In this document: one piece after another, positions 1 to 64,000 of the stretch
Position numbering within the stretch: the first letter of the stretch is position 1
Layout of the letters: each line of letters begins with the position of its first letter
Origin: Comamonadaceae bacterium CG_4_9_14_3_um_filter_60_33
Lineage (GTDB): Bacteria; Pseudomonadota; Gammaproteobacteria; Burkholderiales; Burkholderiaceae_C
DNA length: 64,000 nt
Assembly (NCBI GenBank): GCA_002789915.1
Contig: PFUD01000023.1
Coordinates: 1-64,000 of the forward strand
Reading direction: 5' to 3'
Made by a program: the position numbers and the translations under genes
Notes under the pieces: generated by a model
What the model was told of the DNA's origin: nothing
The model's database searches: none
The model's input: only the letters and a program-made list of their open reading frames with translations

Positions 1-725
1 CCCTGTAGCGCTTCTCGTACTGCGGGCAGGGGCGGCAAGGCCTTTTCGGCTTCAGCCAACACGCTTTCGTCACCGTACAGTTGCACCAGTGCCAGCAAGC
101 CCTGGCGCGAAACGTCTGGCAAATCACGGGCCACGGCGTTGAGTTCTGCGCTGTCTTTGGCCGCCAGCGCCGCGTGCAGGGCAGCCAGCCGGGGGGCACT
201 CAGCGGCACATCGGCAAGCAGCGCCTTGACCAGCCTGGCGTCGGCCAGATCGATGCTGGGAGACGGCACCCGGGCCGCCTTGAGGCAGTCAAAAGCCAGC
301 GTCAGGATTTCGATGTCGGCCTCCAGCCCGGCGTGGCCGTAGAGCTCGGCACCCAGCTGTAGCGGTTCACGCGTGGCGTGAGGGGAACTGGAGCGGGTAT
401 GCAGCACCGGGCCGCAGTAACACAGGCGGGTGACCCCGGCGCGATTGAGCAAATGAGCGTCAATGCGCGCCACTTGCGGCGTGCAGTCGGCACGCAGGCC
501 CATCATGCGGCCCGAGAGCTGATCGACCAGCTTGAAGGTTTGCAGGTCGAGCGCCTCGCCGGCACCGGTGAGTAGCGATTCGAGGTGTTCGAGCAGAGGC
601 GGCATGACCAACTCGTAGCCATAGCTACGGGCGGTGTCGAGCAAGTCGCGGCGAAGTTCTTCGATGTGGCGGGCCTCGGAAGGCAAGACATCGGCAATGT
701 GATCCGGCAGAACCCAGGCGGACAT
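1..725 (-). CDS. hisZ: ATP phosphoribosyltransferase regulatory subunit HisZ (3' end truncated by window edge)
   Basis: Reverse translation from ATG at 725 gives [54 protein letters not shown]..., a HisS-like class II fold typical of HisZ; open to the window edge. Confidence 0.85.
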
Positions 726-782
726 GTGATTTTTAGAGGCTGTTAAAGACGCAATTTTACTGGGCAAAAACCCGATAAACGC

Positions 783-971
783 TCAGGTCAGCCACCAAAT
801 CAAGGCCACACCGCTCAGCAGGCTGCACAAGCCGAAAAATCGCAGTTGGCCATCACTCAATTTGAGAATTTGAACAAAGGTTTGGCGCCAGGTGCCGGGC
901 GACATGAAAGGCATGAACCCTTCGATCACCAGCACCAGCGCCATCGCCAGCCAAAAGGTGCTGCTGTCCAA
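783..971 (-). CDS. DUF2065 (YjeT-like) small membrane protein
   Basis: 62 aa, two hydrophobic segments (LAMALVLVIEGFMPFMSP...GLCSLLSGVALIWW), placed between hflC and hisZ as is common. Confidence 0.8.
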   Translation of the reverse strand: MDSSTFWLAMALVLVIEGFMPFMSPGTWRQTFVQILKLSDGQLRFFGLCSLLSGVALIWWLT

Positions 972-985
972 GCCAGCCCCAGTTG

Positions 986-1879
986 TTAGTTCGGTTTGGC
1001 GACCACGCCACCGCGCATGGACTTGAAGAAGTCCGAACTGGAGGGATCCAGCACCATCACGTCGTTCTTGCTGGTGAAAGACGCTTTGTAAGCATCCAGG
1101 CTGCGGTAGAACTGGGCGAATTGGGGATCGCGGCCAAACGCATCGGCGTACAGGCGCGCTGCTTCGGCATCGCCTTCACCCTTGAACTTCTGCGCGTCGC
1201 GGTAGGCGTTGGCCACCGTGACTTCGCGTTGGCGGTCGGCGTCGGCGCGAATTTTTTCGCCCTCGGCAAAACCTGTGGAGCGCAGCTCATTGGCCACGCG
1301 CTTGCGCTCGGCTTCCATGCGGCGGTACACCGATTCGGTGATGGCGTCCACGTAATCGACCCGGGTAATACGCACATCGATCACATCAACACCCCAGGGC
1401 TTGGCACCGCGCACCTGGCTCAAGACCTCAGCCTTGACGTCCTGCATGACTTCTTCACGCTTGGCCGACAACAGCTCTTTCACGGTGCGTTTGTTGACTT
1501 CTTCCTGGAAGGCGTTGCGCACCACGCGGTTGAGCTGGCTCGCGCCGGCCGCCTCGGTCGTGCCGACATTGCGGATGTACTCAGTGGGCTCGGAGATGCG
1601 CCAGCGCACGTACCAGTCGATGACCACGCGCTGCTTCTCGGCGGTCAGCACCGGCTCGTTGTCAGTGCTGTCGAGCGTGAGCAGGCGCTTGTCGATGTAG
1701 GACACGTTTTGGAAGGGCGGTGGCAATTTGAAGTTGAGCCCTGGCTCGGTAATGACTTCCTTGATTTGGCCCAAGGCCAGCACCACACCAAATTGGCGCT
1801 GGTCAACCACAAACAGCATTGAACTGAGAATGGCCAGCACAAAAATAATGCTTGAAAAAACAAATCCTAAGCGGTTCAT
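986..1879 (-). CDS. hflC: protease modulator HflC
   Basis: SPFH/band-7 protein with N-terminal TM; adjacent to hflK. Confidence 0.93.
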   Translation of the reverse strand: MNRLGFVFSSIIFVLAILSSMLFVVDQRQFGVVLALGQIKEVITEPGLNFKLPPPFQNVSYIDKRLLTLDSTDNEPVLTAEKQRVVIDWYVRWRISEPTEYIRNVGTTEAAGASQLNRVVRNAFQEEVNKRTVKELLSAKREEVMQDVKAEVLSQVRGAKPWGVDVIDVRITRVDYVDAITESVYRRMEAERKRVANELRSTGFAEGEKIRADADRQREVTVANAYRDAQKFKGEGDAEAARLYADAFGRDPQFAQFYRSLDAYKASFTSKNDVMVLDPSSSDFFKSMRGGVVAKPN

Positions 1880-1897
1880 GCCTGGCTCCTAACGGGT

Positions 1898-3304
1898 TTA
1901 ACGAGAACGGTCACGTGTCGCATCGCGGGTACGCGCATCCGAAACGCCAGCAGCGGCATTGGCTGGGCTGGGCGAGTTCGTCAACGGCACGGAAGAGCTG
2001 CCTTGGGGTGGCTGGGTGGTCATCTGCATGATCTTGTCAAGCGGCAAATACAACAGGTTCGAGCCCTGCTTTGAATCGATCATGATTTTGGTCACGTTGC
2101 TGTAGATGCCCTGCATGGCGTCGATGTACATGCGGTCGCGCGTCACCTGCGGCGCCTTTTGGTACTCCGCCAGCACCGACTTGAAGCGTTGCGAATCACC
2201 TTCAGCCTGCGCCACGATGCGCGCCTTATAAGCATCGGCCTCTTCCTTCAGGCGCGAAGCCGCACCCACGGCGCGCGGGATGACGTCGTTGGCATAGGCC
2301 TGAGCTTCATTCTTGGCGCGCTCACGCTCCTGGCCGGCCTTGAGCACATCATCAAAAGCAGCTTGCACCTGCTCGGGCGGGCGCACACCACCTTGCTGCA
2401 AGTTGATACCGACCACTTCGATACCCACTTTGTAACGGTCCAGAATGCTTTGCATCATTTCGCGCACGCGCGGTGCGATCTGGTCGCGCTCTTCAGACAA
2501 AGCGCTGTCCATTCTCATCTTGCCGACGACTTCGCGCACGGCCGTTTCGGCAGCCTGCACCACCGCACCAGCCGGGTCCTTGCTTTCAAACAGGAAAGCG
2601 CGCGCATCGTTAAGTCGGTATTGCACGGCAAACTTGATCTCGACAATGTTTTCATCGGCGGTCAGCATGGCAGATTCGCGCAAACCGGTGGCCTTGATGA
2701 CCACATCACGCCCGACATCGACCGAGCGGATTTGTGTGACGAAAACCAGCTCGCTGCGCTGAATCGGGTACGGCAGGCGCCAGTTGAAACCGGCCCCCAC
2801 GGTAGAGTGGTATTTGCCAAACTGGGTGATCACGGCCTGCTGACCTTCCTGCACGATGAAGAAGCCGGTACCGAGCCAGATCAGCACCGCGACCGCGGCC
2901 ACCAGCCCCATGCCGATACCTGCACTTTTCATGTCGGGCTGGAAACCACCGCCACCGCCCGAACCATCACCGCCGCCACCGCGGATGGGAGTGGCACCGC
3001 GACCGCCACCCTTGACGTTGCCGAACAGGCCGCCGAGTTTGCGATTGAAGTCACGCCACAACTCATCGAGGTCCGGCGGGCCCTGGTTGCCGCCGCGCCT
3101 GGGACCCTGCGGGGCCTGGTTGGGTGGCGGCGCATTGTCGTCGTGCGGGGGTTGTTGCGGCGCGTTGCCCTGCGCATCAGGGTCGGCCGGCTTGTCGTCC
3201 GAACGCCCCCAACGCGGGTCATTGAGATTGAACATGCCCCGCAGCCGGGATGGCAATAGCGCCGGGCTAAAAGTCGGTCGTTGAAGTTTCATCGGATCAC
3301 TCAT
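1898..3304 (-). CDS. hflK: FtsH protease activity modulator HflK
   Basis: Gly-rich N-terminus, single TM and SPFH domain; upstream of hflC. Confidence 0.93.
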   Translation of the reverse strand: MSDPMKLQRPTFSPALLPSRLRGMFNLNDPRWGRSDDKPADPDAQGNAPQQPPHDDNAPPPNQAPQGPRRGGNQGPPDLDELWRDFNRKLGGLFGNVKGGGRGATPIRGGGGDGSGGGGGFQPDMKSAGIGMGLVAAVAVLIWLGTGFFIVQEGQQAVITQFGKYHSTVGAGFNWRLPYPIQRSELVFVTQIRSVDVGRDVVIKATGLRESAMLTADENIVEIKFAVQYRLNDARAFLFESKDPAGAVVQAAETAVREVVGKMRMDSALSEERDQIAPRVREMMQSILDRYKVGIEVVGINLQQGGVRPPEQVQAAFDDVLKAGQERERAKNEAQAYANDVIPRAVGAASRLKEEADAYKARIVAQAEGDSQRFKSVLAEYQKAPQVTRDRMYIDAMQGIYSNVTKIMIDSKQGSNLLYLPLDKIMQMTTQPPQGSSSVPLTNSPSPANAAAGVSDARTRDATRDRSR

Positions 3305-4505
3305 CTTTGTTTACCGCCATTGTGCCGAAATTGGCGTCAGCCTCATGGTCAGCATGGAAATCTGGCGCCGTGGACGAACCTGAAGCACTCTTGATTTTCT
3401 CCACCAGCAATTGGCGCAGCAAGGGCACGCCGTCCCCAGTCTGCGCACTCAAAAACACGCGCGGCGTGGCAACGCCTGCCAGATCGTAGAGGTCCTGCAG
3501 CGCTGTGGGGCGCAGGGCGGGGTCAATCTGATCGAGCTTGTTAAAAATCAGCACTTGCGGGATGTCAGCGGCACCGATTTCAGACAATACGCGTTGCACC
3601 TCGGCGATTTGCTCAACGTGGTTGGGACTCGAAAAATCGACCACATGCAGCAACAGGTCGGCATCGACGGCTTCCTGCAAAGTGGCCTGAAACGCGTTGA
3701 CCAGCCCGTGCGGCAGGTCGCGGATAAAACCGACCGTGTCCGACAAAGACACCACGCGCCCCAATTCGCCCAGGTACAGCTGCCGGGTGGTGGTGTCGAG
3801 CGTGGCGAACAACTGGTCAGCGGCATAGACACGCGCCTTGACCAGCGCATTGAAGAGCGTGGACTTGCCGGCGTTGGTGTAGCCCACCAGCGAAATATTG
3901 AAAGCATCGCGGCGCGAGCGCTGGCGCCGCTGCGTGGTGCGCTGGCGCTTGACCTTGACGAGCCGCTCCTTGATGCGCTTGATGCTGTCACCGATCATGC
4001 GCCGGTCGAGTTCGATCTGCGATTCACCCGGCCCGCCGCGCATGCCAATACCGCCGCTTTGCCGCTCCAGGTGCGACCAGCGCCGCACCAGGCGGGTGCT
4101 CAGGTACTGCAGGCGGGCCAGTTCGACCTGTAGTTTGCCTTCGTGGCTGCGCGCGCGCTGGGCAAAAATTTGCAGAATCAGCAGAGTGCGGTCATTGACC
4201 GGCAGCTCAAGGTGACGCTCTAAATTCCGCTGTTGCGCGGGGCTGAGGCTTTGGTCGAAAAGAATTTCCTGCACGCCCAGTTGGATGGCGAGTTGCTTGA
4301 TTTCGTCGGCCTTGCCGCTGCCGATGAAAAGGGCGGCATCGGGCGCCTTGCGCTTGCAAGTCAGGCGCGCCACGGGTGTGAGCCCAGCGGTCTGCGCCAA
4401 CAGACCCAGCTCTTCGAGTTCGGTATCAAAAAAGGGAAGACCCAAATCGACCCCCACCAGCAGGGCGGGGGTGATGGGGCGCTCAGGCTGCTGCAGGTTG
4501 GTCAC
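3297..4505 (-). CDS. hflX: GTPase HflX
   Basis: GTPase motifs [22 protein letters not shown]; likely GTG start at 4505, since the longer ORF runs into hfq. Confidence 0.92.
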
Positions 4506-4731
4506 CCTCGGCGACTGAGAAATTGACAGCCCGACCGGGAACAATGGTCGAAATGGCGTGCTTGTAAACCATTTGCGTCACGGTGTTGCGCAACAACACC
4601 ACATACTGATCGAACGATTCGATCTGACCTTGCAACTTGATGCCATTGACCAAATAAATTGAGACGGGCACATGCTCCCGGCGCAAAGTGTTCAGAAATG
4701 GGTCTTGTAGGAGTTGGCCTTTGTTATTCAC
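4483..4731 (-). CDS. hfq: RNA chaperone Hfq
   Basis: [47 protein letters not shown]...[17 protein letters not shown] start at 4731 preceded by GGAGAATATC. Confidence 0.97.
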
Positions 4732-4849
4732 GATATTCTCCGTGTTCGGAAATTTAAGAAGCAGTGACGATACCACAGTGACATCCGCATTCCCGGTGAC
4801 CGCCAGCTAAATCCTCAAGAAATTGACTGAATGCAACAACCGATGCGGT

Positions 4850-6187
4850 TTACGCTGTCTTGTCTGCAAACGGATTGGTCGAAGTTTTGAACTCGATGCG
4901 CAAGGGCGTGCCGACCAGATCGAAGGCCTGACGAAAACGCCCTTCCAGAAAACGCTTGTAGGCATCGGTCACATGCTCGAGCGAATTGCCGTGAATGACG
5001 ATGACAGGCGGATTCATGCCGCCCTGGTGGGCATAGCGCAGTTTGGGCCGGAACATGCCGCCGCGCTTGGGGCTCTGGAATTGCACCGCCTCGAGGAGCA
5101 AGCGCGTCAGCACCGGCGTTGACATCTTGCAGTTGGCCGCCTTATAGGCCTGCGCAATGGAAGCCCACAAAGGCCCCAGACCCTGGCGTTTTTGTGCCGA
5201 AATGAAGTGCAGATTGGCAAATTTCAAAAAAGGCAGGCGGGTTTCGATGGAACGTTTGACCAGTTCGCGCTGGTACTCGTCCACAGCATCCCATTTGTTG
5301 ACGGCCAGCACCACGGCACGACCATTTTCCAGAATGTAGCCGGCAATGTGAGCGTCCTGGTCGGTCACACCCTGGGTGGCGTCGATCAGCAACAGCACGA
5401 CGTGGGCGGTCTCGATAGCCTGCAGCGTCTTGACCACTGAAAACTTCTCGATGGCTTCGAACACCTTGCCGCGTCGGCGCAAACCCGCCGTGTCGATCAA
5501 TTCAAACTTTTGCCCATTGCGCTCAAACGGCACCGAAATCGCATCGCGCGTGGTGCCGGGCAAATCAAACGCCACCAGGCGTTCTTCGCCCAGCCAGACG
5601 TTGATTAAGGTAGATTTGCCGACATTGGGCCGACCGGCGACCGCCAGCTTGATGACGCCGGGTTGCTCTTCCTCTTCAGCCTCTTCTTCAGCAGGCGCAA
5701 TCGCTTGCAAAGCCAGATCAACGAGCGGCCGAACGCCCTGGTTATGGGCGGCCGACACCGGGTGCACTTCACCCAGCCCCAATTCATAGAACTCAACCAA
5801 CTGGCCGCTGGCGACCAAGCCTTCGGCCTTGTTGGCGACCAGCAAACAGGGCTTGCCCAGACGTCGTAGGTAGTTGGCAATGTCGTGGTCCTGCGCTGAG
5901 ACACCGGCGCGGGCGTCGACCAGAAAAATGACCACGTCGGCCTCGGCCACGGCCTGGCGCGTTTGCTTGGCCATTTCCTTGTAGATGCCGGCATCGGCAT
6001 CGGGCTCGAAGCCGCCGGTGTCGATCACGATGTACTCGTGCTTGCCTTGTTTGCCGTTGCCGTAATGCCGGTCACGCGTCAAACCTGCGAAATCTGCCAC
6101 GATGGCATCGCGCGATTTGGTTAAGCGGTTGAACAAGGTCGATTTGCCGACGTTGGGTCGCCCGACCAATGCCAATACAGGTTTCAT
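4850..6187 (-). CDS. der: ribosome biogenesis GTPase Der
   Basis: Two tandem GTPase domains ([24 protein letters not shown]) and a KH-like C-terminus. Confidence 0.97.
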
Positions 6188-6214
6188 GCCGAAATATCCG
6201 TGAAAGAGTGCATG

Positions 6215-7351
6215 CTATTCAGGCTGAAAACCATACACACCGCCATTGCGCGTGACCACCACCAGGGTGTCCGCAGCCACCACCGGCGTGACGGCAATGG
6301 CCGAGCCATCGGTGCTCAGGCGGGTCAACAAGCTGCCGTCAGTGCGCGACACAAAGTGCACCAATCCGGTGGCATCACCCAGAACCACCGAGCGTCCCAA
6401 CACCAGTGGCGCACTTAAAGTTCGGTAACGCAGGCGCTCCGAAGTCCAGACCGGTTCGCCATCGCTGCGGCGCCAGGCCAGCAAAGTGCCATCACTTTCG
6501 ACGCCGTAAACCTGGCTTTCATCGCCTTGCAGGCCCATGTTGCCAACCGCCGGGCGCTTCCAGATGACTGAACCGCGTTGAGTATCAATACAGCCCACTG
6601 CGCTTTGAAAAGCGCGCGCGCAGACCTCATCACCCTGACGGCTGACGCCGCCCACCAAGTCCACCAGGCGTTCAATGTCGTTGGTGCCGCGCGGCGAGGC
6701 CAGTGCCGCGTCCCACACCACGTTGCCATTGAGTGGGTTCATGCCAACCAGGTGACCTGCCAGCCCGGCCACCAAAGTATTGCCCATGGGCATCAAAATA
6801 CCCGCCTGGCGCAACACCAGGGCCTCGCCGGGGCGCTGCTGCTGCCAGAGCTTGCGCCCGCTGCGGGCGTCGAAAGCTGTCACACCACGGTCGGCAGCCA
6901 GCACAAAGACGCGCTCGCCAGCCACCAGCGGAGCGGTGAAAACCTGCGCCGGCAAACGCGCGCGCCACAAAATCTGGCCGGCTTCCAGCACCACCAGTTC
7001 GTTGGCGCGCGTGACCACAGCGGCAAAGCGGCCGTCACTGCCTACACCGGCCGAAATTGGCGCGCCCACTGAAACACGCCAGAGCGACACACCGGTGCGC
7101 GCATTGAGCGACTGCACCACGCCATCAGCGCCGGCAAGCGTGACAGCTGCGCCATCTACCTTGATCTGCAACGGGAAATCAACCGGCGCAATTTTGCTGT
7201 TCCAGGCAGTGCGCACCCCAAGCAGCGCTGGATTGGCACCCAGCTCTGCTGGCTTGATCTGGTCGGGGCCACTGGAACAGGCCGACAAGGCGGCCGCCAG
7301 CACCACCGCCAGCAGTGGGCGCAAGGAACCAACAGAGAAATACTTTGCCAT
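6215..7351 (-). CDS. bamB: outer membrane assembly lipoprotein BamB
   Basis: Lipobox LSACSSG, PQQ-like beta-propeller repeats, next to der. Confidence 0.93.
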   Translation of the reverse strand: MAKYFSVGSLRPLLAVVLAAALSACSSGPDQIKPAELGANPALLGVRTAWNSKIAPVDFPLQIKVDGAAVTLAGADGVVQSLNARTGVSLWRVSVGAPISAGVGSDGRFAAVVTRANELVVLEAGQILWRARLPAQVFTAPLVAGERVFVLAADRGVTAFDARSGRKLWQQQRPGEALVLRQAGILMPMGNTLVAGLAGHLVGMNPLNGNVVWDAALASPRGTNDIERLVDLVGGVSRQGDEVCARAFQSAVGCIDTQRGSVIWKRPAVGNMGLQGDESQVYGVESDGTLLAWRRSDGEPVWTSERLRYRTLSAPLVLGRSVVLGDATGLVHFVSRTDGSLLTRLSTDGSAIAVTPVVAADTLVVVTRNGGVYGFQPE

Positions 7352-7357
7352 GATGAA

Positions 7358-8035
7358 TTACTTTCCGGCCGCAGTGGCCACTTGCGCTTGAAGACCGACA
7401 TCGACGCCTAAAGCATTCAGCTTGACCTCGACCAGACGACGGTATTCGGTGCGAGGATCGAACAGGCGGTAAGCCTTGTTGTATTCGGCAAGTGCCTTGA
7501 CCTTGTCGCCTTGCAAGGAATAGACATCCCCCTTGCGATCAGCCACCAGCGCCTCAAAACTAGCCGGATAAGCGCGGTTCAAGAGACCCAGGGCTTCATC
7601 GTAATTCTTGTTCTCAATGGCCAACGCAGCCAGACGCAAACGCGCCAGCGCCTGGTAACCCGCATCAGACGACTTGTCGGCCACCCAGGTCAACGCAGCC
7701 TTGGCGGCATCGGGCTTGTTCAGATTGATGTACTGCCGTGCCACCAGCAAACCTGATTGCTGGGCATAGGCCGTGCCCGTGAATTTGTCTTTCATGTCGC
7801 CAAACACGCGGTCCATGCGCGCCGCATCAGCTGACTGCACGGCACGTTCCATCTCATCAAAAAGAACAGCGGCCTGCTGGGCCTGACTGCGCTGCCAATA
7901 ATTGTAAAAATTCCAACTGGCAAAGGCGCCCAAAACGACAATGATCGCCCAGGTGATGGCATTGCCGTACTGCTTCCAGAAATGCTTGATCTGGTCGAGT
8001 TGTTCTTGTTCTTCGAGGTCTAATTGTTTGGCCAT
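7358..8035 (-). CDS. YfgM-like tetratricopeptide membrane protein
   Basis: MAKQLDLEEQEQLDQIKHFWKQYGNAITW... TM plus TPR; between bamB and hisS. Confidence 0.88.
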   Translation of the reverse strand: MAKQLDLEEQEQLDQIKHFWKQYGNAITWAIIVVLGAFASWNFYNYWQRSQAQQAAVLFDEMERAVQSADAARMDRVFGDMKDKFTGTAYAQQSGLLVARQYINLNKPDAAKAALTWVADKSSDAGYQALARLRLAALAIENKNYDEALGLLNRAYPASFEALVADRKGDVYSLQGDKVKALAEYNKAYRLFDPRTEYRRLVEVKLNALGVDVGLQAQVATAAGK

Positions 8036-8046
8036 GGGGGTTCCGA

Positions 8047-9363
8047 TTAAGCGGCTGATTGTAGGGTGGCGGCCCAGTTGGCCACATCGGCCAGCGCGAG
8101 CACCTGCTGGGCGGCGCTGGCGTCGCGCAAGGGTTTGACCGTGACCTGACGGGCCTGGATTTCGTCCGGGCCAAAAATCAGGGCAAAGCGTGCGCCGCTG
8201 GCGTCGGCGCGTTTGAATTGGCTCTTCATGCTGCCCATGGCCGTGCCACTGCCGGCATGCATCTGCACGCTGGTGCCCGCCGCGCGCAGGGCTTGCAGCG
8301 TTGACAACACCAGCGGCAAGGCCGAGGCATCGGTGACGACGGCATAGGCGTCCAGCGCCGGGCTCACGTCGGGCAAACCCGACTCTTTGGCCAGCGCCAG
8401 CACGCGGTCAACACCCAGCGCCCAACCCACGGCGGGGGCCGGTTTGCCGCCCAACTGCTCAAACAAGTAGTCGTAGCGGCCGCCCGCACAGACCGTGCCC
8501 TGCGCACCCAAGCGGTCGGTAACGAACTCGAACACCGTCAGGTTGTAGTAGTCCATGCCGCGCACCAGGCGCGGGTTCACGGTGTAGGCCACGCCATTGG
8601 CTTGCAAGATGTCGGTCAGCGCCTTGAAATGCGCCAGCGACTCAGCGCCCAGAAAGTCGAGCAATTTGGGCGCGGCTTCAATGAGCGCCTGCATGTGCGG
8701 GTTTTTGCTGTCGAGGATACGCAGCGGATTGCTGTAAAGGCGGCGTTTGGCGTCTTCGTCGAGCTGCTCGGCGTGCTGCTCAAAGTGGGCAATGAGCGCC
8801 TTGCGGTGCGCCAACCGCTCAGACGCCTGGCCCAGGCTGTTGAGCTCCAGACGCACGTCAAGCAGGCCGATCTCCTGCCAAAGCGCATGCGCCATCAGAA
8901 TCAGTTCGGCATCAACTTCTGCGCCAGCAAAGCCCAGCGCCTCGGCGCCGATCTGATCAAACTGGCGGTAGCGGCCTTTTTGCGGACGTTCATGGCGAAA
9001 CATCGGCCCGATGTAATACAGACGTTTGCCGCCGTCATAGAGCAGGTTGTGCTCCAGCGCGGCGCGCACCACGCCTGCGGTGGCCTCGGGGCGCAGCGTC
9101 AACGAATCGCCATTGAGCCGGTCCTCAAAGCAGTACATTTCTTTTTCGACAATGTCGGTCACCTCACCCAGGCCCCGGATGAACAGCGGCGTGCGCTCAA
9201 CGATGGGCGTGCGGATATTGCGGTAGGCGTAGCGTGCCATCAGCGCGCGCACCTTGGCCTCCAACCACTCGACGGCAGCCGAGTCGGGCGGCAACACGTC
9301 GTTCATGCCTTTGACGGCGGTGAGTTTTTCTATTTTTTGGGAGATAGGTTCAGTCATGGACAT
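8047..9363 (-). CDS. hisS: histidine--tRNA ligase
   Basis: Class II aaRS motifs, [15 protein letters not shown]. Confidence 0.97.
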
Positions 9364-9368
9364 TCAAA

Positions 9369-10639
<1,271 letters not shown>

Positions 10640-10643
<4 letters not shown>

Positions 10644-11515
10644 TTCACCTCAAATCGGGCCACATTGGCTTTGCTCATGGACACCACGTCCAGAGGCTGC
10701 CCGCGCACGGTCACATCCACTTTATCCGCCCGCCCCAGCACCACCGACAGGGGCAAGGCACCGTCAAGTTGAAGCACTTCACCTGCTTCCAGCAATCGGC
10801 GCAATTGCACGACGCCGTTGGCGTCCGTGATCTCGACCCAGCAAGTATCACGAGCTTGCAACATCAAGGCCGGCGCCGTCTCCGCGTCGGGGCGTGTGCT
10901 GGTCTCTTGAACTGGCGTGACCTGTACCTGCGCGGCCTGCGACAGGGCGCTGGTATCGGCCGGCAGGCTGGTGGCTGCAGAAATAAGCGGCGTGACAGCC
11001 GTGGTGACCTGACCGGACGGACTCTCAGACAGGGCTACTTCGCTGCGCGAAACGGCATCCAGACGGTTGATCTCAGGCCAGAAGACAATTGCCAAAATCC
11101 CCAGGACCAACGAGAAAGCGCCAATGCTCAGAGGGCTGATCAAGCGGCTTGCCAGGGGCTCGCCCAGTGCAAATCGGCCGGTTTTTATGGGCGTATTGAG
11201 GCCTGCAAGGCTGGTCTTGACGCGGCGAATTTCACTTTTAGGCAGTGCTGCCATAACGGCTGTTGAGTCGATTTTGAGCACGCGGCACATGCTGGCCGCC
11301 AAACCACGCGCGAAAACGACGTCCATCAAGTCATCAAAACGATCAGCTTCGAGAGCTTCGAGCTTGGGCACGGGCACTTTCAGCATGGCCGCCAAAATGC
11401 AAACCTGCAGGCCCTGGGCCTCTCGCGCGGCTCTTAGCATAGAACCGGCCGAGGCGCTGCCAGACACCGGACCTGCGGCAGGCACCGGCTGATCACGCTG
11501 GATTGGCTCATTCAT
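10640..11515 (-). CDS. rodZ: RodZ-like helix-turn-helix membrane protein
   Basis: Xre-type N-terminal HTH, single TM, C-terminal DUF4115-like domain ([42 protein letters not shown]). Confidence 0.82.
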
Positions 11516-12335
11516 CAAACGCTCCAAGCCGGTAAGAAGCCGCTTCTTTTGACTGCGGAAAGCGCTTGTCCAGTTGATTGGCGAGCTGCAGCATCGCGAC
11601 CCGATCGGTCATCCGGTTTTCTACCTTGATGCCTAGCCACAGCGTCTCGGCATTGGCCCATTCGCTGTTGTTGAGGCGCCGGATATAAAACTGGGCCCTG
11701 GCAAATTCACCATTTTGAAACAGCAAGTTGGCCAGGTTGTAACCGGTGACGGGATTGGCTGCATCGTACTCATACGATTTAAGCAGGCTCTGCTCGGCCT
11801 CACGCCGCTGCCCTGCCCTGATCTGGCAGAGTCCCTGGGTCATGAAGGTTTTGGCGCGCTCGCCGTAAGCGGGGTTTGCCAATGCCTTGGAAAAATCGTC
11901 CAGGGCCTCGGGATAGCGCTCTTGCTGGCAGCGCAACCAGCCCAGATTGTGCAGAATGTTGGGATCGCGCGGACGCAGCGAGAGCGCCTTCATGAAACTG
12001 TCCTGCGCCAGCGAAAATTCATTGAGACGCATGTAAATCAGCCCCCGCAAATTGTGGGCATCGGCAAAATTGGGGTCGGCAGCCAGCGCCAGTTTGACTT
12101 CGTCGAGCGCAATGGCTGTTTTGCCCTGTTCCAGGTAGCCCATCGCCAACTCCACCCGAATGCGCGCTCTTTTTCGGTCGCTGGATTCGTCTGATTCCGT
12201 CACAAGATCGGTGCGGCCACTCGCACCATACTCTGAGGTACTGGCACAACCGGTCAACAAGGCGCTGCCAAGCAGGGCCAGCAACAAACCCGGCCACAAG
12301 CAGTCGCACCGAAAAATTATCAACAATCGGTTCAC
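11508..12335 (-). CDS. pilF: type IV pilus biogenesis/stability lipoprotein PilW/PilF
   Basis: TPR lipoprotein (LLTGCAST) next to rlmN; GTG start at 12335 chosen over the longer ORF. Confidence 0.87.
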
Positions 12336-13480
12336 GATAATTCTCCTGAGACGGTGCTGGCCGAATCCTGCTGCGAATGCGGCCGCAAGGTTCTGTTGCG
12401 TTCCATCCGGACCATCACCCGGGTGCGGTCCTTGACGTCGCCAGCCAGTTGACCGCAAGCCGCATCGATGTCATCACCGCGGGTTTTACGAACCGTGGTG
12501 GTGATGCCTGCGTCGTTGAGGATTCTGGCGAACGCCTGCACACGTTCCGGTTTAGAACGTAGCAAGCCGGAGGCCGGAAAGGGGTTGAATGGAATCAGAT
12601 TGAATTTGCACCAGGCCCCCGGGTGGGCCTTGACCCGCTCTACCAACTGACGAGCGCAAGCATCGGTGTCGTTGACGCCGTCGAGCATGCAGTATTCAAA
12701 GGTAACGAAATCGCGCGGCGCAAAAGCCAGGTAGCGATGGCACGCCGCCATCAGCTGCGCCAGCGGGTACTTCAGGTTCAGCGGCACCAGGCTGTCGCGC
12801 AGTGCATCGTTAGGGGCATGTAGCGACACGGCCAGCGCCACCGGGCAGTCTTGCGCCAGCCGGTCGATCATGGGCACGATGCCCGAGGTGGATACCGTCA
12901 CCCGGCGCCTTGACAAGCCGTAGCCGTGGTCATCGCGCATGACCTTCAGCGCAGGCACCAGCGCACCGTAGTTCTGTAGTGGCTCGCCCATGCCCATCAT
13001 CACCACATTGGAAATGACGCGCTCGTTGCGCTGCAGGTGTTGCCGCAAGAAATGCTCGGCAAACCAAAGCTGGGCAATGATTTCACCGGTTGTGAGGTTG
13101 CGGCTGAAGCCTTGGTGCCCAGTTGAGCAAAACCGGCATCCGACGGCGCAACCGGCTTGGGAAGAAATGCACAGGGTGCCACGGTCTTCTTCGGGGATGA
13201 AGACCGTCTCAATGGCGTTGCCACCGCCCACATCGAACAACCACTTGATGGTGCCGTCCGACGAAATATGCTGCGAGACGACCGCCAATGGCTCGATCCG
13301 GGCGCTGGTCTTGAGCTTTTCGCGCAGCGATTTCGCCAGGTCGGTCATGTCTTCGAATCGACGCGCGCCCTTTTGGTGAATCCAGCGAAAGAGTTGCACG
13401 GCGCGAAAGCGCTTCTCGCCCAACCGCTCGCAAAAGACGGTCAGGCCCTCAAGATCGAGATCGAGCAGGTTAACCGTCAT
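12332..13480 (-). CDS. rlmN: 23S rRNA (adenine(2503)-C(2))-methyltransferase RlmN
   Basis: Radical SAM motif [11 protein letters not shown]; start MTVNLLDLD at 13480. Confidence 0.96.
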
Positions 13481-13488
13481 GCCAAAAA

Positions 13489-13914
13489 TCAACGCTCGTA
13501 AATATTCATGCCGGGGAAGAAAAACGCCATTTCAACGGCAGCGGTTTCGGCCGCGTCGGAGCCGTGCACCGCGTTGGCATCAATGCTGTCGGCAAAATCG
13601 GCGCGAATGGTGCCGGCGTCGGCCTTTTTCGGATCAGTGGCGCCCATGAGCTCGCGATTTTTCAGCACGGCATTCTCGCCTTCGAGCACTTGAATCATGA
13701 CCGGACCGGAAATCATGAAGTCCACCAAATCCTTGAAAAAAGGGCGCGCTTTGTGCACGGCGTAAAAGGCCTCGGCCTCGGCGCGCGACAGTTGTGCCAT
13801 TTTGGCAGCGGCGATTTTCAGGCCTGCGGCCTCGAAGCGGGCGTAGATTTGGCCGATCACGTTTTTGGCGACGGCGTCGGGTTTGATGATGGAAAGGGTG
13901 CGTTCAAGGGTCAT
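13489..13914 (-). CDS. ndk: nucleoside diphosphate kinase
   Basis: [21 protein letters not shown]...NAVHGSDA active-site His motif. Confidence 0.97.
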
Positions 13915-14018
13915 GATTTTTCCTGATAAATGTAAGGTTTGGCGTTTTTTTTGTCAAAGCCTTGGATGTTAACCTGATCTGCTTGGCTTTGCCCCGCTTG
14001 CCGGGCCAAAGCCATGGT

Positions 14019-15170
14019 TCAACGACTTTTGCCGATGCGTCTTGCGCCCGATGAACCGGAGCCCGCCCCGCGTTTGCTGCCCTGCTCCTGCCGTTGTCGG
14101 CTGAAACTGTCGGCACCGATGTAGCCAAAATTGGTTTTCAAAGGGTCCGGTTGGGACTTTGCTGGCGAGTTCGCATTGTTGGCATTGTTGGCGGGCTTAT
14201 TGTTGCGCCCGGCGGGGCGACGACCGCGCAAGGGTGAACGCGGTGGCCGCTGTAGGGTGGCGTCTTCATCGGGCAAAGCCAACTGGGCATCTGCGCTGAC
14301 TGGCGCCGCCGCGTTCCTGGCTTTTTGCGTGAGCGCGTTGATATCAGCCGCGTCGAGCTCCAGCCAGGCGCCGCGTTTGAGGCCGCGCGGCAACACCATG
14401 GCACCGTAACGGATGCGGATCAAACGGCTCACGGCGTGGCCCACGGCCTCGAACATGCGCCGAACCTCCCGGTTGCGCCCCTCGGAAATGGTAATTCGGT
14501 ACCAGCAGTTGGCACCCTCACCGCCACCGGGCTCGATCGAACCAAAATTGGCCAGGCCATCGTCGAGTTTGACACCGTCGAGCAGGCGCTGCTTTTCTTC
14601 CGGACTCAAGGCGCCCAGCACGCGCACGGCGTATTCCCGCTCCAGGCCAAAACGCGGATGCATCAGGTTGTTGGCCAGTTCACCAGAGCTGGTGAACAGC
14701 AGCAGGCCCTCGGTGTTCAGGTCCAGGCGGCCCACGGCCTGCCACTTGCCCTGGAACAACTTGGGCAACTTGCGAAACACAGTGGGTCGGTTTTGCGGGT
14801 CGTCGTTGGACACCACTTCGCCCGCCGGCTTGTGGTAGGCAATGACTCGGGCCGGCGGTGGCTCGATCCTGAAACGGATCGGCTTGCCATTGACCTTGAC
14901 GTGGTCGCCGAACTGAACCCGCTGGCCGATGTGCGCCGGCTCGTTGTTGACGGTAATGCGGCCCTCCATGATCAACTGCTCCATCTCCAGCCGCGAGCCC
15001 ATGCCGGCCTGCGCCAGCACCTTGTGCAGCTTGGGCGATTCCGGCTGCGGCGCCAGCACCCTTTTGGGCGGGGCTGAGACCTGCGTGTCTTCGGCATCGA
15101 ATTGACCCGAGACGACGTCTTCGAACCGGATCACCGGAGACGCCGGAGATGCTGCCTGTTCATGTTTCAT
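14019..15170 (-). CDS. rluB: 23S rRNA pseudouridine synthase RluB-type
   Basis: S4 domain plus [14 protein letters not shown] motif and a low-complexity basic C-terminal tail. Confidence 0.9.
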
Positions 15171-15802
15171 GTTGATTCCTTTGATTCCATGTTCGTCACC
15201 GTGATTTCAACCTCGAGGGATGCCGCAGTGTCAGACCAATTCAGTTCAGGGCTGGCCGCCAGTGCCAGGTCCAAGCCCTCCGCGACCGACACCGAGTCGC
15301 CCAGCAAGGGCAATTGGTCCAGCGAAGCGAGCCCCAGGTCATCCAGAAATTGCCGCGTGGTGGCCAACAGCGCCGGCCTGCCGACGGTATCGCGATGCCC
15401 AATCACCTCGATCCAGCCTCGGTCTTCGAGTTGCTTGACCGTCAGCGAATTCACTGTAACGCCACGAATGTCCTCAATATCACCCCGAGTAACAGGCTGG
15501 CGGTAAGCAATGATGGCCAGCGTCTCCAGCGAGGCGCGGGCATAGCGCGGTGGTTTTTCCGGATACAGACGATCCAGGTAGGGCCGCATTTCGGCACGAC
15601 TCTGAAAGCGCCAGCCGCTGGCCAGTTGCACCAGTTCCACCCCGCGCTGCGACCAGTCCTGCTGAAGTTCGATCAGCAAAAGACGTATGTCGGCCACGCT
15701 GTGTGCTTGCCCAAAAAGCAACTGCATGTCGTGCGTCGACATGGGCTGTTGGGCGCACATCAAGGCAGCCTCAAGAATGCACTTGGCATCCAACGTTTTC
15801 AT
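15167..15802 (-). CDS. scpB: segregation and condensation protein ScpB
   Basis: Winged-helix ScpB sequence ([24 protein letters not shown]). Confidence 0.94.
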
Positions 15803-15929
15803 GGTGTCGCAGTCGTGAGGTTAACAGTGAAAAGCGATGCCAAAACAGACATCAGAACAAAAGAATGGAAGTGGCGTGGCAAACCGAAAAGCATTCGGTG
15901 ACGCATCAGTTGCTTGGGGGAACAACAAT

Positions 15930-16946
15930 TTAGAAGCTTGTTTGATTGTACTTGAGCCCCAGCAGGATGAGCGCCTGCACAAAATCATCGGGCAACGCGG
16001 CAGAAAAGGCCATCGACTGCCCTGTAACCGGGTGCTCAAAGGCAAGCCGGTAAGCATGCAAGGCTTGCCTGCCAATGCCAAGCGCCATCGAACCGCCATA
16101 CAGTGCATCGCCGGCCAGCGGGTGCATCAACTTGGCCATGTGTACCCTGATCTGGTGGGTTCTGCCGGTGTGCAGGGTGCACTGCACCAGACAGGCGCGG
16201 TCGGCATTGGCGAGCAGGTCAAAGTCGGTTCTGGCCGGTTTTCCCGGGTGCAGTGTCAGATCGACTGCCGCCATGCGCAGGCGGTTGGCCGGATCCCGGC
16301 CAATGGCCGCATCAACCGCACAGTGCCCGGCACCCGACCACGCGCCCTGCCCTATGGCCAGGTACTGGCGCTTGACGTCGCGCGCGGCAATGGCCTTGAC
16401 CAGCGCGTCCATCACGCTGCGGGTACGGGCCACCACCATCAGGCCGCTGGTGTCCTTGTCCAGGCGATGGACAATGCCCGCCCGTGGCAAATCAAAAGCC
16501 TTGGCGTCAAAGGCCAGCAGCCCGTTCATCAGAGTGCCCGCCCAGTTGCCGGGTGCCGGATGCACCACCAGACCGGCAGGCTTGTTGAGGACCAGCACAT
16601 GCGCATCGGCGTAAACCACATCAAGCGCCATGGTTTCGGCCTTGAAGGCCTGGCTTTGCGGTGTTGGCCGTAACTCGATCATGCCATTATCTGAGGCCCT
16701 GACCTTGTGGGCGGCCTTGACCTGCACCTGGCCGTTGACGCTGACCCCCCCCAGATCGATCAATTGCTGCAAATAACTGCGGGAAAATTCTGGCACCAGG
16801 TCAACCAGGGCCCGGTCCAATCGCATACCATGATGGGCGGCAGTAAAAACCAGCGGGCGTTGCTCGACTTCCGACTCGGCCTGCGCACCGCCTTCCAGCT
16901 CGTCCAGGGTGGGGCTGCCCGATATAATCAATGCTGTTTTTTTCAA
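15930..16946 (-). CDS. rluD: 23S rRNA pseudouridine synthase RluD-type
   Basis: S4 domain and VHRLDKDTSGLMVVA motif; start uncertain. Confidence 0.9.
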   Translation of the reverse strand: MKKTALIISGSPTLDELEGGAQAESEVEQRPLVFTAAHHGMRLDRALVDLVPEFSRSYLQQLIDLGGVSVNGQVQVKAAHKVRASDNGMIELRPTPQSQAFKAETMALDVVYADAHVLVLNKPAGLVVHPAPGNWAGTLMNGLLAFDAKAFDLPRAGIVHRLDKDTSGLMVVARTRSVMDALVKAIAARDVKRQYLAIGQGAWSGAGHCAVDAAIGRDPANRLRMAAVDLTLHPGKPARTDFDLLANADRACLVQCTLHTGRTHQIRVHMAKLMHPLAGDALYGGSMALGIGRQALHAYRLAFEHPVTGQSMAFSAALPDDFVQALILLGLKYNQTSF

Positions 16947-16960
16947 GAAAGTCTTTCGCT

Positions 16961-17767
16961 ATGTCTCATGCCAAATTATGTGCCGTTTGTGCCTGGATGT
17001 TGGCAGGCAGCGTGGTCTTGCTGAGCGCCTGCTCCACCACCACAGTTGACCCAACGGTGGGATGGAGCCCCAACAAAATTTACGCCGAGGCCAAGGACGA
17101 AATGAGCAGCGGCGCTTATGACAAGGCCATCCCGCTGCTGGAGAAACTCGAGGGTCGCGCCGCTGGCACGCCGCTGGCACAACAAGCCCAACTCGACAAG
17201 GCCTATGCCCATTACAAGGCCGGTGAGCCTGTGCTGGCCGTCGCCACGCTGGACCGTTTCATCAAATTGCATCCGTCGAGCCCGGCGCTCGACTACGCCC
17301 TTTACCTCAAGGGCATCGTTAATTTCAACGACGATCTGGGGCTTTTTTCAGGCTTGACCCGCCAGGACCTGGCAGAACGCGATCAAAAAGCCGCCAAGGA
17401 TTCCTTCGAGTCGTTCAAGGAACTGGTCAGCCGTTTCCCCGATTCACGCTACGCACCAGAGGCGCGCCAGCGCATGAACTACATCGTGAACTCGCTGGCG
17501 CAATCCGAGGTCTACGTGGCGCGCTACTACTACGAGCGTGGTGCCTACCTGGCGGCGATCAACCGAGCCCAGACCGCCATTGTTGACTACCAGGGCGTGC
17601 CTGCCCTGGAAGAAGCCCTGTTCCTTATGGTCAAGTCTTACGATGCCCTGGGCATGACTGCCTTGCGCGATGACACGCAGCGCGTGCTCGAAAAGAATTA
17701 CCCGCAGACGCCCTATCTGGTGCAGGGCGGTAAAGCAAAAAACGACCCGTGGTGGAAGATTTGGTAA
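16961..17767 (+). CDS. bamD: outer membrane protein assembly factor BamD
   Basis: Lipobox LLSACSTT plus TPR; MSHAKLCAVC start at 16961. Confidence 0.93.
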   Translation: MSHAKLCAVCAWMLAGSVVLLSACSTTTVDPTVGWSPNKIYAEAKDEMSSGAYDKAIPLLEKLEGRAAGTPLAQQAQLDKAYAHYKAGEPVLAVATLDRFIKLHPSSPALDYALYLKGIVNFNDDLGLFSGLTRQDLAERDQKAAKDSFESFKELVSRFPDSRYAPEARQRMNYIVNSLAQSEVYVARYYYERGAYLAAINRAQTAIVDYQGVPALEEALFLMVKSYDALGMTALRDDTQRVLEKNYPQTPYLVQGGKAKNDPWWKIW

Positions 17768-17771
17768 GCGC

Positions 17772-18536
17772 ATGACCCCGCCCGCCTACCGACTCACGGC
17801 CTCGACCGGCATCCACAAAGGCGATCGCGACTACCAGCAAGACCAGGTGCTTTTACTCAGCCACGCCAGAGTCAAGGGCTGTGTGTTGGCCGTATTGGCC
17901 GACGGCATGGGTGGGCGCAGCGGCGGACGCAAGGCTTCAGACCAGGTCATGCTCACGGCACGCCAGCTGTTCGAGCGCTACGATCCGGCCACCGACGACC
18001 CGCAAGCCACCCTGAAGCAATTGCTCAACGAAGCCCATACGGTCATTAAATTGATCGCCATTTCGTCTGAAGAAGAGCCCCACAGCACCGTCGCCGCGTT
18101 TTTGCTGAACCCGGGAGGCGACTGCCATTGGGTCCATGCCGGCGATTCGCGCATCTACTTGTTTCACAACAAGCAATTAATCAAGCGCACACGGGATCAT
18201 TCCTACGTTCAAATGCTGGTGGACTACGGTGAAATCACCGAGGAAGTCGCCCAAAGCCATCCTAAATCGAATATCTTGATGGGTTGTCTGGGTTCGGCCA
18301 ACGAATTAACCATGGCGTTTCATCACATCCCAAAGATGTCGGTGGGCGATACCCTGATGGTCTGTAGCGACGGCGTCTGGCACTATTTCACCGATGAAGA
18401 ACTGGGCAATGTGCTGGAAGCGCTGTCGCCCCGGGAAGCCACGGAGTTTCTGATAGAAAAAGCCAGAACCCGCGCGCATGGTAGCGGCGACAACCTGTCG
18501 CTGGCGGTCATCAAGTTCGAAGTCGCAAGCGCTTGA
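17772..18536 (+). CDS. PP2C-family serine/threonine protein phosphatase
   Basis: GDRDYQQDQ, VLADGMGGRSGG, HAGDSRIY, CSDGVW and SGDNLSL motifs. Confidence 0.92.
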   Translation: MTPPAYRLTASTGIHKGDRDYQQDQVLLLSHARVKGCVLAVLADGMGGRSGGRKASDQVMLTARQLFERYDPATDDPQATLKQLLNEAHTVIKLIAISSEEEPHSTVAAFLLNPGGDCHWVHAGDSRIYLFHNKQLIKRTRDHSYVQMLVDYGEITEEVAQSHPKSNILMGCLGSANELTMAFHHIPKMSVGDTLMVCSDGVWHYFTDEELGNVLEALSPREATEFLIEKARTRAHGSGDNLSLAVIKFEVASA

Positions 18537-18552
18537 GCTGACACCTGTGGGA

Positions 18553-19650
18553 TCAGGTCAAACAAGTATCGACATCGCGGCGCCCCATGGCCAGGAACTC
18601 AGCCGACTGCATCTCCTGCAGGCGTGACACGGTACGCACAAACTCGTTGCTCATCAAGCCCTCGGTGTAGAGTGCTGCGGCGGCAACGTCTGCCGACATG
18701 ATCAGCTTGACGCGACGGTCGTACAAGACGTCGATAAGCCAGGTAAAGCGTCGCGCCTCGGAGGACATCCGCGGCTGCAGCCGCGGCACGTCGCTGAGCA
18801 GCACGGTGTGGAACTGGCTGGCTATTTCAAGGTAATCGTTTTGCGAGCGCGGGCCGCCGCACAGGGTCTTGAAGTCAAACCACACCAAACCGCCGGCCTT
18901 GCGCCGCGCATAAATTTTGCGCGACTCAATCTGCAGCACCGGGTCTTCGTCCTGGGATTCGGACAAGCGCTCGAAAGCGTCCAGCATTTTTACCTCTGCC
19001 GCCTCCCCCAGTGGCGAGTGATAAAGCTCAAGTTGGGCCAGCGTCTGGCCCCGGTAATCGGTGCCGTTATCAACGTCGATCACGTTCAGCCGCGATTTGA
19101 GCAAGGCAATGGCCGGCAAAATGCGGTCGCGATGCAGACCACCTGGGTATAAATCATCGGGCTTGAAGTTGGAGGTGGTGACAAAGCCCACGCCATGCTC
19201 GAACAGGGCTGTCAGCAAGCGGTGCAGAATCATCGCGTCGGTGATGTCTGACACATGAAACTCATCAAAGCAGATCAGGCGAAATTTTTCCGCCATGCGT
19301 TTGGCGAGCAAATTCAGCGGATTCACCGTACCCTGCATGGCAGCCAGTTCGTGGTGCACCTCGCGCATGAATTCATGAAAATGCAGCCGGGTCTTGCGCT
19401 TGAGCGGCACCGCGTTGTAAAAGCAGTCCATCAAAAAGCTCTTGCCGCGGCCAACTCCGCCGTACATGTAAACGCCGCGCGGAATGGGTGGATGGTGGAT
19501 CAGCTTCTTGAGCGTATTGGAGCGGCGCTCGCGGTAGTGCGACCACTCCCGCGCACAGGTCTCCAGCGCTTGCACAGCGCGCAATTGCGCCGGGTCGGCG
19601 CTGTAGCCGCGCGCCAGCAACTCGGCCTGGTAAGTTTTTTTGACTGTCAC
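18553..19650 (-). CDS. zapE: cell division protein ZapE (AFG1-like ATPase)
   Basis: GGVGRGKSFLMD Walker A and LICFDEFHVSDITDAMIL; GTG start near 19650. Confidence 0.92.
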   Translation of the reverse strand: MTVKKTYQAELLARGYSADPAQLRAVQALETCAREWSHYRERRSNTLKKLIHHPPIPRGVYMYGGVGRGKSFLMDCFYNAVPLKRKTRLHFHEFMREVHHELAAMQGTVNPLNLLAKRMAEKFRLICFDEFHVSDITDAMILHRLLTALFEHGVGFVTTSNFKPDDLYPGGLHRDRILPAIALLKSRLNVIDVDNGTDYRGQTLAQLELYHSPLGEAAEVKMLDAFERLSESQDEDPVLQIESRKIYARRKAGGLVWFDFKTLCGGPRSQNDYLEIASQFHTVLLSDVPRLQPRMSSEARRFTWLIDVLYDRRVKLIMSADVAAAALYTEGLMSNEFVRTVSRLQEMQSAEFLAMGRRDVDTCLT

Positions 19651-19721
19651 TTGGCACCAAAAGCAGAAAGATGACCGCCTGAACCTGTTACCCAAGCCCA
19701 GGCCGCCATCGTCGTGCCGAT

Positions 19722-21149
19722 TCAGAAGTTCAGGGTACGTTTTTCAACGGCTAGCGCCGCTTCCTTGGTGGACTCGCTCAGCGTTGGGTGGGCGTGGCAA
19801 ACGCGCGCAATGTCTTCGCTGCTGGCGCGAAACTCCATCGCCACCACGCATTCGGCAATCAACTCGCTGGCCATGGGCCCGACGATGTGCACACCCAGAA
19901 TCTCGTCGGTGGTGGCATCGGCCAACATCTTCACCATGCCGGTGGTGTCGCCCAAAGCGCGCGCGCGGCCGTTGGCCAGGAACGGGAAAGTACCGGCCTT
20001 GTAAGCCACACCGTCGGCCTTGAGCTGCTGCTCGGTGCGGCCGACCCAGGCGATCTCGGGACTGGTGTAAATCACCCAGGGAACGGTATTGAAATTGACA
20101 TGGCCATGTTGACCAGCGATGCGCTCGGCCACTGCCACGCCCTCTTCCTCAGCCTTGTGCGCCAACATCGGGCCGCGCACCACGTCGCCCACCGCCCAGA
20201 CGCCGAGCAGGTTGGTCTTGCAGTCGCCGTCAACCACAATCGCACCGCGCTCGTCAAGTTGCAGGCCCACCGCCTCGGCATTCAGGCCGATGGTGTTTGG
20301 CACACGGCCAATCGACACAATCAATTTATCGACGTCGAGCGTTTGCGCTTCGCCCTTGACATTGGTCCAGGCCACACTGACGCCTTTCTTGCCAACCTTG
20401 ACCTCACCGACCTTGACGCCGAGTTCGATTTTCAGACCTTGCTTGACGAACGCCTTGTGCGCTTCCTTGGCAATCTGCTGGTCGACGGCCCCCAGAAAGT
20501 CTGGCAAGCCTTCGAGAATGGTCACCTCAGCACCCAAACGGCGCCAAACTGAGCCCATCTCCAGGCCGATCACACCCGAGCCGATCAAACCCAGTTTCTT
20601 CGGCACGGCGGTCATGGCCAAAGCGCCATCGTTGGAAAGCACCATGCTTTCATCAAAAGGCGCGCCCGGCAGCGCGCGGGCATTGGAGCCGGTGGCCACA
20701 ATGATCTGCTGACCGACCAGGGTTTCTTCAGTGGCACCCGCCACCTTGATCTCATAGCCACCCTCGACAGCCTTGGCAAAAGAGGCTCGGCCGTGGAAAA
20801 AGCTGACCTTGTTCTTTTTGAACAGGTACAGGATGCCGTCGTTGTTTTGCTTGACCACGGCATCCTTGCGCGCCACCATTTTGGCCGCATCCATGCTCAG
20901 ACCCTTGACCGTGATGCCATGGTCAGCAAAGTGGTGGCCGGCCTGCTCGAAATGCTCGCTCGACTGCAGCAGCGCCTTGCTTGGAATACAACCCGTGTTG
21001 GTGCAGGTACCGCCTGGCGCCGGGCCGCCCTTGGCGTTTTTCCACTCATCGACACAGGCCACGTTTTTGCCCAACTGGGCAGCGCGAATGGCGGCAATAT
21101 AGCCACCCGGGCCGCCACCGATCACGATCACATCAAATTGCTTGCTCAT
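19722..21149 (-). CDS. lpdA: dihydrolipoyl dehydrogenase
   Basis: [32 protein letters not shown] and C-terminal HAHPTLSE. Confidence 0.96.
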
Positions 21150-21161
21150 AGAAAATCCTGA

Positions 21162-22445
21162 TTAAATATCAAACAGCAGACGGGCCGGATCTTCCAGCGC
21201 TTCTTTCATGGCCACCAGGCCCAACACGGCTTCACGGCCGTCGATGATGCGGTGGTCGTAGCTCATGGCAAAGTAGTTCATGGGGCGCACCACCACCTGG
21301 CCGTTTTCCACCATGGCGCGGTCTTTGGTGGCATGAATGCCCAGAATGGCGCTTTGCGGCGGGTTGATGATCGGGGTGGACATCATCGAGCCAAAGGTGC
21401 CGCCATTGCTGACCGAGAACGTGCCGCCGGTCATTTCTTCCATGCCGAGCTTGCCGTCACGCGCCTTGTTGCCGTATTCGGCAATTTTTTTCTCAATATC
21501 GGCAAAGCTCATCTGGTCGGCGTTGCGCAAGATCGGCACCACCAAGCCACGCGGCGAACCCACGGCAATGCCGATGTCAAAGTAACCGTGATACACGATA
21601 TCGTTGCCGTCGACCGAGGCGTTGAGCACCGGGAATTTTTTCAGGGCATGCACTGCCGCCTTGACAAAAAAGCTCATGAAACCGAGCTTGACGCCATGCT
21701 CTTTCTCGAAGCGTTCCTGCATGCGCTTGCGCATGTCCATCACCGGCGCCATGTTGATCTCGTTGAACGTGGTCAGGATGGCATTGGTCGATTGCGATTG
21801 CAGCAAGCGCTCGGCAACACGGGCGCGCAGACGGCTCATGGGCACGCGCTGTTCCGGGCGGCCAGCCAATTGCTCAGCCAGGCTGCTGGCAGGTGCTGCC
21901 ACTTGCGCCAGCAACGGAGCCGCCGGTTTGGCAGCGGGCATGACAGGCGCAGCAGCCACCTTGGGTGCGGCCACCGCAGCCAGCACGTCGCCCTTGGTGA
22001 CGCGACCGTCCTTACCGGTGCCCGCCACAGAACCCGCAGCCAACTGGTTATCAGCCATCAGCTTGGCAGCCGCAGGCATGGCCACGCCCGCCATCGACGC
22101 GCTGGCGGGAGCAGCAGGCGCCGCCGCAACAGCAGCAGGCGCCGCAGCCGCGGCCATCGCCGTCACCACAGGTGCCACTGGCGCCGCCGTGGCGCCAGCA
22201 ACGGCTTCGGTGTCGATGCGGGCAATCAGCTGCTCGGCAGCGACGGTGCTGCCATCGGGCTCGACGATTTCAATGATCACGCCCGCTGAGGGTGCGGGCA
22301 CTTCCAGCACCACCTTGTCGGTTTCAACGTCGATCAGGATTTCATCCACAGCGACGGCGTCGCCTACTTTTTTCTTCCACTGCAACAAGGTGGCTTCGGC
22401 CACGGATTCAGACAGTTGCGGGACTTTGACTTCTACGATTGCCAT
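21162..22445 (-). CDS. sucB: 2-oxoglutarate dehydrogenase E2, dihydrolipoyllysine-residue succinyltransferase
   Basis: Lipoyl domain ([12 protein letters not shown]), E3-binding domain, catalytic DHRIIDG; start [13 protein letters not shown]. Confidence 0.96.
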
Positions 22446-22530
22446 AACAATTCTTTCAAAAATGATCTTGAGGGTTTGCAAGGCGGGCGAAGTGCCCGCC
22501 ACAAACAGTTTTAAGTGGGGAGGCTCGTCC

Positions 22531-25401
22531 TTACTTCGTCAGGACATAGCCTTTGAGCTTGCCAAACGCGCCTTCAACCAGCGCTTTTTGCTGCTCCTGG
22601 TGCAAATGCGAATAGCCCACAGCGGGGGATGCTGCTGCTGCCCGACCGGAATAACCCAGCTTTTGCCCCTCAAGCATGTTCTCGTGAATGTAGTGCTGCA
22701 CAAAAAACCAGGCGCCCTGGTTTTGTGGCTCGTCCTGCGTCCACACCACCTCACTGGCATTGGGGTACTTTTTGAGCTCGGTGGCAAAAGCCTTGTGCGG
22801 AAACGGGTAGAGCTGTTCCACGCGGAGGATGGCCACGTCCACAGAACCCATTTCCTCACGCTTCTTGGCCAGGTCGTAATACACCTTGCCGGAACAAGCC
22901 ACGACGCGCTTGACCTTGTCACCCTTGAGCACTTTCTGATCCGGAATGATGGTCTGAAAGCTGCCTTTGGTGAATTCAGCCAACGGCGACGCGGCGTCCT
23001 TGTGGCGCAGCAACGACTTGGGCGTGAAGATCACCAGCGGCTTTCGCAAGTTACGCACCATCTGGCGGCGCAGCACATGGAAAATTTGGCTGGCGGTGGT
23101 CGGCTGCACCAATTGCATGTTGGTGTCTGCCGCCAACTGCATGAAACGCTCAATACGCGCCGAGGAGTGCTCCGGGCCCTGGCCCTCGTAGCCATGCGGC
23201 AGCATCATGGCCAAGCCGTTGACTCGGCCCCACTTCACTTCGCCAGAAGCAATGAACTGGTCGATAACCACCTGGGCGCCATTGGCAAAGTCGCCAAACT
23301 GGGCTTCCCAGATCACCAACGTGTTGGGATCGTTGGAGGCGTAGCCGTACTCAAATCCCAGCACCGCTTCCTCTGACAGGATGGAGTCGATGACAACAAA
23401 CGGCGCCTGGTTTTCGGCCACGTTTTGCAGTGGCACGTAAGTACCGACATCCCATTTTTCGCGGCTTTGGTCGTGAATCACCGCGTGGCGGTGGGTAAAG
23501 GTGCCACGGCCGCAGTCTTCACCCGACAGGCGCACCGGGTAACCACTGGCCACCAGCGAGGCAAATGCCATGTGCTCGCCCATGCCCCAATCCACCGGGA
23601 TGTCGCCACGCCCCATGGCGGCACGGTCGTCGTACACCTTTTTCACCAGCGGATGCGGATGCACACTCGGTGGAATGGTGGTGATTTTTTCTGCCAGGCG
23701 CTTCCACTCGGCCATCGGAACGGCGGTGTCGCCAGCGTCGGTCCACTTTTTACCCAGAAACGGGGTCCAGTCCACTGCGTACTTGCTCTTGAAGTTGGTC
23801 AACACCGGGTCAATCGTGTGCTTGCCGGCATCCATCGCAGCACGGAAGGCCTTGAACATGTCGTCGCCGAGCGTGTCGCCCAGGCCTTGCGCTGCCAACT
23901 TGTCAGCGTACAGCTTGCGGGTACCGGGGTGGCTTGCGATTTTCTTGTACATCAGCGGCTGCGTTAGTGCTGGTGTGTCCTGCTCGTTGTGGCCGAGCTT
24001 GCGGAAACAAATGATGTCGAGCACCACGTCCTTGTGGAATTCCATGCGGAAGTCGAGCACCCATTGCATGGCCAACACCACGGCTTCGGGGTCGTCCCCG
24101 TTAACGTGAATCACCGGCGCTTCAACGCCTTTGACAATGTCGGTGCAATACAGCGTGGAGCGCATGTCGCGCGGATCAGACGTGGTGAAGCCAATCTGGT
24201 TGTTGATGATGATGTGGACTGTGCCCGCAGTACTGTAGCCGCGCGTTTGCGCCAGCGCCAGGGTTTCCTGATTCACGCCCTGGCCGGCAAAAGCGGCATC
24301 GCCATGCACCAGCACCGGCAGCACCTGGCGGCCGGTTGGGTCGGCGCGGCGGTCCATGCGCGCGCGCACCGAACCTTCGACCACCGGGTTGACAATTTCG
24401 AGGTGCGACGGATTGAACGCCAGGCTCAGGTGCACCGGACCGCCCGGGCTGGTCACGTCCGAGCTGAAGCCTTGGTGGTACTTGACGTCGCCCGAGGGCA
24501 GTTCCTCAGGGGCGGAATGGTCGAACTCGGCAAACAGGTCGGCGGGCATTTTGCCCAGCGTGTTGACCAGCACATTGAGGCGGCCACGGTGCGCCATGCC
24601 GATCACAATTTCCTGTACGCCTTGGGCGCCAGCCTGCTGAATCAGCGTATCCATGGCGGCAATGAAACTCTCGCCGCCTTCCAGAGAGAAGCGTTTCTGA
24701 CCCACATACTTGGTGTGCAGAAAGCGCTCCAGACCCTCAGCGGCGGTGAGGCGGTCGAGAATGTGTTTTTTCTCTTCGACATTGAAGTTGGGCTTGCTGC
24801 GCACGCTCTCGAGCTTTTGCTGCCACCAGCGTTTTTGCGTTTGATCGGTCAGGTACATGTATTCGGCACCGATGGAGCCGCAATAGGTTTCACGCAGCGC
24901 ATTGAGCAAATCGCGCAACGCCATCACTTCCTTGCCGAAGAAAGTATTGCTGGTGTTGTAAACGGTTTCCAGGTCAGCATCGGAAAAACCGTAGAACGAG
25001 GGCTCAAGCTCGGGAATCGGTTGGCGCTCGGTGCGCTTGAGCGGATCCAGATCAGCCCAGTTGGAGCCGACGTTGCGGTGCGCAGCGATCAGTTGCTGGA
25101 CGAAAACGCGCTTGCGGCCCAGGTCGGAGTCGGCACCGGCGGCCACCACCACTTTGGTGCCGCCCTGTTTGGCGCGCTCGGCAAACGCATTGATGACGGG
25201 TTGGTGCGGCACATCCCTGGCGTTGGACCCATCGACGGCTGGCACGTGCTGTAGAGCATCGAAATACTCGCGCCAGGAATCTGGCACGCTACCGGGGTTT
25301 TCGAGGTAGTTTTCGTACATCTCCTCGACGTACGGCGCGTTGCCGCCAAAGAGGTAGGTGTTTGCCTGGTAGGCTTGGTAAACCGTGTTGGTCTCACTCA
25401 T
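22531..25401 (-). CDS. sucA: 2-oxoglutarate dehydrogenase E1
   Basis: About 956 aa with [13 protein letters not shown]; start MSETNTVYQ at 25401. Confidence 0.96.
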
Positions 25402-25585
25402 GTTTCGCTGACTTTCATTTCCCTTGGGGAAACTTTGGCTGGTTAAAGCTCGTGGTTGATTAACCTCCCGCGTCACGGCTTGACCGTTTGGCGGATGCGA
25501 CAGTGGCGTTGGAAGGGCCTAATGCAAGAAAAGAATTGTGCCACCGAAAAGCAGCACAATCCTTACAGACTTAGATTGACCTTGA

Positions 25586-27481
25586 TCAGGAATTGATCAA
25601 ATCCTTGATCTGCTGCAAGGCAGCGGGATCGTCCATGGTGGTCAGGTCGCCAGGGTCACGACCTTCACACACTGCCGTGATGGCGCGGCGCAGACACTTG
25701 CCGCTGCGGGTCTTGGGCAGCACGGTGACAAAGCGCACGCGGGCTGGCCGTGCCACGGCACCCAGGTCTTTATCGACGATTTTCATGATTTCGCCCTCCA
25801 TCTTGAGCGCGCTGGCCTCGTCGGCGATCAGGCTGGCGTCCTTGACCACAGCGAACGCCATGGCGACCTGGCCCTTGAGCTGGTCGGCCACACCCACCAC
25901 TGCAACCTCGGCCACATTTGGATGGGCTGAGATGCTTTCTTCGATTTCGCGGGTGCCCAGGCGGTGGCCGGCTACGTTGATCACGTCATCGGTGCGGCCC
26001 AAAATGAAGTAGTAGCCCTCTTCATCGCGAATGCCCCAGTCGAAGGTGCTGTAAATCATGCGCCCGGGAATCGTTGTCCAGTAGGTGCTGACAAAGCGCG
26101 CATCGTCGCCCCACACCGTTTGCAGGCAACCGGGCGGCAGCGGGCCTTCGATGGCGACCACGCCCTTCTGGTTGGCGCCCTTGAGCTCTTCACCAGTGGT
26201 TTCATCGAGCAACTTGACATCGTAGCCATACACCGCCTTACCGGGCGAGCCGAACTTGGTCGGCGAATCGTCCACACCCTTGCAAATGCTCAGGATCGGC
26301 CAGCCCGTTTCGGTCTGCCAGTAGTTGTCGACAATCGGTCGGCCCAGGCCCTCGCTGATCCACTGCGCGGTGGGCTGGTCGAGCGGCTCACCCGCCAGGA
26401 ACAAGGCTTTGAGCGTTGACAGGTCATATTTTTTAAGCAAGGCCGGGTCCTGCTTTTTCAGCACGCGAATGGCGGTGGGGGCGCTGAACATCACCGTGAC
26501 CTTGTACTTTTCAATCAGGCTCCACCAGATGCCGCCATCAGGACGCGTCGGCAGACCTTCGTACATGATGGTGGCCATGCCGGCAATCAGCGGCCCGTAA
26601 ATGATATAGCTGTGGCCCACAACCCAGCCAATGTCGCTGGTCGAAAAATAGGTTTCGCCCGCTTCGCCGCAGTAAATGTGTTTCATGCTGGCGGCCAGCG
26701 CCACGGCATAACCACCGGTGTCGCGTTGCACGCCCTTGGGCTTGCCGGTCGTGCCGCTGGTGTAAAGCGTGTAACTGGGGTGAGTGGCATCGACCCACTC
26801 GCACTCCACCACGGTGTTCATGTTTTGTTCGCGCAGGTCGGCCCACAGCTTGTCACGCCCCGCAACCATGGCCATCGGCACCAGGCCGCGATCAACCAAC
26901 AGCACCGATTCGGGTTTGTAGCTCGACAGGCTGATGGCCTCGTCGAGCAGCGGTTTGTAAGCCACCGGCTTGCCGCCACGGGAACCCGCATCGGCACTGA
27001 TGATGACCTTGGGCGCGGCGTCTTCAATGCGCGTGGCCAGCGAGCCGGAGGCAAAACCGCCAAACACCACCGAGTGGATGGCGCCAATGCGTGTGCAGGC
27101 CAGCATGGCGAACGCTGCTTCAGCGATCATGGGCATGTAGATCAGAACCCGGTCGCCCTTGGTCACGCCCAAACCCTTAAGGATGGCGGCCATCCGCTGC
27201 ACTTCAGCGTGCAGTTCCCGGAACGAATAGACCCTTTCCTGATTGGTCTCGGTCGAGACAAAAATCAGCGCAGCCTGGTCGGCACGGTCTTTCAGGTGAC
27301 GGTCCACCGCGTTGTGGCACAAGTTGGTCACGCCACCGGCAAACCACCTGGCAAACGGCGGGTTGCTGTAATCGCAGATATGGGTGGGTTGGACTTTCCA
27401 GTCAACCAATTGGGCTTGTTCACCCCAGAAAGCATCGCGGTCTGTGATTGAGCGTTGGTGGAATTCGGCGTAATTGGTCAT
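25586..27481 (-). CDS. prpE: propionate--CoA ligase / acyl-CoA synthetase
   Basis: YTSGTTGKPKGVQRDTGGYAVAL, RTRSGK-like LPKTRSGKCLRR; start MTNYAEFHQRS. Confidence 0.85.
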   Translation of the reverse strand: MTNYAEFHQRSITDRDAFWGEQAQLVDWKVQPTHICDYSNPPFARWFAGGVTNLCHNAVDRHLKDRADQAALIFVSTETNQERVYSFRELHAEVQRMAAILKGLGVTKGDRVLIYMPMIAEAAFAMLACTRIGAIHSVVFGGFASGSLATRIEDAAPKVIISADAGSRGGKPVAYKPLLDEAISLSSYKPESVLLVDRGLVPMAMVAGRDKLWADLREQNMNTVVECEWVDATHPSYTLYTSGTTGKPKGVQRDTGGYAVALAASMKHIYCGEAGETYFSTSDIGWVVGHSYIIYGPLIAGMATIMYEGLPTRPDGGIWWSLIEKYKVTVMFSAPTAIRVLKKQDPALLKKYDLSTLKALFLAGEPLDQPTAQWISEGLGRPIVDNYWQTETGWPILSICKGVDDSPTKFGSPGKAVYGYDVKLLDETTGEELKGANQKGVVAIEGPLPPGCLQTVWGDDARFVSTYWTTIPGRMIYSTFDWGIRDEEGYYFILGRTDDVINVAGHRLGTREIEESISAHPNVAEVAVVGVADQLKGQVAMAFAVVKDASLIADEASALKMEGEIMKIVDKDLGAVARPARVRFVTVLPKTRSGKCLRRAITAVCEGRDPGDLTTMDDPAALQQIKDLINS

Positions 27482-27630
27482 GGGCTGTCTCCGTTGGTTA
27501 TGTAAAACTGAATTCATAATTATGGGCGCTGAGCTTGCACGACCCTGACTGCTGTTGTTCCTGGGCAATGGCCGTGAATAGCGCCTCAGATATCCAGCGA
27601 GGCAATACATTGTTGATCAGCCCGAAAACC

Positions 27631-28956
27631 CTATTTTTTCCCGAGAAATGCCAACACGCCCTGCCCTGCGCTAAAACCGCTGGCCAGGCAGGCAGTTAAC
27701 AAATAGCCACCCGTGGGCGCTTCCCAGTCGAGCATTTCCCCGGCACAAAAGACACCAGGCAAAGACTCAAGCATAAGTTGCGTCGTCATGGCCTCAAACA
27801 GCACGCCGCCGGCGCTGCTGATGGCTTCGTCGATCGGGCGCACGGCCGACAGGGTGATGGGCAAAGCCTTGATCGCGTGAGCCAACGCGACCGGGTCGGC
27901 CAATTGCGCCTTGCTCAACACCTCATGCAGGATAGCCGCTTTGATACCGTCGATGTGCAGGCGGCTCTTGAGGTGGCTCGACAGCGAACGCGAGCCGCGC
28001 GGATGCAGCACCTCGGCCAACACCCGCTGATAAGACAAATCAGGCCGCAAATCCAGCTGAAATGTGGCGCTGCCAAGTGCCAGAATGTCATCGCGCAACC
28101 ATCGCGATGCTGCGTAAATCAAACTGCCCTCGACCCCGGTGGCCGTGGCCACAAATTCCCCTTTGCGGGCAAACGTGTGACCCTGTGCGCTGGTGTAGGT
28201 GACCGCCACCGATTTGAACGGTTGTCCGGCAAAACGACTGGAAAAATAATCGCTCCAGCCGCGCTGCACATCAAAGCCGCAGTTGGACGGCAGCAAGGGC
28301 GCTACCGCCACGCCACGGGCCTGCAACCACGGCACCCAGGCACCGTTGGAGCCAAGCCGCGCCCAGCTGCCGCCGCCCAGGGCCAGCACCACGGCGTCGG
28401 CCTGCACCGACATCGGGCCCTGCGGGGTATCGAAGTCGAGCCAGGTGTTGCGTGTCCCATCAGCAGGCTCTTGCGCTTGCGCGCTGGGTTGATGCCAGCC
28501 AACCCAGCGGTGCCGCATCATGAATTCGACGGGGCAGCCTTTTTTGGGATGTCGCAAGCGCCCCAGCCAAGCCCGCAGCAGCGGCGCTGCCTTCATATCC
28601 ACGGGAAACACTCGCCCAGAACTGCCCACAAACGTGTCTATACCCAGCGAGGTCGCCCAGGCGCGCACACTGGCAGCATCAAAGGCACCGAACAATACCT
28701 CGATCTGCTGGCGGCGCTGGCCGTAGCGCGAAGCGAACACATCGGCAGGCTCGGAATGCGTTAAATTCAGGCCGCCCTTGCCCGCCAGCAAGAATTTTCG
28801 ACCAATGCTGGGCATGGCGTCGAACACTTGCACCGCAACACCGGCGCCTGATAAAACCTCGGCGGCCATCAAACCTGCCGGGCCGGCACCAAGGACCACC
28901 ACGTTCTTCGTCTTGTTATCTGAGTTTTTTGAGTGCACTGTTTTGGTTTCTGTCAC
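27631..28956 (-). CDS. HI0933/TIGR03862-like flavoprotein (NAD(P)/FAD-dependent oxidoreductase)
   Basis: GAGPAGLMAAEVLSGAG, GGKGGLNLTHSEP-like AGKGGLNLTHSE, C-terminal GEMLDWEAPTGGYLL. Confidence 0.87.
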   Translation of the reverse strand: MTETKTVHSKNSDNKTKNVVVLGAGPAGLMAAEVLSGAGVAVQVFDAMPSIGRKFLLAGKGGLNLTHSEPADVFASRYGQRRQQIEVLFGAFDAASVRAWATSLGIDTFVGSSGRVFPVDMKAAPLLRAWLGRLRHPKKGCPVEFMMRHRWVGWHQPSAQAQEPADGTRNTWLDFDTPQGPMSVQADAVVLALGGGSWARLGSNGAWVPWLQARGVAVAPLLPSNCGFDVQRGWSDYFSSRFAGQPFKSVAVTYTSAQGHTFARKGEFVATATGVEGSLIYAASRWLRDDILALGSATFQLDLRPDLSYQRVLAEVLHPRGSRSLSSHLKSRLHIDGIKAAILHEVLSKAQLADPVALAHAIKALPITLSAVRPIDEAISSAGGVLFEAMTTQLMLESLPGVFCAGEMLDWEAPTGGYLLTACLASGFSAGQGVLAFLGKK

Positions 28957-29004
28957 AATTTCTACACTGTATTCTTTTTAAACCCACTTTTTTAGGAAAT
29001 AACC

Positions 29005-29337
29005 ATGGCCAGTGAACTGATCAAACATGTGTCCGATGCGTCGTTCGAAGGCGATGTGCTGAAAGCCGATGTACCGGTGTTGGTAGATTACTGGGCCGAA
29101 TGGTGCGGTCCATGCAAAATGATTGCCCCGATTCTGGACGAAGTGTCGGCCGCCTATGAAGGCAAATTGCAGATCGCCAAAATGAATGTCGATGAAAACC
29201 GCGACATCCCAGCCAAGTTTGGTATTCGTGGCATTCCCACGCTGATGATTTTCAAAAGCGGGCAATTGGCTGCCACCAAAGTAGGCGCCATGAGCAAGGC
29301 ACAACTCACCGCTTTCATCGACCAGCAATTGGCCTGA
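29005..29337 (+). CDS. trxA: thioredoxin
   Basis: [13 protein letters not shown] active site. Confidence 0.97.
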
Positions 29338-29373
29338 GCCGATTTTTGCAGGTGCCGCGCATCTGCCCCGAGT

Positions 29374-29398
29374 CCGGCCGTCCGCGCCGGGTTTTTTT
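29374..29398 (+). terminator. Rho-independent terminator after trxA
   Basis: CCGGC-CGTCCGC-GCCGG followed by GTTTTTTT. Confidence 0.8.
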
Positions 29399-29546
29399 CC
29401 TGTCATAATTCACGCCACTCGCTTTCCCCTACCAAGGGACAAGCTCGAGACACGGGCGCAAAACCGATGCGACTTGAATCCTCACAAGTCCCAAGCGTCA
29501 AAACATTTCCTTGCTGGCAAATTCCAAACACTCACCGAGCTAACCC

Positions 29547-30809
29547 ATGCATTTAAACGAACTCAAGGCACTGCACGTGTCAGAAGTCCTCAAACAAGCC
29601 GAAGATCTCGAGATCGAAAACACGGGCCGCATGCGCAAGCAGGAGCTGATGTTTGCCATCATCAAGAAGCGCGCACGCGCCGGCGAGCAGATTTTTGCCG
29701 ATGGTGTGCTTGAAATTTTGCCCGACGGCTTCGGCTTTTTGCGCAGCCCCGACACCAGCTACACCGCCAGTACTGACGACATTTACATCAGCCCGAGCCA
29801 GGTGCGCCGCTTCAACCTCCACACCGGTGACATGATCGAAGGGGAAGTGCGTACCCCAAAGGACGGCGAGCGCTACTTTGCCTTGAACAAGTTGGAAAAA
29901 GTCAACGGTGGTGGCCCGGAGGACAACAAGCACAAGGTGATGTTCGAGAACCTGACGCCACTTTTCCCCAACGTGCAGATGCGCCTGGAGCGCGACATCA
30001 AGGGTGAAGAAAATATTACCGGGCGCGTCATCGACATCATTGCACCCATTGGCAAAGGCCAACGCGCGCTGCTGGTTGCGCCGCCCAAGAGCGGCAAGAC
30101 GGTGATGATGCAGCACATCGCCCACGCCATTTCGGCCAACTACCCTGACAGCCACATGATGGTGCTGCTGGTTGACGAGCGGCCCGAAGAAGTGACCGAA
30201 ATGCAGCGCACCGTCAAGGGCGAGGTGATTGCCTCCACCTTTGATGAACCAGCAGCGCGCCACGTGCACGTGGCCGAGATGGTGATCGAACGCGCCAAGC
30301 GTCTCGTCGAACTGAAAAAAGACGTGGTGATTTTGCTGGACTCGATCACCCGCCTGGCGCGCGCCTACAACAACGTGGTGCCGTCCTCCGGCAAAGTGTT
30401 GACCGGTGGTGTTGACTCTAATGCACTACAGCGCCCTAAACGCTTTTTGGGCGCCGCGCGCAACGTGGAAGAAGGCGGTTCGCTGACCATCATCGCCACT
30501 GCTTTGGTGGACACCGGCAGCCGTATGGACGAAGTGATTTTTGAAGAATTCAAGGGCACGGGTAACTCGGAAATTCACCTGGACAGGCGCTTGTACGAAA
30601 AGCGTGTTTTCCCGTCCATTCAACTCAACCGCAGCGGCACGCGCCGAGAAGAACTGCTGTTGCAGCCCGAAATCCTGCAAAAAACGCGCATCCTGCGCCA
30701 ATTTTTGTACAACATGGATGAGGTCGAGTCAATGGAAATGGTGCTCAAGCAAATGCGCGCCACCAAAAACAACAGCGAATTTTTCGACATGATGCGCCGC
30801 GGCGGCTAA
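29547..30809 (+). CDS. rho: transcription termination factor Rho
   Basis: [30 protein letters not shown]-like [16 protein letters not shown]. Confidence 0.97.
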
Positions 30810-30849
30810 GCCGGCCACGTGCTTCGACTGAACTATAATCTGCGCTTTT

Positions 30850-30906
30850 CGCGACAAGTACGAGCAGCTTTGAATTGCACAATGGGTTTGCGCAAGGGCT
30901 GTCGCG
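30850..30906 (+). ncRNA. candidate structured 5' leader of rpmE
   Basis: CGCGACA (30850-30856) pairs with TGTCGCG (30900-30906), downstream of a TATAAT hexamer (30834-30839) and upstream of rpmE. Confidence 0.35.
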
Positions 30907-30930
30907 GCTAACGCATCTGATGGAGAAGAC

Positions 30931-31188
30931 ATGAAAGAAGGCATTCACCCCAATTACCGCGAGATTTGTTTCCTGGACTCGTCCAATGGTTTCAAATTCG
31001 TGACCCGTTCTTGCGCCAACGCCAAGGACAAGATCACGATGGAGGATGGTCGCGAACTGCCACTCTTCAAGCTCGATACCTCCAGCGAGTCGCACCCCTT
31101 CTACACCGGTACGCAAAAATCGGTGGACAACATGGGCGGCCGCGTGGAGCGCTTCCGCAACCGCTTCGGTAAGACTGCAGCCAAGTAA
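30931..31188 (+). CDS. rpmE2: 50S ribosomal protein L31 (type B, lacking CxxC)
   Basis: MKEGIHPNYREICFLDSSNGFKFVTRSC...ESHPFYTG; no paired zinc-binding CxxC. Confidence 0.92.
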   Translation: MKEGIHPNYREICFLDSSNGFKFVTRSCANAKDKITMEDGRELPLFKLDTSSESHPFYTGTQKSVDNMGGRVERFRNRFGKTAAK

Positions 31189-31209
31189 GCCACTAAGAGC
31201 GCTTTGCTT

Positions 31210-31245
31210 AAGGCAGCCGGGTCACGCCGTGCTGCCTTTTTCTTT
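31210..31245 (+). terminator. Rho-independent terminator after rpmE2
   Basis: AAGGCAGC...GCTGCCTT stem followed by TTTTCTTT. Confidence 0.8.
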
Positions 31246-31280
31246 GTACTGACCCAAGCGCTCACCAAGCCACACGCACC

Positions 31281-33026
31281 GTGAACCAGCCCACCCCCGC
31301 CATCGTTGCGCAAGCTGCCGTCAAGCGCTTGCCGCGCCTGGCGCTGCTGCTGTTTTGCCTGGCTTACCTGTTGCCCGGTTTTCTGGGGCGTGTTCCCTGG
31401 AAATACAACGACATCGCCACCTTCGGCTACATGGCAGAGCTGGCCCGCGGCACCTCTGACTGGTGGCAGCCCACGCTGGGGGGCTTGAGGCCCGACGTCG
31501 ATGCCTTGCTGCCCTACTGGCTGGGCGCCTGGGCCATGCAGTTGGCGCCCGGCTGGCTGCCCTCTGATCTGGTCGCGCGCTTGCCCTTCATGGCGTTGCT
31601 GGCGCTGACCTTGATGGCAACCTGGTACGGCACCTACTACCTGGCACGCAGCCCGAAAGCCCAGCCGGTGGCCTTTGCCTTTGGCGGTGAAGCACAGCCA
31701 ACGGACTACGCACGCGCCATCGCCGACGGTGCTTTGCTGGCTTTCATTGCCTGCCTGGGGCTGGCACAACTGGCCCATGAAACCACGCCGGCATTAGCGC
31801 AACTTTGCTTCACCGCCCTGCTGTTTTACGCCACCGCGGCCCTGCCCTATCGCCAATGGACGCCGGGCATCAGCGCCACTGTGGCACTGGTGGGGCTCAC
31901 GCTGTCAGGCGCGGCGTTCATGGCCTTGGCGCTCGGACTCGGCAGCGCGTCGTTGTACCTGCTGGCAACTCCGTCAGACAGGTCGGGCGCCACCAGCAAT
32001 CAAATCAGGGCGCTGGGACTGGTGGCATTGTGCTTGGCTTGTGCAGGCCTGGCCACGGTGCTGAACTTATGGCATTGGCGCATAGAACTGCCCCAAGCCA
32101 GGCTGTCGCAGTGGCAAAGCCTGGGCCAGCTTTTTCTGTGGTTTACCTGGCCTGCCTGGCCGCTGGCCCTCTGGACGCTGTGGCGCTGGCGCCGACAACT
32201 CGTCAGCGCGCGCTTTACCGGACTGCACCTTTGGTTGCCTGTTTGCTTCGTTGCCATTGCCAGCGCGGCGACATTAACCACCAGCGCAGCCGATCGCTCG
32301 CTGCTGCTGGCGCTGCCCGCGCTGGCTGCACTGGCCGCCTTTGCCCTGCCCACGCTGAGCCGCAGCGTGGGTGCACTGATCGACTGGTTTACCCTGATCT
32401 TCTTCACTGGCTGGGCGCTGGTCATCTGGGTGGTCTGGATTGCCATGCAGACCGGCGTGCCGGCACAACCGGCCGCCAATGTGGCGCGGTTGGCACCGGG
32501 CTTTGTACCGAGCTTTTCATTCACGCCGTTTGCCATCGCGGTCTGCGCCACGCTGGTATGGATCTGGCTGGTCAAATGGCGAGTTGGCAGACATCCGAAA
32601 GCAATCTGGAAAAGCATGGTGCTGCCTGCAGGCGGCGTCGCGCTAAACTGGCTGCTGCTGATGACCTTGAGTTTGCCCTTACTCGACTTTGCCAGAAGCT
32701 ACGCGCCCATGGTCAAGCTGGTCACTTCGGCGATGCCACCGTCACCCGGCTGCGTGGCCATGCTGGGCCTGCGCAAAAGCCAGATCGCGGCGTTTCAATT
32801 TCATGGAGCGCTGGAACTGCAAGCGCTTGACGCCACAAGTGAATGCCAATGGTTGATCGCCGACATTGGCGCAGCCAGCCGGCACGCTGACATCAAGCAG
32901 GGATCGAGCTGGCAATTGCGGCGTTCGCTGGGGCATCCGGCAGAACGGAAAGACTCCCTGCACTTGTATCAGCGCCAACCGGTGCAGCAGCCGGCACCAC
33001 CCTTGAAGCCGGAAAAATCAGGCTAA
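31281..33026 (+). CDS. polytopic membrane protein, ArnT/PMT-like glycosyltransferase family
   Basis: Multiple TM helices; N-terminal YLLPGFLGRVPWKYNDIATFGYMAEL...WWQPTLGG resembles GT39/ArnT-like proteins; GTG start. Confidence 0.6.
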   Translation: MNQPTPAIVAQAAVKRLPRLALLLFCLAYLLPGFLGRVPWKYNDIATFGYMAELARGTSDWWQPTLGGLRPDVDALLPYWLGAWAMQLAPGWLPSDLVARLPFMALLALTLMATWYGTYYLARSPKAQPVAFAFGGEAQPTDYARAIADGALLAFIACLGLAQLAHETTPALAQLCFTALLFYATAALPYRQWTPGISATVALVGLTLSGAAFMALALGLGSASLYLLATPSDRSGATSNQIRALGLVALCLACAGLATVLNLWHWRIELPQARLSQWQSLGQLFLWFTWPAWPLALWTLWRWRRQLVSARFTGLHLWLPVCFVAIASAATLTTSAADRSLLLALPALAALAAFALPTLSRSVGALIDWFTLIFFTGWALVIWVVWIAMQTGVPAQPAANVARLAPGFVPSFSFTPFAIAVCATLVWIWLVKWRVGRHPKAIWKSMVLPAGGVALNWLLLMTLSLPLLDFARSYAPMVKLVTSAMPPSPGCVAMLGLRKSQIAAFQFHGALELQALDATSECQWLIADIGAASRHADIKQGSSWQLRRSLGHPAERKDSLHLYQRQPVQQPAPPLKPEKSG

Positions 33027-34317
33027 ACAAAGAGCCCTTGCCAACGGTGCTGTCAATTGACAGGACGGCCCCATGGCGTTGCGCCACATGCTTGACGATG
33101 GCCAGGCCCAGGCCAGTGCCGCCGGTTTCGCGCGAGCGGCTGCGATCCACGCGGTAAAAACGCTCGGTCAGGCGCCCCAGGTGTTCCGCAGCAATGCCCG
33201 GCCCGGTATCGGCCACCGAGAAGACCAGGCAGCCGTCAGCCCGAAGCCGCACGCTCACGCTGATACGTCCTCCCACTGGCGTGTAGCGCACCGCGTTGCT
33301 GACCAAGTTGCCCATGGCGCTGAGGAGTTCATTGGCCGAGCCGGCCAAATTGCCATCAAAAGTACAGTCAAACACAAACTGGTGATCGGCCTCACCCACT
33401 GCCCCTATCACCTGCGACAAAGCTTGGGCATCCGCCTCAAGATGGCGCATCAGGGTCGGCAAAGCAACGCGAGCGTCCAGCCCCGGCGGGGCGCTGCCTT
33501 CAAGCCTTGAGAGCGTGAGCAAATCGCTGACCAGGGTTTGCATCCGGTCGGCCTGCTGCGCCATCAGCGCCAGATACTGCTGCCGCTCCCCCTCTTTCAG
33601 ATGGAGCGTTTGCAGGGTCTCCACAAAACCCGCCAAAACCGTCAGGGGTGTGCGAATTTCGTGGGATACATTGGCTACAAAATCGCGCCGCATGGCCTCG
33701 GCCTGCTCCACCGCCGTGATGTCACGCGACAGCAGCAACTTACGCCCATCGCCATAGCGATGCAGTTGCACCGACAGCGTGACCGGCCGTGAGGACGTAC
33801 TGTTGCGCCCCGGCATGGTTAGGCTGGTCTCAAAATTACGCGCCGCAAGATAGCCGACAAAACCCGGATCGCGCACCAGGTTGCCAATGGTCTGCATCAC
33901 GTCGCGCTGTGAATCGAGACCGAAATGCGCGGCGGCGGTCTGGTTGCACCACTCGATGTGGGCCTCGCCATCAAGCAGCATGACACCGTTGGGCGAGGCC
34001 TGCATGGCAGACAGGAAATCCTTCAGCCGCGCCTGGCTCTCTTGGGTTTGGCGCTCGCGCTCGCGCAGCATGCGCCGCACACGCTCGGTGAATTCTTCCC
34101 AAACACCAGATTTTGGGCCGCCACCAGCGGCACTGTCCAGGCGCAACCAGTTTAAAAACTGGTCAGCACGAGCGCTGTCTTGCACCATCCAGAGAGAAGC
34201 CGCAAGCACCAGGCCGATCATGACGGCATGGCTCTCGGGCCAATACACCTCAAACCACAGACCCAGCAACGCCCCTGCCGTCAGATAGCCTGAAAAAAGA
34301 ATGAACCGACCAAGCAT
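32893..34317 (-). CDS. phoR: phosphate regulon sensor histidine kinase PhoR
   Basis: PAS domain, H-box VSHEIRTPLTVLAGFVETL, HATPase motifs; directly after phoB. Confidence 0.93.
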   Translation of the reverse strand: MLGRFILFSGYLTAGALLGLWFEVYWPESHAVMIGLVLAASLWMVQDSARADQFLNWLRLDSAAGGGPKSGVWEEFTERVRRMLRERERQTQESQARLKDFLSAMQASPNGVMLLDGEAHIEWCNQTAAAHFGLDSQRDVMQTIGNLVRDPGFVGYLAARNFETSLTMPGRNSTSSRPVTLSVQLHRYGDGRKLLLSRDITAVEQAEAMRRDFVANVSHEIRTPLTVLAGFVETLQTLHLKEGERQQYLALMAQQADRMQTLVSDLLTLSRLEGSAPPGLDARVALPTLMRHLEADAQALSQVIGAVGEADHQFVFDCTFDGNLAGSANELLSAMGNLVSNAVRYTPVGGRISVSVRLRADGCLVFSVADTGPGIAAEHLGRLTERFYRVDRSRSRETGGTGLGLAIVKHVAQRHGAVLSIDSTVGKGSLFSLIFPASRVVPAAAPVGADTSAGSLSVLPDAPANAAIASSIPA

Positions 34318-34330
34318 CCAGGCGCCTGAT

Positions 34331-35038
34331 TCAAGCCGGTTTTGGCAGCACAGCCTGCGCTGTTAACCGATAGCCAGCGCCGCGCACGGTTTCCACCATC
34401 TGACCGGCCTCACCCAGCGCCTCGCGCAGGCGCTTGACGTGTACGTCGACCGTTCGCTCTTCGATGAAAACGTGGTCGCCCCAGACCTTATCGAGCAACT
34501 GAGAACGGCTGTGAACGCGTTCGGCGTGGCTCATCAGGTAATGCAAGAGCTTGAATTCTGTGGGCCCGAGCTTAACCGGCTGCCCATGGTAGGTAACGCG
34601 GTAGGTAGCCGCATCAAGACTCAACTCACCAAGCTTCACCACGCCCGTATCACGCTCGGGCGCGCGGCGGCGCAGCACGGCACGCATGCGCGCCAGCAGC
34701 TCCTTGGTGGAAAACGGTTTGGCAATGTAATCGTCGGCACCGGCATCAAGCCCCGCCACCCGGTCCACCTCGTCGCCGCGCGCAGTCAGCATGATGATGG
34801 GAACCGCTTTGGTGCGGGGGTGCGCACGCCAGCGTTTGGCCAATGCCAACCCGCTTTCGCCGGGCAGCATCCAGTCCAGCAAAATCACATCGGGCAGCGA
34901 GTTATCAAGTTCCGCCTGTGCCGTGGTGCTGTCCATGGCCCAGATCGGCCGAAAGCCGTTGTGGCGCAGATTGACCGAAATCAGCTCAGCAATGGCGGGT
35001 TCATCTTCAACGACCAACACACCAGGCAAGCGCCTCAT
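34331..35038 (-). CDS. phoB: phosphate regulon response regulator PhoB
   Basis: Receiver domain (VILLDWMLPGESG) plus OmpR-type winged helix; pho gene context. Confidence 0.94.
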   Translation of the reverse strand: MRRLPGVLVVEDEPAIAELISVNLRHNGFRPIWAMDSTTAQAELDNSLPDVILLDWMLPGESGLALAKRWRAHPRTKAVPIIMLTARGDEVDRVAGLDAGADDYIAKPFSTKELLARMRAVLRRRAPERDTGVVKLGELSLDAATYRVTYHGQPVKLGPTEFKLLHYLMSHAERVHSRSQLLDKVWGDHVFIEERTVDVHVKRLREALGEAGQMVETVRGAGYRLTAQAVLPKPA

Positions 35039-35736
35039 TTCACCACCGACTCGATTTCAGCCATCGGTGTGTGGCGAATGTCAGCCCCTTTAACGATGTA
35101 GATGATCAGCTCTGCAATGTTCTTGGCATGGTCGCCGATGCGCTCGATGGCCTTGGCCAGGAACAGCAAGTCCAGGCTTGGCGAAATCATGCGCGGGTCT
35201 TCCATCATGTAGGTGACCAGTTTGCGCACAAAGCCATCGAACTCCTTGTCGATCAGGTCGTCTTCCTTGAGAATGGCCAGCGCTGCTTCGGTATCGAGCC
35301 GGGCAAAGGCGTCCAGCGCTTTGCGCAGCAGGGCGGAGGCCATGTCAGACGCCACACGCAACTCCAGCGACGGCAGCGAGCGCGGCGAGCCGCTCTGGAT
35401 AATAGAGCGCACCATGCGGGCGATTTTTGCGGCTTCATCGCCCACCCGCTCAAGGTTGGCGGTGGTCTTGGAGATGGCAATCAGCAGGCGCAAATCGCGC
35501 GCTGTCGGCTGGCGCCTGGCAATGATGCTGGAAAGATCGCGGTCAATCTCGATCTCCATGGCGTTAACCCGAGTCTCGGTCTCTGTGACCTGGTCGGCCA
35601 CCTCGACGCTGAACTGCGACAGCGCAAAAATTGCCTGTCGAATCTGCGACTCGACCAGACCACCCAGCTCCATGACTCGGGTGGAAACAGCGCCGAGTTC
35701 GCTGTCGAATTGACTTGATAGATGTTTTTCACTCAT
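35035..35736 (-). CDS. phoU: phosphate transport system regulator PhoU
   Basis: PhoU repeats (GDHAKNIAELIIYIVKGADIRH). Confidence 0.95.
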   Translation of the reverse strand: MSEKHLSSQFDSELGAVSTRVMELGGLVESQIRQAIFALSQFSVEVADQVTETETRVNAMEIEIDRDLSSIIARRQPTARDLRLLIAISKTTANLERVGDEAAKIARMVRSIIQSGSPRSLPSLELRVASDMASALLRKALDAFARLDTEAALAILKEDDLIDKEFDGFVRKLVTYMMEDPRMISPSLDLLFLAKAIERIGDHAKNIAELIIYIVKGADIRHTPMAEIESVVK

Positions 35737-35753
35737 GGCAATATCCTTGTTGT

Positions 35754-36671
35754 TTAACCAAAACGGCCTGTAATGTAATCTTCGGTCTCGGTTCGGGTGG
35801 GTTTTAGAAAGAGCTGTTCAGTCGGTCCGTATTCGATCATGTCGCCCAAATACATATAAGCGGTGTAATCTGATACGCGAGCCGCTTGTTGCATGTTGTG
35901 CGTCACGATCACAATGGTAAAACGGCTCTTGAGTTCGTGCAGCAGTTCTTCAACTTTGGCCGTTGAGATGGGATCGAGGGCCGAGCAAGGCTCGTCGAGC
36001 AGGAGTACATCGGGCTCGAGCGCAATGGCACGAGCGATCACCAGTCGCTGCTGTTGCCCTCCGGACAGGCTCAACCCGTTGGTCTCGAGACGGTCCTTCA
36101 CTTCTTCCCACAAAGCAGCGCCTTTGAGAGACTTCTCCACCGCCTCGTCCAGTTGATCCTTGTTCTTGACGCCCAGCAGTCGCAAGCCATAGGCCACATT
36201 TTCGTAGATGGACTTTGGGAACGGATTGGGCTTCTGGAACACCATCCCCACACGACGCCGAAGTTGTGCAACGTTGACATTGCGGTCATAGATGTTGCGG
36301 CCTTCGTGCATGATCTTGCCCTCAATCCGGCAGCTGTCCACCAGATCGTTCATACGGTTGAAACAACGCAGCAGTGTGGATTTGCCGCAACCGCTGGGAC
36401 CAATGAAAGCCACCACCTTGCCCGTGGGGATATTCATGGTGATGTTTTGCAGCGCTTGCTTGTCACCATAGAAGAGATTGAGGTTCTTGACCTCAATGCA
36501 ATTTTCCTGCTCGGATAGAGGCCCAGCAGCGACGAAAGCGGCATCGCGTTGCGGCATGGTTGGCCGGGGCGCTTGTACAGGAGAGTTGATGGCGGTCATA
36601 TCGGTCATGGCAGTAGAAGTTAAGTTTTCAAATGGCGCAGCTGAGGCTGAGTTTTTCTGGGTGAAGCTCAC
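35754..36671 (-). CDS. pstB: phosphate ABC transporter ATP-binding protein PstB
   Basis: [52 protein letters not shown]. Confidence 0.96.
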
Positions 36672-38323
36672 ACAGATTCCAGGCCGCGGAAGTTCTCGCG
36701 AAGGCGGTTGCGTAGTCGAATAGCGAAGATGTTAAGCACCACAATAACAATCACCAGCAGCAGGGCCGTGGCGTACACCAGCGGTCGAGCGGCTTCGACG
36801 TTGGGGCTCTGGAACCCGACGTCGTAAATATGGAAGCCAAGGTGCATGAACTTACGCTCCAAATGCAAGAACGGAAAATAGCCGTCCATCGGCAAAGCCG
36901 GCGCGAGCTTGACGACACCCACCAGCATCAGTGGAGCCACCTCGCCGGCGGCGCGTGCCACTGCCAAAATCAGCCCGGTCATCATGGCGGGGCTGGCCAT
37001 GGGGAGCACGGTGCGCCACAGCGTTTCAGCCTTGGTCGCGCCCAACGCCAGGCTGCCTTCGCGCACCGAACGCGGCACCCGTGAAAGCCCTTCTTCAGTA
37101 GAAACAATCACCACCGGCAGGGTCAGGATCGCCAACGTCAGAGAAGCCCACAAGATACCGGGGCTGCCAAACGTCGGCGCTGGCAAAGCCTCGGCAAAAA
37201 ACAACTGGTCGATGTTGCCACCCAGAAAGTACACAAAAAAGCCCAAGCCGAAAACACCGTACACAATAGAAGGCACACCGGCGAGGTTATTCACCGAGAT
37301 GCGGATGATGCGAATCAGCGGACCTTGCTTGGCATACTCGCGCATGTAAATCGCCGCCATGATGCCAAAGGGCGTGACGATCACGGACATCATCAGCACC
37401 ATCAGCACAGTGCCAAAAATCGCTGGAAAGATACCACCTTCGGTGTTGGCTTCGCGCGGGTCCTCCACCAGGAACTCGGTCAACTTCTTGACGTAGTGGC
37501 CCATTTTCTGGAACAGTGTCATGGTGTTGGGCTGATAGAGGTCGGCCACCATAGCCAGCTTAAGCTCCTTGGTCTGCCCATCCTGAATTTCGGCTACCAA
37601 GGTGTCGCGCCCAATGGCGCTGCGCAGCTTTTGAAGCGTTTCCTGCAATACCAGGAATTCAGCGTCAAGCCCTACACGGCGTTTGGCCAGATCGGCTTTG
37701 ATCGCGTCGGTCAGTCCGCTCCCAAGCTCGGCGCGCCGCTGCTCAAGGCGCAATTGTTCAAGGCGATAATTAATGTCGCCGATGTCGTTCTTCTCAATTT
37801 TGTAGATCTGGTCAAACAGATCAGTGGCTCTGTTAAAGCGCTTTTGTAGTTCGGGCCAGGCGGCATCCCCCTCTGCCACGACTTGATCACTCTCTTTGAC
37901 TGCCTTAAGATGACCATAAAAATTACCCCACTCGCGACGCTCGATCACAACCACATCTTTGGGGTAAGTCAACTCACCCAACAAAGGCTCAGGGAACCAG
38001 CGAAAGTCCACGCCTGTCACATCGCGGTTACCCAACTTGACCAGCATGCGGTTGACGAACAGGCTGGATGACTTAATATCAAAACCAGACGCCACCAGGC
38101 GACGCACTGATACTTCTTCAGTCTCGCGAATCTCGCCGATCAGGCGAGATGAGGAGCCATCGCGTTCCTGAAATGTCGTTTCAATCACCATCTTGGGCCA
38201 GAAGTGGACTAGGCCGCGCGCAGCGATGAGCGACAGAACGCCCACCACCATCAAAACGGACAGTGCGACGGCACCACCTGTTAACCAGACCCAGGGCGCC
38301 CCGGATTTAAACCAGTCTTTCAT
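36668..38323 (-). CDS. pstA: phosphate ABC transporter permease PstA (extended N-terminal region)
   Basis: Permease core plus about 250 aa periplasmic/coiled-coil-rich N-terminal region; start [11 protein letters not shown] at 38323. Confidence 0.92.
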
Positions 38324-38333
38324 GGGAACTCCT

Positions 38334-40601
38334 TTAAATAGTGCTGTATTTCTCGCGCAAGCGCTGACGCACCAGCTCGGCGGCGGTATTGACCACGAAA
38401 GTGAAGCCAAAAAGCACCAGCGCTGACAGGAAAAGTAAACGGTAGTGCGTTTCTCCAACACCGGCTTCTGGCATTTCAACTCCGATGTTGGCCGACAGCG
38501 TGCGGAAGCCGCTGAACAGGCTGAAGTCCATCACGGCCGTGTTGCCCGTGGCCATCAGCACAATCATGGTTTCGCCCACGGCGCGCCCCAGGCCAATCAT
38601 GACGGCCGAGAAAATGCCCGGGCTTGCGGTCAGCAGCACCACGCCCACCAGCGTCTGCCACGGCGTGGCTCCCAAGGCGAGCGAACCAGAGGTCAAGTGC
38701 TTGGGCACCGAAAAAACTGCGTCTTCAGCAATCGAAAAGATGGTCGGCGTCACGGCAAAGCCCATGGCGATACCCACCACCAAAGAGTTGCGCTGGTCGT
38801 AACCGATGCCCATCGTGTTGCTCAGCCAGTTAGGCATGTCACCATCAAATAACACTGCTTCAATGGGGTGCCCGATACTGAAGAAAAACCAGAACATCAC
38901 CACCAGCACCGGCAACAGCATGGCAGCCTCCCAGCCTGGCGGAACCTTCAGGCGCAGACCGGCGGGCAGCAGATGGAAGGTGTAGGCCGCCAGCAAAAAC
39001 CCCGCTGGCAAGAAGACAATTGACAGCAACACCCCCGCCAGATTATTTTCCACAAAAGGTGCCAACCAGAGACCGGCCAAAAAACCCAGAATCACGGTGG
39101 GCAGTGCCTCCATCACTTCGATGGTTGGTTTGACAATGGTGCGCAGTCTGGCTGACATGAAGTAGGCAGTGAAGATCGCCCCAAGCAAGGCCAGCGGCAC
39201 CGCCACCAGCATGGCATAGGTAGCAGCCTTGAGCGTGCCGTACGTCAGGGGTGCCAGGCTGAATTTGGGTTCAAAGTCGGAATTGGCGGCTGAGGACTGC
39301 CAAACGAAATCAGGACTTTCATAGCTTTCATACCAGACCTTTTGCCATAGAGCAGAAAAAGAAACTTCGGGGTAATGGTTGTCCACCGTTGCCGAATACA
39401 CCTTGCCCGCTTCGTCCTGCACCAAATAGCCATTTCCGCGTGGCGGATAGCCCAGAACGGTGATTGGCTTGTCGCTGAGTTTTTCCGAGAACAACAAACG
39501 GTTGGAGGTTGCAAAATAACTGCCCACGGTGCCGCTCGCGTCACCCACCATAAAGCCTTTGCGATGAAACTCCGGGGCGATCGCCGTGATGGGCGCCTTC
39601 ATCGGCGTGAACTCGCGGATGCGCTTGAACTTGAAATTCACGTCTTCGGTGCGCACCAGGAACCACTGTGCCAAATTGCCTTTGTCGGTGCCGACGATGA
39701 GCGAGAAGCCACCGCTGAGCATTGTCATGGAGGTCACCTTTTCGCCCTCTGGAACCAGTTCAATGGTTTCAAGTTCTTTGGGGGCAGATTTGTCGCTGAT
39801 GTCGAAGCGCACCAAGTGACGGTCACCCGAGAGCACGTACATCTCACGCTGCTTGAACTCGATCAGAATCTTTCGCACATCGGCCGGTGCCGGAGAGATC
39901 ACCGAGCTCTGTTGTTCGCTGGTTTCTTCGCCGGTGATCGGGTTAGTACTAACGTTGACACCCGAGAGGATGAGGCGACCGTCTTGCGTCAGGCCGGCCA
40001 GTACGGTCCCGTCTGCCGATTGTTGCAAACCTAGCTGGATGATCGGAGCGCCCTGCTCGTCCAATGCCAGTGGCTGCTCACCCAACGGGTACTCGATTTC
40101 CGGATTAATTTGACGCTTGCCGTCAGGAAACGTCACCTTGAACCCTGCCTTGGCCACGACGATTTGCCCATTCGACAAACCATAGCCCAAGGCAAAAGTA
40201 CTCAGGTCGCCCATCGCAAACGAGGTTGCCTGAGTTTGCTCAGGAAGGGCGATCTGGGTGGACCCAAGCGACTCGCCCGTGTCAAACGCAAAAAACGCCA
40301 GAGCGCCCGCCGCACCAATGCGCAAACCGATTTCGCGCTGCTCTTCGCCGGTGAACGCCACGGTTTTTTGCGTCACATCGCCCGGCACTTCATAACTGTT
40401 TCGTGCCTCAATACCGGGCGGCATGAATACAGGGACAACCACACTGGCCAGGTAGAAAAAAATCGCCGACACGGCGACAATCACGCCAACGCCCCCGGCA
40501 GACATCACCTGTTTGAACAGTTTGTCGGAGAACATGCGCCGCCCCATGGCCAGATCAACGCTTTGGGCGGTCTGACTCTTGGCGTTGATGGTAGTGTTCA
40601 T
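38334..40601 (-). CDS. pstC: phosphate ABC transporter permease PstC (extended, about 755 aa)
   Basis: C-terminal permease core and about 400 aa N-terminal periplasmic region with beta-propeller-like repeats. Confidence 0.9.
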   Translation of the reverse strand: MNTTINAKSQTAQSVDLAMGRRMFSDKLFKQVMSAGGVGVIVAVSAIFFYLASVVVPVFMPPGIEARNSYEVPGDVTQKTVAFTGEEQREIGLRIGAAGALAFFAFDTGESLGSTQIALPEQTQATSFAMGDLSTFALGYGLSNGQIVVAKAGFKVTFPDGKRQINPEIEYPLGEQPLALDEQGAPIIQLGLQQSADGTVLAGLTQDGRLILSGVNVSTNPITGEETSEQQSSVISPAPADVRKILIEFKQREMYVLSGDRHLVRFDISDKSAPKELETIELVPEGEKVTSMTMLSGGFSLIVGTDKGNLAQWFLVRTEDVNFKFKRIREFTPMKAPITAIAPEFHRKGFMVGDASGTVGSYFATSNRLLFSEKLSDKPITVLGYPPRGNGYLVQDEAGKVYSATVDNHYPEVSFSALWQKVWYESYESPDFVWQSSAANSDFEPKFSLAPLTYGTLKAATYAMLVAVPLALLGAIFTAYFMSARLRTIVKPTIEVMEALPTVILGFLAGLWLAPFVENNLAGVLLSIVFLPAGFLLAAYTFHLLPAGLRLKVPPGWEAAMLLPVLVVMFWFFFSIGHPIEAVLFDGDMPNWLSNTMGIGYDQRNSLVVGIAMGFAVTPTIFSIAEDAVFSVPKHLTSGSLALGATPWQTLVGVVLLTASPGIFSAVMIGLGRAVGETMIVLMATGNTAVMDFSLFSGFRTLSANIGVEMPEAGVGETHYRLLFLSALVLFGFTFVVNTAAELVRQRLREKYSTI

Positions 40602-40622
40602 TTGTTAGTCCAGCAAAAATGA

Positions 40623-40659
40623 CTTGCTGCAGGAAGGCCGTTGCCTTACGTGCAGCAAG
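40623..40659 (-). other. intercistronic hairpin just upstream of pstC
   Basis: CTTGCTGCA (40623-40631) / TGCAGCAAG (40651-40659), with inner AAGGC/GCCTT. Confidence 0.65.
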
Positions 40660-40664
40660 CGAAA

Positions 40665-40684
40665 ACCCCTCTGTCCAGAGGGGT
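40665..40684 (-). terminator. attenuator/terminator-like hairpin downstream of the lipoprotein gene and upstream of pstC
   Basis: On the minus strand ACCCCTCTGGACAGAGGGGT followed by TTTC: 9-bp perfect stem, short U run. Confidence 0.6.
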
Positions 40685-40693
40685 AGGTCTTTT

Positions 40694-41293
40694 TCAGTTG
40701 GCAGCGCGAATCGTCTTGAAACGAGCAATGCGCGCCTCAGGGCGACCCTTTTTGATACTGGTTTTGTTCATCACCCAAACCAAGCTTTTACCCTGTGGGC
40801 CCGTACCAATATCGGTAAAGGCATAGGGCACTTCACCGACAGCGGCAAATTCTTTCATGTCCTTGAGGTCATCAAAGACATAAAAACGACCTTCTTTAAA
40901 CACTTCACCGTAGAAATCAGTACCGCCAGACAGCTTGCCATCAAAAACCAATTCACCTTTGGTGGGCTTGTTGGCTTTGACATCGGCTTTGGTGAGACCG
41001 AACACCACGGTCTTGCCGTCGGGGCCGGCACCGATACGCGTGCGAGTCAGGGCAACTTCGCCATGGGCCAAGAACTGCTGATAGGTCTTAAAGTCACCAA
41101 AAGCGTAGAACCGGCCCTCTTCGGTCAGCACCACGTAATATTCGCTTGCGGAGGCCTCGGCCTTAGCCGGTGCAGCAGCATACGTTGATGCTGCTTTCGA
41201 CGCTGTTGTGGGAGCCTGGTTGGCGCAGCCAACCAAAGTCAACGCAGCCAAGGCCACGACGGACAGGCTGGCGCGTTCAAAAGAAAAAGACAT
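40694..41293 (-). CDS. putative lipoprotein with two tandem homologous domains, between pstS and pstC
   Basis: Lipobox LTLVGCAN; repeat 1 EYYVVLTEEGRFYAFGDFKTYQQFLAHGEVALTRTRIGAGPDGKTVVF vs repeat 2 DFYGEVFKEGRFYVFDDLKDMKEFAAVGEVPYAFTDIGTGPQGKSLVW. Confidence 0.85.
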   Translation of the reverse strand: MSFSFERASLSVVALAALTLVGCANQAPTTASKAASTYAAAPAKAEASASEYYVVLTEEGRFYAFGDFKTYQQFLAHGEVALTRTRIGAGPDGKTVVFGLTKADVKANKPTKGELVFDGKLSGGTDFYGEVFKEGRFYVFDDLKDMKEFAAVGEVPYAFTDIGTGPQGKSLVWVMNKTSIKKGRPEARIARFKTIRAAN

Positions 41294-41312
41294 GGATATC
41301 TCCTAATGAAAG

Positions 41313-41354
41313 GAGCCGCAGCGGACTCGCGTTGTGCACGCGATGCTGCGACTC
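41313..41354 (-). other. long intercistronic hairpin between pstS and the lipoprotein gene
   Basis: GAGTCGCAGC / GCTGCGGCTC outer stem (one T-G wobble) and TCGCGT/ACGCGA inner stem. Confidence 0.6.
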
Positions 41355-41362
41355 GATTGGGT

Positions 41363-42343
41363 TTATTTGGTAAAACTGTCCACTGCCTTCGCAGCCATGG
41401 CAGCAGGCATCGGGACAAAACCGTCCTTGATCACCACTTTTTGGCCTTGCTGCGACAGCACCATCTTGAAGAATTCACGCTCCAGCGGGTTCAGCGCCGT
41501 GTTGGGCTTTTTGTTCACATAAACGTACAGGACGCGAGCCAGAGGATAGGTACCATCAAGCGCGTGCTTGGGATCAGCCTCAACGTAGGGCTGACCCACC
41601 TTTTTGGAAAGCGGCAAGACGCGCACGCCAGAAGTTTTGTAACCAATGCCAGAGTAACCCAAGGCATTGATCTGCGTAGCTACCGACTGCACCACAGAGG
41701 CGGAACCTGGTTGTTCAGCCACCTCGCGCTTGAAGTCACCTTTGCAAAGCGCGTGTCCCTTGAAGTAACCGTAAGTGCCCGAGACCGAGTTACGACCATA
41801 CAAGGCGATGTCGCGAGTGGCCCACTCACCAGTCATGCCCAACTGACCCCACTTGGTAATGTCGGTACCCAAGCCGCACTTACGCCCCACAGACATGGCA
41901 GCATCAACCTCTTGAAGACTCATACCCTTGATCGGGTTGTCTTTATTAACGTAAACGGCCAAGGCATCAATCGCCACAGGCACCGGGAAGGGCTTGTAGC
42001 CGTGCTTTTTCTCAAAAGCCTCAACTTCTTTGGCCGTCATCATACGGCTCATGGGGCCAAAATTGGAGGCACCTTCGGTCAGGGCCGGCGGCGCAGTGGA
42101 CGAACCGGCACCTTGAATCTGAATGTTCACGTTGGGGTACAGGCGCTTGTATTCTTCTGCCCACAAAGTCATCAGGTTATTGAGTGTGTCGGAGCCCACA
42201 CTGGTAAAATTTCCAGATACGCCAGAAGATTTTTCGTAGTTGGGTAAAGCCGGATCGACTTGGACAGCTTGAGCCATCACAGATTGAGCCACAAAGCTGA
42301 CAGTTACCGCGCCCATCAGCGCGACCAGTGTTTTCAATTTCAT
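41363..42343 (-). CDS. pstS: phosphate ABC transporter substrate-binding protein PstS
   Basis: Signal peptide [70 protein letters not shown]. Confidence 0.94.
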
Positions 42344-42414
42344 CGGATTTTCTCCAGTTGGTTTGGGACGATTCAGCACCTCTTGTGCTTCGAGACGAAG
42401 TTTAAAAAGGCTTT

Positions 42415-42443
42415 GTGTCAATACTGTGACAATTTGATCACAA
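42415..42443 (-). promoter_or_regulatory. putative Pho box array upstream of pstS (proximal)
   Basis: Minus strand TTGTGAT-CAAA-TTGTCAC-AGTA-TTGACAC: three 7-mers at 11-bp spacing, then TAAACT 10 bp downstream. Confidence 0.75.
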
Positions 42444-42503
42444 ACCATGGTCAGGTTCCTGCCCAGTTTGGCCACGGGCAATTCGATTTTTTCACTTTTA
42501 CCA

Positions 42504-42532
42504 ATGACGTCAGTGTGTCAGAACCGCGACAA
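42504..42532 (-). promoter_or_regulatory. putative second Pho box array upstream of pstS (distal)
   Basis: Minus strand TTGTCGC-GGTT-CTGACAC-ACTG-ACGTCAT, 11-bp spacing. Confidence 0.5.
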
Positions 42533-42579
42533 ACCTTGCTTTAACAGAAAGACACAGCGACAAAACACCGTTTATGTCG

Positions 42580-42597
42580 GTGTCATTGAAGTGTCAT
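42580..42597 (+). promoter_or_regulatory. putative Pho box for the ppk2 operon
   Basis: GTGTCAT-TGAA-GTGTCAT direct repeat, 11-bp spacing. Confidence 0.7.
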
Positions 42598-42662
42598 CAA
42601 AATATTGAGGCTGATCAGCTATGCTCGCAAGAGAAACCATGACAAATTGAACGGAAAAACAT

Positions 42663-42947
42663 ATGCTCGCCATCAAAAAAGCCCGCAAACTGATTGAAGC
42701 CAGCCCGAGCGACCCTGCTGCACACATCATTGCCGCGTTGGTCCTCGCGCTTGAGAGTGAATCCAGCATCTCGGTCGCAGAGCTTTACAAGCTCGACAAC
42801 AAACGCTTCGAGTTGGCGATGGAAATCCTCAACGAGTGGCGACTTGACCGGCATTACGCCAGCAAACTACGCCTGGTCGACTCCAGCACCATGGTGCAGG
42901 CTTTGGTTAACGTCCCCCAGGATTCACTTGAACCCTCTTCCAAATAA
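42663..42947 (+). CDS. conserved small hypothetical protein
   Basis: 94 aa MLAIKKARKLIEASPSDPAAHIIAALVLALESESSISVAELYKLDNKRFELAMEIL...; 8 bp before ppk2. Confidence 0.75.
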   Translation: MLAIKKARKLIEASPSDPAAHIIAALVLALESESSISVAELYKLDNKRFELAMEILNEWRLDRHYASKLRLVDSSTMVQALVNVPQDSLEPSSK

Positions 42948-42955
42948 GCAAAGCT

Positions 42956-43912
42956 GTGTCAAGCAATAACAAAGAACCTTCACGGGAGCTCGATTTGGAT
43001 TTCAATGAAAGAAATCTTATTGAACGCATTCGTCGCGATCTGGCTGACAGCAACGACGAAGAATTTGAACTCGAGCTTGAGGATCGGAACCTCGATACCG
43101 CTGCCGGGCGGGCGATGGACTTCGAATCCGAGGAGTACAGGAATAGCAGGAAACTGTACTTCCGGGAACTGATCCGGCTTCAGGCCGAATTGGTCAAGCT
43201 GCAGGACTGGGTCGTTAAAACCGGCCAAAAAATCGTGATTTTGTTCGAGGGGCGTGATGCCGCCGGCAAAGGGGGCACCATCAAGCGCATCACACAGCGC
43301 CTGAATCCGCGGGTGTGCCGGGTCGCTGCCTTGCCCGCCCCGAACACCCGCGAGCAAACCCAGTGGTACTTCCAGCGCTATGTGGCGCACTTGCCCGGCG
43401 CGGGTGAAATGGTCTTGTTCGACCGCAGCTGGTACAACCGGGCGGGTGTCGAGCGGGTCATGGGATTCTGCTCGGACGAACAATATGAAGAATTTTTCCG
43501 CTCCGTGCCTGAGTTCGAAAAAATGCTGCTGCGCTCTGGCATCAAACTGGTCAAGTACTGGTTTTCAGTGTCTGATGAAGAACAACAAATCCGGTTTTTG
43601 GGACGCATTCATGACCCCCTCAAGCAGTGGAAACTCAGCCCGATGGACATGGAGTCGCGCCGCCGCTGGGAGGAGTACACCAAAGCCAAGGAAGTGATGT
43701 TTGAGCGCACCCACACCCCGGAGTCCCCCTGGTGGGTGGTGCAGGCCGACGACAAGAAAAAAGCCCGGCTCAATTGCATTCACCACTTGCTGAGCCAGTT
43801 CGACTACCACGAAGTGGAACATCCACCTATCATGTTGCCGCCGCGCGAGCACAACGACGACTATGTGCGCCTACCCATCCCCAATGAAATTCTGGTACCT
43901 GAAATTTATTGA
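42956..43912 (+). CDS. ppk2: polyphosphate kinase 2
   Basis: VILFEGRDAAGKGGTIKRI (Walker A-like), FDRSWYNRAGVERVMGFCS; GTG start. Confidence 0.95.
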   Translation: MSSNNKEPSRELDLDFNERNLIERIRRDLADSNDEEFELELEDRNLDTAAGRAMDFESEEYRNSRKLYFRELIRLQAELVKLQDWVVKTGQKIVILFEGRDAAGKGGTIKRITQRLNPRVCRVAALPAPNTREQTQWYFQRYVAHLPGAGEMVLFDRSWYNRAGVERVMGFCSDEQYEEFFRSVPEFEKMLLRSGIKLVKYWFSVSDEEQQIRFLGRIHDPLKQWKLSPMDMESRRRWEEYTKAKEVMFERTHTPESPWWVVQADDKKKARLNCIHHLLSQFDYHEVEHPPIMLPPREHNDDYVRLPIPNEILVPEIY

Positions 43913-43924
43913 TTGCTTGATTCG

Positions 43925-44374
43925 ATGAGCACGAACACACCAAGCACCCAAACGACCGATTCTGTCGCGCATCCTGACATAAGCAAAGCCACGGCACCTG
44001 TAGCCAGCCCTACAGTCGCCAAAAAAGTCGCGCCTCTCATTTTCAAGACCCCTGTCAAACGCGTGACGTCAAGCAGCAAAAAGCCCATGCCGGTGGCCAA
44101 GCCTGCAGACAAGACTGTCAAACCTGCTTCGGCTGCTGCCAGACCAGCCTCCAGAAAGTTACTCAAACCCAAAAAAATCAAATTGGTGCGCGACAGCTTC
44201 ATTATTCCAAAGCTGGAATACCTGATGCTCGATGCGCTGAAGCTGCGCGCCGACGCACTGGGAAAATCCATCAAGAAAAGTGAACTGGTACGCGCCGGCA
44301 TCAAGGCCCTGGCTGCCATGCCGGACAGTCAATTTCTGGCAGCTATAAAGGCCGTGGCGCCAGGCAAAAACTGA
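43925..44374 (+). CDS. lysine/alanine/proline-rich protein with C-terminal ribbon-helix-helix-like domain
   Basis: Basic low-complexity N-terminal tail, then KLVRDSFIIPKLEYLMLDALKLRADALGKSIKKSELVRAGIKALAAM (beta strand, helix, G-x-S/K-x-SELVRAG helix); paralog of 58803-59375. Confidence 0.75.
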   Translation: MSTNTPSTQTTDSVAHPDISKATAPVASPTVAKKVAPLIFKTPVKRVTSSSKKPMPVAKPADKTVKPASAAARPASRKLLKPKKIKLVRDSFIIPKLEYLMLDALKLRADALGKSIKKSELVRAGIKALAAMPDSQFLAAIKAVAPGKN

Positions 44375-44383
44375 CAACAGCGA

Positions 44384-45007
44384 TCAGACTCGCCGCAGAA
44401 TCTCGATCACTTCGTCATCATCAACCTGCGTAAAGTCACGATAGAACTGGCCCACGGCCTGAAAAAAGTCAGGCGCTTCAAGGCACACCACCTCATCAGC
44501 CAGCTCAGCCACCTTGGCCAATGTATCGGGCGGTGCCACAGGCACGGCACAAATCAGTTTGGCGGGTTTCATGGCGCGCAGACCATGTAGCGCGGAGATC
44601 ATGGTGGCGCCCGTGGCCAGCCCGTCGTCAATCACGATAACGATGCGACCCGTCGGGCTGATGGGTGGCCTGAGCGGCGTGTACTTGGTACGGCGCTGGC
44701 GCAGGGTGGCCAACTGTTCGCGTTTTTCGGCCTCGATGTAGTCGGCAGTGCCGCCATAGGCTCTGGCGTAGTCAGCCAGGTAGGTCCAGCCGCTCTCATC
44801 GACTGAGCCAATGGCCAACTCGAGCTGCTGCGGCGCGCGCAGCTTGCGCACCAGTACCACGTCAAGCTCGCCACCAAGCTGGTCGGCGATGATCTTGGCC
44901 ATGGGCACGGCACCGCGCGGAATCGCCAGAATCAGCGGATGCTTGTCCCGGTAGCTTTTGAGTCGGTCGGCCAACTGCTTGGCCGCATCCAGGCGATCTC
45001 GAAACAT
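44384..45007 (-). CDS. phosphoribosyltransferase family protein
   Basis: PRPP motif VIVIDDGLATGATMISAL. Confidence 0.9.
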   Translation of the reverse strand: MFRDRLDAAKQLADRLKSYRDKHPLILAIPRGAVPMAKIIADQLGGELDVVLVRKLRAPQQLELAIGSVDESGWTYLADYARAYGGTADYIEAEKREQLATLRQRRTKYTPLRPPISPTGRIVIVIDDGLATGATMISALHGLRAMKPAKLICAVPVAPPDTLAKVAELADEVVCLEAPDFFQAVGQFYRDFTQVDDDEVIEILRRV

Positions 45008-45109
45008 GATTTGGCTCCTGGTCGATGAAAAAACATCTGATTTCCCAAACCCAAGTTTCTCTGCCTACAGAAATCCGGTTTTGACAATTCGCAAACTGCA
45101 ACCGGCGCC

Positions 45110-45337
45110 TCATTTTTTTTCATTGCTTTTTTTGACGGGACGGCAGTCAAAGCAAAAAAACATCAAGGAATTCAGATACCGTTGGATGCTGCCTTTGCTA
45201 CGTGCCTTGTGTTTACCGCATTTGATGCAACTCCGCGTTTCACCGGGCGCTCCCATGGCTTGGAATGGCGTGCCGTTCTCCTTGACCAGATAGCGAAGAC
45301 CAGAGGCAGAGATTTTTGTCGATTCGTCGTTGTACAT
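45110..45337 (-). CDS. small zinc-ribbon-like protein
   Basis: 75 aa MYNDESTKISASGLRYLVKENGTPFQAMGAPGETRSCIKCGKHKARSKGSIQRYLNSLMFFCFDCRPVKK with two CxxC. Confidence 0.7.
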   Translation of the reverse strand: MYNDESTKISASGLRYLVKENGTPFQAMGAPGETRSCIKCGKHKARSKGSIQRYLNSLMFFCFDCRPVKKSNEKK

Positions 45338-45391
45338 GGCACTTTGATCCGCTTCTTGATGTTGAAGGAACAATCATTGTGCTTAGCCGCC

Positions 45392-45409
45392 GTTTCAGTG
45401 ATGTGACAA
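45392..45409 (-). promoter_or_regulatory. weak putative Pho box upstream of the zinc-ribbon gene
   Basis: Minus strand TTGTCAC-ATCA-CTGAAAC with CACAAT 10 bp downstream. Confidence 0.35.
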
Positions 45410-46240
45410 GGCATGGGAGAGGATCAATGACGCATCCAATGTAAACACATTGCTTTCCATTTGTAATTTCAACTCAAGTGGCTGCAACAAGGCAAATTGC
45501 GACACTTCACCGTCTTGATTGATGGGCGTGATGCCATCGGGAATCACGCCCGCGAACCAGTCAATCTGCTCCACCACGTAGCCAATGGCGCCGTCCCGGG
45601 CATTGGGATGCTGCACGATCACGCGGCCACCGGCATGCAATTGCTGAACAACATCAAGTTTGATCCCAGCTTCTTCCCATGTTTCACGTACCAGTGCTTT
45701 TGTCAAGTTGTCCGATGCAGGCACCAGCCCCCCTACCGTCGTGTCCCACAGACCGGGATCAATCGCTTTATCAAGTGACCGCTGCTGAACCCAGACATGA
45801 CCATTTGATGTGAATCCCACCAAATGAACTGCGCGCGTCGCGATTCCAAGCAGGCGAGCGACGCCACGCTCGACACAGGCTAATTGACGGTTCTCAGGAC
45901 TGAACACCGCCAACAGCTCGTCGCGCCACTGCTCGCGAACGCAGCCGATATTTTCTGTGCGACAGGCTTGCGCGATGTAAGCCAGGGCTTGTGTGCCCTG
46001 CCCGGTGATGTGCCAACAGTCATCGGCACTGCGCTCCAGCACAAACGCGTCCGTTTTCAGGCGCTGGCCATCTGGAACAATTTGCTTGAAACAATCCCGT
46101 TCAACGGACCCAATCCGCTCTCCATTGAGCAATAAGTCCTGTCTTGGCCGCAAGGGCGGACAGTTGGCTCTGGCATGCAGGGCATCCAGCCAAAGCGGGT
46201 TCAAGCAGCTTTGCTGCATAACCTTGTCTGGTCTTGTCAC
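45395..46240 (-). CDS. Nudix hydrolase with N-terminal DUF4743-like domain
   Basis: Nudix box GGLVPASDNLTKALVRETWEEAGI; stop/start overlap with phnX. Confidence 0.85.
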   Translation of the reverse strand: MTRPDKVMQQSCLNPLWLDALHARANCPPLRPRQDLLLNGERIGSVERDCFKQIVPDGQRLKTDAFVLERSADDCWHITGQGTQALAYIAQACRTENIGCVREQWRDELLAVFSPENRQLACVERGVARLLGIATRAVHLVGFTSNGHVWVQQRSLDKAIDPGLWDTTVGGLVPASDNLTKALVRETWEEAGIKLDVVQQLHAGGRVIVQHPNARDGAIGYVVEQIDWFAGVIPDGITPINQDGEVSQFALLQPLELKLQMESNVFTLDASLILSHALSHH

Positions 46241-47049
46241 GGGCGCTCTCCGCGCTTCAATCGCGCATTGATCTCGTCCAAAACAGGCAGTAAGTCAGTA
46301 ACACTGTCTATCACGTAGTGCGCCCCGGCAGCCTTGAATTCTGCGCCAACGCTGGATCGGATGGTTTCAAGTTGATCGCTCGAGGCCGCCTCGTACTCGG
46401 CAAGCGTCAATCCGGCGGGGCTACCTGAGAGCGCGACCCCAACGGTCCACATACCGGCGTTGACACCCTCGGCAATGCCAGGCAATGTGTCATCCACCTT
46501 GATGCAGTGGGCAACACTGCTGATTTTGAGGTCAAGAACGCATTGCAGCGCCATCCATGGCCCTGGTCGAGCACCTGCTTTCAGGTCATCGGCGCACACG
46601 GTGCAATCTGGCGAATAGCCCTTGGTGGTGGCCACAGCCATCAACTGGGTCATCACCTGGCGCGGATAGCCCGTGGTCGAACCAATCTTGATGCAGCGTG
46701 CGCGCAAGCCTTCCACCGTTCCCAGCGCACCCGGAATCAAGTCGGCGTGGGCACCCACCCTTTCCACCTGTAGCGGCAGGAAGGTCTGATAAATATGATC
46801 AATGTCTGCGTGACGCATCGCTGCCCCAAATTTTTCCTGCCAGCGTTTTCCGACGACAGGGTCATTGCCCAGCGCTTCAATATGTTGCCATTTACCCAAG
46901 CCCATGGGACCACGGGCTTCGGCCAGCGAAAGATCAAAATCGAAAGACTGCTTGAAAGCATCAACAAAAATCTGCGTCGGTGCAAAGGAACCGAAATCAA
47001 CGATCGTCCCGGCCCAGTCAAAAATCACGGCTTCAATGTGTGGGTGCAT
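46237..47049 (-). CDS. phnX: phosphonoacetaldehyde hydrolase
   Basis: HAD motif AVIFDWAGTIVDFGSFAPTQIFVDAF, GSTTGYPRQVM; start at 47049. Confidence 0.95.
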   Translation of the reverse strand: MHPHIEAVIFDWAGTIVDFGSFAPTQIFVDAFKQSFDFDLSLAEARGPMGLGKWQHIEALGNDPVVGKRWQEKFGAAMRHADIDHIYQTFLPLQVERVGAHADLIPGALGTVEGLRARCIKIGSTTGYPRQVMTQLMAVATTKGYSPDCTVCADDLKAGARPGPWMALQCVLDLKISSVAHCIKVDDTLPGIAEGVNAGMWTVGVALSGSPAGLTLAEYEAASSDQLETIRSSVGAEFKAAGAHYVIDSVTDLLPVLDEINARLKRGERP

Positions 47050-47149
47050 GAGGTGCTGTCTCCAAAGTTGGCCGGTGTTTAGCCGGTAGATTTCAGTGTC
47101 CGCGATCCGGCGCAGAAGGTATCTGTGTGCTGTTAGTCTGCAACCGGCG

Positions 47150-48268
47150 TCAAGCCAGAACCGGAACACCCATGTCGCGCAGTGTGTCGGCCACGGCCTG
47201 GACCACATGACGCATGTCTATGGGCATCAGTGCACCAATACAGCCAACCCGAAAGGTTTCGACCTGGGTCAGCTTGCCAGGGTAAAGGATGAACCCCCGA
47301 TCGCGCACCCCCTGGTAAAGCGTTTTGAAGTTGTAGCCCGGATGCTCTGGGGCGCGGAAGGTGACAATGATGGGCGACTGTACCGATGGTGACAGGAATG
47401 ATTTCAACCCAATGCCGCGCATGCCGTCGGTCAATGCAGCACAGTTCGCCGCATAACGCCCACCGCGAGCTGGGAGCCCACCTTCCTCATGAAACTGCGC
47501 CAACGCCTCATGCAAGGCAGCCACCACATGGGTGGACGGCGTAAAGCGCCACTGGCTGGTCTTTTGCATGTAAGTCCACTGGTCATACAAATCCATGGCC
47601 AGAGAGTGGCAATTGCCGGCACTGGCCTCCAACTTGGATTGGCGAATGATCACAAAACCCATACCAGGCACACCTTCGAGACATTTGCCCGACGAGGCAA
47701 TCAGCGCATCAAACGGCGTCGTGCGCACGTCAATGTCAATGGCAGCAAAGGAGCTCATGGCATCGATGATCAAACTGCGGCCATGGCGCGCCACCACCCT
47801 GGCAATATCGGCCAGCGGGTTCATGATGCCGGTGCCCGTTTCGCAATGGACTTGCGCCACGTGCGTGATGGTGGGATCGGCCATCAGCGCCGCCTCAATG
47901 GCTTGTGGATCGGCAGGTTGGTCTTCGGCAAAGGGGAGTTCAACCGCTTGCCGGCCAAGGTAAGTGAGAAGTTTCAGGATGCGCGCGCAATAGGCGCCAT
48001 TGTTAGGTACCAGCACCTTGCCGTCGCGTGGCACCAGGGTTCCTAAAGTCGCCTCCACCGAGAAGGTGCCGGAGCCTTGCAAAGGTACACAAACGTGGTT
48101 GCCGGCACCGTGTGCGATGGCAACAAGCTGGCTGCAAACCTCTGCGGTCATGCGATTGAAGGCGGCATCCCACGAGCCCCAATCATGCAGCATCGCCTGT
48201 TTGGTTCGCAGCGAGGTGGTCAGTGGTCCGGGCGTCAACAACAAGGGGTCGCGATCAATGACGTACAT
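47150..48268 (-). CDS. phnW: 2-aminoethylphosphonate--pyruvate transaminase
   Basis: [55 protein letters not shown]; next to phnX. Confidence 0.95.
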
Positions 48269-48283
48269 AAGTTTTCCCAAGGT

Positions 48284-49987
48284 CTATTGTTTGAATTGGC
48301 GCCAAGCCTGATGCCGACGCAATAGGAAATGCGCGACGACGGCGTACAGCAAGCTGACGACGAGGCAGGTCAGCACGATGATCGTTGCCATCGCAGCGGC
48401 GGGCCCGAGCTCGCCAGCCTCATCAAGGTTGAGGATGGACACCGATGCCGGCAGTGTTTGCGGTGAGTAGAGGAAAACAACCGCAGATACGGTGGTCATG
48501 GCGTTGATGAAAAGGTAACGAGAGATGTCCAGCACAGCCGGAAAGCAAACCGGCAAGGTGACGCGCCAAAAGGTGAGGTATTGCGGCACTTTGAGCGAAG
48601 CAGAAACCGCCTCGAATTCACGGTCAATGCTCTTGAGCGATGTGAGCGCCGTCAAGTGGCACGACGTGTAGTAGTGCACCACGTTGGCGACCACCATGAT
48701 GGTCAAGGTGTGGTACAGACCATTGAGCGGGTTGTCCGGATGGTTGAAAAACAGAATGTAACCAATGCCCAAGACCAAACCCGGAACGCCCATTGGCAGC
48801 GCAGTCATGGCCTGCAACACCGGGCGCAGCCAAGCGGGGCCGCCTTTTGTTTTCTCAACCAGATAGGCCGTCACGAAAATAAACGGCGTTCCCACTGAGG
48901 CGGTCAGCGCCGCCATCTTTAAGCTGTTCAGGTAGGCATCCAGAACACCGGCTTCAGCCAGGCCGTAGATGTAATGGTTAAGTGTCAGTTCAAGGTTGTA
49001 AGGCCAGAAGCTGACCACGGAGGCATAGCCAGCCATGCCGAGCACGCCGATCATGGCAACCGCGATGACCACACAGTAAAGCAGCAAGGGCAGATCACGC
49101 CGCCAGTCAGGCTTGGGCCGATAGGGCACCGCGCGCGCGGTCAAACTGGCCTGCTGTTTGCGTTGAACCCGCCAATCCACAATGAAAGCCACCAGCACCG
49201 GTGCCAGCAACAACAGGGCGACAACAGCACCCCGACCAAAATTTTGCTGGCCGACAACCTGAACATAAATCTCCACCGCCAGCACCTGAAAATTGCCGCC
49301 GATCACCTTGGGAATACCAAATTCACTGACCGAGTAAGAAAACACAACCAGGGCAGCACTGATCAAGCCGTAACGTGCGCCAGGGAGCGTGACCGTGCGA
49401 AACTTGCGCCAACGCGATGCCGACAAGGCATCTGCAGCTTCAAACAGTCGCCCATCCGCCGTTGCCAAAGCCACCACAAGGATCATGAGAGCGTGTGGGA
49501 AGCTGGCGTAAACGGTTGCCATGATGATGCCGATGGGTCCATAAACCGAACTGTCTCCGAGCCAGGACTTCAACACGCCCTGCGTGCCAAACCACTGGAT
49601 GAACGAAATAGCACCCACCAGCGAGGGTCCAAGTAATGCGGACAAGCCAACGATGCGCCACAGTCCGGTCAGGGGAATGCAGGCGCGCTGAATGGCATAG
49701 GCATAAAGAAAGGCCAGCGGCACCGTGATCAGTGTCACGACTGCTGCGACCCACAGCGTGTTCCAAACTGCGGTCAACATGCCTGCTGTTGCAGCAAACT
49801 CCCTGAAGCGGGTCAAGCTGAATTGGCCCAGGTCGTCCTGAACGCTCTCGGCCAGCAGCGTGCCAATGGGCAGCAGCAAAAAGACGCACAGCGCCATGGC
49901 TGCCGTGCTTAAGAGCCAACCAGGCAGGTGAGCCTCCCAGTGACTTCCACCCGTTCGAATGGGCATGGCAGATGAGGCGAGTGTCAT
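48284..49987 (-). CDS. 2-aminoethylphosphonate ABC transporter permease (fused, two permease domains)
   Basis: About 567 aa with duplicated permease domain, in phn cluster. Confidence 0.87.
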   Translation of the reverse strand: MTLASSAMPIRTGGSHWEAHLPGWLLSTAAMALCVFLLLPIGTLLAESVQDDLGQFSLTRFREFAATAGMLTAVWNTLWVAAVVTLITVPLAFLYAYAIQRACIPLTGLWRIVGLSALLGPSLVGAISFIQWFGTQGVLKSWLGDSSVYGPIGIIMATVYASFPHALMILVVALATADGRLFEAADALSASRWRKFRTVTLPGARYGLISAALVVFSYSVSEFGIPKVIGGNFQVLAVEIYVQVVGQQNFGRGAVVALLLLAPVLVAFIVDWRVQRKQQASLTARAVPYRPKPDWRRDLPLLLYCVVIAVAMIGVLGMAGYASVVSFWPYNLELTLNHYIYGLAEAGVLDAYLNSLKMAALTASVGTPFIFVTAYLVEKTKGGPAWLRPVLQAMTALPMGVPGLVLGIGYILFFNHPDNPLNGLYHTLTIMVVANVVHYYTSCHLTALTSLKSIDREFEAVSASLKVPQYLTFWRVTLPVCFPAVLDISRYLFINAMTTVSAVVFLYSPQTLPASVSILNLDEAGELGPAAAMATIIVLTCLVVSLLYAVVAHFLLRRHQAWRQFKQ

Positions 49988-51063
49988 GCAGTCGCTGGCA
50001 TCGGGCTCAGGTGCTCGGCAGGAATGCCAACGCGCACGATGGCGCCCGCATTGATCGGCCGACCATCCAGATAGTTGCTCGAAAATTGTGCCACCAAGGG
50101 ACGATTTTGGCCCGACTTGGCGTCAAGCGTCACCAGGGAATATGGTCCCAGAAACTCGTATTTCAGAACTTTTGCCGTGAAGCTGTTTTCACAGTCGTCC
50201 AGAATGTTGTACAGACAGATGTCTTCTGGCCGGACATAGAAGCGGTGGTTGCGGGTTTGATCGATGGGAACGCCACAGCGCAGCATCAAGTCGCCAGCGC
50301 GAACATGCTGCATACCGGCCGGGCAAGCGTCAATCTGGTTGCCTCGTCCAATGAAATCGGCGACAAAGTCATTGTCCGGCGAACGGTAAACATCTTTCGG
50401 CTTGCCAACCTGCTGAATTCGACCTTGCTTCATGACCACGATGCGGTCGGCCATGGCCAGGGCTTCTTCCTGATCATGGGTGACCATGATGGTGGTCACG
50501 CCCAATCTTGTCTGAAGACTGCGAATCTCGGACCTGAGTCTGACCCGCTCAATGGCGTCCAGCGCAGACAGCGGTTCATCCAGCAACAACAAGTCGGGTG
50601 ATGTGGCGAGCGCCCGCGCCAAAGCGATCCGCTGCTGCTGCCCACCCGACAATTGCGCAGGAAACTTGCTCTGCGTGCCAGGCAAGCCAACCAGTTCCAA
50701 CATTTCAGCAACACGACGCGTGATACCTTGCCGACCCACCTTGCGATCACCCTTTTGGCTGGCCAGCCCATAGGCTACGTTGTCACTCACACACAGGTTG
50801 GGGAAAAGCGCATAGGACTGAAACACAATGCCGTAGTCGCGCCGTGCGGGGGAGAGTCTGGAGATGTCCCGCCCGGCGTGCACAACCTGGCCGCTGTCCT
50901 GCAACTCCAGACCGGCCAAAGCGCGCAACAGCGTCGTTTTGCCACAGCCGGAGGGACCGAGCAGAACAACGAATTCGCCTTCATCAATGGCCAGGTCAAT
51001 CTGATCCAGGGCCACAAAGTTGCCATAGCGCTTGGTCAGTTGCTTGATGTCTAGGTGTGCCAT
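49984..51063 (-). CDS. 2-aminoethylphosphonate ABC transporter ATP-binding protein
   Basis: [50 protein letters not shown] plus TOBE-like C-terminus; start MAHLDIKQLTKRYG. Confidence 0.88.
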   Translation of the reverse strand: MAHLDIKQLTKRYGNFVALDQIDLAIDEGEFVVLLGPSGCGKTTLLRALAGLELQDSGQVVHAGRDISRLSPARRDYGIVFQSYALFPNLCVSDNVAYGLASQKGDRKVGRQGITRRVAEMLELVGLPGTQSKFPAQLSGGQQQRIALARALATSPDLLLLDEPLSALDAIERVRLRSEIRSLQTRLGVTTIMVTHDQEEALAMADRIVVMKQGRIQQVGKPKDVYRSPDNDFVADFIGRGNQIDACPAGMQHVRAGDLMLRCGVPIDQTRNHRFYVRPEDICLYNILDDCENSFTAKVLKYEFLGPYSLVTLDAKSGQNRPLVAQFSSNYLDGRPINAGAIVRVGIPAEHLSPMPATA

Positions 51064-51088
51064 GGAAACCTTGGGAAACAATACGCTC

Positions 51089-52120
51089 TTACTTCTTGGG
51101 TTCCGATTTGGTCGAGTAACGCTTTTGCCATTCGGCAAGAACCACACCTCGGTTTTCACCCATCCATTCGAAGTCGTTTTTCACCAGACGCTTTTCGTAA
51201 TCATTAGGCACATACTTCAGGCGCGTGGCAATGCCAGGAATGGCCACCACCGCAAAGTTCTTGGCGTAGAGTTGGTTGGCTTCCAGTGACGAAGTCCAGT
51301 CAGCCAGTTTTTTGGCAGCTTCAAAATGCGGCGTGCCCTTGACGATGGCAGTGGCCTCGATGTCCCAGCCCAGACCCTCCTTGGGAAAGATGATGTCGAT
51401 CGGTGCGCCCTTGGCTCGCACGGTGTTGGCACGGTATTCGAAAGAGATGCCGACCGGGAACTCACCAGCACCCGCCATGACGCACGGCTTGGAACCCGAG
51501 TGGGTATAAACCGCCACGTTCTCATGCAACTTGTCCATATAGTCCCAGCCGCCCTTTTCGCCAAACATCTGCAACCAGGCAGTAACGTCAAGAAACCCGG
51601 TGCCCGAGGAGTTCGGGTTGGGCATGACGACCTTGCCCTTGAATTCTGGCTTCAGCAAGTCTTTCCAGCTTTCAATGCGGGGCAGACCCAGCTTCTGCAT
51701 TTCAGCCACGTTGTAGCAAACAGCAGCACCCCAGACATCCATTCCGACCCAGGTCGGTGGATTGGCTACAGCCCGAAAACGGGGGTTGATGGCTTTCAAA
51801 TTGACCGGCGCATAGCCTTGCAACATGTTTTCTCGGTCAAAGACCACCATGCTGGAAACGGCAACACCCATGATGACATCGGCCACGGGCTTGTTTTTTT
51901 CTGCCAACAGCTTGGCCGTAATGATGCCTGTGGAATCACGGGTCCACTTGAGTTCGATGTCGGGGTTGGTCTTGTTGAAAGACTCCTGGTAGGCCTTGAG
52001 CTGGTCGGTCTCCAGTGCCGTGTAAACGTTCAACACGGTTTTTTCTGCCAAGGCAGGAAGTGCAGCGGCCAATGAGAAACCAGAGACTGCAATGCATGTA
52101 GCTAAACGTTTCAGATTCAT
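51089..52120 (-). CDS. 2-aminoethylphosphonate ABC transporter substrate-binding protein
   Basis: Signal peptide MNLKRLATCIAVSGFSLAAALPALA; iron(III)/AEP-type SBP; phn cluster. Confidence 0.87.
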   Translation of the reverse strand: MNLKRLATCIAVSGFSLAAALPALAEKTVLNVYTALETDQLKAYQESFNKTNPDIELKWTRDSTGIITAKLLAEKNKPVADVIMGVAVSSMVVFDRENMLQGYAPVNLKAINPRFRAVANPPTWVGMDVWGAAVCYNVAEMQKLGLPRIESWKDLLKPEFKGKVVMPNPNSSGTGFLDVTAWLQMFGEKGGWDYMDKLHENVAVYTHSGSKPCVMAGAGEFPVGISFEYRANTVRAKGAPIDIIFPKEGLGWDIEATAIVKGTPHFEAAKKLADWTSSLEANQLYAKNFAVVAIPGIATRLKYVPNDYEKRLVKNDFEWMGENRGVVLAEWQKRYSTKSEPKK

Positions 52121-52229
52121 GTGGATTTTCCTTAATGAAATGGAGAAAACATGTCGCAGCAAACAACCTGATCCTGTTGCCAATAGGCTTTGATTGCGCG
52201 GGCATGAGCAGGTAGTTTATGGATCGTTT

Positions 52230-52247
52230 GTGACAAATTGTTGACAA
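52230..52247 (-). promoter_or_regulatory. putative Pho box for the phnS-T-U-W-X operon
   Basis: Minus strand TTGTCAA-CAAT-TTGTCAC, with TAAACT 10 bp downstream. Confidence 0.7.
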
Positions 52248-52310
52248 TCTACAAAGTGAATTGATGCATTAAACTGATCGTTTCCCAGACAAAAATGCAA
52301 ACATTAACTT

Positions 52311-52994
52311 ATGCAGAACCCGATAAATGACCCCCTGTTTCTGGTCCAGAGCACGTCTTTGACGCGACTGGTAACCGAGTCGGTCGAGAAACTTATTCTT
52401 TCGGGTGAACTCGCGCCTGGCGTCAAACTCAATGAGGTCGCCTTGGCCGAGCGCTTGCGCGTCTCACGGGGGCCGTTGAGAGAGGCGTTTCGTACGCTTG
52501 AAGAGTCAGGACTCATCCACCAGGAAAAGAATCGGGGCGCGTTTGTCCGGGTGATCGAGTTGGACGAAGCCGCCGACATCTACGATGTACGCGCCGGACT
52601 CGACGCCATTGCCGGCCGCTTGTTGGCCACACGCATCACTGCTGAACAACTGGCTACTCTGCGAGCTTTAACCAACAGCATGCTTGCGGTCGGAGCACAA
52701 GAGATTGACCGATTCCACGCCATGAACCTGGCTTTTCATGACCAGATCGTGAAGATGGTTGGCAACCCCACCTTGAGAGAGACCTACAGCAAACTCATCA
52801 AGCAGCTCACGCTGTTCCGAAAGCGCAACCTATTGGCGCCAAAGGCGATTCCCCGCTTTGCCGAGGAGCACAGCGCCATCGTCGACTTGCTTGAAGCCGG
52901 AGACGCCGCTGCTTGCGCAGAGGCCCTCTTTGCACACGCCCAAGGTGGGCGCCTGCGCATGCTACAGGATGGTAATTTGGCAGGGGTGTCATGA
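52311..52994 (+). CDS. GntR-family (FadR/FCD subfamily) transcriptional regulator
   Basis: wHTH LNEVALAERLRVSRGPLREAFRTLEESGLI plus FCD domain. Confidence 0.88.
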   Translation: MQNPINDPLFLVQSTSLTRLVTESVEKLILSGELAPGVKLNEVALAERLRVSRGPLREAFRTLEESGLIHQEKNRGAFVRVIELDEAADIYDVRAGLDAIAGRLLATRITAEQLATLRALTNSMLAVGAQEIDRFHAMNLAFHDQIVKMVGNPTLRETYSKLIKQLTLFRKRNLLAPKAIPRFAEEHSAIVDLLEAGDAAACAEALFAHAQGGRLRMLQDGNLAGVS

Positions 52995-54346
52995 TGAACA
53001 CGGTATTTGACCGGTCCGAGGGTGACGTCAATTTGGGAGATCGTCGCCGGATTTGGCAGAACAAAGAGCTCGATGACAGCACGCGTGAACTACTGGCTGA
53101 GGATGCCCGGTGGTTTCTTCACCAATCGATGTCCACGCCTTGTCTCAACGCCATTGTTGCTGCGCAAGGCGCCTGGTTGACCGACACGGCCGGCCGACGC
53201 ATTCTTGACTTTCATGGCAACAGCTTGCATCAGGTGGGCTATGGTCATCCCAAAGTGGTGGCCGCCATGCGCAGCACTTTGGAACAACTGCCCTTCAGCC
53301 CACGTCGCTACACCAACCGCCCCGTCATCGAACTGGCGCGCCGCCTGTGCACGGCAGCACCCATCGAAGAAGCCAAACTGTTGTTTGCACCGGGTGGCAC
53401 TGCCGCCATCGGCATGGCGCTAAAACTGGCGCGCGTGGTCACGGGCCGTTTCAAGACCCTGTCGATGTGGGACTCTTTTCATGGCGCCTCGCTGGATGCC
53501 ATTTCGATTGGCGGCGAAGCAGTTTTTCGCAAAGGCATTGGCCCTTTGCTGCCCGGCGCCGAACATGTGCCGCCCTGTGACCCCGGCCACTGCGCGTTTG
53601 GCTGCGGCGGCCAGTGCACCTTGCGCTGCGTTGACTACATTGACTATTGTCTTAAGAAGGAAGGCGACGTTGCCGCGGTGATTGTCGAAACCGTGCGTTG
53701 CACCGACGTGCAAATTCCTCCCGTTGAGTACTACCGTCGATTAAGAGACATCTGTACGCGCCATGGCGCCTTGTTGATCCTGGACGAAATTCCCATTGCC
53801 ATGGGCCGAACCGGCACCCTGTTCGCCATTGAGCACTATGGCATCGAGCCCGACATGGTTGTCATCGGCAAGGGGCTGGGCGGTGGCAGCATGCCACTGG
53901 CGGCATTGATCACCCACGCTAAATTTGATGTCGCTCCACATATCTCGTTGGGCCATTACACCCATGAAAAAAATCCTGTTGCCTGCGCGGCCGGCCTGGC
54001 TGTTCTTGAGGTGATCGATGAAGAAGGTCTGCTTGAGCGCAGCCGGAGTTTGGGGGCGACTGCCCTGGAGCGGTTAAAGCGGCTCACCGCCGAATTACCC
54101 GTGATTGCAGAGGTTCGCGGCGTTGGACTGCTGCTGGGCATTGAATTGCGCGACAGTGGCTGGCGCTCTGGCACCGACATGGCAGAGGCTGTGCTTTATC
54201 GCTGCCTGACATCTGGCCTTTCCTTCAAAATTGGCCAAGGCAATGTGCTGGTGCTGTCACCTCCACTGAATATTCTGGAAGAGGAACTTTGGTGGGCGCT
54301 TGACAGCATCGAGGCAGCGCTTCGGGCAGAAGTGAACGCTTCATAG
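52991..54346 (+). CDS. class-III PLP aminotransferase-fold enzyme, candidate (R)-1-hydroxy-2-aminoethylphosphonate ammonia-lyase (PbfA)
   Basis: ALLILDEIPIAMGRTGTLFA and MVVIGKGLGGGSMPLAALI (PLP Lys); adjacent to phnWX, overlaps the GntR regulator (ATGA). Confidence 0.75.
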   Translation: MMNTVFDRSEGDVNLGDRRRIWQNKELDDSTRELLAEDARWFLHQSMSTPCLNAIVAAQGAWLTDTAGRRILDFHGNSLHQVGYGHPKVVAAMRSTLEQLPFSPRRYTNRPVIELARRLCTAAPIEEAKLLFAPGGTAAIGMALKLARVVTGRFKTLSMWDSFHGASLDAISIGGEAVFRKGIGPLLPGAEHVPPCDPGHCAFGCGGQCTLRCVDYIDYCLKKEGDVAAVIVETVRCTDVQIPPVEYYRRLRDICTRHGALLILDEIPIAMGRTGTLFAIEHYGIEPDMVVIGKGLGGGSMPLAALITHAKFDVAPHISLGHYTHEKNPVACAAGLAVLEVIDEEGLLERSRSLGATALERLKRLTAELPVIAEVRGVGLLLGIELRDSGWRSGTDMAEAVLYRCLTSGLSFKIGQGNVLVLSPPLNILEEELWWALDSIEAALRAEVNAS

Positions 54347-54360
54347 CAATGGTATTTTTC

Positions 54361-54810
54361 ATGTCTAAAATTTTTTCATTTCTGCTTTTAACTTTGCTTT
54401 TTGCGCCGAACAGCCAGGCGCGGGAGTCACAGCCCTGCGCTGCCTCGATCAGCGAACTGAGAAACTTGCTTGATGACCAGACTTTTCCCCTGCAATGGGA
54501 GGAGACCACCATGGACGACGGGAAGCCATTGATGCTGTCAATTCATGACAAGAACGGCGCCCTGTCGGTGCAGTTCATCAAAACCCGACACGGACTATGG
54601 GCCGAGAGCCTTGGCGTTGTCTGCAAAACAGAGCTTGCCCTGGAAATCAGATTCACCAGTGAGCAGATTCAGTTTGGCCCTGCGGCCGGCTGGCTTTTGC
54701 GATCTGCATTGGGCAACGGTGGCAAATTTACGCTGACTCAGCTTGGGCCCAAACAGCTCCGCATTGCCACAACCGGCTGGAGCGGTATTTTTAACCAAAC
54801 TGACAAATAA
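54361..54810 (+). CDS. secreted hypothetical protein
   Basis: N-terminal signal-like MSKIFSFLLLTLLFAPNSQA; no recognised family. Confidence 0.6.
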   Translation: MSKIFSFLLLTLLFAPNSQARESQPCAASISELRNLLDDQTFPLQWEETTMDDGKPLMLSIHDKNGALSVQFIKTRHGLWAESLGVVCKTELALEIRFTSEQIQFGPAAGWLLRSALGNGGKFTLTQLGPKQLRIATTGWSGIFNQTDK

Positions 54811-54927
54811 GCTTCATGAAAATGACTTGTTGCCATGCGAAGCTGTGTGCATGGAAAAAACAGAGGCCATCGCAAATGACATAAAGTTAAAAAGCTGTGT
54901 GTCTGCTGTTACGGGCAGAGCAGCAAC

Positions 54928-55707
54928 ATGACCGCGCTGCAAGTCCGTTCGATCTTTCTGTCTGACATACACCTCGGCACCAAGGCTTGCCAAGCCCAGC
55001 ACCTGCTGGAATTCCTCAAGGAATATTCTTCAGAGCATGTTTTTCTGCTCGGCGACATCATTGACTTATGGGCCATGAATCGCGGCGGCGTGCATTGGTC
55101 GCCGGCCCAAAATACCTTCGTGCAAAAGATGCTTCGCCGTGCGCGTCATGGCGAGAAAGTCATATTCATTCCGGGCAACCATGACGAGGCGATTCGTGAA
55201 TATGTCGGTGTTTCATTTGGCGACATCATTGTCGAGCATGACTACATTCATACGGCTGCCGATGGCCGACGCTATCTGTTGTTGCACGGCGACGAATTCG
55301 ACCAGGTGACACGCCATCACAAATGGATCGCTCTTCTGGGAGACAAGGCGTACGACTTTCTGGTCAGCCTGAATGTCTATTTATCTTGGTTGCGGCGCAC
55401 ACTCAAAATTCCCGGCTATTGGTCCTTGGCCGGGTATGCCAAAAGAAAGGTCAAGACCGCTGTCAGCTTTATCTTCAGCTTTGAAGATTCTGTCATCCGC
55501 CATGTTCGCGAACTCGGCCTGGATGGTGCCATCTGCGGCCATATCCATTGGCCGATGATCAAGGAAATTGATGGCTTGCAGTACCTCAATTGTGGTGACT
55601 GGGTGGACAGCTGTACAGCGATCGTCGAACACCTGGACGGTCGTATGGAGTTGGTTTTGAGGTGTGCACCCCCCAAGGTCAGACCTCCTAAAACTACCAA
55701 CATTTGA
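54928..55707 (+). CDS. calcineurin-like metallophosphoesterase, PlcP/LpxH-like
   Basis: FLSDIHLGTK, LLGDIIDLW, IPGNHDE, ICGHIHWP motifs; followed by dgkA and a glycosyltransferase. Confidence 0.85.
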   Translation: MTALQVRSIFLSDIHLGTKACQAQHLLEFLKEYSSEHVFLLGDIIDLWAMNRGGVHWSPAQNTFVQKMLRRARHGEKVIFIPGNHDEAIREYVGVSFGDIIVEHDYIHTAADGRRYLLLHGDEFDQVTRHHKWIALLGDKAYDFLVSLNVYLSWLRRTLKIPGYWSLAGYAKRKVKTAVSFIFSFEDSVIRHVRELGLDGAICGHIHWPMIKEIDGLQYLNCGDWVDSCTAIVEHLDGRMELVLRCAPPKVRPPKTTNI

Positions 55708-55717
55708 GAAGCTGACT

Positions 55718-56086
55718 ATGGAAAGTCCCTACAAAGGAAAGACTGGTATCAAGCGCCTGGTGAACGCCTTGGGCTACTCTTTTGCCGGCTTGCGCGCGGC
55801 TTTTCGCCACGAAGATGCATTCCGTCAAGAGGTGATGCTGGCCGTTGTCCTGATACCACTTGCATTCTGGCTGGAGAGCCAAATGCTGGGTCGAGTGTTG
55901 ATGATTTTCTGTGTGTTTTTGGTGCTCATTGTTGAGTTGATCAATTCAGCCATCGAGGCCACGGTGGACCGCATCTCGCTCGATGATCACCGGCTCGCCA
56001 AGCGTGCCAAAGACATTGGCAGCGCATCAGTTTTGGTTTGCCTGCTGAACCTCATCACCGTTTGGTCGCTGGTCTTATTGGACTGA
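55718..56086 (+). CDS. dgkA: diacylglycerol kinase
   Basis: RLVNALGYSFAGLRAAFRHEDAFRQEV, VELINSAIEATVDRIS; start MESPYKGKTG. Confidence 0.93.
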   Translation: MESPYKGKTGIKRLVNALGYSFAGLRAAFRHEDAFRQEVMLAVVLIPLAFWLESQMLGRVLMIFCVFLVLIVELINSAIEATVDRISLDDHRLAKRAKDIGSASVLVCLLNLITVWSLVLLD

Positions 56087-56090
56087 CTTC

Positions 56091-57284
56091 ATGAAAATCC
56101 TGTTTATTTCCGATGTCTATTTTCCGCGGGTCAATGGGGTTTCGACCTCAATTGAAACCTTCCACCGAAACCTGCGTTTGCTGGGTCACATCGTTCATGT
56201 CATCGCGCCAGACTATGCAACGCCAAGCCCTGATGAAACAGACATCATGCGTGTGCCCGCGCGGCGGATCCCGTTCGATCCTGAAGACCGGTTGATGAGT
56301 TTCAAGTGGGCGATGAACCAACAGACAAAAATCCGCAGTGAAAACTATGACCTCATCCATGTGCAGACCCCCTTCGTGGCGCATTATTTGGGGGTCAAGT
56401 TGTCACGCATGTTGGGTATTCCTTGCGTTGAGACCTATCACACCTTCTTTGAAGAATACCTGCACCATTACGTGCCCCTTGTGCCTAAAGGAGTGACGCG
56501 TTTTATTGCCACCCGTTTTTCCCGTCATCAAGGCAACAACCTGGACGGCATGGTCGTACCGTCCGAGCCAATGCGCAAAATCTTGACGGGCTACGGCATC
56601 ACGACCCCGACAAAAGTCATTCCGACCGGGATCGAACCGGCAAGCTTCGTGTTGGGTGACCGAGCCGCATTTCGGGTCAAACACGGGATTCCGCAGGACC
56701 GGCCTGTCATGCTGTTTGTCGGTCGTGTCGCCCATGAAAAAAACATCGGCTTCCTGCTGAAGGTCGTCGATCGAATTCGTCATGAGATTCCCAACATTCT
56801 CTTCATCATCGCGGGTGAGGGCCCTGCGTCAAAAAATCTGGAACATGAAGTCGAGGACTTGAGGATCAGCGAGAACGTCTTGTTCATCGGCTACCTGGAT
56901 CGCCCTGGAGAATTAAACAATTGCTACCGGGCTGCTGATGTCTTTGTATTTTCGTCGCGCACGGAAACACAAGGTTTGGTATTGCTTGAAGCCATGGCGC
57001 AAGGTGTTCCCGTCGTTGCCATTGCCGAGTTGGGAACGCGCGACGTTTTGCGTGAGGGCTTGGGTGTCTGGATTGCACAGGAAGAGTTGACGGACTTTTC
57101 TGGAAAAGTTGTCAAGCTGTTGGGCGACAAGCAAGGTCGCCAAGCCCTTGGAGAGTCAGGTCGTGAATACGCCTCCAAATGGTCAGCCCAAAAGCAGGCA
57201 AAGCGGATGCTTAACTTCTACGAAGGGATTCTCACGTTCCCCCAGAACCGCGCGAGCCCAGTCATGAATGCTCGACTTGGTTAG
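56091..57284 (+). CDS. GT4-family glycosyltransferase
   Basis: GVSTSIETFHRNLRLLGH, FVGRVAHEKNIGFLL, ETQGLVLLEAMAQGVPVVA. Confidence 0.9.
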   Translation: MKILFISDVYFPRVNGVSTSIETFHRNLRLLGHIVHVIAPDYATPSPDETDIMRVPARRIPFDPEDRLMSFKWAMNQQTKIRSENYDLIHVQTPFVAHYLGVKLSRMLGIPCVETYHTFFEEYLHHYVPLVPKGVTRFIATRFSRHQGNNLDGMVVPSEPMRKILTGYGITTPTKVIPTGIEPASFVLGDRAAFRVKHGIPQDRPVMLFVGRVAHEKNIGFLLKVVDRIRHEIPNILFIIAGEGPASKNLEHEVEDLRISENVLFIGYLDRPGELNNCYRAADVFVFSSRTETQGLVLLEAMAQGVPVVAIAELGTRDVLREGLGVWIAQEELTDFSGKVVKLLGDKQGRQALGESGREYASKWSAQKQAKRMLNFYEGILTFPQNRASPVMNARLG

Positions 57285-57302
57285 TCCAGCAGTGGAAACC
57301 AT

Positions 57303-58613
57303 TCAGCGCTGCAGGCGCACATCCTGGCCAAGCATCATCCTGGTCACCAGCGTGACGCCAGACGCTGTCACATGAAAGCGCTGGCGATCCTCGTGCGGAT
57401 CAAAACCGATCCGGGTTCCGTCGGGAATATGACAGCCGCGGTCGATGATGCATTTTTTGAGTTGGCTGTCGCGCCCGACGATCACCTTGGGCAACACGAT
57501 CGAATCCTCGATCACTGCATGGCTGTGCACATGCACGCCATAAAACAGCATGGTGCGCCGAACGGTGGCTCCGCTGATGATGGAGCCCCCCGCAACCAGT
57601 GAATCGATCGCAACGCCGCGCCGCGTGTCCTCGTCATGGACAAATTTAGCCGGTGGCACCTGAGGCTGCCAAGTCCAGATCGGCCAACTGTCGTCATACA
57701 GGTTGAGCTGCGGCGAAACCTGGAGCAAGTCCATGTTGGCTTCCCAATAGGCGTCGAGCGTGCCAACATCGCGCCAATATGGCGGGTTGGTACCGTCACC
57801 AACACCATCATCGGCAAAGTTATGAGCAAAGCAACGGCAGCGCTTCACACAGTAAGGAATGACGTCCTTACCAAAATCGTGACTTGAGTTCGGATCATCG
57901 GCATCACGCTTTAGCTGCTCGCACAGAAACTGCCTGTTGAACACATAAATACCCATGCTGGCCAGAGCAACTTCGTGGTTGTGAGGCATCGGCCGCGGAT
58001 GGGCGGGCTTCTCATCGAAAGCTTGAATGCGGTTGTCCGAATCGACCGCCATCACTCCGAAGCTACTTGCTGCTTGCAACGGCACCTGAACACAAGCCAC
58101 GGTCACGTCGGCCTCGCGCTCAACGTGCGCCGCCAGCAGGCGCCCATAGTCCATGCGGTAAATGTGATCGCCCGACAGCACCAGGATGTGGTCTGGTTTG
58201 GCGATGCTAATTTCACGCAGATTCTGATAAACCGCGTCGGCTGTGCCACGGTACCAGAAGCACTCGTCCACCTGCTGCTGGGCCGGCATGGTCTCGATGA
58301 ATTCACCCATACGACCATCCAGAAAGCTCCAGGCCAGGTGCAGGTGTCGAATCAGACTCTGGGATTTGTATTGCGTGGCAACACCGATGCGCCGCACGCC
58401 CGAGTTGACACAGTTTGACAGCGTGAAATCAATGATGCGAAATTTCCCGCCGAACGGCACGGCGGGCTTGGCACGCCAGTCGGTCAGGGCAAGCAGGCGG
58501 CTGCCACGCCCGCCGGCCAGAACCATCGCAAAGGTGTTGCGCGTCAATTGACTGATGTAGCGCGGATTGCGGTGCAACCCGATGCTGCCATCCATCGCCT
58601 GCTCGGTGGTCAT
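57303..58613 (-). CDS. glgC: glucose-1-phosphate adenylyltransferase
   Basis: VLAGGRGSRLLALTDWRAKPAVPFGGKFRIIDF; WRDVGTLDAYWEAN. Confidence 0.96.
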   Translation of the reverse strand: MTTEQAMDGSIGLHRNPRYISQLTRNTFAMVLAGGRGSRLLALTDWRAKPAVPFGGKFRIIDFTLSNCVNSGVRRIGVATQYKSQSLIRHLHLAWSFLDGRMGEFIETMPAQQQVDECFWYRGTADAVYQNLREISIAKPDHILVLSGDHIYRMDYGRLLAAHVEREADVTVACVQVPLQAASSFGVMAVDSDNRIQAFDEKPAHPRPMPHNHEVALASMGIYVFNRQFLCEQLKRDADDPNSSHDFGKDVIPYCVKRCRCFAHNFADDGVGDGTNPPYWRDVGTLDAYWEANMDLLQVSPQLNLYDDSWPIWTWQPQVPPAKFVHDEDTRRGVAIDSLVAGGSIISGATVRRTMLFYGVHVHSHAVIEDSIVLPKVIVGRDSQLKKCIIDRGCHIPDGTRIGFDPHEDRQRFHVTASGVTLVTRMMLGQDVRLQR

Positions 58614-58712
58614 TGCTGCTGTCTCCTCTGGTTGTCATGCCCGATCTTTGCTGCCATGCATGCTTGAGTGCTGCTGCCGTTACCAAGAATGCTTTCAGTC
58701 TGACTGACGGCA

Positions 58713-58730
58713 ATGACAATTGCATGACAA
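58713..58730 (-). promoter_or_regulatory. putative Pho box upstream of glgC
   Basis: Minus strand TTGTCAT-GCAA-TTGTCAT: two identical 7-mers, 11-bp spacing. Confidence 0.65.
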
Positions 58731-58740
58731 GCTGACTGTC

Positions 58741-58768
58741 TTGACCTAAACCCTTTAAACGATATAAA
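58741..58768 (+). promoter_or_regulatory. sigma70-like promoter for the lysine-rich RHH-like gene
   Basis: TTGACC (58741-58746), 16 bp, TATAAA (58763-58768). Confidence 0.55.
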
Positions 58769-58802
58769 CTATTTACCTCGTTAAATCCAAGGACAACTTA
58801 CC

Positions 58803-59375
58803 ATGACATCAACAATGCAGACCGGGCTTGTGACCGAGCCCACCACAGCCCATGCCGATCAGCCAAGCGCCAGCAGCACCACACGACCTTCAACGCCTTC
58901 AACACCTGCTCCGTCGGCACCTGTGCCCACCCCTCCAGCGGTAAAATCAGTGGCAAAAAGAGTGGCCAGAACACCCGCCAAAAAAGTTTCTGCACCGGCC
59001 AGGCCAGCTACCAAGGTCGCTGTCAAATCAGTCGTGAAGAAGGCCGCAACCAGTGCCGCACTCAGGGCTGCAACTAAAGCACCTGCGAAGGCCGTACCAA
59101 AAACGGCTATCGCTGCGACCACAAAGCCGAGTGAAACCAAGCTGCTGAAGGCCAAAAAGCCAAAGCTGGTGCGCGACAGCTTTACCATCCCTAAACTTGA
59201 ATACCTCAAACTCGAAGAGTTGAAGCAGCGCAGTGTCACGCTGGGAAACGCAATCAAAAAGAGCGAGCTGATTCGCGCTGGCATCATGGCATTGGCCACC
59301 ATGTCAGATGCCAATTTCCTGAAAGCCACAAAAGCTGTTCCGGCCATCAAAACCGGACGGCCTGCCAAAGACTGA
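58803..59375 (+). CDS. histone H1-like Ala/Lys/Pro-rich protein with C-terminal ribbon-helix-helix-like domain
   Basis: Tail VAKRVARTPAKKVSAPARPATKVAVKSVVKKAATSAALRAATKAPAKAV..., then KLVRDSFTIPKLEYLKLEELKQRSVTLGNAIKKSELIRAGIMALATM; paralog of 43925-44374. Confidence 0.8.
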   Translation: MTSTMQTGLVTEPTTAHADQPSASSTTRPSTPSTPAPSAPVPTPPAVKSVAKRVARTPAKKVSAPARPATKVAVKSVVKKAATSAALRAATKAPAKAVPKTAIAATTKPSETKLLKAKKPKLVRDSFTIPKLEYLKLEELKQRSVTLGNAIKKSELIRAGIMALATMSDANFLKATKAVPAIKTGRPAKD

Positions 59376-59392
59376 CTACGCCTTGAAGCGCC

Positions 59393-61087
59393 CTACCCGC
59401 TGTAAGTCTGAGACGCGCTGGCGTCAACCGTGTAGTCACGTGCCTTGACGGTACTGACAAAGTGCCAGGTGCCTTTGGCCTCGGTGGGTGTGAAGCTCAT
59501 GCGCAAGAAGCCACGACGCGACGTGTCCGCGTACTTCAAATCGTCCACAATCCCCAGAAAAATCGCCTGAGTCTGTGCCGGCAGCAATGTGGCCAGGTAC
59601 TCCTCCAGCCCCGGCGAGCTGACGCTGGGGGTGGCGAATTCATGGCCCACCACGGTGCCGTCCATCAGCGTCAGGCGGCTGGACCATGCGTTGTGGGTAT
59701 CCCCCGCCAGCACCACCAGTTTTTTATCCAACTGACGTGCCGTGGACAAAAGCACTTCACGCTCCACCGGGTAGCCATCCCAAGCGTCCAGGTTGTAGCC
59801 CAGTTTGGGGTTGGTTGCTGGGTCAAGCAAGGCTTTTTGCGTGGGGGTCAAAGCCGCCGGTGCCTGCGCTGCCGTGCCCTTGGCCGTCAGGTAATCAGTG
59901 ATGGCCAGTTGACCCGCAGCCAACGCATTTTCGCTGGTGTCACTTGGGTTCAGTGCCGCCAGCACACTCACCGGAAAGCTCATGCGCCCCATCAGCACCT
60001 GTTGCCCCAGCACTTGCCAGGTGGCTTGAGAGGCGGCCATCTGCCCTTGTAGCCAGCTCAATTGCTCTGTGCCCATCAAGGTGCGTGTGGGTGAGGCCAG
60101 GGTGGCCAGCGCGGTGGAGGCGGTGGCCGGGTTGAGCAGTTCAGCAAATTCAATCTGCTTGTCGCGCGCCAACAAACGCGTCTCCAGCATGTGCAGCGCG
60201 GCCAGGCCACCAAAGTCAAAGCTGCGGTAAATCTTGCGCAGATCCTTGGCGTCCGGCGTGCGTACCGGCATCCACTCATGCCAGGCCTGGATGGCTGCGG
60301 CTCGGCGGTCGGCCAGCTTGCCCTCAGTGCCTTCGGTGTGGTTTTCTGCGCCGTCTTTGTAAACGTCGTTGGCAATTTCGTGATCGTCCCAAACAGCAAT
60401 CACTGGCATGGCGGCGTGAAACACTTTGCTGTCGGGGTCGGAGCGGTACTGGGCGTAGCGCTTGCGGTAGTCGCTCAAGCTCAGGCACTCGTTGACTGGA
60501 TCAGACACGCGTCCCAGCGCGGCGGCATCAGCACTGGCATAGCCGTCGGCGGCATATTCGTAAATAAAGTCACCCAAATGCACGGCGTATTGGGCATCGG
60601 TGCGGGTCACCTCGGCATAGGCATTGAAGTAACCTGCGGGGTAGTTTGTGCAGCTCATTACCGCCATCGACAAGCTGGCAGCCCCCGCTGCGGGCAGCGT
60701 ACGGGTACGGCCCACTGGCGAACTGTGGCTGCCGGAACGAAATCGATAAAAGTAGTCCTTGCCTGCACTCAGGCCCGTGGCATCCACCTTGACCGTGTGG
60801 GCACTGGCCGCCAAGGCGCGGGTGCTGCCGGAAGCGGCCAATGTTGTGAAGGCGGCGTCTGGGGCCACCTCCCAGGTCAGGGGCACGTCATCGGTTGCGC
60901 CGTCAAACTGCGCATGCGTCCACAGGATCACGCGATCAGCCAATGGGTCACCACTGGCCACGCCGTAGTTGAAGCCCGGCGCCGAATCATCGCCGCCACC
61001 GCAAGCGGTCAAGGCGGCACCTGAACCAGCCACAGCGGCCAGGGAGGCCAAACGGATCACAAAGTCTCGACGGGAAGTTTGAAGCAT
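59393..61087 (-). CDS. phoD: alkaline phosphatase D-like phosphodiesterase/phosphatase (PhoD family)
   Basis: Tat-like SRRDFVIRLASLAAVAGSGAALTACGGG; FNYGVASGDPLADRVILWTHAQ, VWDDHEIAND, VLAGDTHNAW. Confidence 0.92.
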   Translation of the reverse strand: MLQTSRRDFVIRLASLAAVAGSGAALTACGGGDDSAPGFNYGVASGDPLADRVILWTHAQFDGATDDVPLTWEVAPDAAFTTLAASGSTRALAASAHTVKVDATGLSAGKDYFYRFRSGSHSSPVGRTRTLPAAGAASLSMAVMSCTNYPAGYFNAYAEVTRTDAQYAVHLGDFIYEYAADGYASADAAALGRVSDPVNECLSLSDYRKRYAQYRSDPDSKVFHAAMPVIAVWDDHEIANDVYKDGAENHTEGTEGKLADRRAAAIQAWHEWMPVRTPDAKDLRKIYRSFDFGGLAALHMLETRLLARDKQIEFAELLNPATASTALATLASPTRTLMGTEQLSWLQGQMAASQATWQVLGQQVLMGRMSFPVSVLAALNPSDTSENALAAGQLAITDYLTAKGTAAQAPAALTPTQKALLDPATNPKLGYNLDAWDGYPVEREVLLSTARQLDKKLVVLAGDTHNAWSSRLTLMDGTVVGHEFATPSVSSPGLEEYLATLLPAQTQAIFLGIVDDLKYADTSRRGFLRMSFTPTEAKGTWHFVSTVKARDYTVDASASQTYSG

Positions 61088-61148
61088 GACATCATCTCAC
61101 TGAGTTGGGAATAGAGGGTTTTCGGACCCCGCTTTTTAGGCCCTTTGT

Positions 61149-61166
61149 GTGACGGTGCCGTGACTG
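61149..61166 (-). promoter_or_regulatory. putative Pho box upstream of phoD
   Basis: Minus strand CAGTCAC-GGCA-CCGTCAC (GTCA spaced 11 bp), TAAAAA 10 bp downstream. Confidence 0.5.
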
Positions 61167-61186
61167 TCGCCGGGCGCCATGCCGCA

Positions 61187-61204
61187 TTGACACACAGCCG
61201 TCAC
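61187..61204 (+). promoter_or_regulatory. putative Pho box upstream of the 5'-nucleotidase gene
   Basis: TTGACAC-ACAG-CCGTCAC, with TAACCT 10 bp downstream. Confidence 0.5.
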
Positions 61205-61253
61205 ACACCACCACTAACCTTTGTGACTCTTGTTCAACTCGCTTTGATTCACC

Positions 61254-63125
61254 ATGCATAAATTAGTCAATTCGCGCGTCCGGCTCTCCGCCAGCGTGTT
61301 TGCCGTGTTGGGTCTGACCCTCTCTGGTTGTGGCGGCAATGACGAGCCCAGCTTCAAGCCGCTGGAACTCAACATTGCCCACATCAACGACCACCATTCC
61401 CAGCTTGAGGCCTTTACTGCCACCGAGCTGACGCTGGACGGCGTGGCCACGCAAGTCGAGTTGGGTGGTTTTGCCCGCCAAACCGCCATGTTCAAGTCGG
61501 TCGCCAACACCAAAAATTTGCTCAAACTCCACGCTGGTGATGCCATCACGGGCTCGCTTTACTACACCTTCTTCAAGGGCGAGGCAGACGCGCAGATGAT
61601 GAACAGCATCTGTTTTGACGCCTTCACCCCCGGCAACCATGAGTTCGACGACAGTGACACCGTGCTCAAGGGCTTTCTGGATGAATTGGCCAAAGGCAGT
61701 TGCAAAACCTCTGCTATTTCCAGCAATATAGTGGCGGCTGCGGGCACCGCCCTGGCCCCAAGCGGCGGCACAGCCTACCTCAAACCCTGGGTGATCAAGG
61801 AGATTGACGGCATCAAGGTAGGCATTGTGGGCATTACCATCGCCGGCAAGACCGTTAACTCATCTCGCCCGCTGGCGTCCACACACTTTAACGACGAGGT
61901 GGCTTCAGCCCAGAAAGCCATTGACGAACTCAAGGCCCAGGGCGTACGCCACATCGTCGCGCTCACCCACCAGGGCTATGACGCCGACAAAGCCATGGCC
62001 GCCAAGCTGACCGATATCGATGCCATCATTGGCGGAGACTCGCACAGCCTGCTGGGTGATTTCAGCGCGGTGGGCATTGCCACATCGTCGGGCAGCTACC
62101 CTACGGTTGTCACCAACATCAAAGGCGAGACCGTGTGCATTGGCCAAGCTTGGGAATACAGCAAGGCTTTTGGCTTGATGAACCTGCAGTTCAATGAAAA
62201 CGGTACAGTCAAAAGCTGTGGCGGCAAGGCGACGCTGCTCATCGGCGACAGCTTCAAGCGCAAGGACGCTGGCGGGGCTTGGCAAGTGGTGCCAGAACCT
62301 GAGCGAACCACCTTGTTAGCCAGCCTGGCTGCGAATCAGCCACAGGTCAAAGTGCTCAGCCCTGATGCGGGCGCAGTCGCCACACTCAAAAACTACAGCG
62401 ACCAGGTGGCCGCAGAAAAAGCCAAGCCAATCGGCACCGCCACTGAGGCGCTGTGTCTGGTGCGCGTGCCAGGTGAGAGCACCAACCGCAGCACCGGCGT
62501 AGCCGGCTGTGAAGCAGCCAACACATTGGCGCGCGGCAGCGATGCAGCGCAGGCGGTGGCCGAAGCCTTTTTGTTTGCTGCCAAGCGCGCCGACTTCTCG
62601 CTGCAAAACGCAGGAGGCGTTCGCATAGCCGTTGCCGCCGGTAGCCTGGACATGAATACGGCATTCACGCTGCTGCCGTTCACCAATGTGCTGGTAGAAA
62701 TGTCCATCACAGGTGCCGAGGTGGTCACCACGCTGGAAGATGCAGTGGCCAATCATCTTGACGCCAAACAGTCGAGTGGCTCACACCCCTATGCCGCTGG
62801 TTTGCGCTGGGACCTGGACATGAGCAAGACCCGCGGACAGCGCTTTAGCAGGGTGCAGGTGCGCAATAAAACCACAGGTGACTGGAGCGACATCGACCCG
62901 GCCAAAACCTATGTATTGGTGACCAACGACTTCATTGCCGAAGGCAAAGACGGTTACACCACACTGGGCACCGTGCTCAAGGATGGCCGCTCGGTGAACA
63001 CCTACCTGCTCTACACGCAAAGCTTTGTCGACTATGTGCTGACCAAAGGTAGTATTGCTCGCCCAGCACGCGGCGACTATGCTCACCAGATGGTCATCAC
63101 CCAAGCCGGTAAGAGCCTGCCCTGA
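61254..63125 (+). CDS. bifunctional metallophosphatase/5'-nucleotidase lipoprotein
   Basis: Lipobox LTLSGCGGN; NIAHINDHHSQLE, FTPGNHEFDD, IIGGDSHSLL; C-terminal 5'-nucleotidase domain NAGGVR. Confidence 0.93.
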   Translation: MHKLVNSRVRLSASVFAVLGLTLSGCGGNDEPSFKPLELNIAHINDHHSQLEAFTATELTLDGVATQVELGGFARQTAMFKSVANTKNLLKLHAGDAITGSLYYTFFKGEADAQMMNSICFDAFTPGNHEFDDSDTVLKGFLDELAKGSCKTSAISSNIVAAAGTALAPSGGTAYLKPWVIKEIDGIKVGIVGITIAGKTVNSSRPLASTHFNDEVASAQKAIDELKAQGVRHIVALTHQGYDADKAMAAKLTDIDAIIGGDSHSLLGDFSAVGIATSSGSYPTVVTNIKGETVCIGQAWEYSKAFGLMNLQFNENGTVKSCGGKATLLIGDSFKRKDAGGAWQVVPEPERTTLLASLAANQPQVKVLSPDAGAVATLKNYSDQVAAEKAKPIGTATEALCLVRVPGESTNRSTGVAGCEAANTLARGSDAAQAVAEAFLFAAKRADFSLQNAGGVRIAVAAGSLDMNTAFTLLPFTNVLVEMSITGAEVVTTLEDAVANHLDAKQSSGSHPYAAGLRWDLDMSKTRGQRFSRVQVRNKTTGDWSDIDPAKTYVLVTNDFIAEGKDGYTTLGTVLKDGRSVNTYLLYTQSFVDYVLTKGSIARPARGDYAHQMVITQAGKSLP

Positions 63126-63194
63126 CGGCCAAAAACGGGCGGCCATGGTGCCGCCTGTGGCGTCTGTGCCGTCTGTGCCGTTTGTTGGAGATTT

Positions 63195-63407
63195 TTAGCG
63201 GCGATTTGCCTGCGACGCATCAAGGCGATAGGCAGCGATGGTGTGCGTGTAGGGCACCGACCAATCGTGCTTTTTTACGCTCACAGGTTCAAATTTCCGG
63301 CAAGACTCCAGCGCGGCAGACACCTGCTTGCACAGTGTGTCGCCAGGCCCGTAGCGTTGGCTCAGCTTGTTACGAAATATCTCTAATTTGTCTGACAGTC
63401 GTGACAT
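63195..63407 (-). CDS. small hypothetical protein
   Basis: 70 aa MSRLSDKLEIFRNKLSQRYGPGDTLCKQVSAALESC...; good RBS (AAAGGA) upstream. Confidence 0.55.
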   Translation of the reverse strand: MSRLSDKLEIFRNKLSQRYGPGDTLCKQVSAALESCRKFEPVSVKKHDWSVPYTHTIAAYRLDASQANRR

Positions 63408-63448
63408 TTTTTTATCCTTTGGTTGATTCATACGAGGCGATGTATTCC

Positions 63449-63886
63449 TTATGCCATCGCTACCCGCAGTTGCTGCGATGCTGCTCCCAGGCGGCGAATA
63501 CCCATGCGAGCCAGTTCCTTCATAAAAACGAGTGTGGCCTCAAGGTGTTCCAGTGACCATGTTTTGAATGTTTTCCATTCAAGGGTGCTGATCACGGTGC
63601 CATCAGCATCGGCATGAACGTAGGCGGCGCGCGCAATGCCGTTAACCACGCCTTTGACGCGCGAAAAAAGCGTCAGCAAAGCAGCAGACCACAAGGCCGG
63701 CACACTGACAGGCATCAACTGGGCGAAGGGAGCAAAAGCAATCAGGCCCAACCCGAGTGCGTGCGGCAAGGTTACGGCAGGCGCCGCCGCGCCCACGCAG
63801 GGGCGCGCTGTCACCAAAGATGGCGATGCGCGCCGCAGGCGGGACAGATCGAACGCAGGAGGATTGGGAATTGGAGTTAAAAACAC
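63449..63886 (-). CDS. hypothetical protein
   Basis: 145 aa ORF with hydrophobic central segment and RVKGVVNGIARAAYVHADADGTVISTLEWK; start uncertain (GTG). Confidence 0.4.
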   Translation of the reverse strand: MFLTPIPNPPAFDLSRLRRASPSLVTARPCVGAAAPAVTLPHALGLGLIAFAPFAQLMPVSVPALWSAALLTLFSRVKGVVNGIARAAYVHADADGTVISTLEWKTFKTWSLEHLEATLVFMKELARMGIRRLGAASQQLRVAMA

Positions 63887-63908
63887 CCCGGAATGATGCC
63901 AGCCAAAT

Positions 63909-63926
63909 ATGTCATAAATGTGTCAT
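63909..63926 (+). promoter_or_regulatory. near-consensus Pho box at the right window edge
   Basis: ATGTCAT-AAAT-GTGTCAT, close to CTGTCATAAATCTGTCAT. Confidence 0.65.
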
Positions 63927-64000
63927 AGATGGCTGACTGTTCCCATGATGCGGCTTAAAGCGCTGGCAGACCGCTGATGTAGCCCACGGACGAACTCTTT

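Follow-up and report, generated by a model that had tools for sequence, protein, structure and literature searches.

The window, that is, the whole stretch of 64,000 nucleotides that was analysed, contains two divergent groups of phosphate-related genes. On the reverse strand, a phoB-phoU-pstB-pstA-pstC-(hypothetical)-pstS group occupies positions 34331–42481 of the ORF map; its gene names were assigned from a reading of the translations. The hypothetical protein between pstS and pstC (40694–41293, reverse strand), which does not match any Pfam family, appears to be a lipoprotein built of two halves that resemble each other. On the forward strand, the opposite group starts with a small open reading frame of 94 amino acids, sm94 (42663–42947), also without a Pfam match. 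It is conserved, with 88% identity to its counterpart in a Rhodoferax locus (L003), where the gene order sm94-ppk2-X is the same. This is followed by ppk2 (42956–43912, forward strand; PF03976, E = 6e-111; TIGR03707, E = 1.5e-115) and, on the same strand after a gap of 12 bp, by the gene studied here, X1 (43925–44374), which encodes 149 amino acids plus the stop codon.

The X1 protein consists of a basic amino-terminal tail and a carboxy-terminal domain resembling a ribbon-helix-helix (RHH) fold. The tail (residues 1–85, positions 43925–44179, forward strand) is rich in lysine, alanine, proline, serine and threonine (16% Lys, 15% Ala, 14% Pro), contains three acidic residues, has a net charge of +14, evolves fast and is presumably disordered. 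The conserved domain (residues 86–149, positions 44180–44371, forward strand), with the sequence KLVRDSF..KKSELVRAGIKAL.., is predicted to be made up of an extended segment followed by the two RHH helices and one further helix. The isoelectric point of the whole protein is 10.6. The features described in the initial annotation, namely an open reading frame starting 12 bp after ppk2, a Lys/Ala/Pro-rich amino-terminal half and the quoted carboxy-terminal motif, are all present. When X1 is compared with its Rhodoferax orthologue in L003, dN/dS is about 0.1 for the domain (0.063/0.646) and about 0.5 for the tail (0.295/0.621). Purifying selection on the domain is thus strong, while the tail retains its character and not its sequence. 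Together with homologues in 104 of the 201 sampled genomes of the same taxonomic family, these sequence ratios identify X1 as a real gene.

A second family member, X2, is located further downstream (58803–59375, forward strand) and encodes 190 amino acids. Its tail is longer than that of X1 and the two domains are 67% identical. The carboxy-terminal KTGRP motif, present in nearly all relatives (137 of 146 with a loose pattern), has been lost in X1 and kept in X2 (59349–59363, forward strand); its likeness to an AT-hook was noted by eye only. X2 stands alone, with glgC on one side and a gene for a PhoD-type phosphatase (PF09423) on the other. The genome contains exactly two members of the family, X1 and X2, both in the window.

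With the exact PhoB-box pattern TGTCAT-N5-TGTCAT, three Pho boxes are found in the 3.06-Mb assembly, all inside the window; a reversed control pattern gave none. The first (42581–42597, forward strand) faces the sm94-ppk2-X1 group, about 65 bp upstream of sm94, and L003 has a counterpart in the same place with one mismatch. At the sequence level, the group is thus preceded by a predicted PhoB box at promoter distance and in the right orientation. The second (58713–58729, reverse strand) lies in the divergent glgC/X2 intergenic region. Its orientation towards glgC suggests control of glycogen synthesis by phosphate starvation through this gene, and predicted Pho control of X2 by the same box is possible. 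The third (63910–63926, forward strand) is located about 380 bp away from the end of the contig, and its target gene probably lies beyond the contig. Across the family, Pho boxes with at most one mismatch were found upstream of 3 of 145 X genes, equal to background; Pho control is therefore claimed only for the ppk2-X group of the window and its Rhodoferax relative.

The consensus of the domain is KLVRDSFTIPKxEYxxLDxLKxRAxxLxxxxKKSELLRAGIKALAxMxDxxFLAALxAVPxIKTGRPKK. Beyond the taxonomic family of the host, homologues were found in 80 of 349 sampled genomes across its order and in 9 of 369 across its class; none was found on viral contigs. The charge of the tail is a general property: of 120 members measured, 91% have a net value of +8 or more, and the median is +15. 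Searches of Pfam, NCBIfam and PHROGs gave no usable family match, annotated plasmid copies are labelled hypothetical protein and no description was found in the open-licence papers searched. X is thus a family of small basic proteins so far undescribed.

The initial annotation had proposed an RHH fold for the domain, and the comparisons made here support this moderately. In an AlphaFold2 model of the monomer (mean pLDDT 81), an extended segment (RDSF.IP) is followed by helices at residues 19–34, 41–54 and 57–66, which is the RHH order plus one extra helix; no strand is assigned, but the paired RHH strand cannot show in a monomer model. A profile of five RHH sequences proved too weak in hhalign (8.5%), so a larger RHH set and a helix-turn-helix control were built. 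Against 19 RHH_1 sequences from related genomes, a profile of diverse X members (A3) reached 57% (E = 1.1e-4, score 23.8), compared with 0.9% and a score of 12.3 against HTH_3; none of 100 column shuffles scored above 13.6. The alignment covers 36 columns over the strand, helix A and helix B and brings the [KS]SE[LV][LV]R motifs into register; X has about five additional residues before helix B. A tighter profile (A2) fell short of this match, at 1.1%. X remains below every Pfam RHH cut-off, and X1 has no Pfam match at all; the weak signals are one ParD match among 27 members (E = 0.065) and an RHH_1 score of 15.6 bits in a distant member, against a cut-off of 20.5. Foldseek comparison of the monomer models with the PDB and BFVD gave nothing below E = 0.4; the best PDB match of model 1 was a ParD antitoxin complex (E = 1.9, not significant), and model 2 had no RHH match. 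A sequence search of the PDB was likewise without significant match, the weak matches of the broad profile being three ParD antitoxins and also bHLH proteins. A confident non-RHH fold was looked for and not found, and both the secondary structure and the comparison of profiles point to a divergent RHH. We regard this fold as likely rather than proven.

The genomic surroundings were analysed for 146 loci: 140 hits, each with about 12 kb of surrounding sequence, and six loci from a species collection. Polyphosphate (polyP) genes were counted with a tblastn panel in the fetched flanks, and ppx, ppk1 and sixA in the neighbour clusters were named from a reading of the translations. The most common arrangement is ppx > X < sixA < ppk1, with ppx directly upstream of X and sixA and then ppk1 convergent downstream. 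A ppx gene lies immediately upstream on the same strand at 47 of the 146 loci, and the full ppx > X < ppk1 order is present at 42. At least one of ppk1, ppx and ppk2 is found within about 6 kb of X at 82 of the 146 loci. At a density of about five such genes per 4.5 Mb, chance would account for roughly 2%; this value was estimated rather than measured in a control, and the loci lack phylogenetic independence. The association of homologues with polyP and Pho genes had been named beforehand as a point on which the proposal could fail, and it held. When pst, phoU and CHAD genes (the latter within 6 kb at eight loci) are added to the list, 97 of the 146 loci are linked. At the other 49, no recognised polyP or phosphate gene is present within 6 kb, and some members may therefore have other functions.

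The arrangements are diverse. The ppk2-X pair is found in the window and in L003, and ppk2-ppx-X in L038, L043 and L046. The order rpiA<X>pstSCAB-phoU occurs in Dechloromonas and elsewhere (L007, L008, L133 and L138). An X-phoU pair is located on a Paraburkholderia plasmid, and in Aquabacterium X lies beside a gene annotated 'phosphate transport regulator'. The megaplasmid of Cupriavidus sp. KK10 (L200) has a compact region with ppx, CYTH-CHAD, Phasin_2, X, ppk1 and pstS, which combines polyP and PHB granule genes. Such recurrence in different arrangements is a stronger argument than the bare count, and at the level of gene order the linkage of X to polyP genes is strongly supported. Arsenic genes also occur near X: ars genes in L038 and L046 and, on a Comamonas aquatica plasmid (L197), an arsenic resistance operon directly followed by X. 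In the assembly of the window (G000), ppx is located at C10:9366 and ppk1 (PF02503, polyphosphate kinase 1) was not found; the assembly is only 92% complete, and the missing gene may reflect either an assembly gap or reliance on PPK2.

Genes for ParA-type ATPases recur as neighbours of X, within about 1.2 kb at 8 of the 146 loci (L076, L129, L131, L134, L153, L177, L180 and L184). In L129 and L131, ParA lies inside the ppx/ppk1 cluster (ppx > ParA < X > sixA < ppk1 <), while in L153 the pair is divergent (ParA < X >), with a CYTH-CHAD gene (PF05235, PF01928) 1.9 kb further on. The order is X > ParA > in L076, and in one genome (G138) the coordinates show X closely followed by ParA, both on one strand. 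In the distant members L177, L180 and L184, ParA is immediately upstream, as in plasmid partition pairs. Separately, in L096 a ParA gene lies between ppk1 and ppk2. Neither X1 nor X2 has a linked parA; the only ParA orthologue of this genome (G000:C123:18063-18677) is elsewhere. Orthologues are present in 157 of the 201 genomes of the taxonomic family, in 85 of 104 with X and 72 of 97 without it (Fisher P = 0.23, not significant). ParA is thus common whether or not X is present, and adjacency is the only feature that speaks for a partnership.

Several known systems resemble X in part. AlgP of Pseudomonas aeruginosa is a basic, H1-like protein linked to polyP granules that affects their number, size and spacing; an alpha-helical amino-terminal domain is followed by carboxy-terminal KPAA tandem repeats (PMC9239181). 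X also has a highly basic, H1-like segment rich in lysine, alanine and proline, presumably disordered, but direct reading shows the tail first, the RHH-like domain last and no KPAA array. PhaM of Cupriavidus necator and PhaF of Pseudomonas putida use a basic histone-like segment to join storage granules to the nucleoid (PMC13052382). A single protein joining granule and nucleoid in this way is what we propose for X, although PhaM and PhaF act on PHB/PHA granules through an amino-terminal granule-binding part and X has no phasin match. Homology of X to AlgP or PhaM was not detected. Since the order of parts is reversed, the KPAA array is missing and no homology was found, X is neither AlgP nor PhaM/PhaF by descent; by analogy, it is best read as similar to them in logic (AlgP for polyP, PhaM and PhaF for PHB). 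The comparison with AlgP made in the initial annotation therefore stands as an analogy and not as kinship. ParG of plasmid TP228, which segregates the plasmid centromere, has a flexible amino-terminal tail that stimulates the ParA ATPase ParF, and a carboxy-terminal RHH domain (PMC7308502). The order of parts and the charge agree in X, with its presumably flexible tail and probable RHH domain, and some members adjoin parA; however, the majority of X genes lie among polyP genes and lack a ParA neighbour, and X differs in its third helix, the KTGRP motif and a longer basic tail. CHAD domains are described as polyP-binding modules, and CHAD phosins as polyP-associated (PMC6537752); they are occasional neighbours of X, but the CHAD domain is an unrelated helical domain and X has no PF05235 match. 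RHH proteins of the CopG/ParD/NikR type (PF01402) align with X in the predicted strand-helix-helix pattern and the [KS]SE[LV][LV]R motif; X differs in its sub-threshold scores, extra helix, carboxy-terminal KTGRP and the insertion before helix B.

Our best reading, to which we give about an even chance, is that X is a DNA-binding adaptor of the polyP system, connecting granule and nucleoid. The divergent RHH domain would dimerise and hold nucleoid DNA, while the lysine-rich disordered tail would contact polyP or polyP-bound enzymes. Located on granules, X would nucleate, space or segregate them and so influence their number, spacing or inheritance; in some lineages it may act with a ParA-type ATPase, which it would stimulate. 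The gene, its conserved domain, the linkage to polyP and phosphate genes, the Pho box before ppk2-X1 and the recurrent ParA neighbours are in keeping with this role. Against it stand the 49 loci with no polyP or phosphate neighbour, the presence of ParA in genomes with and without X, the failure to find ppk1 in the assembly of the window, and the affinity of basic disordered tails for polyanions of many kinds. In an extended form, which by analogy with ParG and ParF is conceivable but rather unlikely, X would be the cargo adaptor of an ATP-driven positioning of polyP granules, marking the granules while its basic tail stimulates a nucleoid-bound ParA. The clusters of L129, L131 and L153 would be the complete form of such a system; elsewhere, ParA would be unlinked or X would be a passive tether.

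The main rival to the adaptor reading casts X as a conventional RHH regulator of transcription of the adjacent polyP or Pho genes, in which the tail adds non-specific DNA affinity and polyP may release the protein from DNA. RHH proteins are mostly repressors, often autoregulating their own operon, and this general habit fits a family that often adjoins genes to be controlled and in which the domain is conserved and the tail is not; the shared intergenic region of the divergent ParA/X and rpiA/X pairs could be an operator. However, X is mostly the last gene of a ppx-X pair convergent with sixA-ppk1, which differs from the usual repressor-first layout, and the ppk2-X1 group already lies behind a predicted PhoB site. 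The long Lys/Ala/Pro tail of nearly all members, with its charge kept but not its sequence, fits a polyanion scaffold better. We hold a regulatory role to be possible but doubtful. It is improbable that X binds polyP as an accessory subunit or activator of PPK or PPX, with the domain as a dimerisation module and DNA not a ligand. Gene adjacency to ppx, ppk1 or ppk2, down to the 12-bp gap in the window, speaks for it, and the activation of PhaC by PhaM (PMC13052382) provides a precedent, but among remote profile matches the best is to a fold that binds DNA, and a single enzyme partner leaves the ParA and pst/phoU neighbours unexplained. Least probable is a general nucleoid-associated or H1-like protein with the polyP linkage as inherited synteny, which the tail composition and the 49 unlinked loci would allow but the varied arrangements with different polyP and phosphate genes, plasmids included, and the Pho box in the window oppose.

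The organisation of granules or sensing of polyP by X, as first proposed, may thus be regarded as a good hypothesis. What the present analysis adds is a family that extends across the order, the ppx-X-sixA-ppk1 locus, a second copy in the window, the Pho box ahead of ppk2-X1 and ParA genes beside X. Members occur in metagenome-assembled genomes of Dechloromonas and Rhodoferax, genera that are met in wastewater sludge. The proteins by which bacteria place and count their polyP granules are known in few cases, and, according to a 2025 review, whether energy goes into the placement of PHB and polyP granules remains to be seen (PMC13052382). The X family is widespread and unannotated, is located in the polyP locus of many Burkholderiales and is accompanied in some lineages by a ParA ATPase; its probable role is to link storage granules of polyphosphate to DNA or to control these granules.
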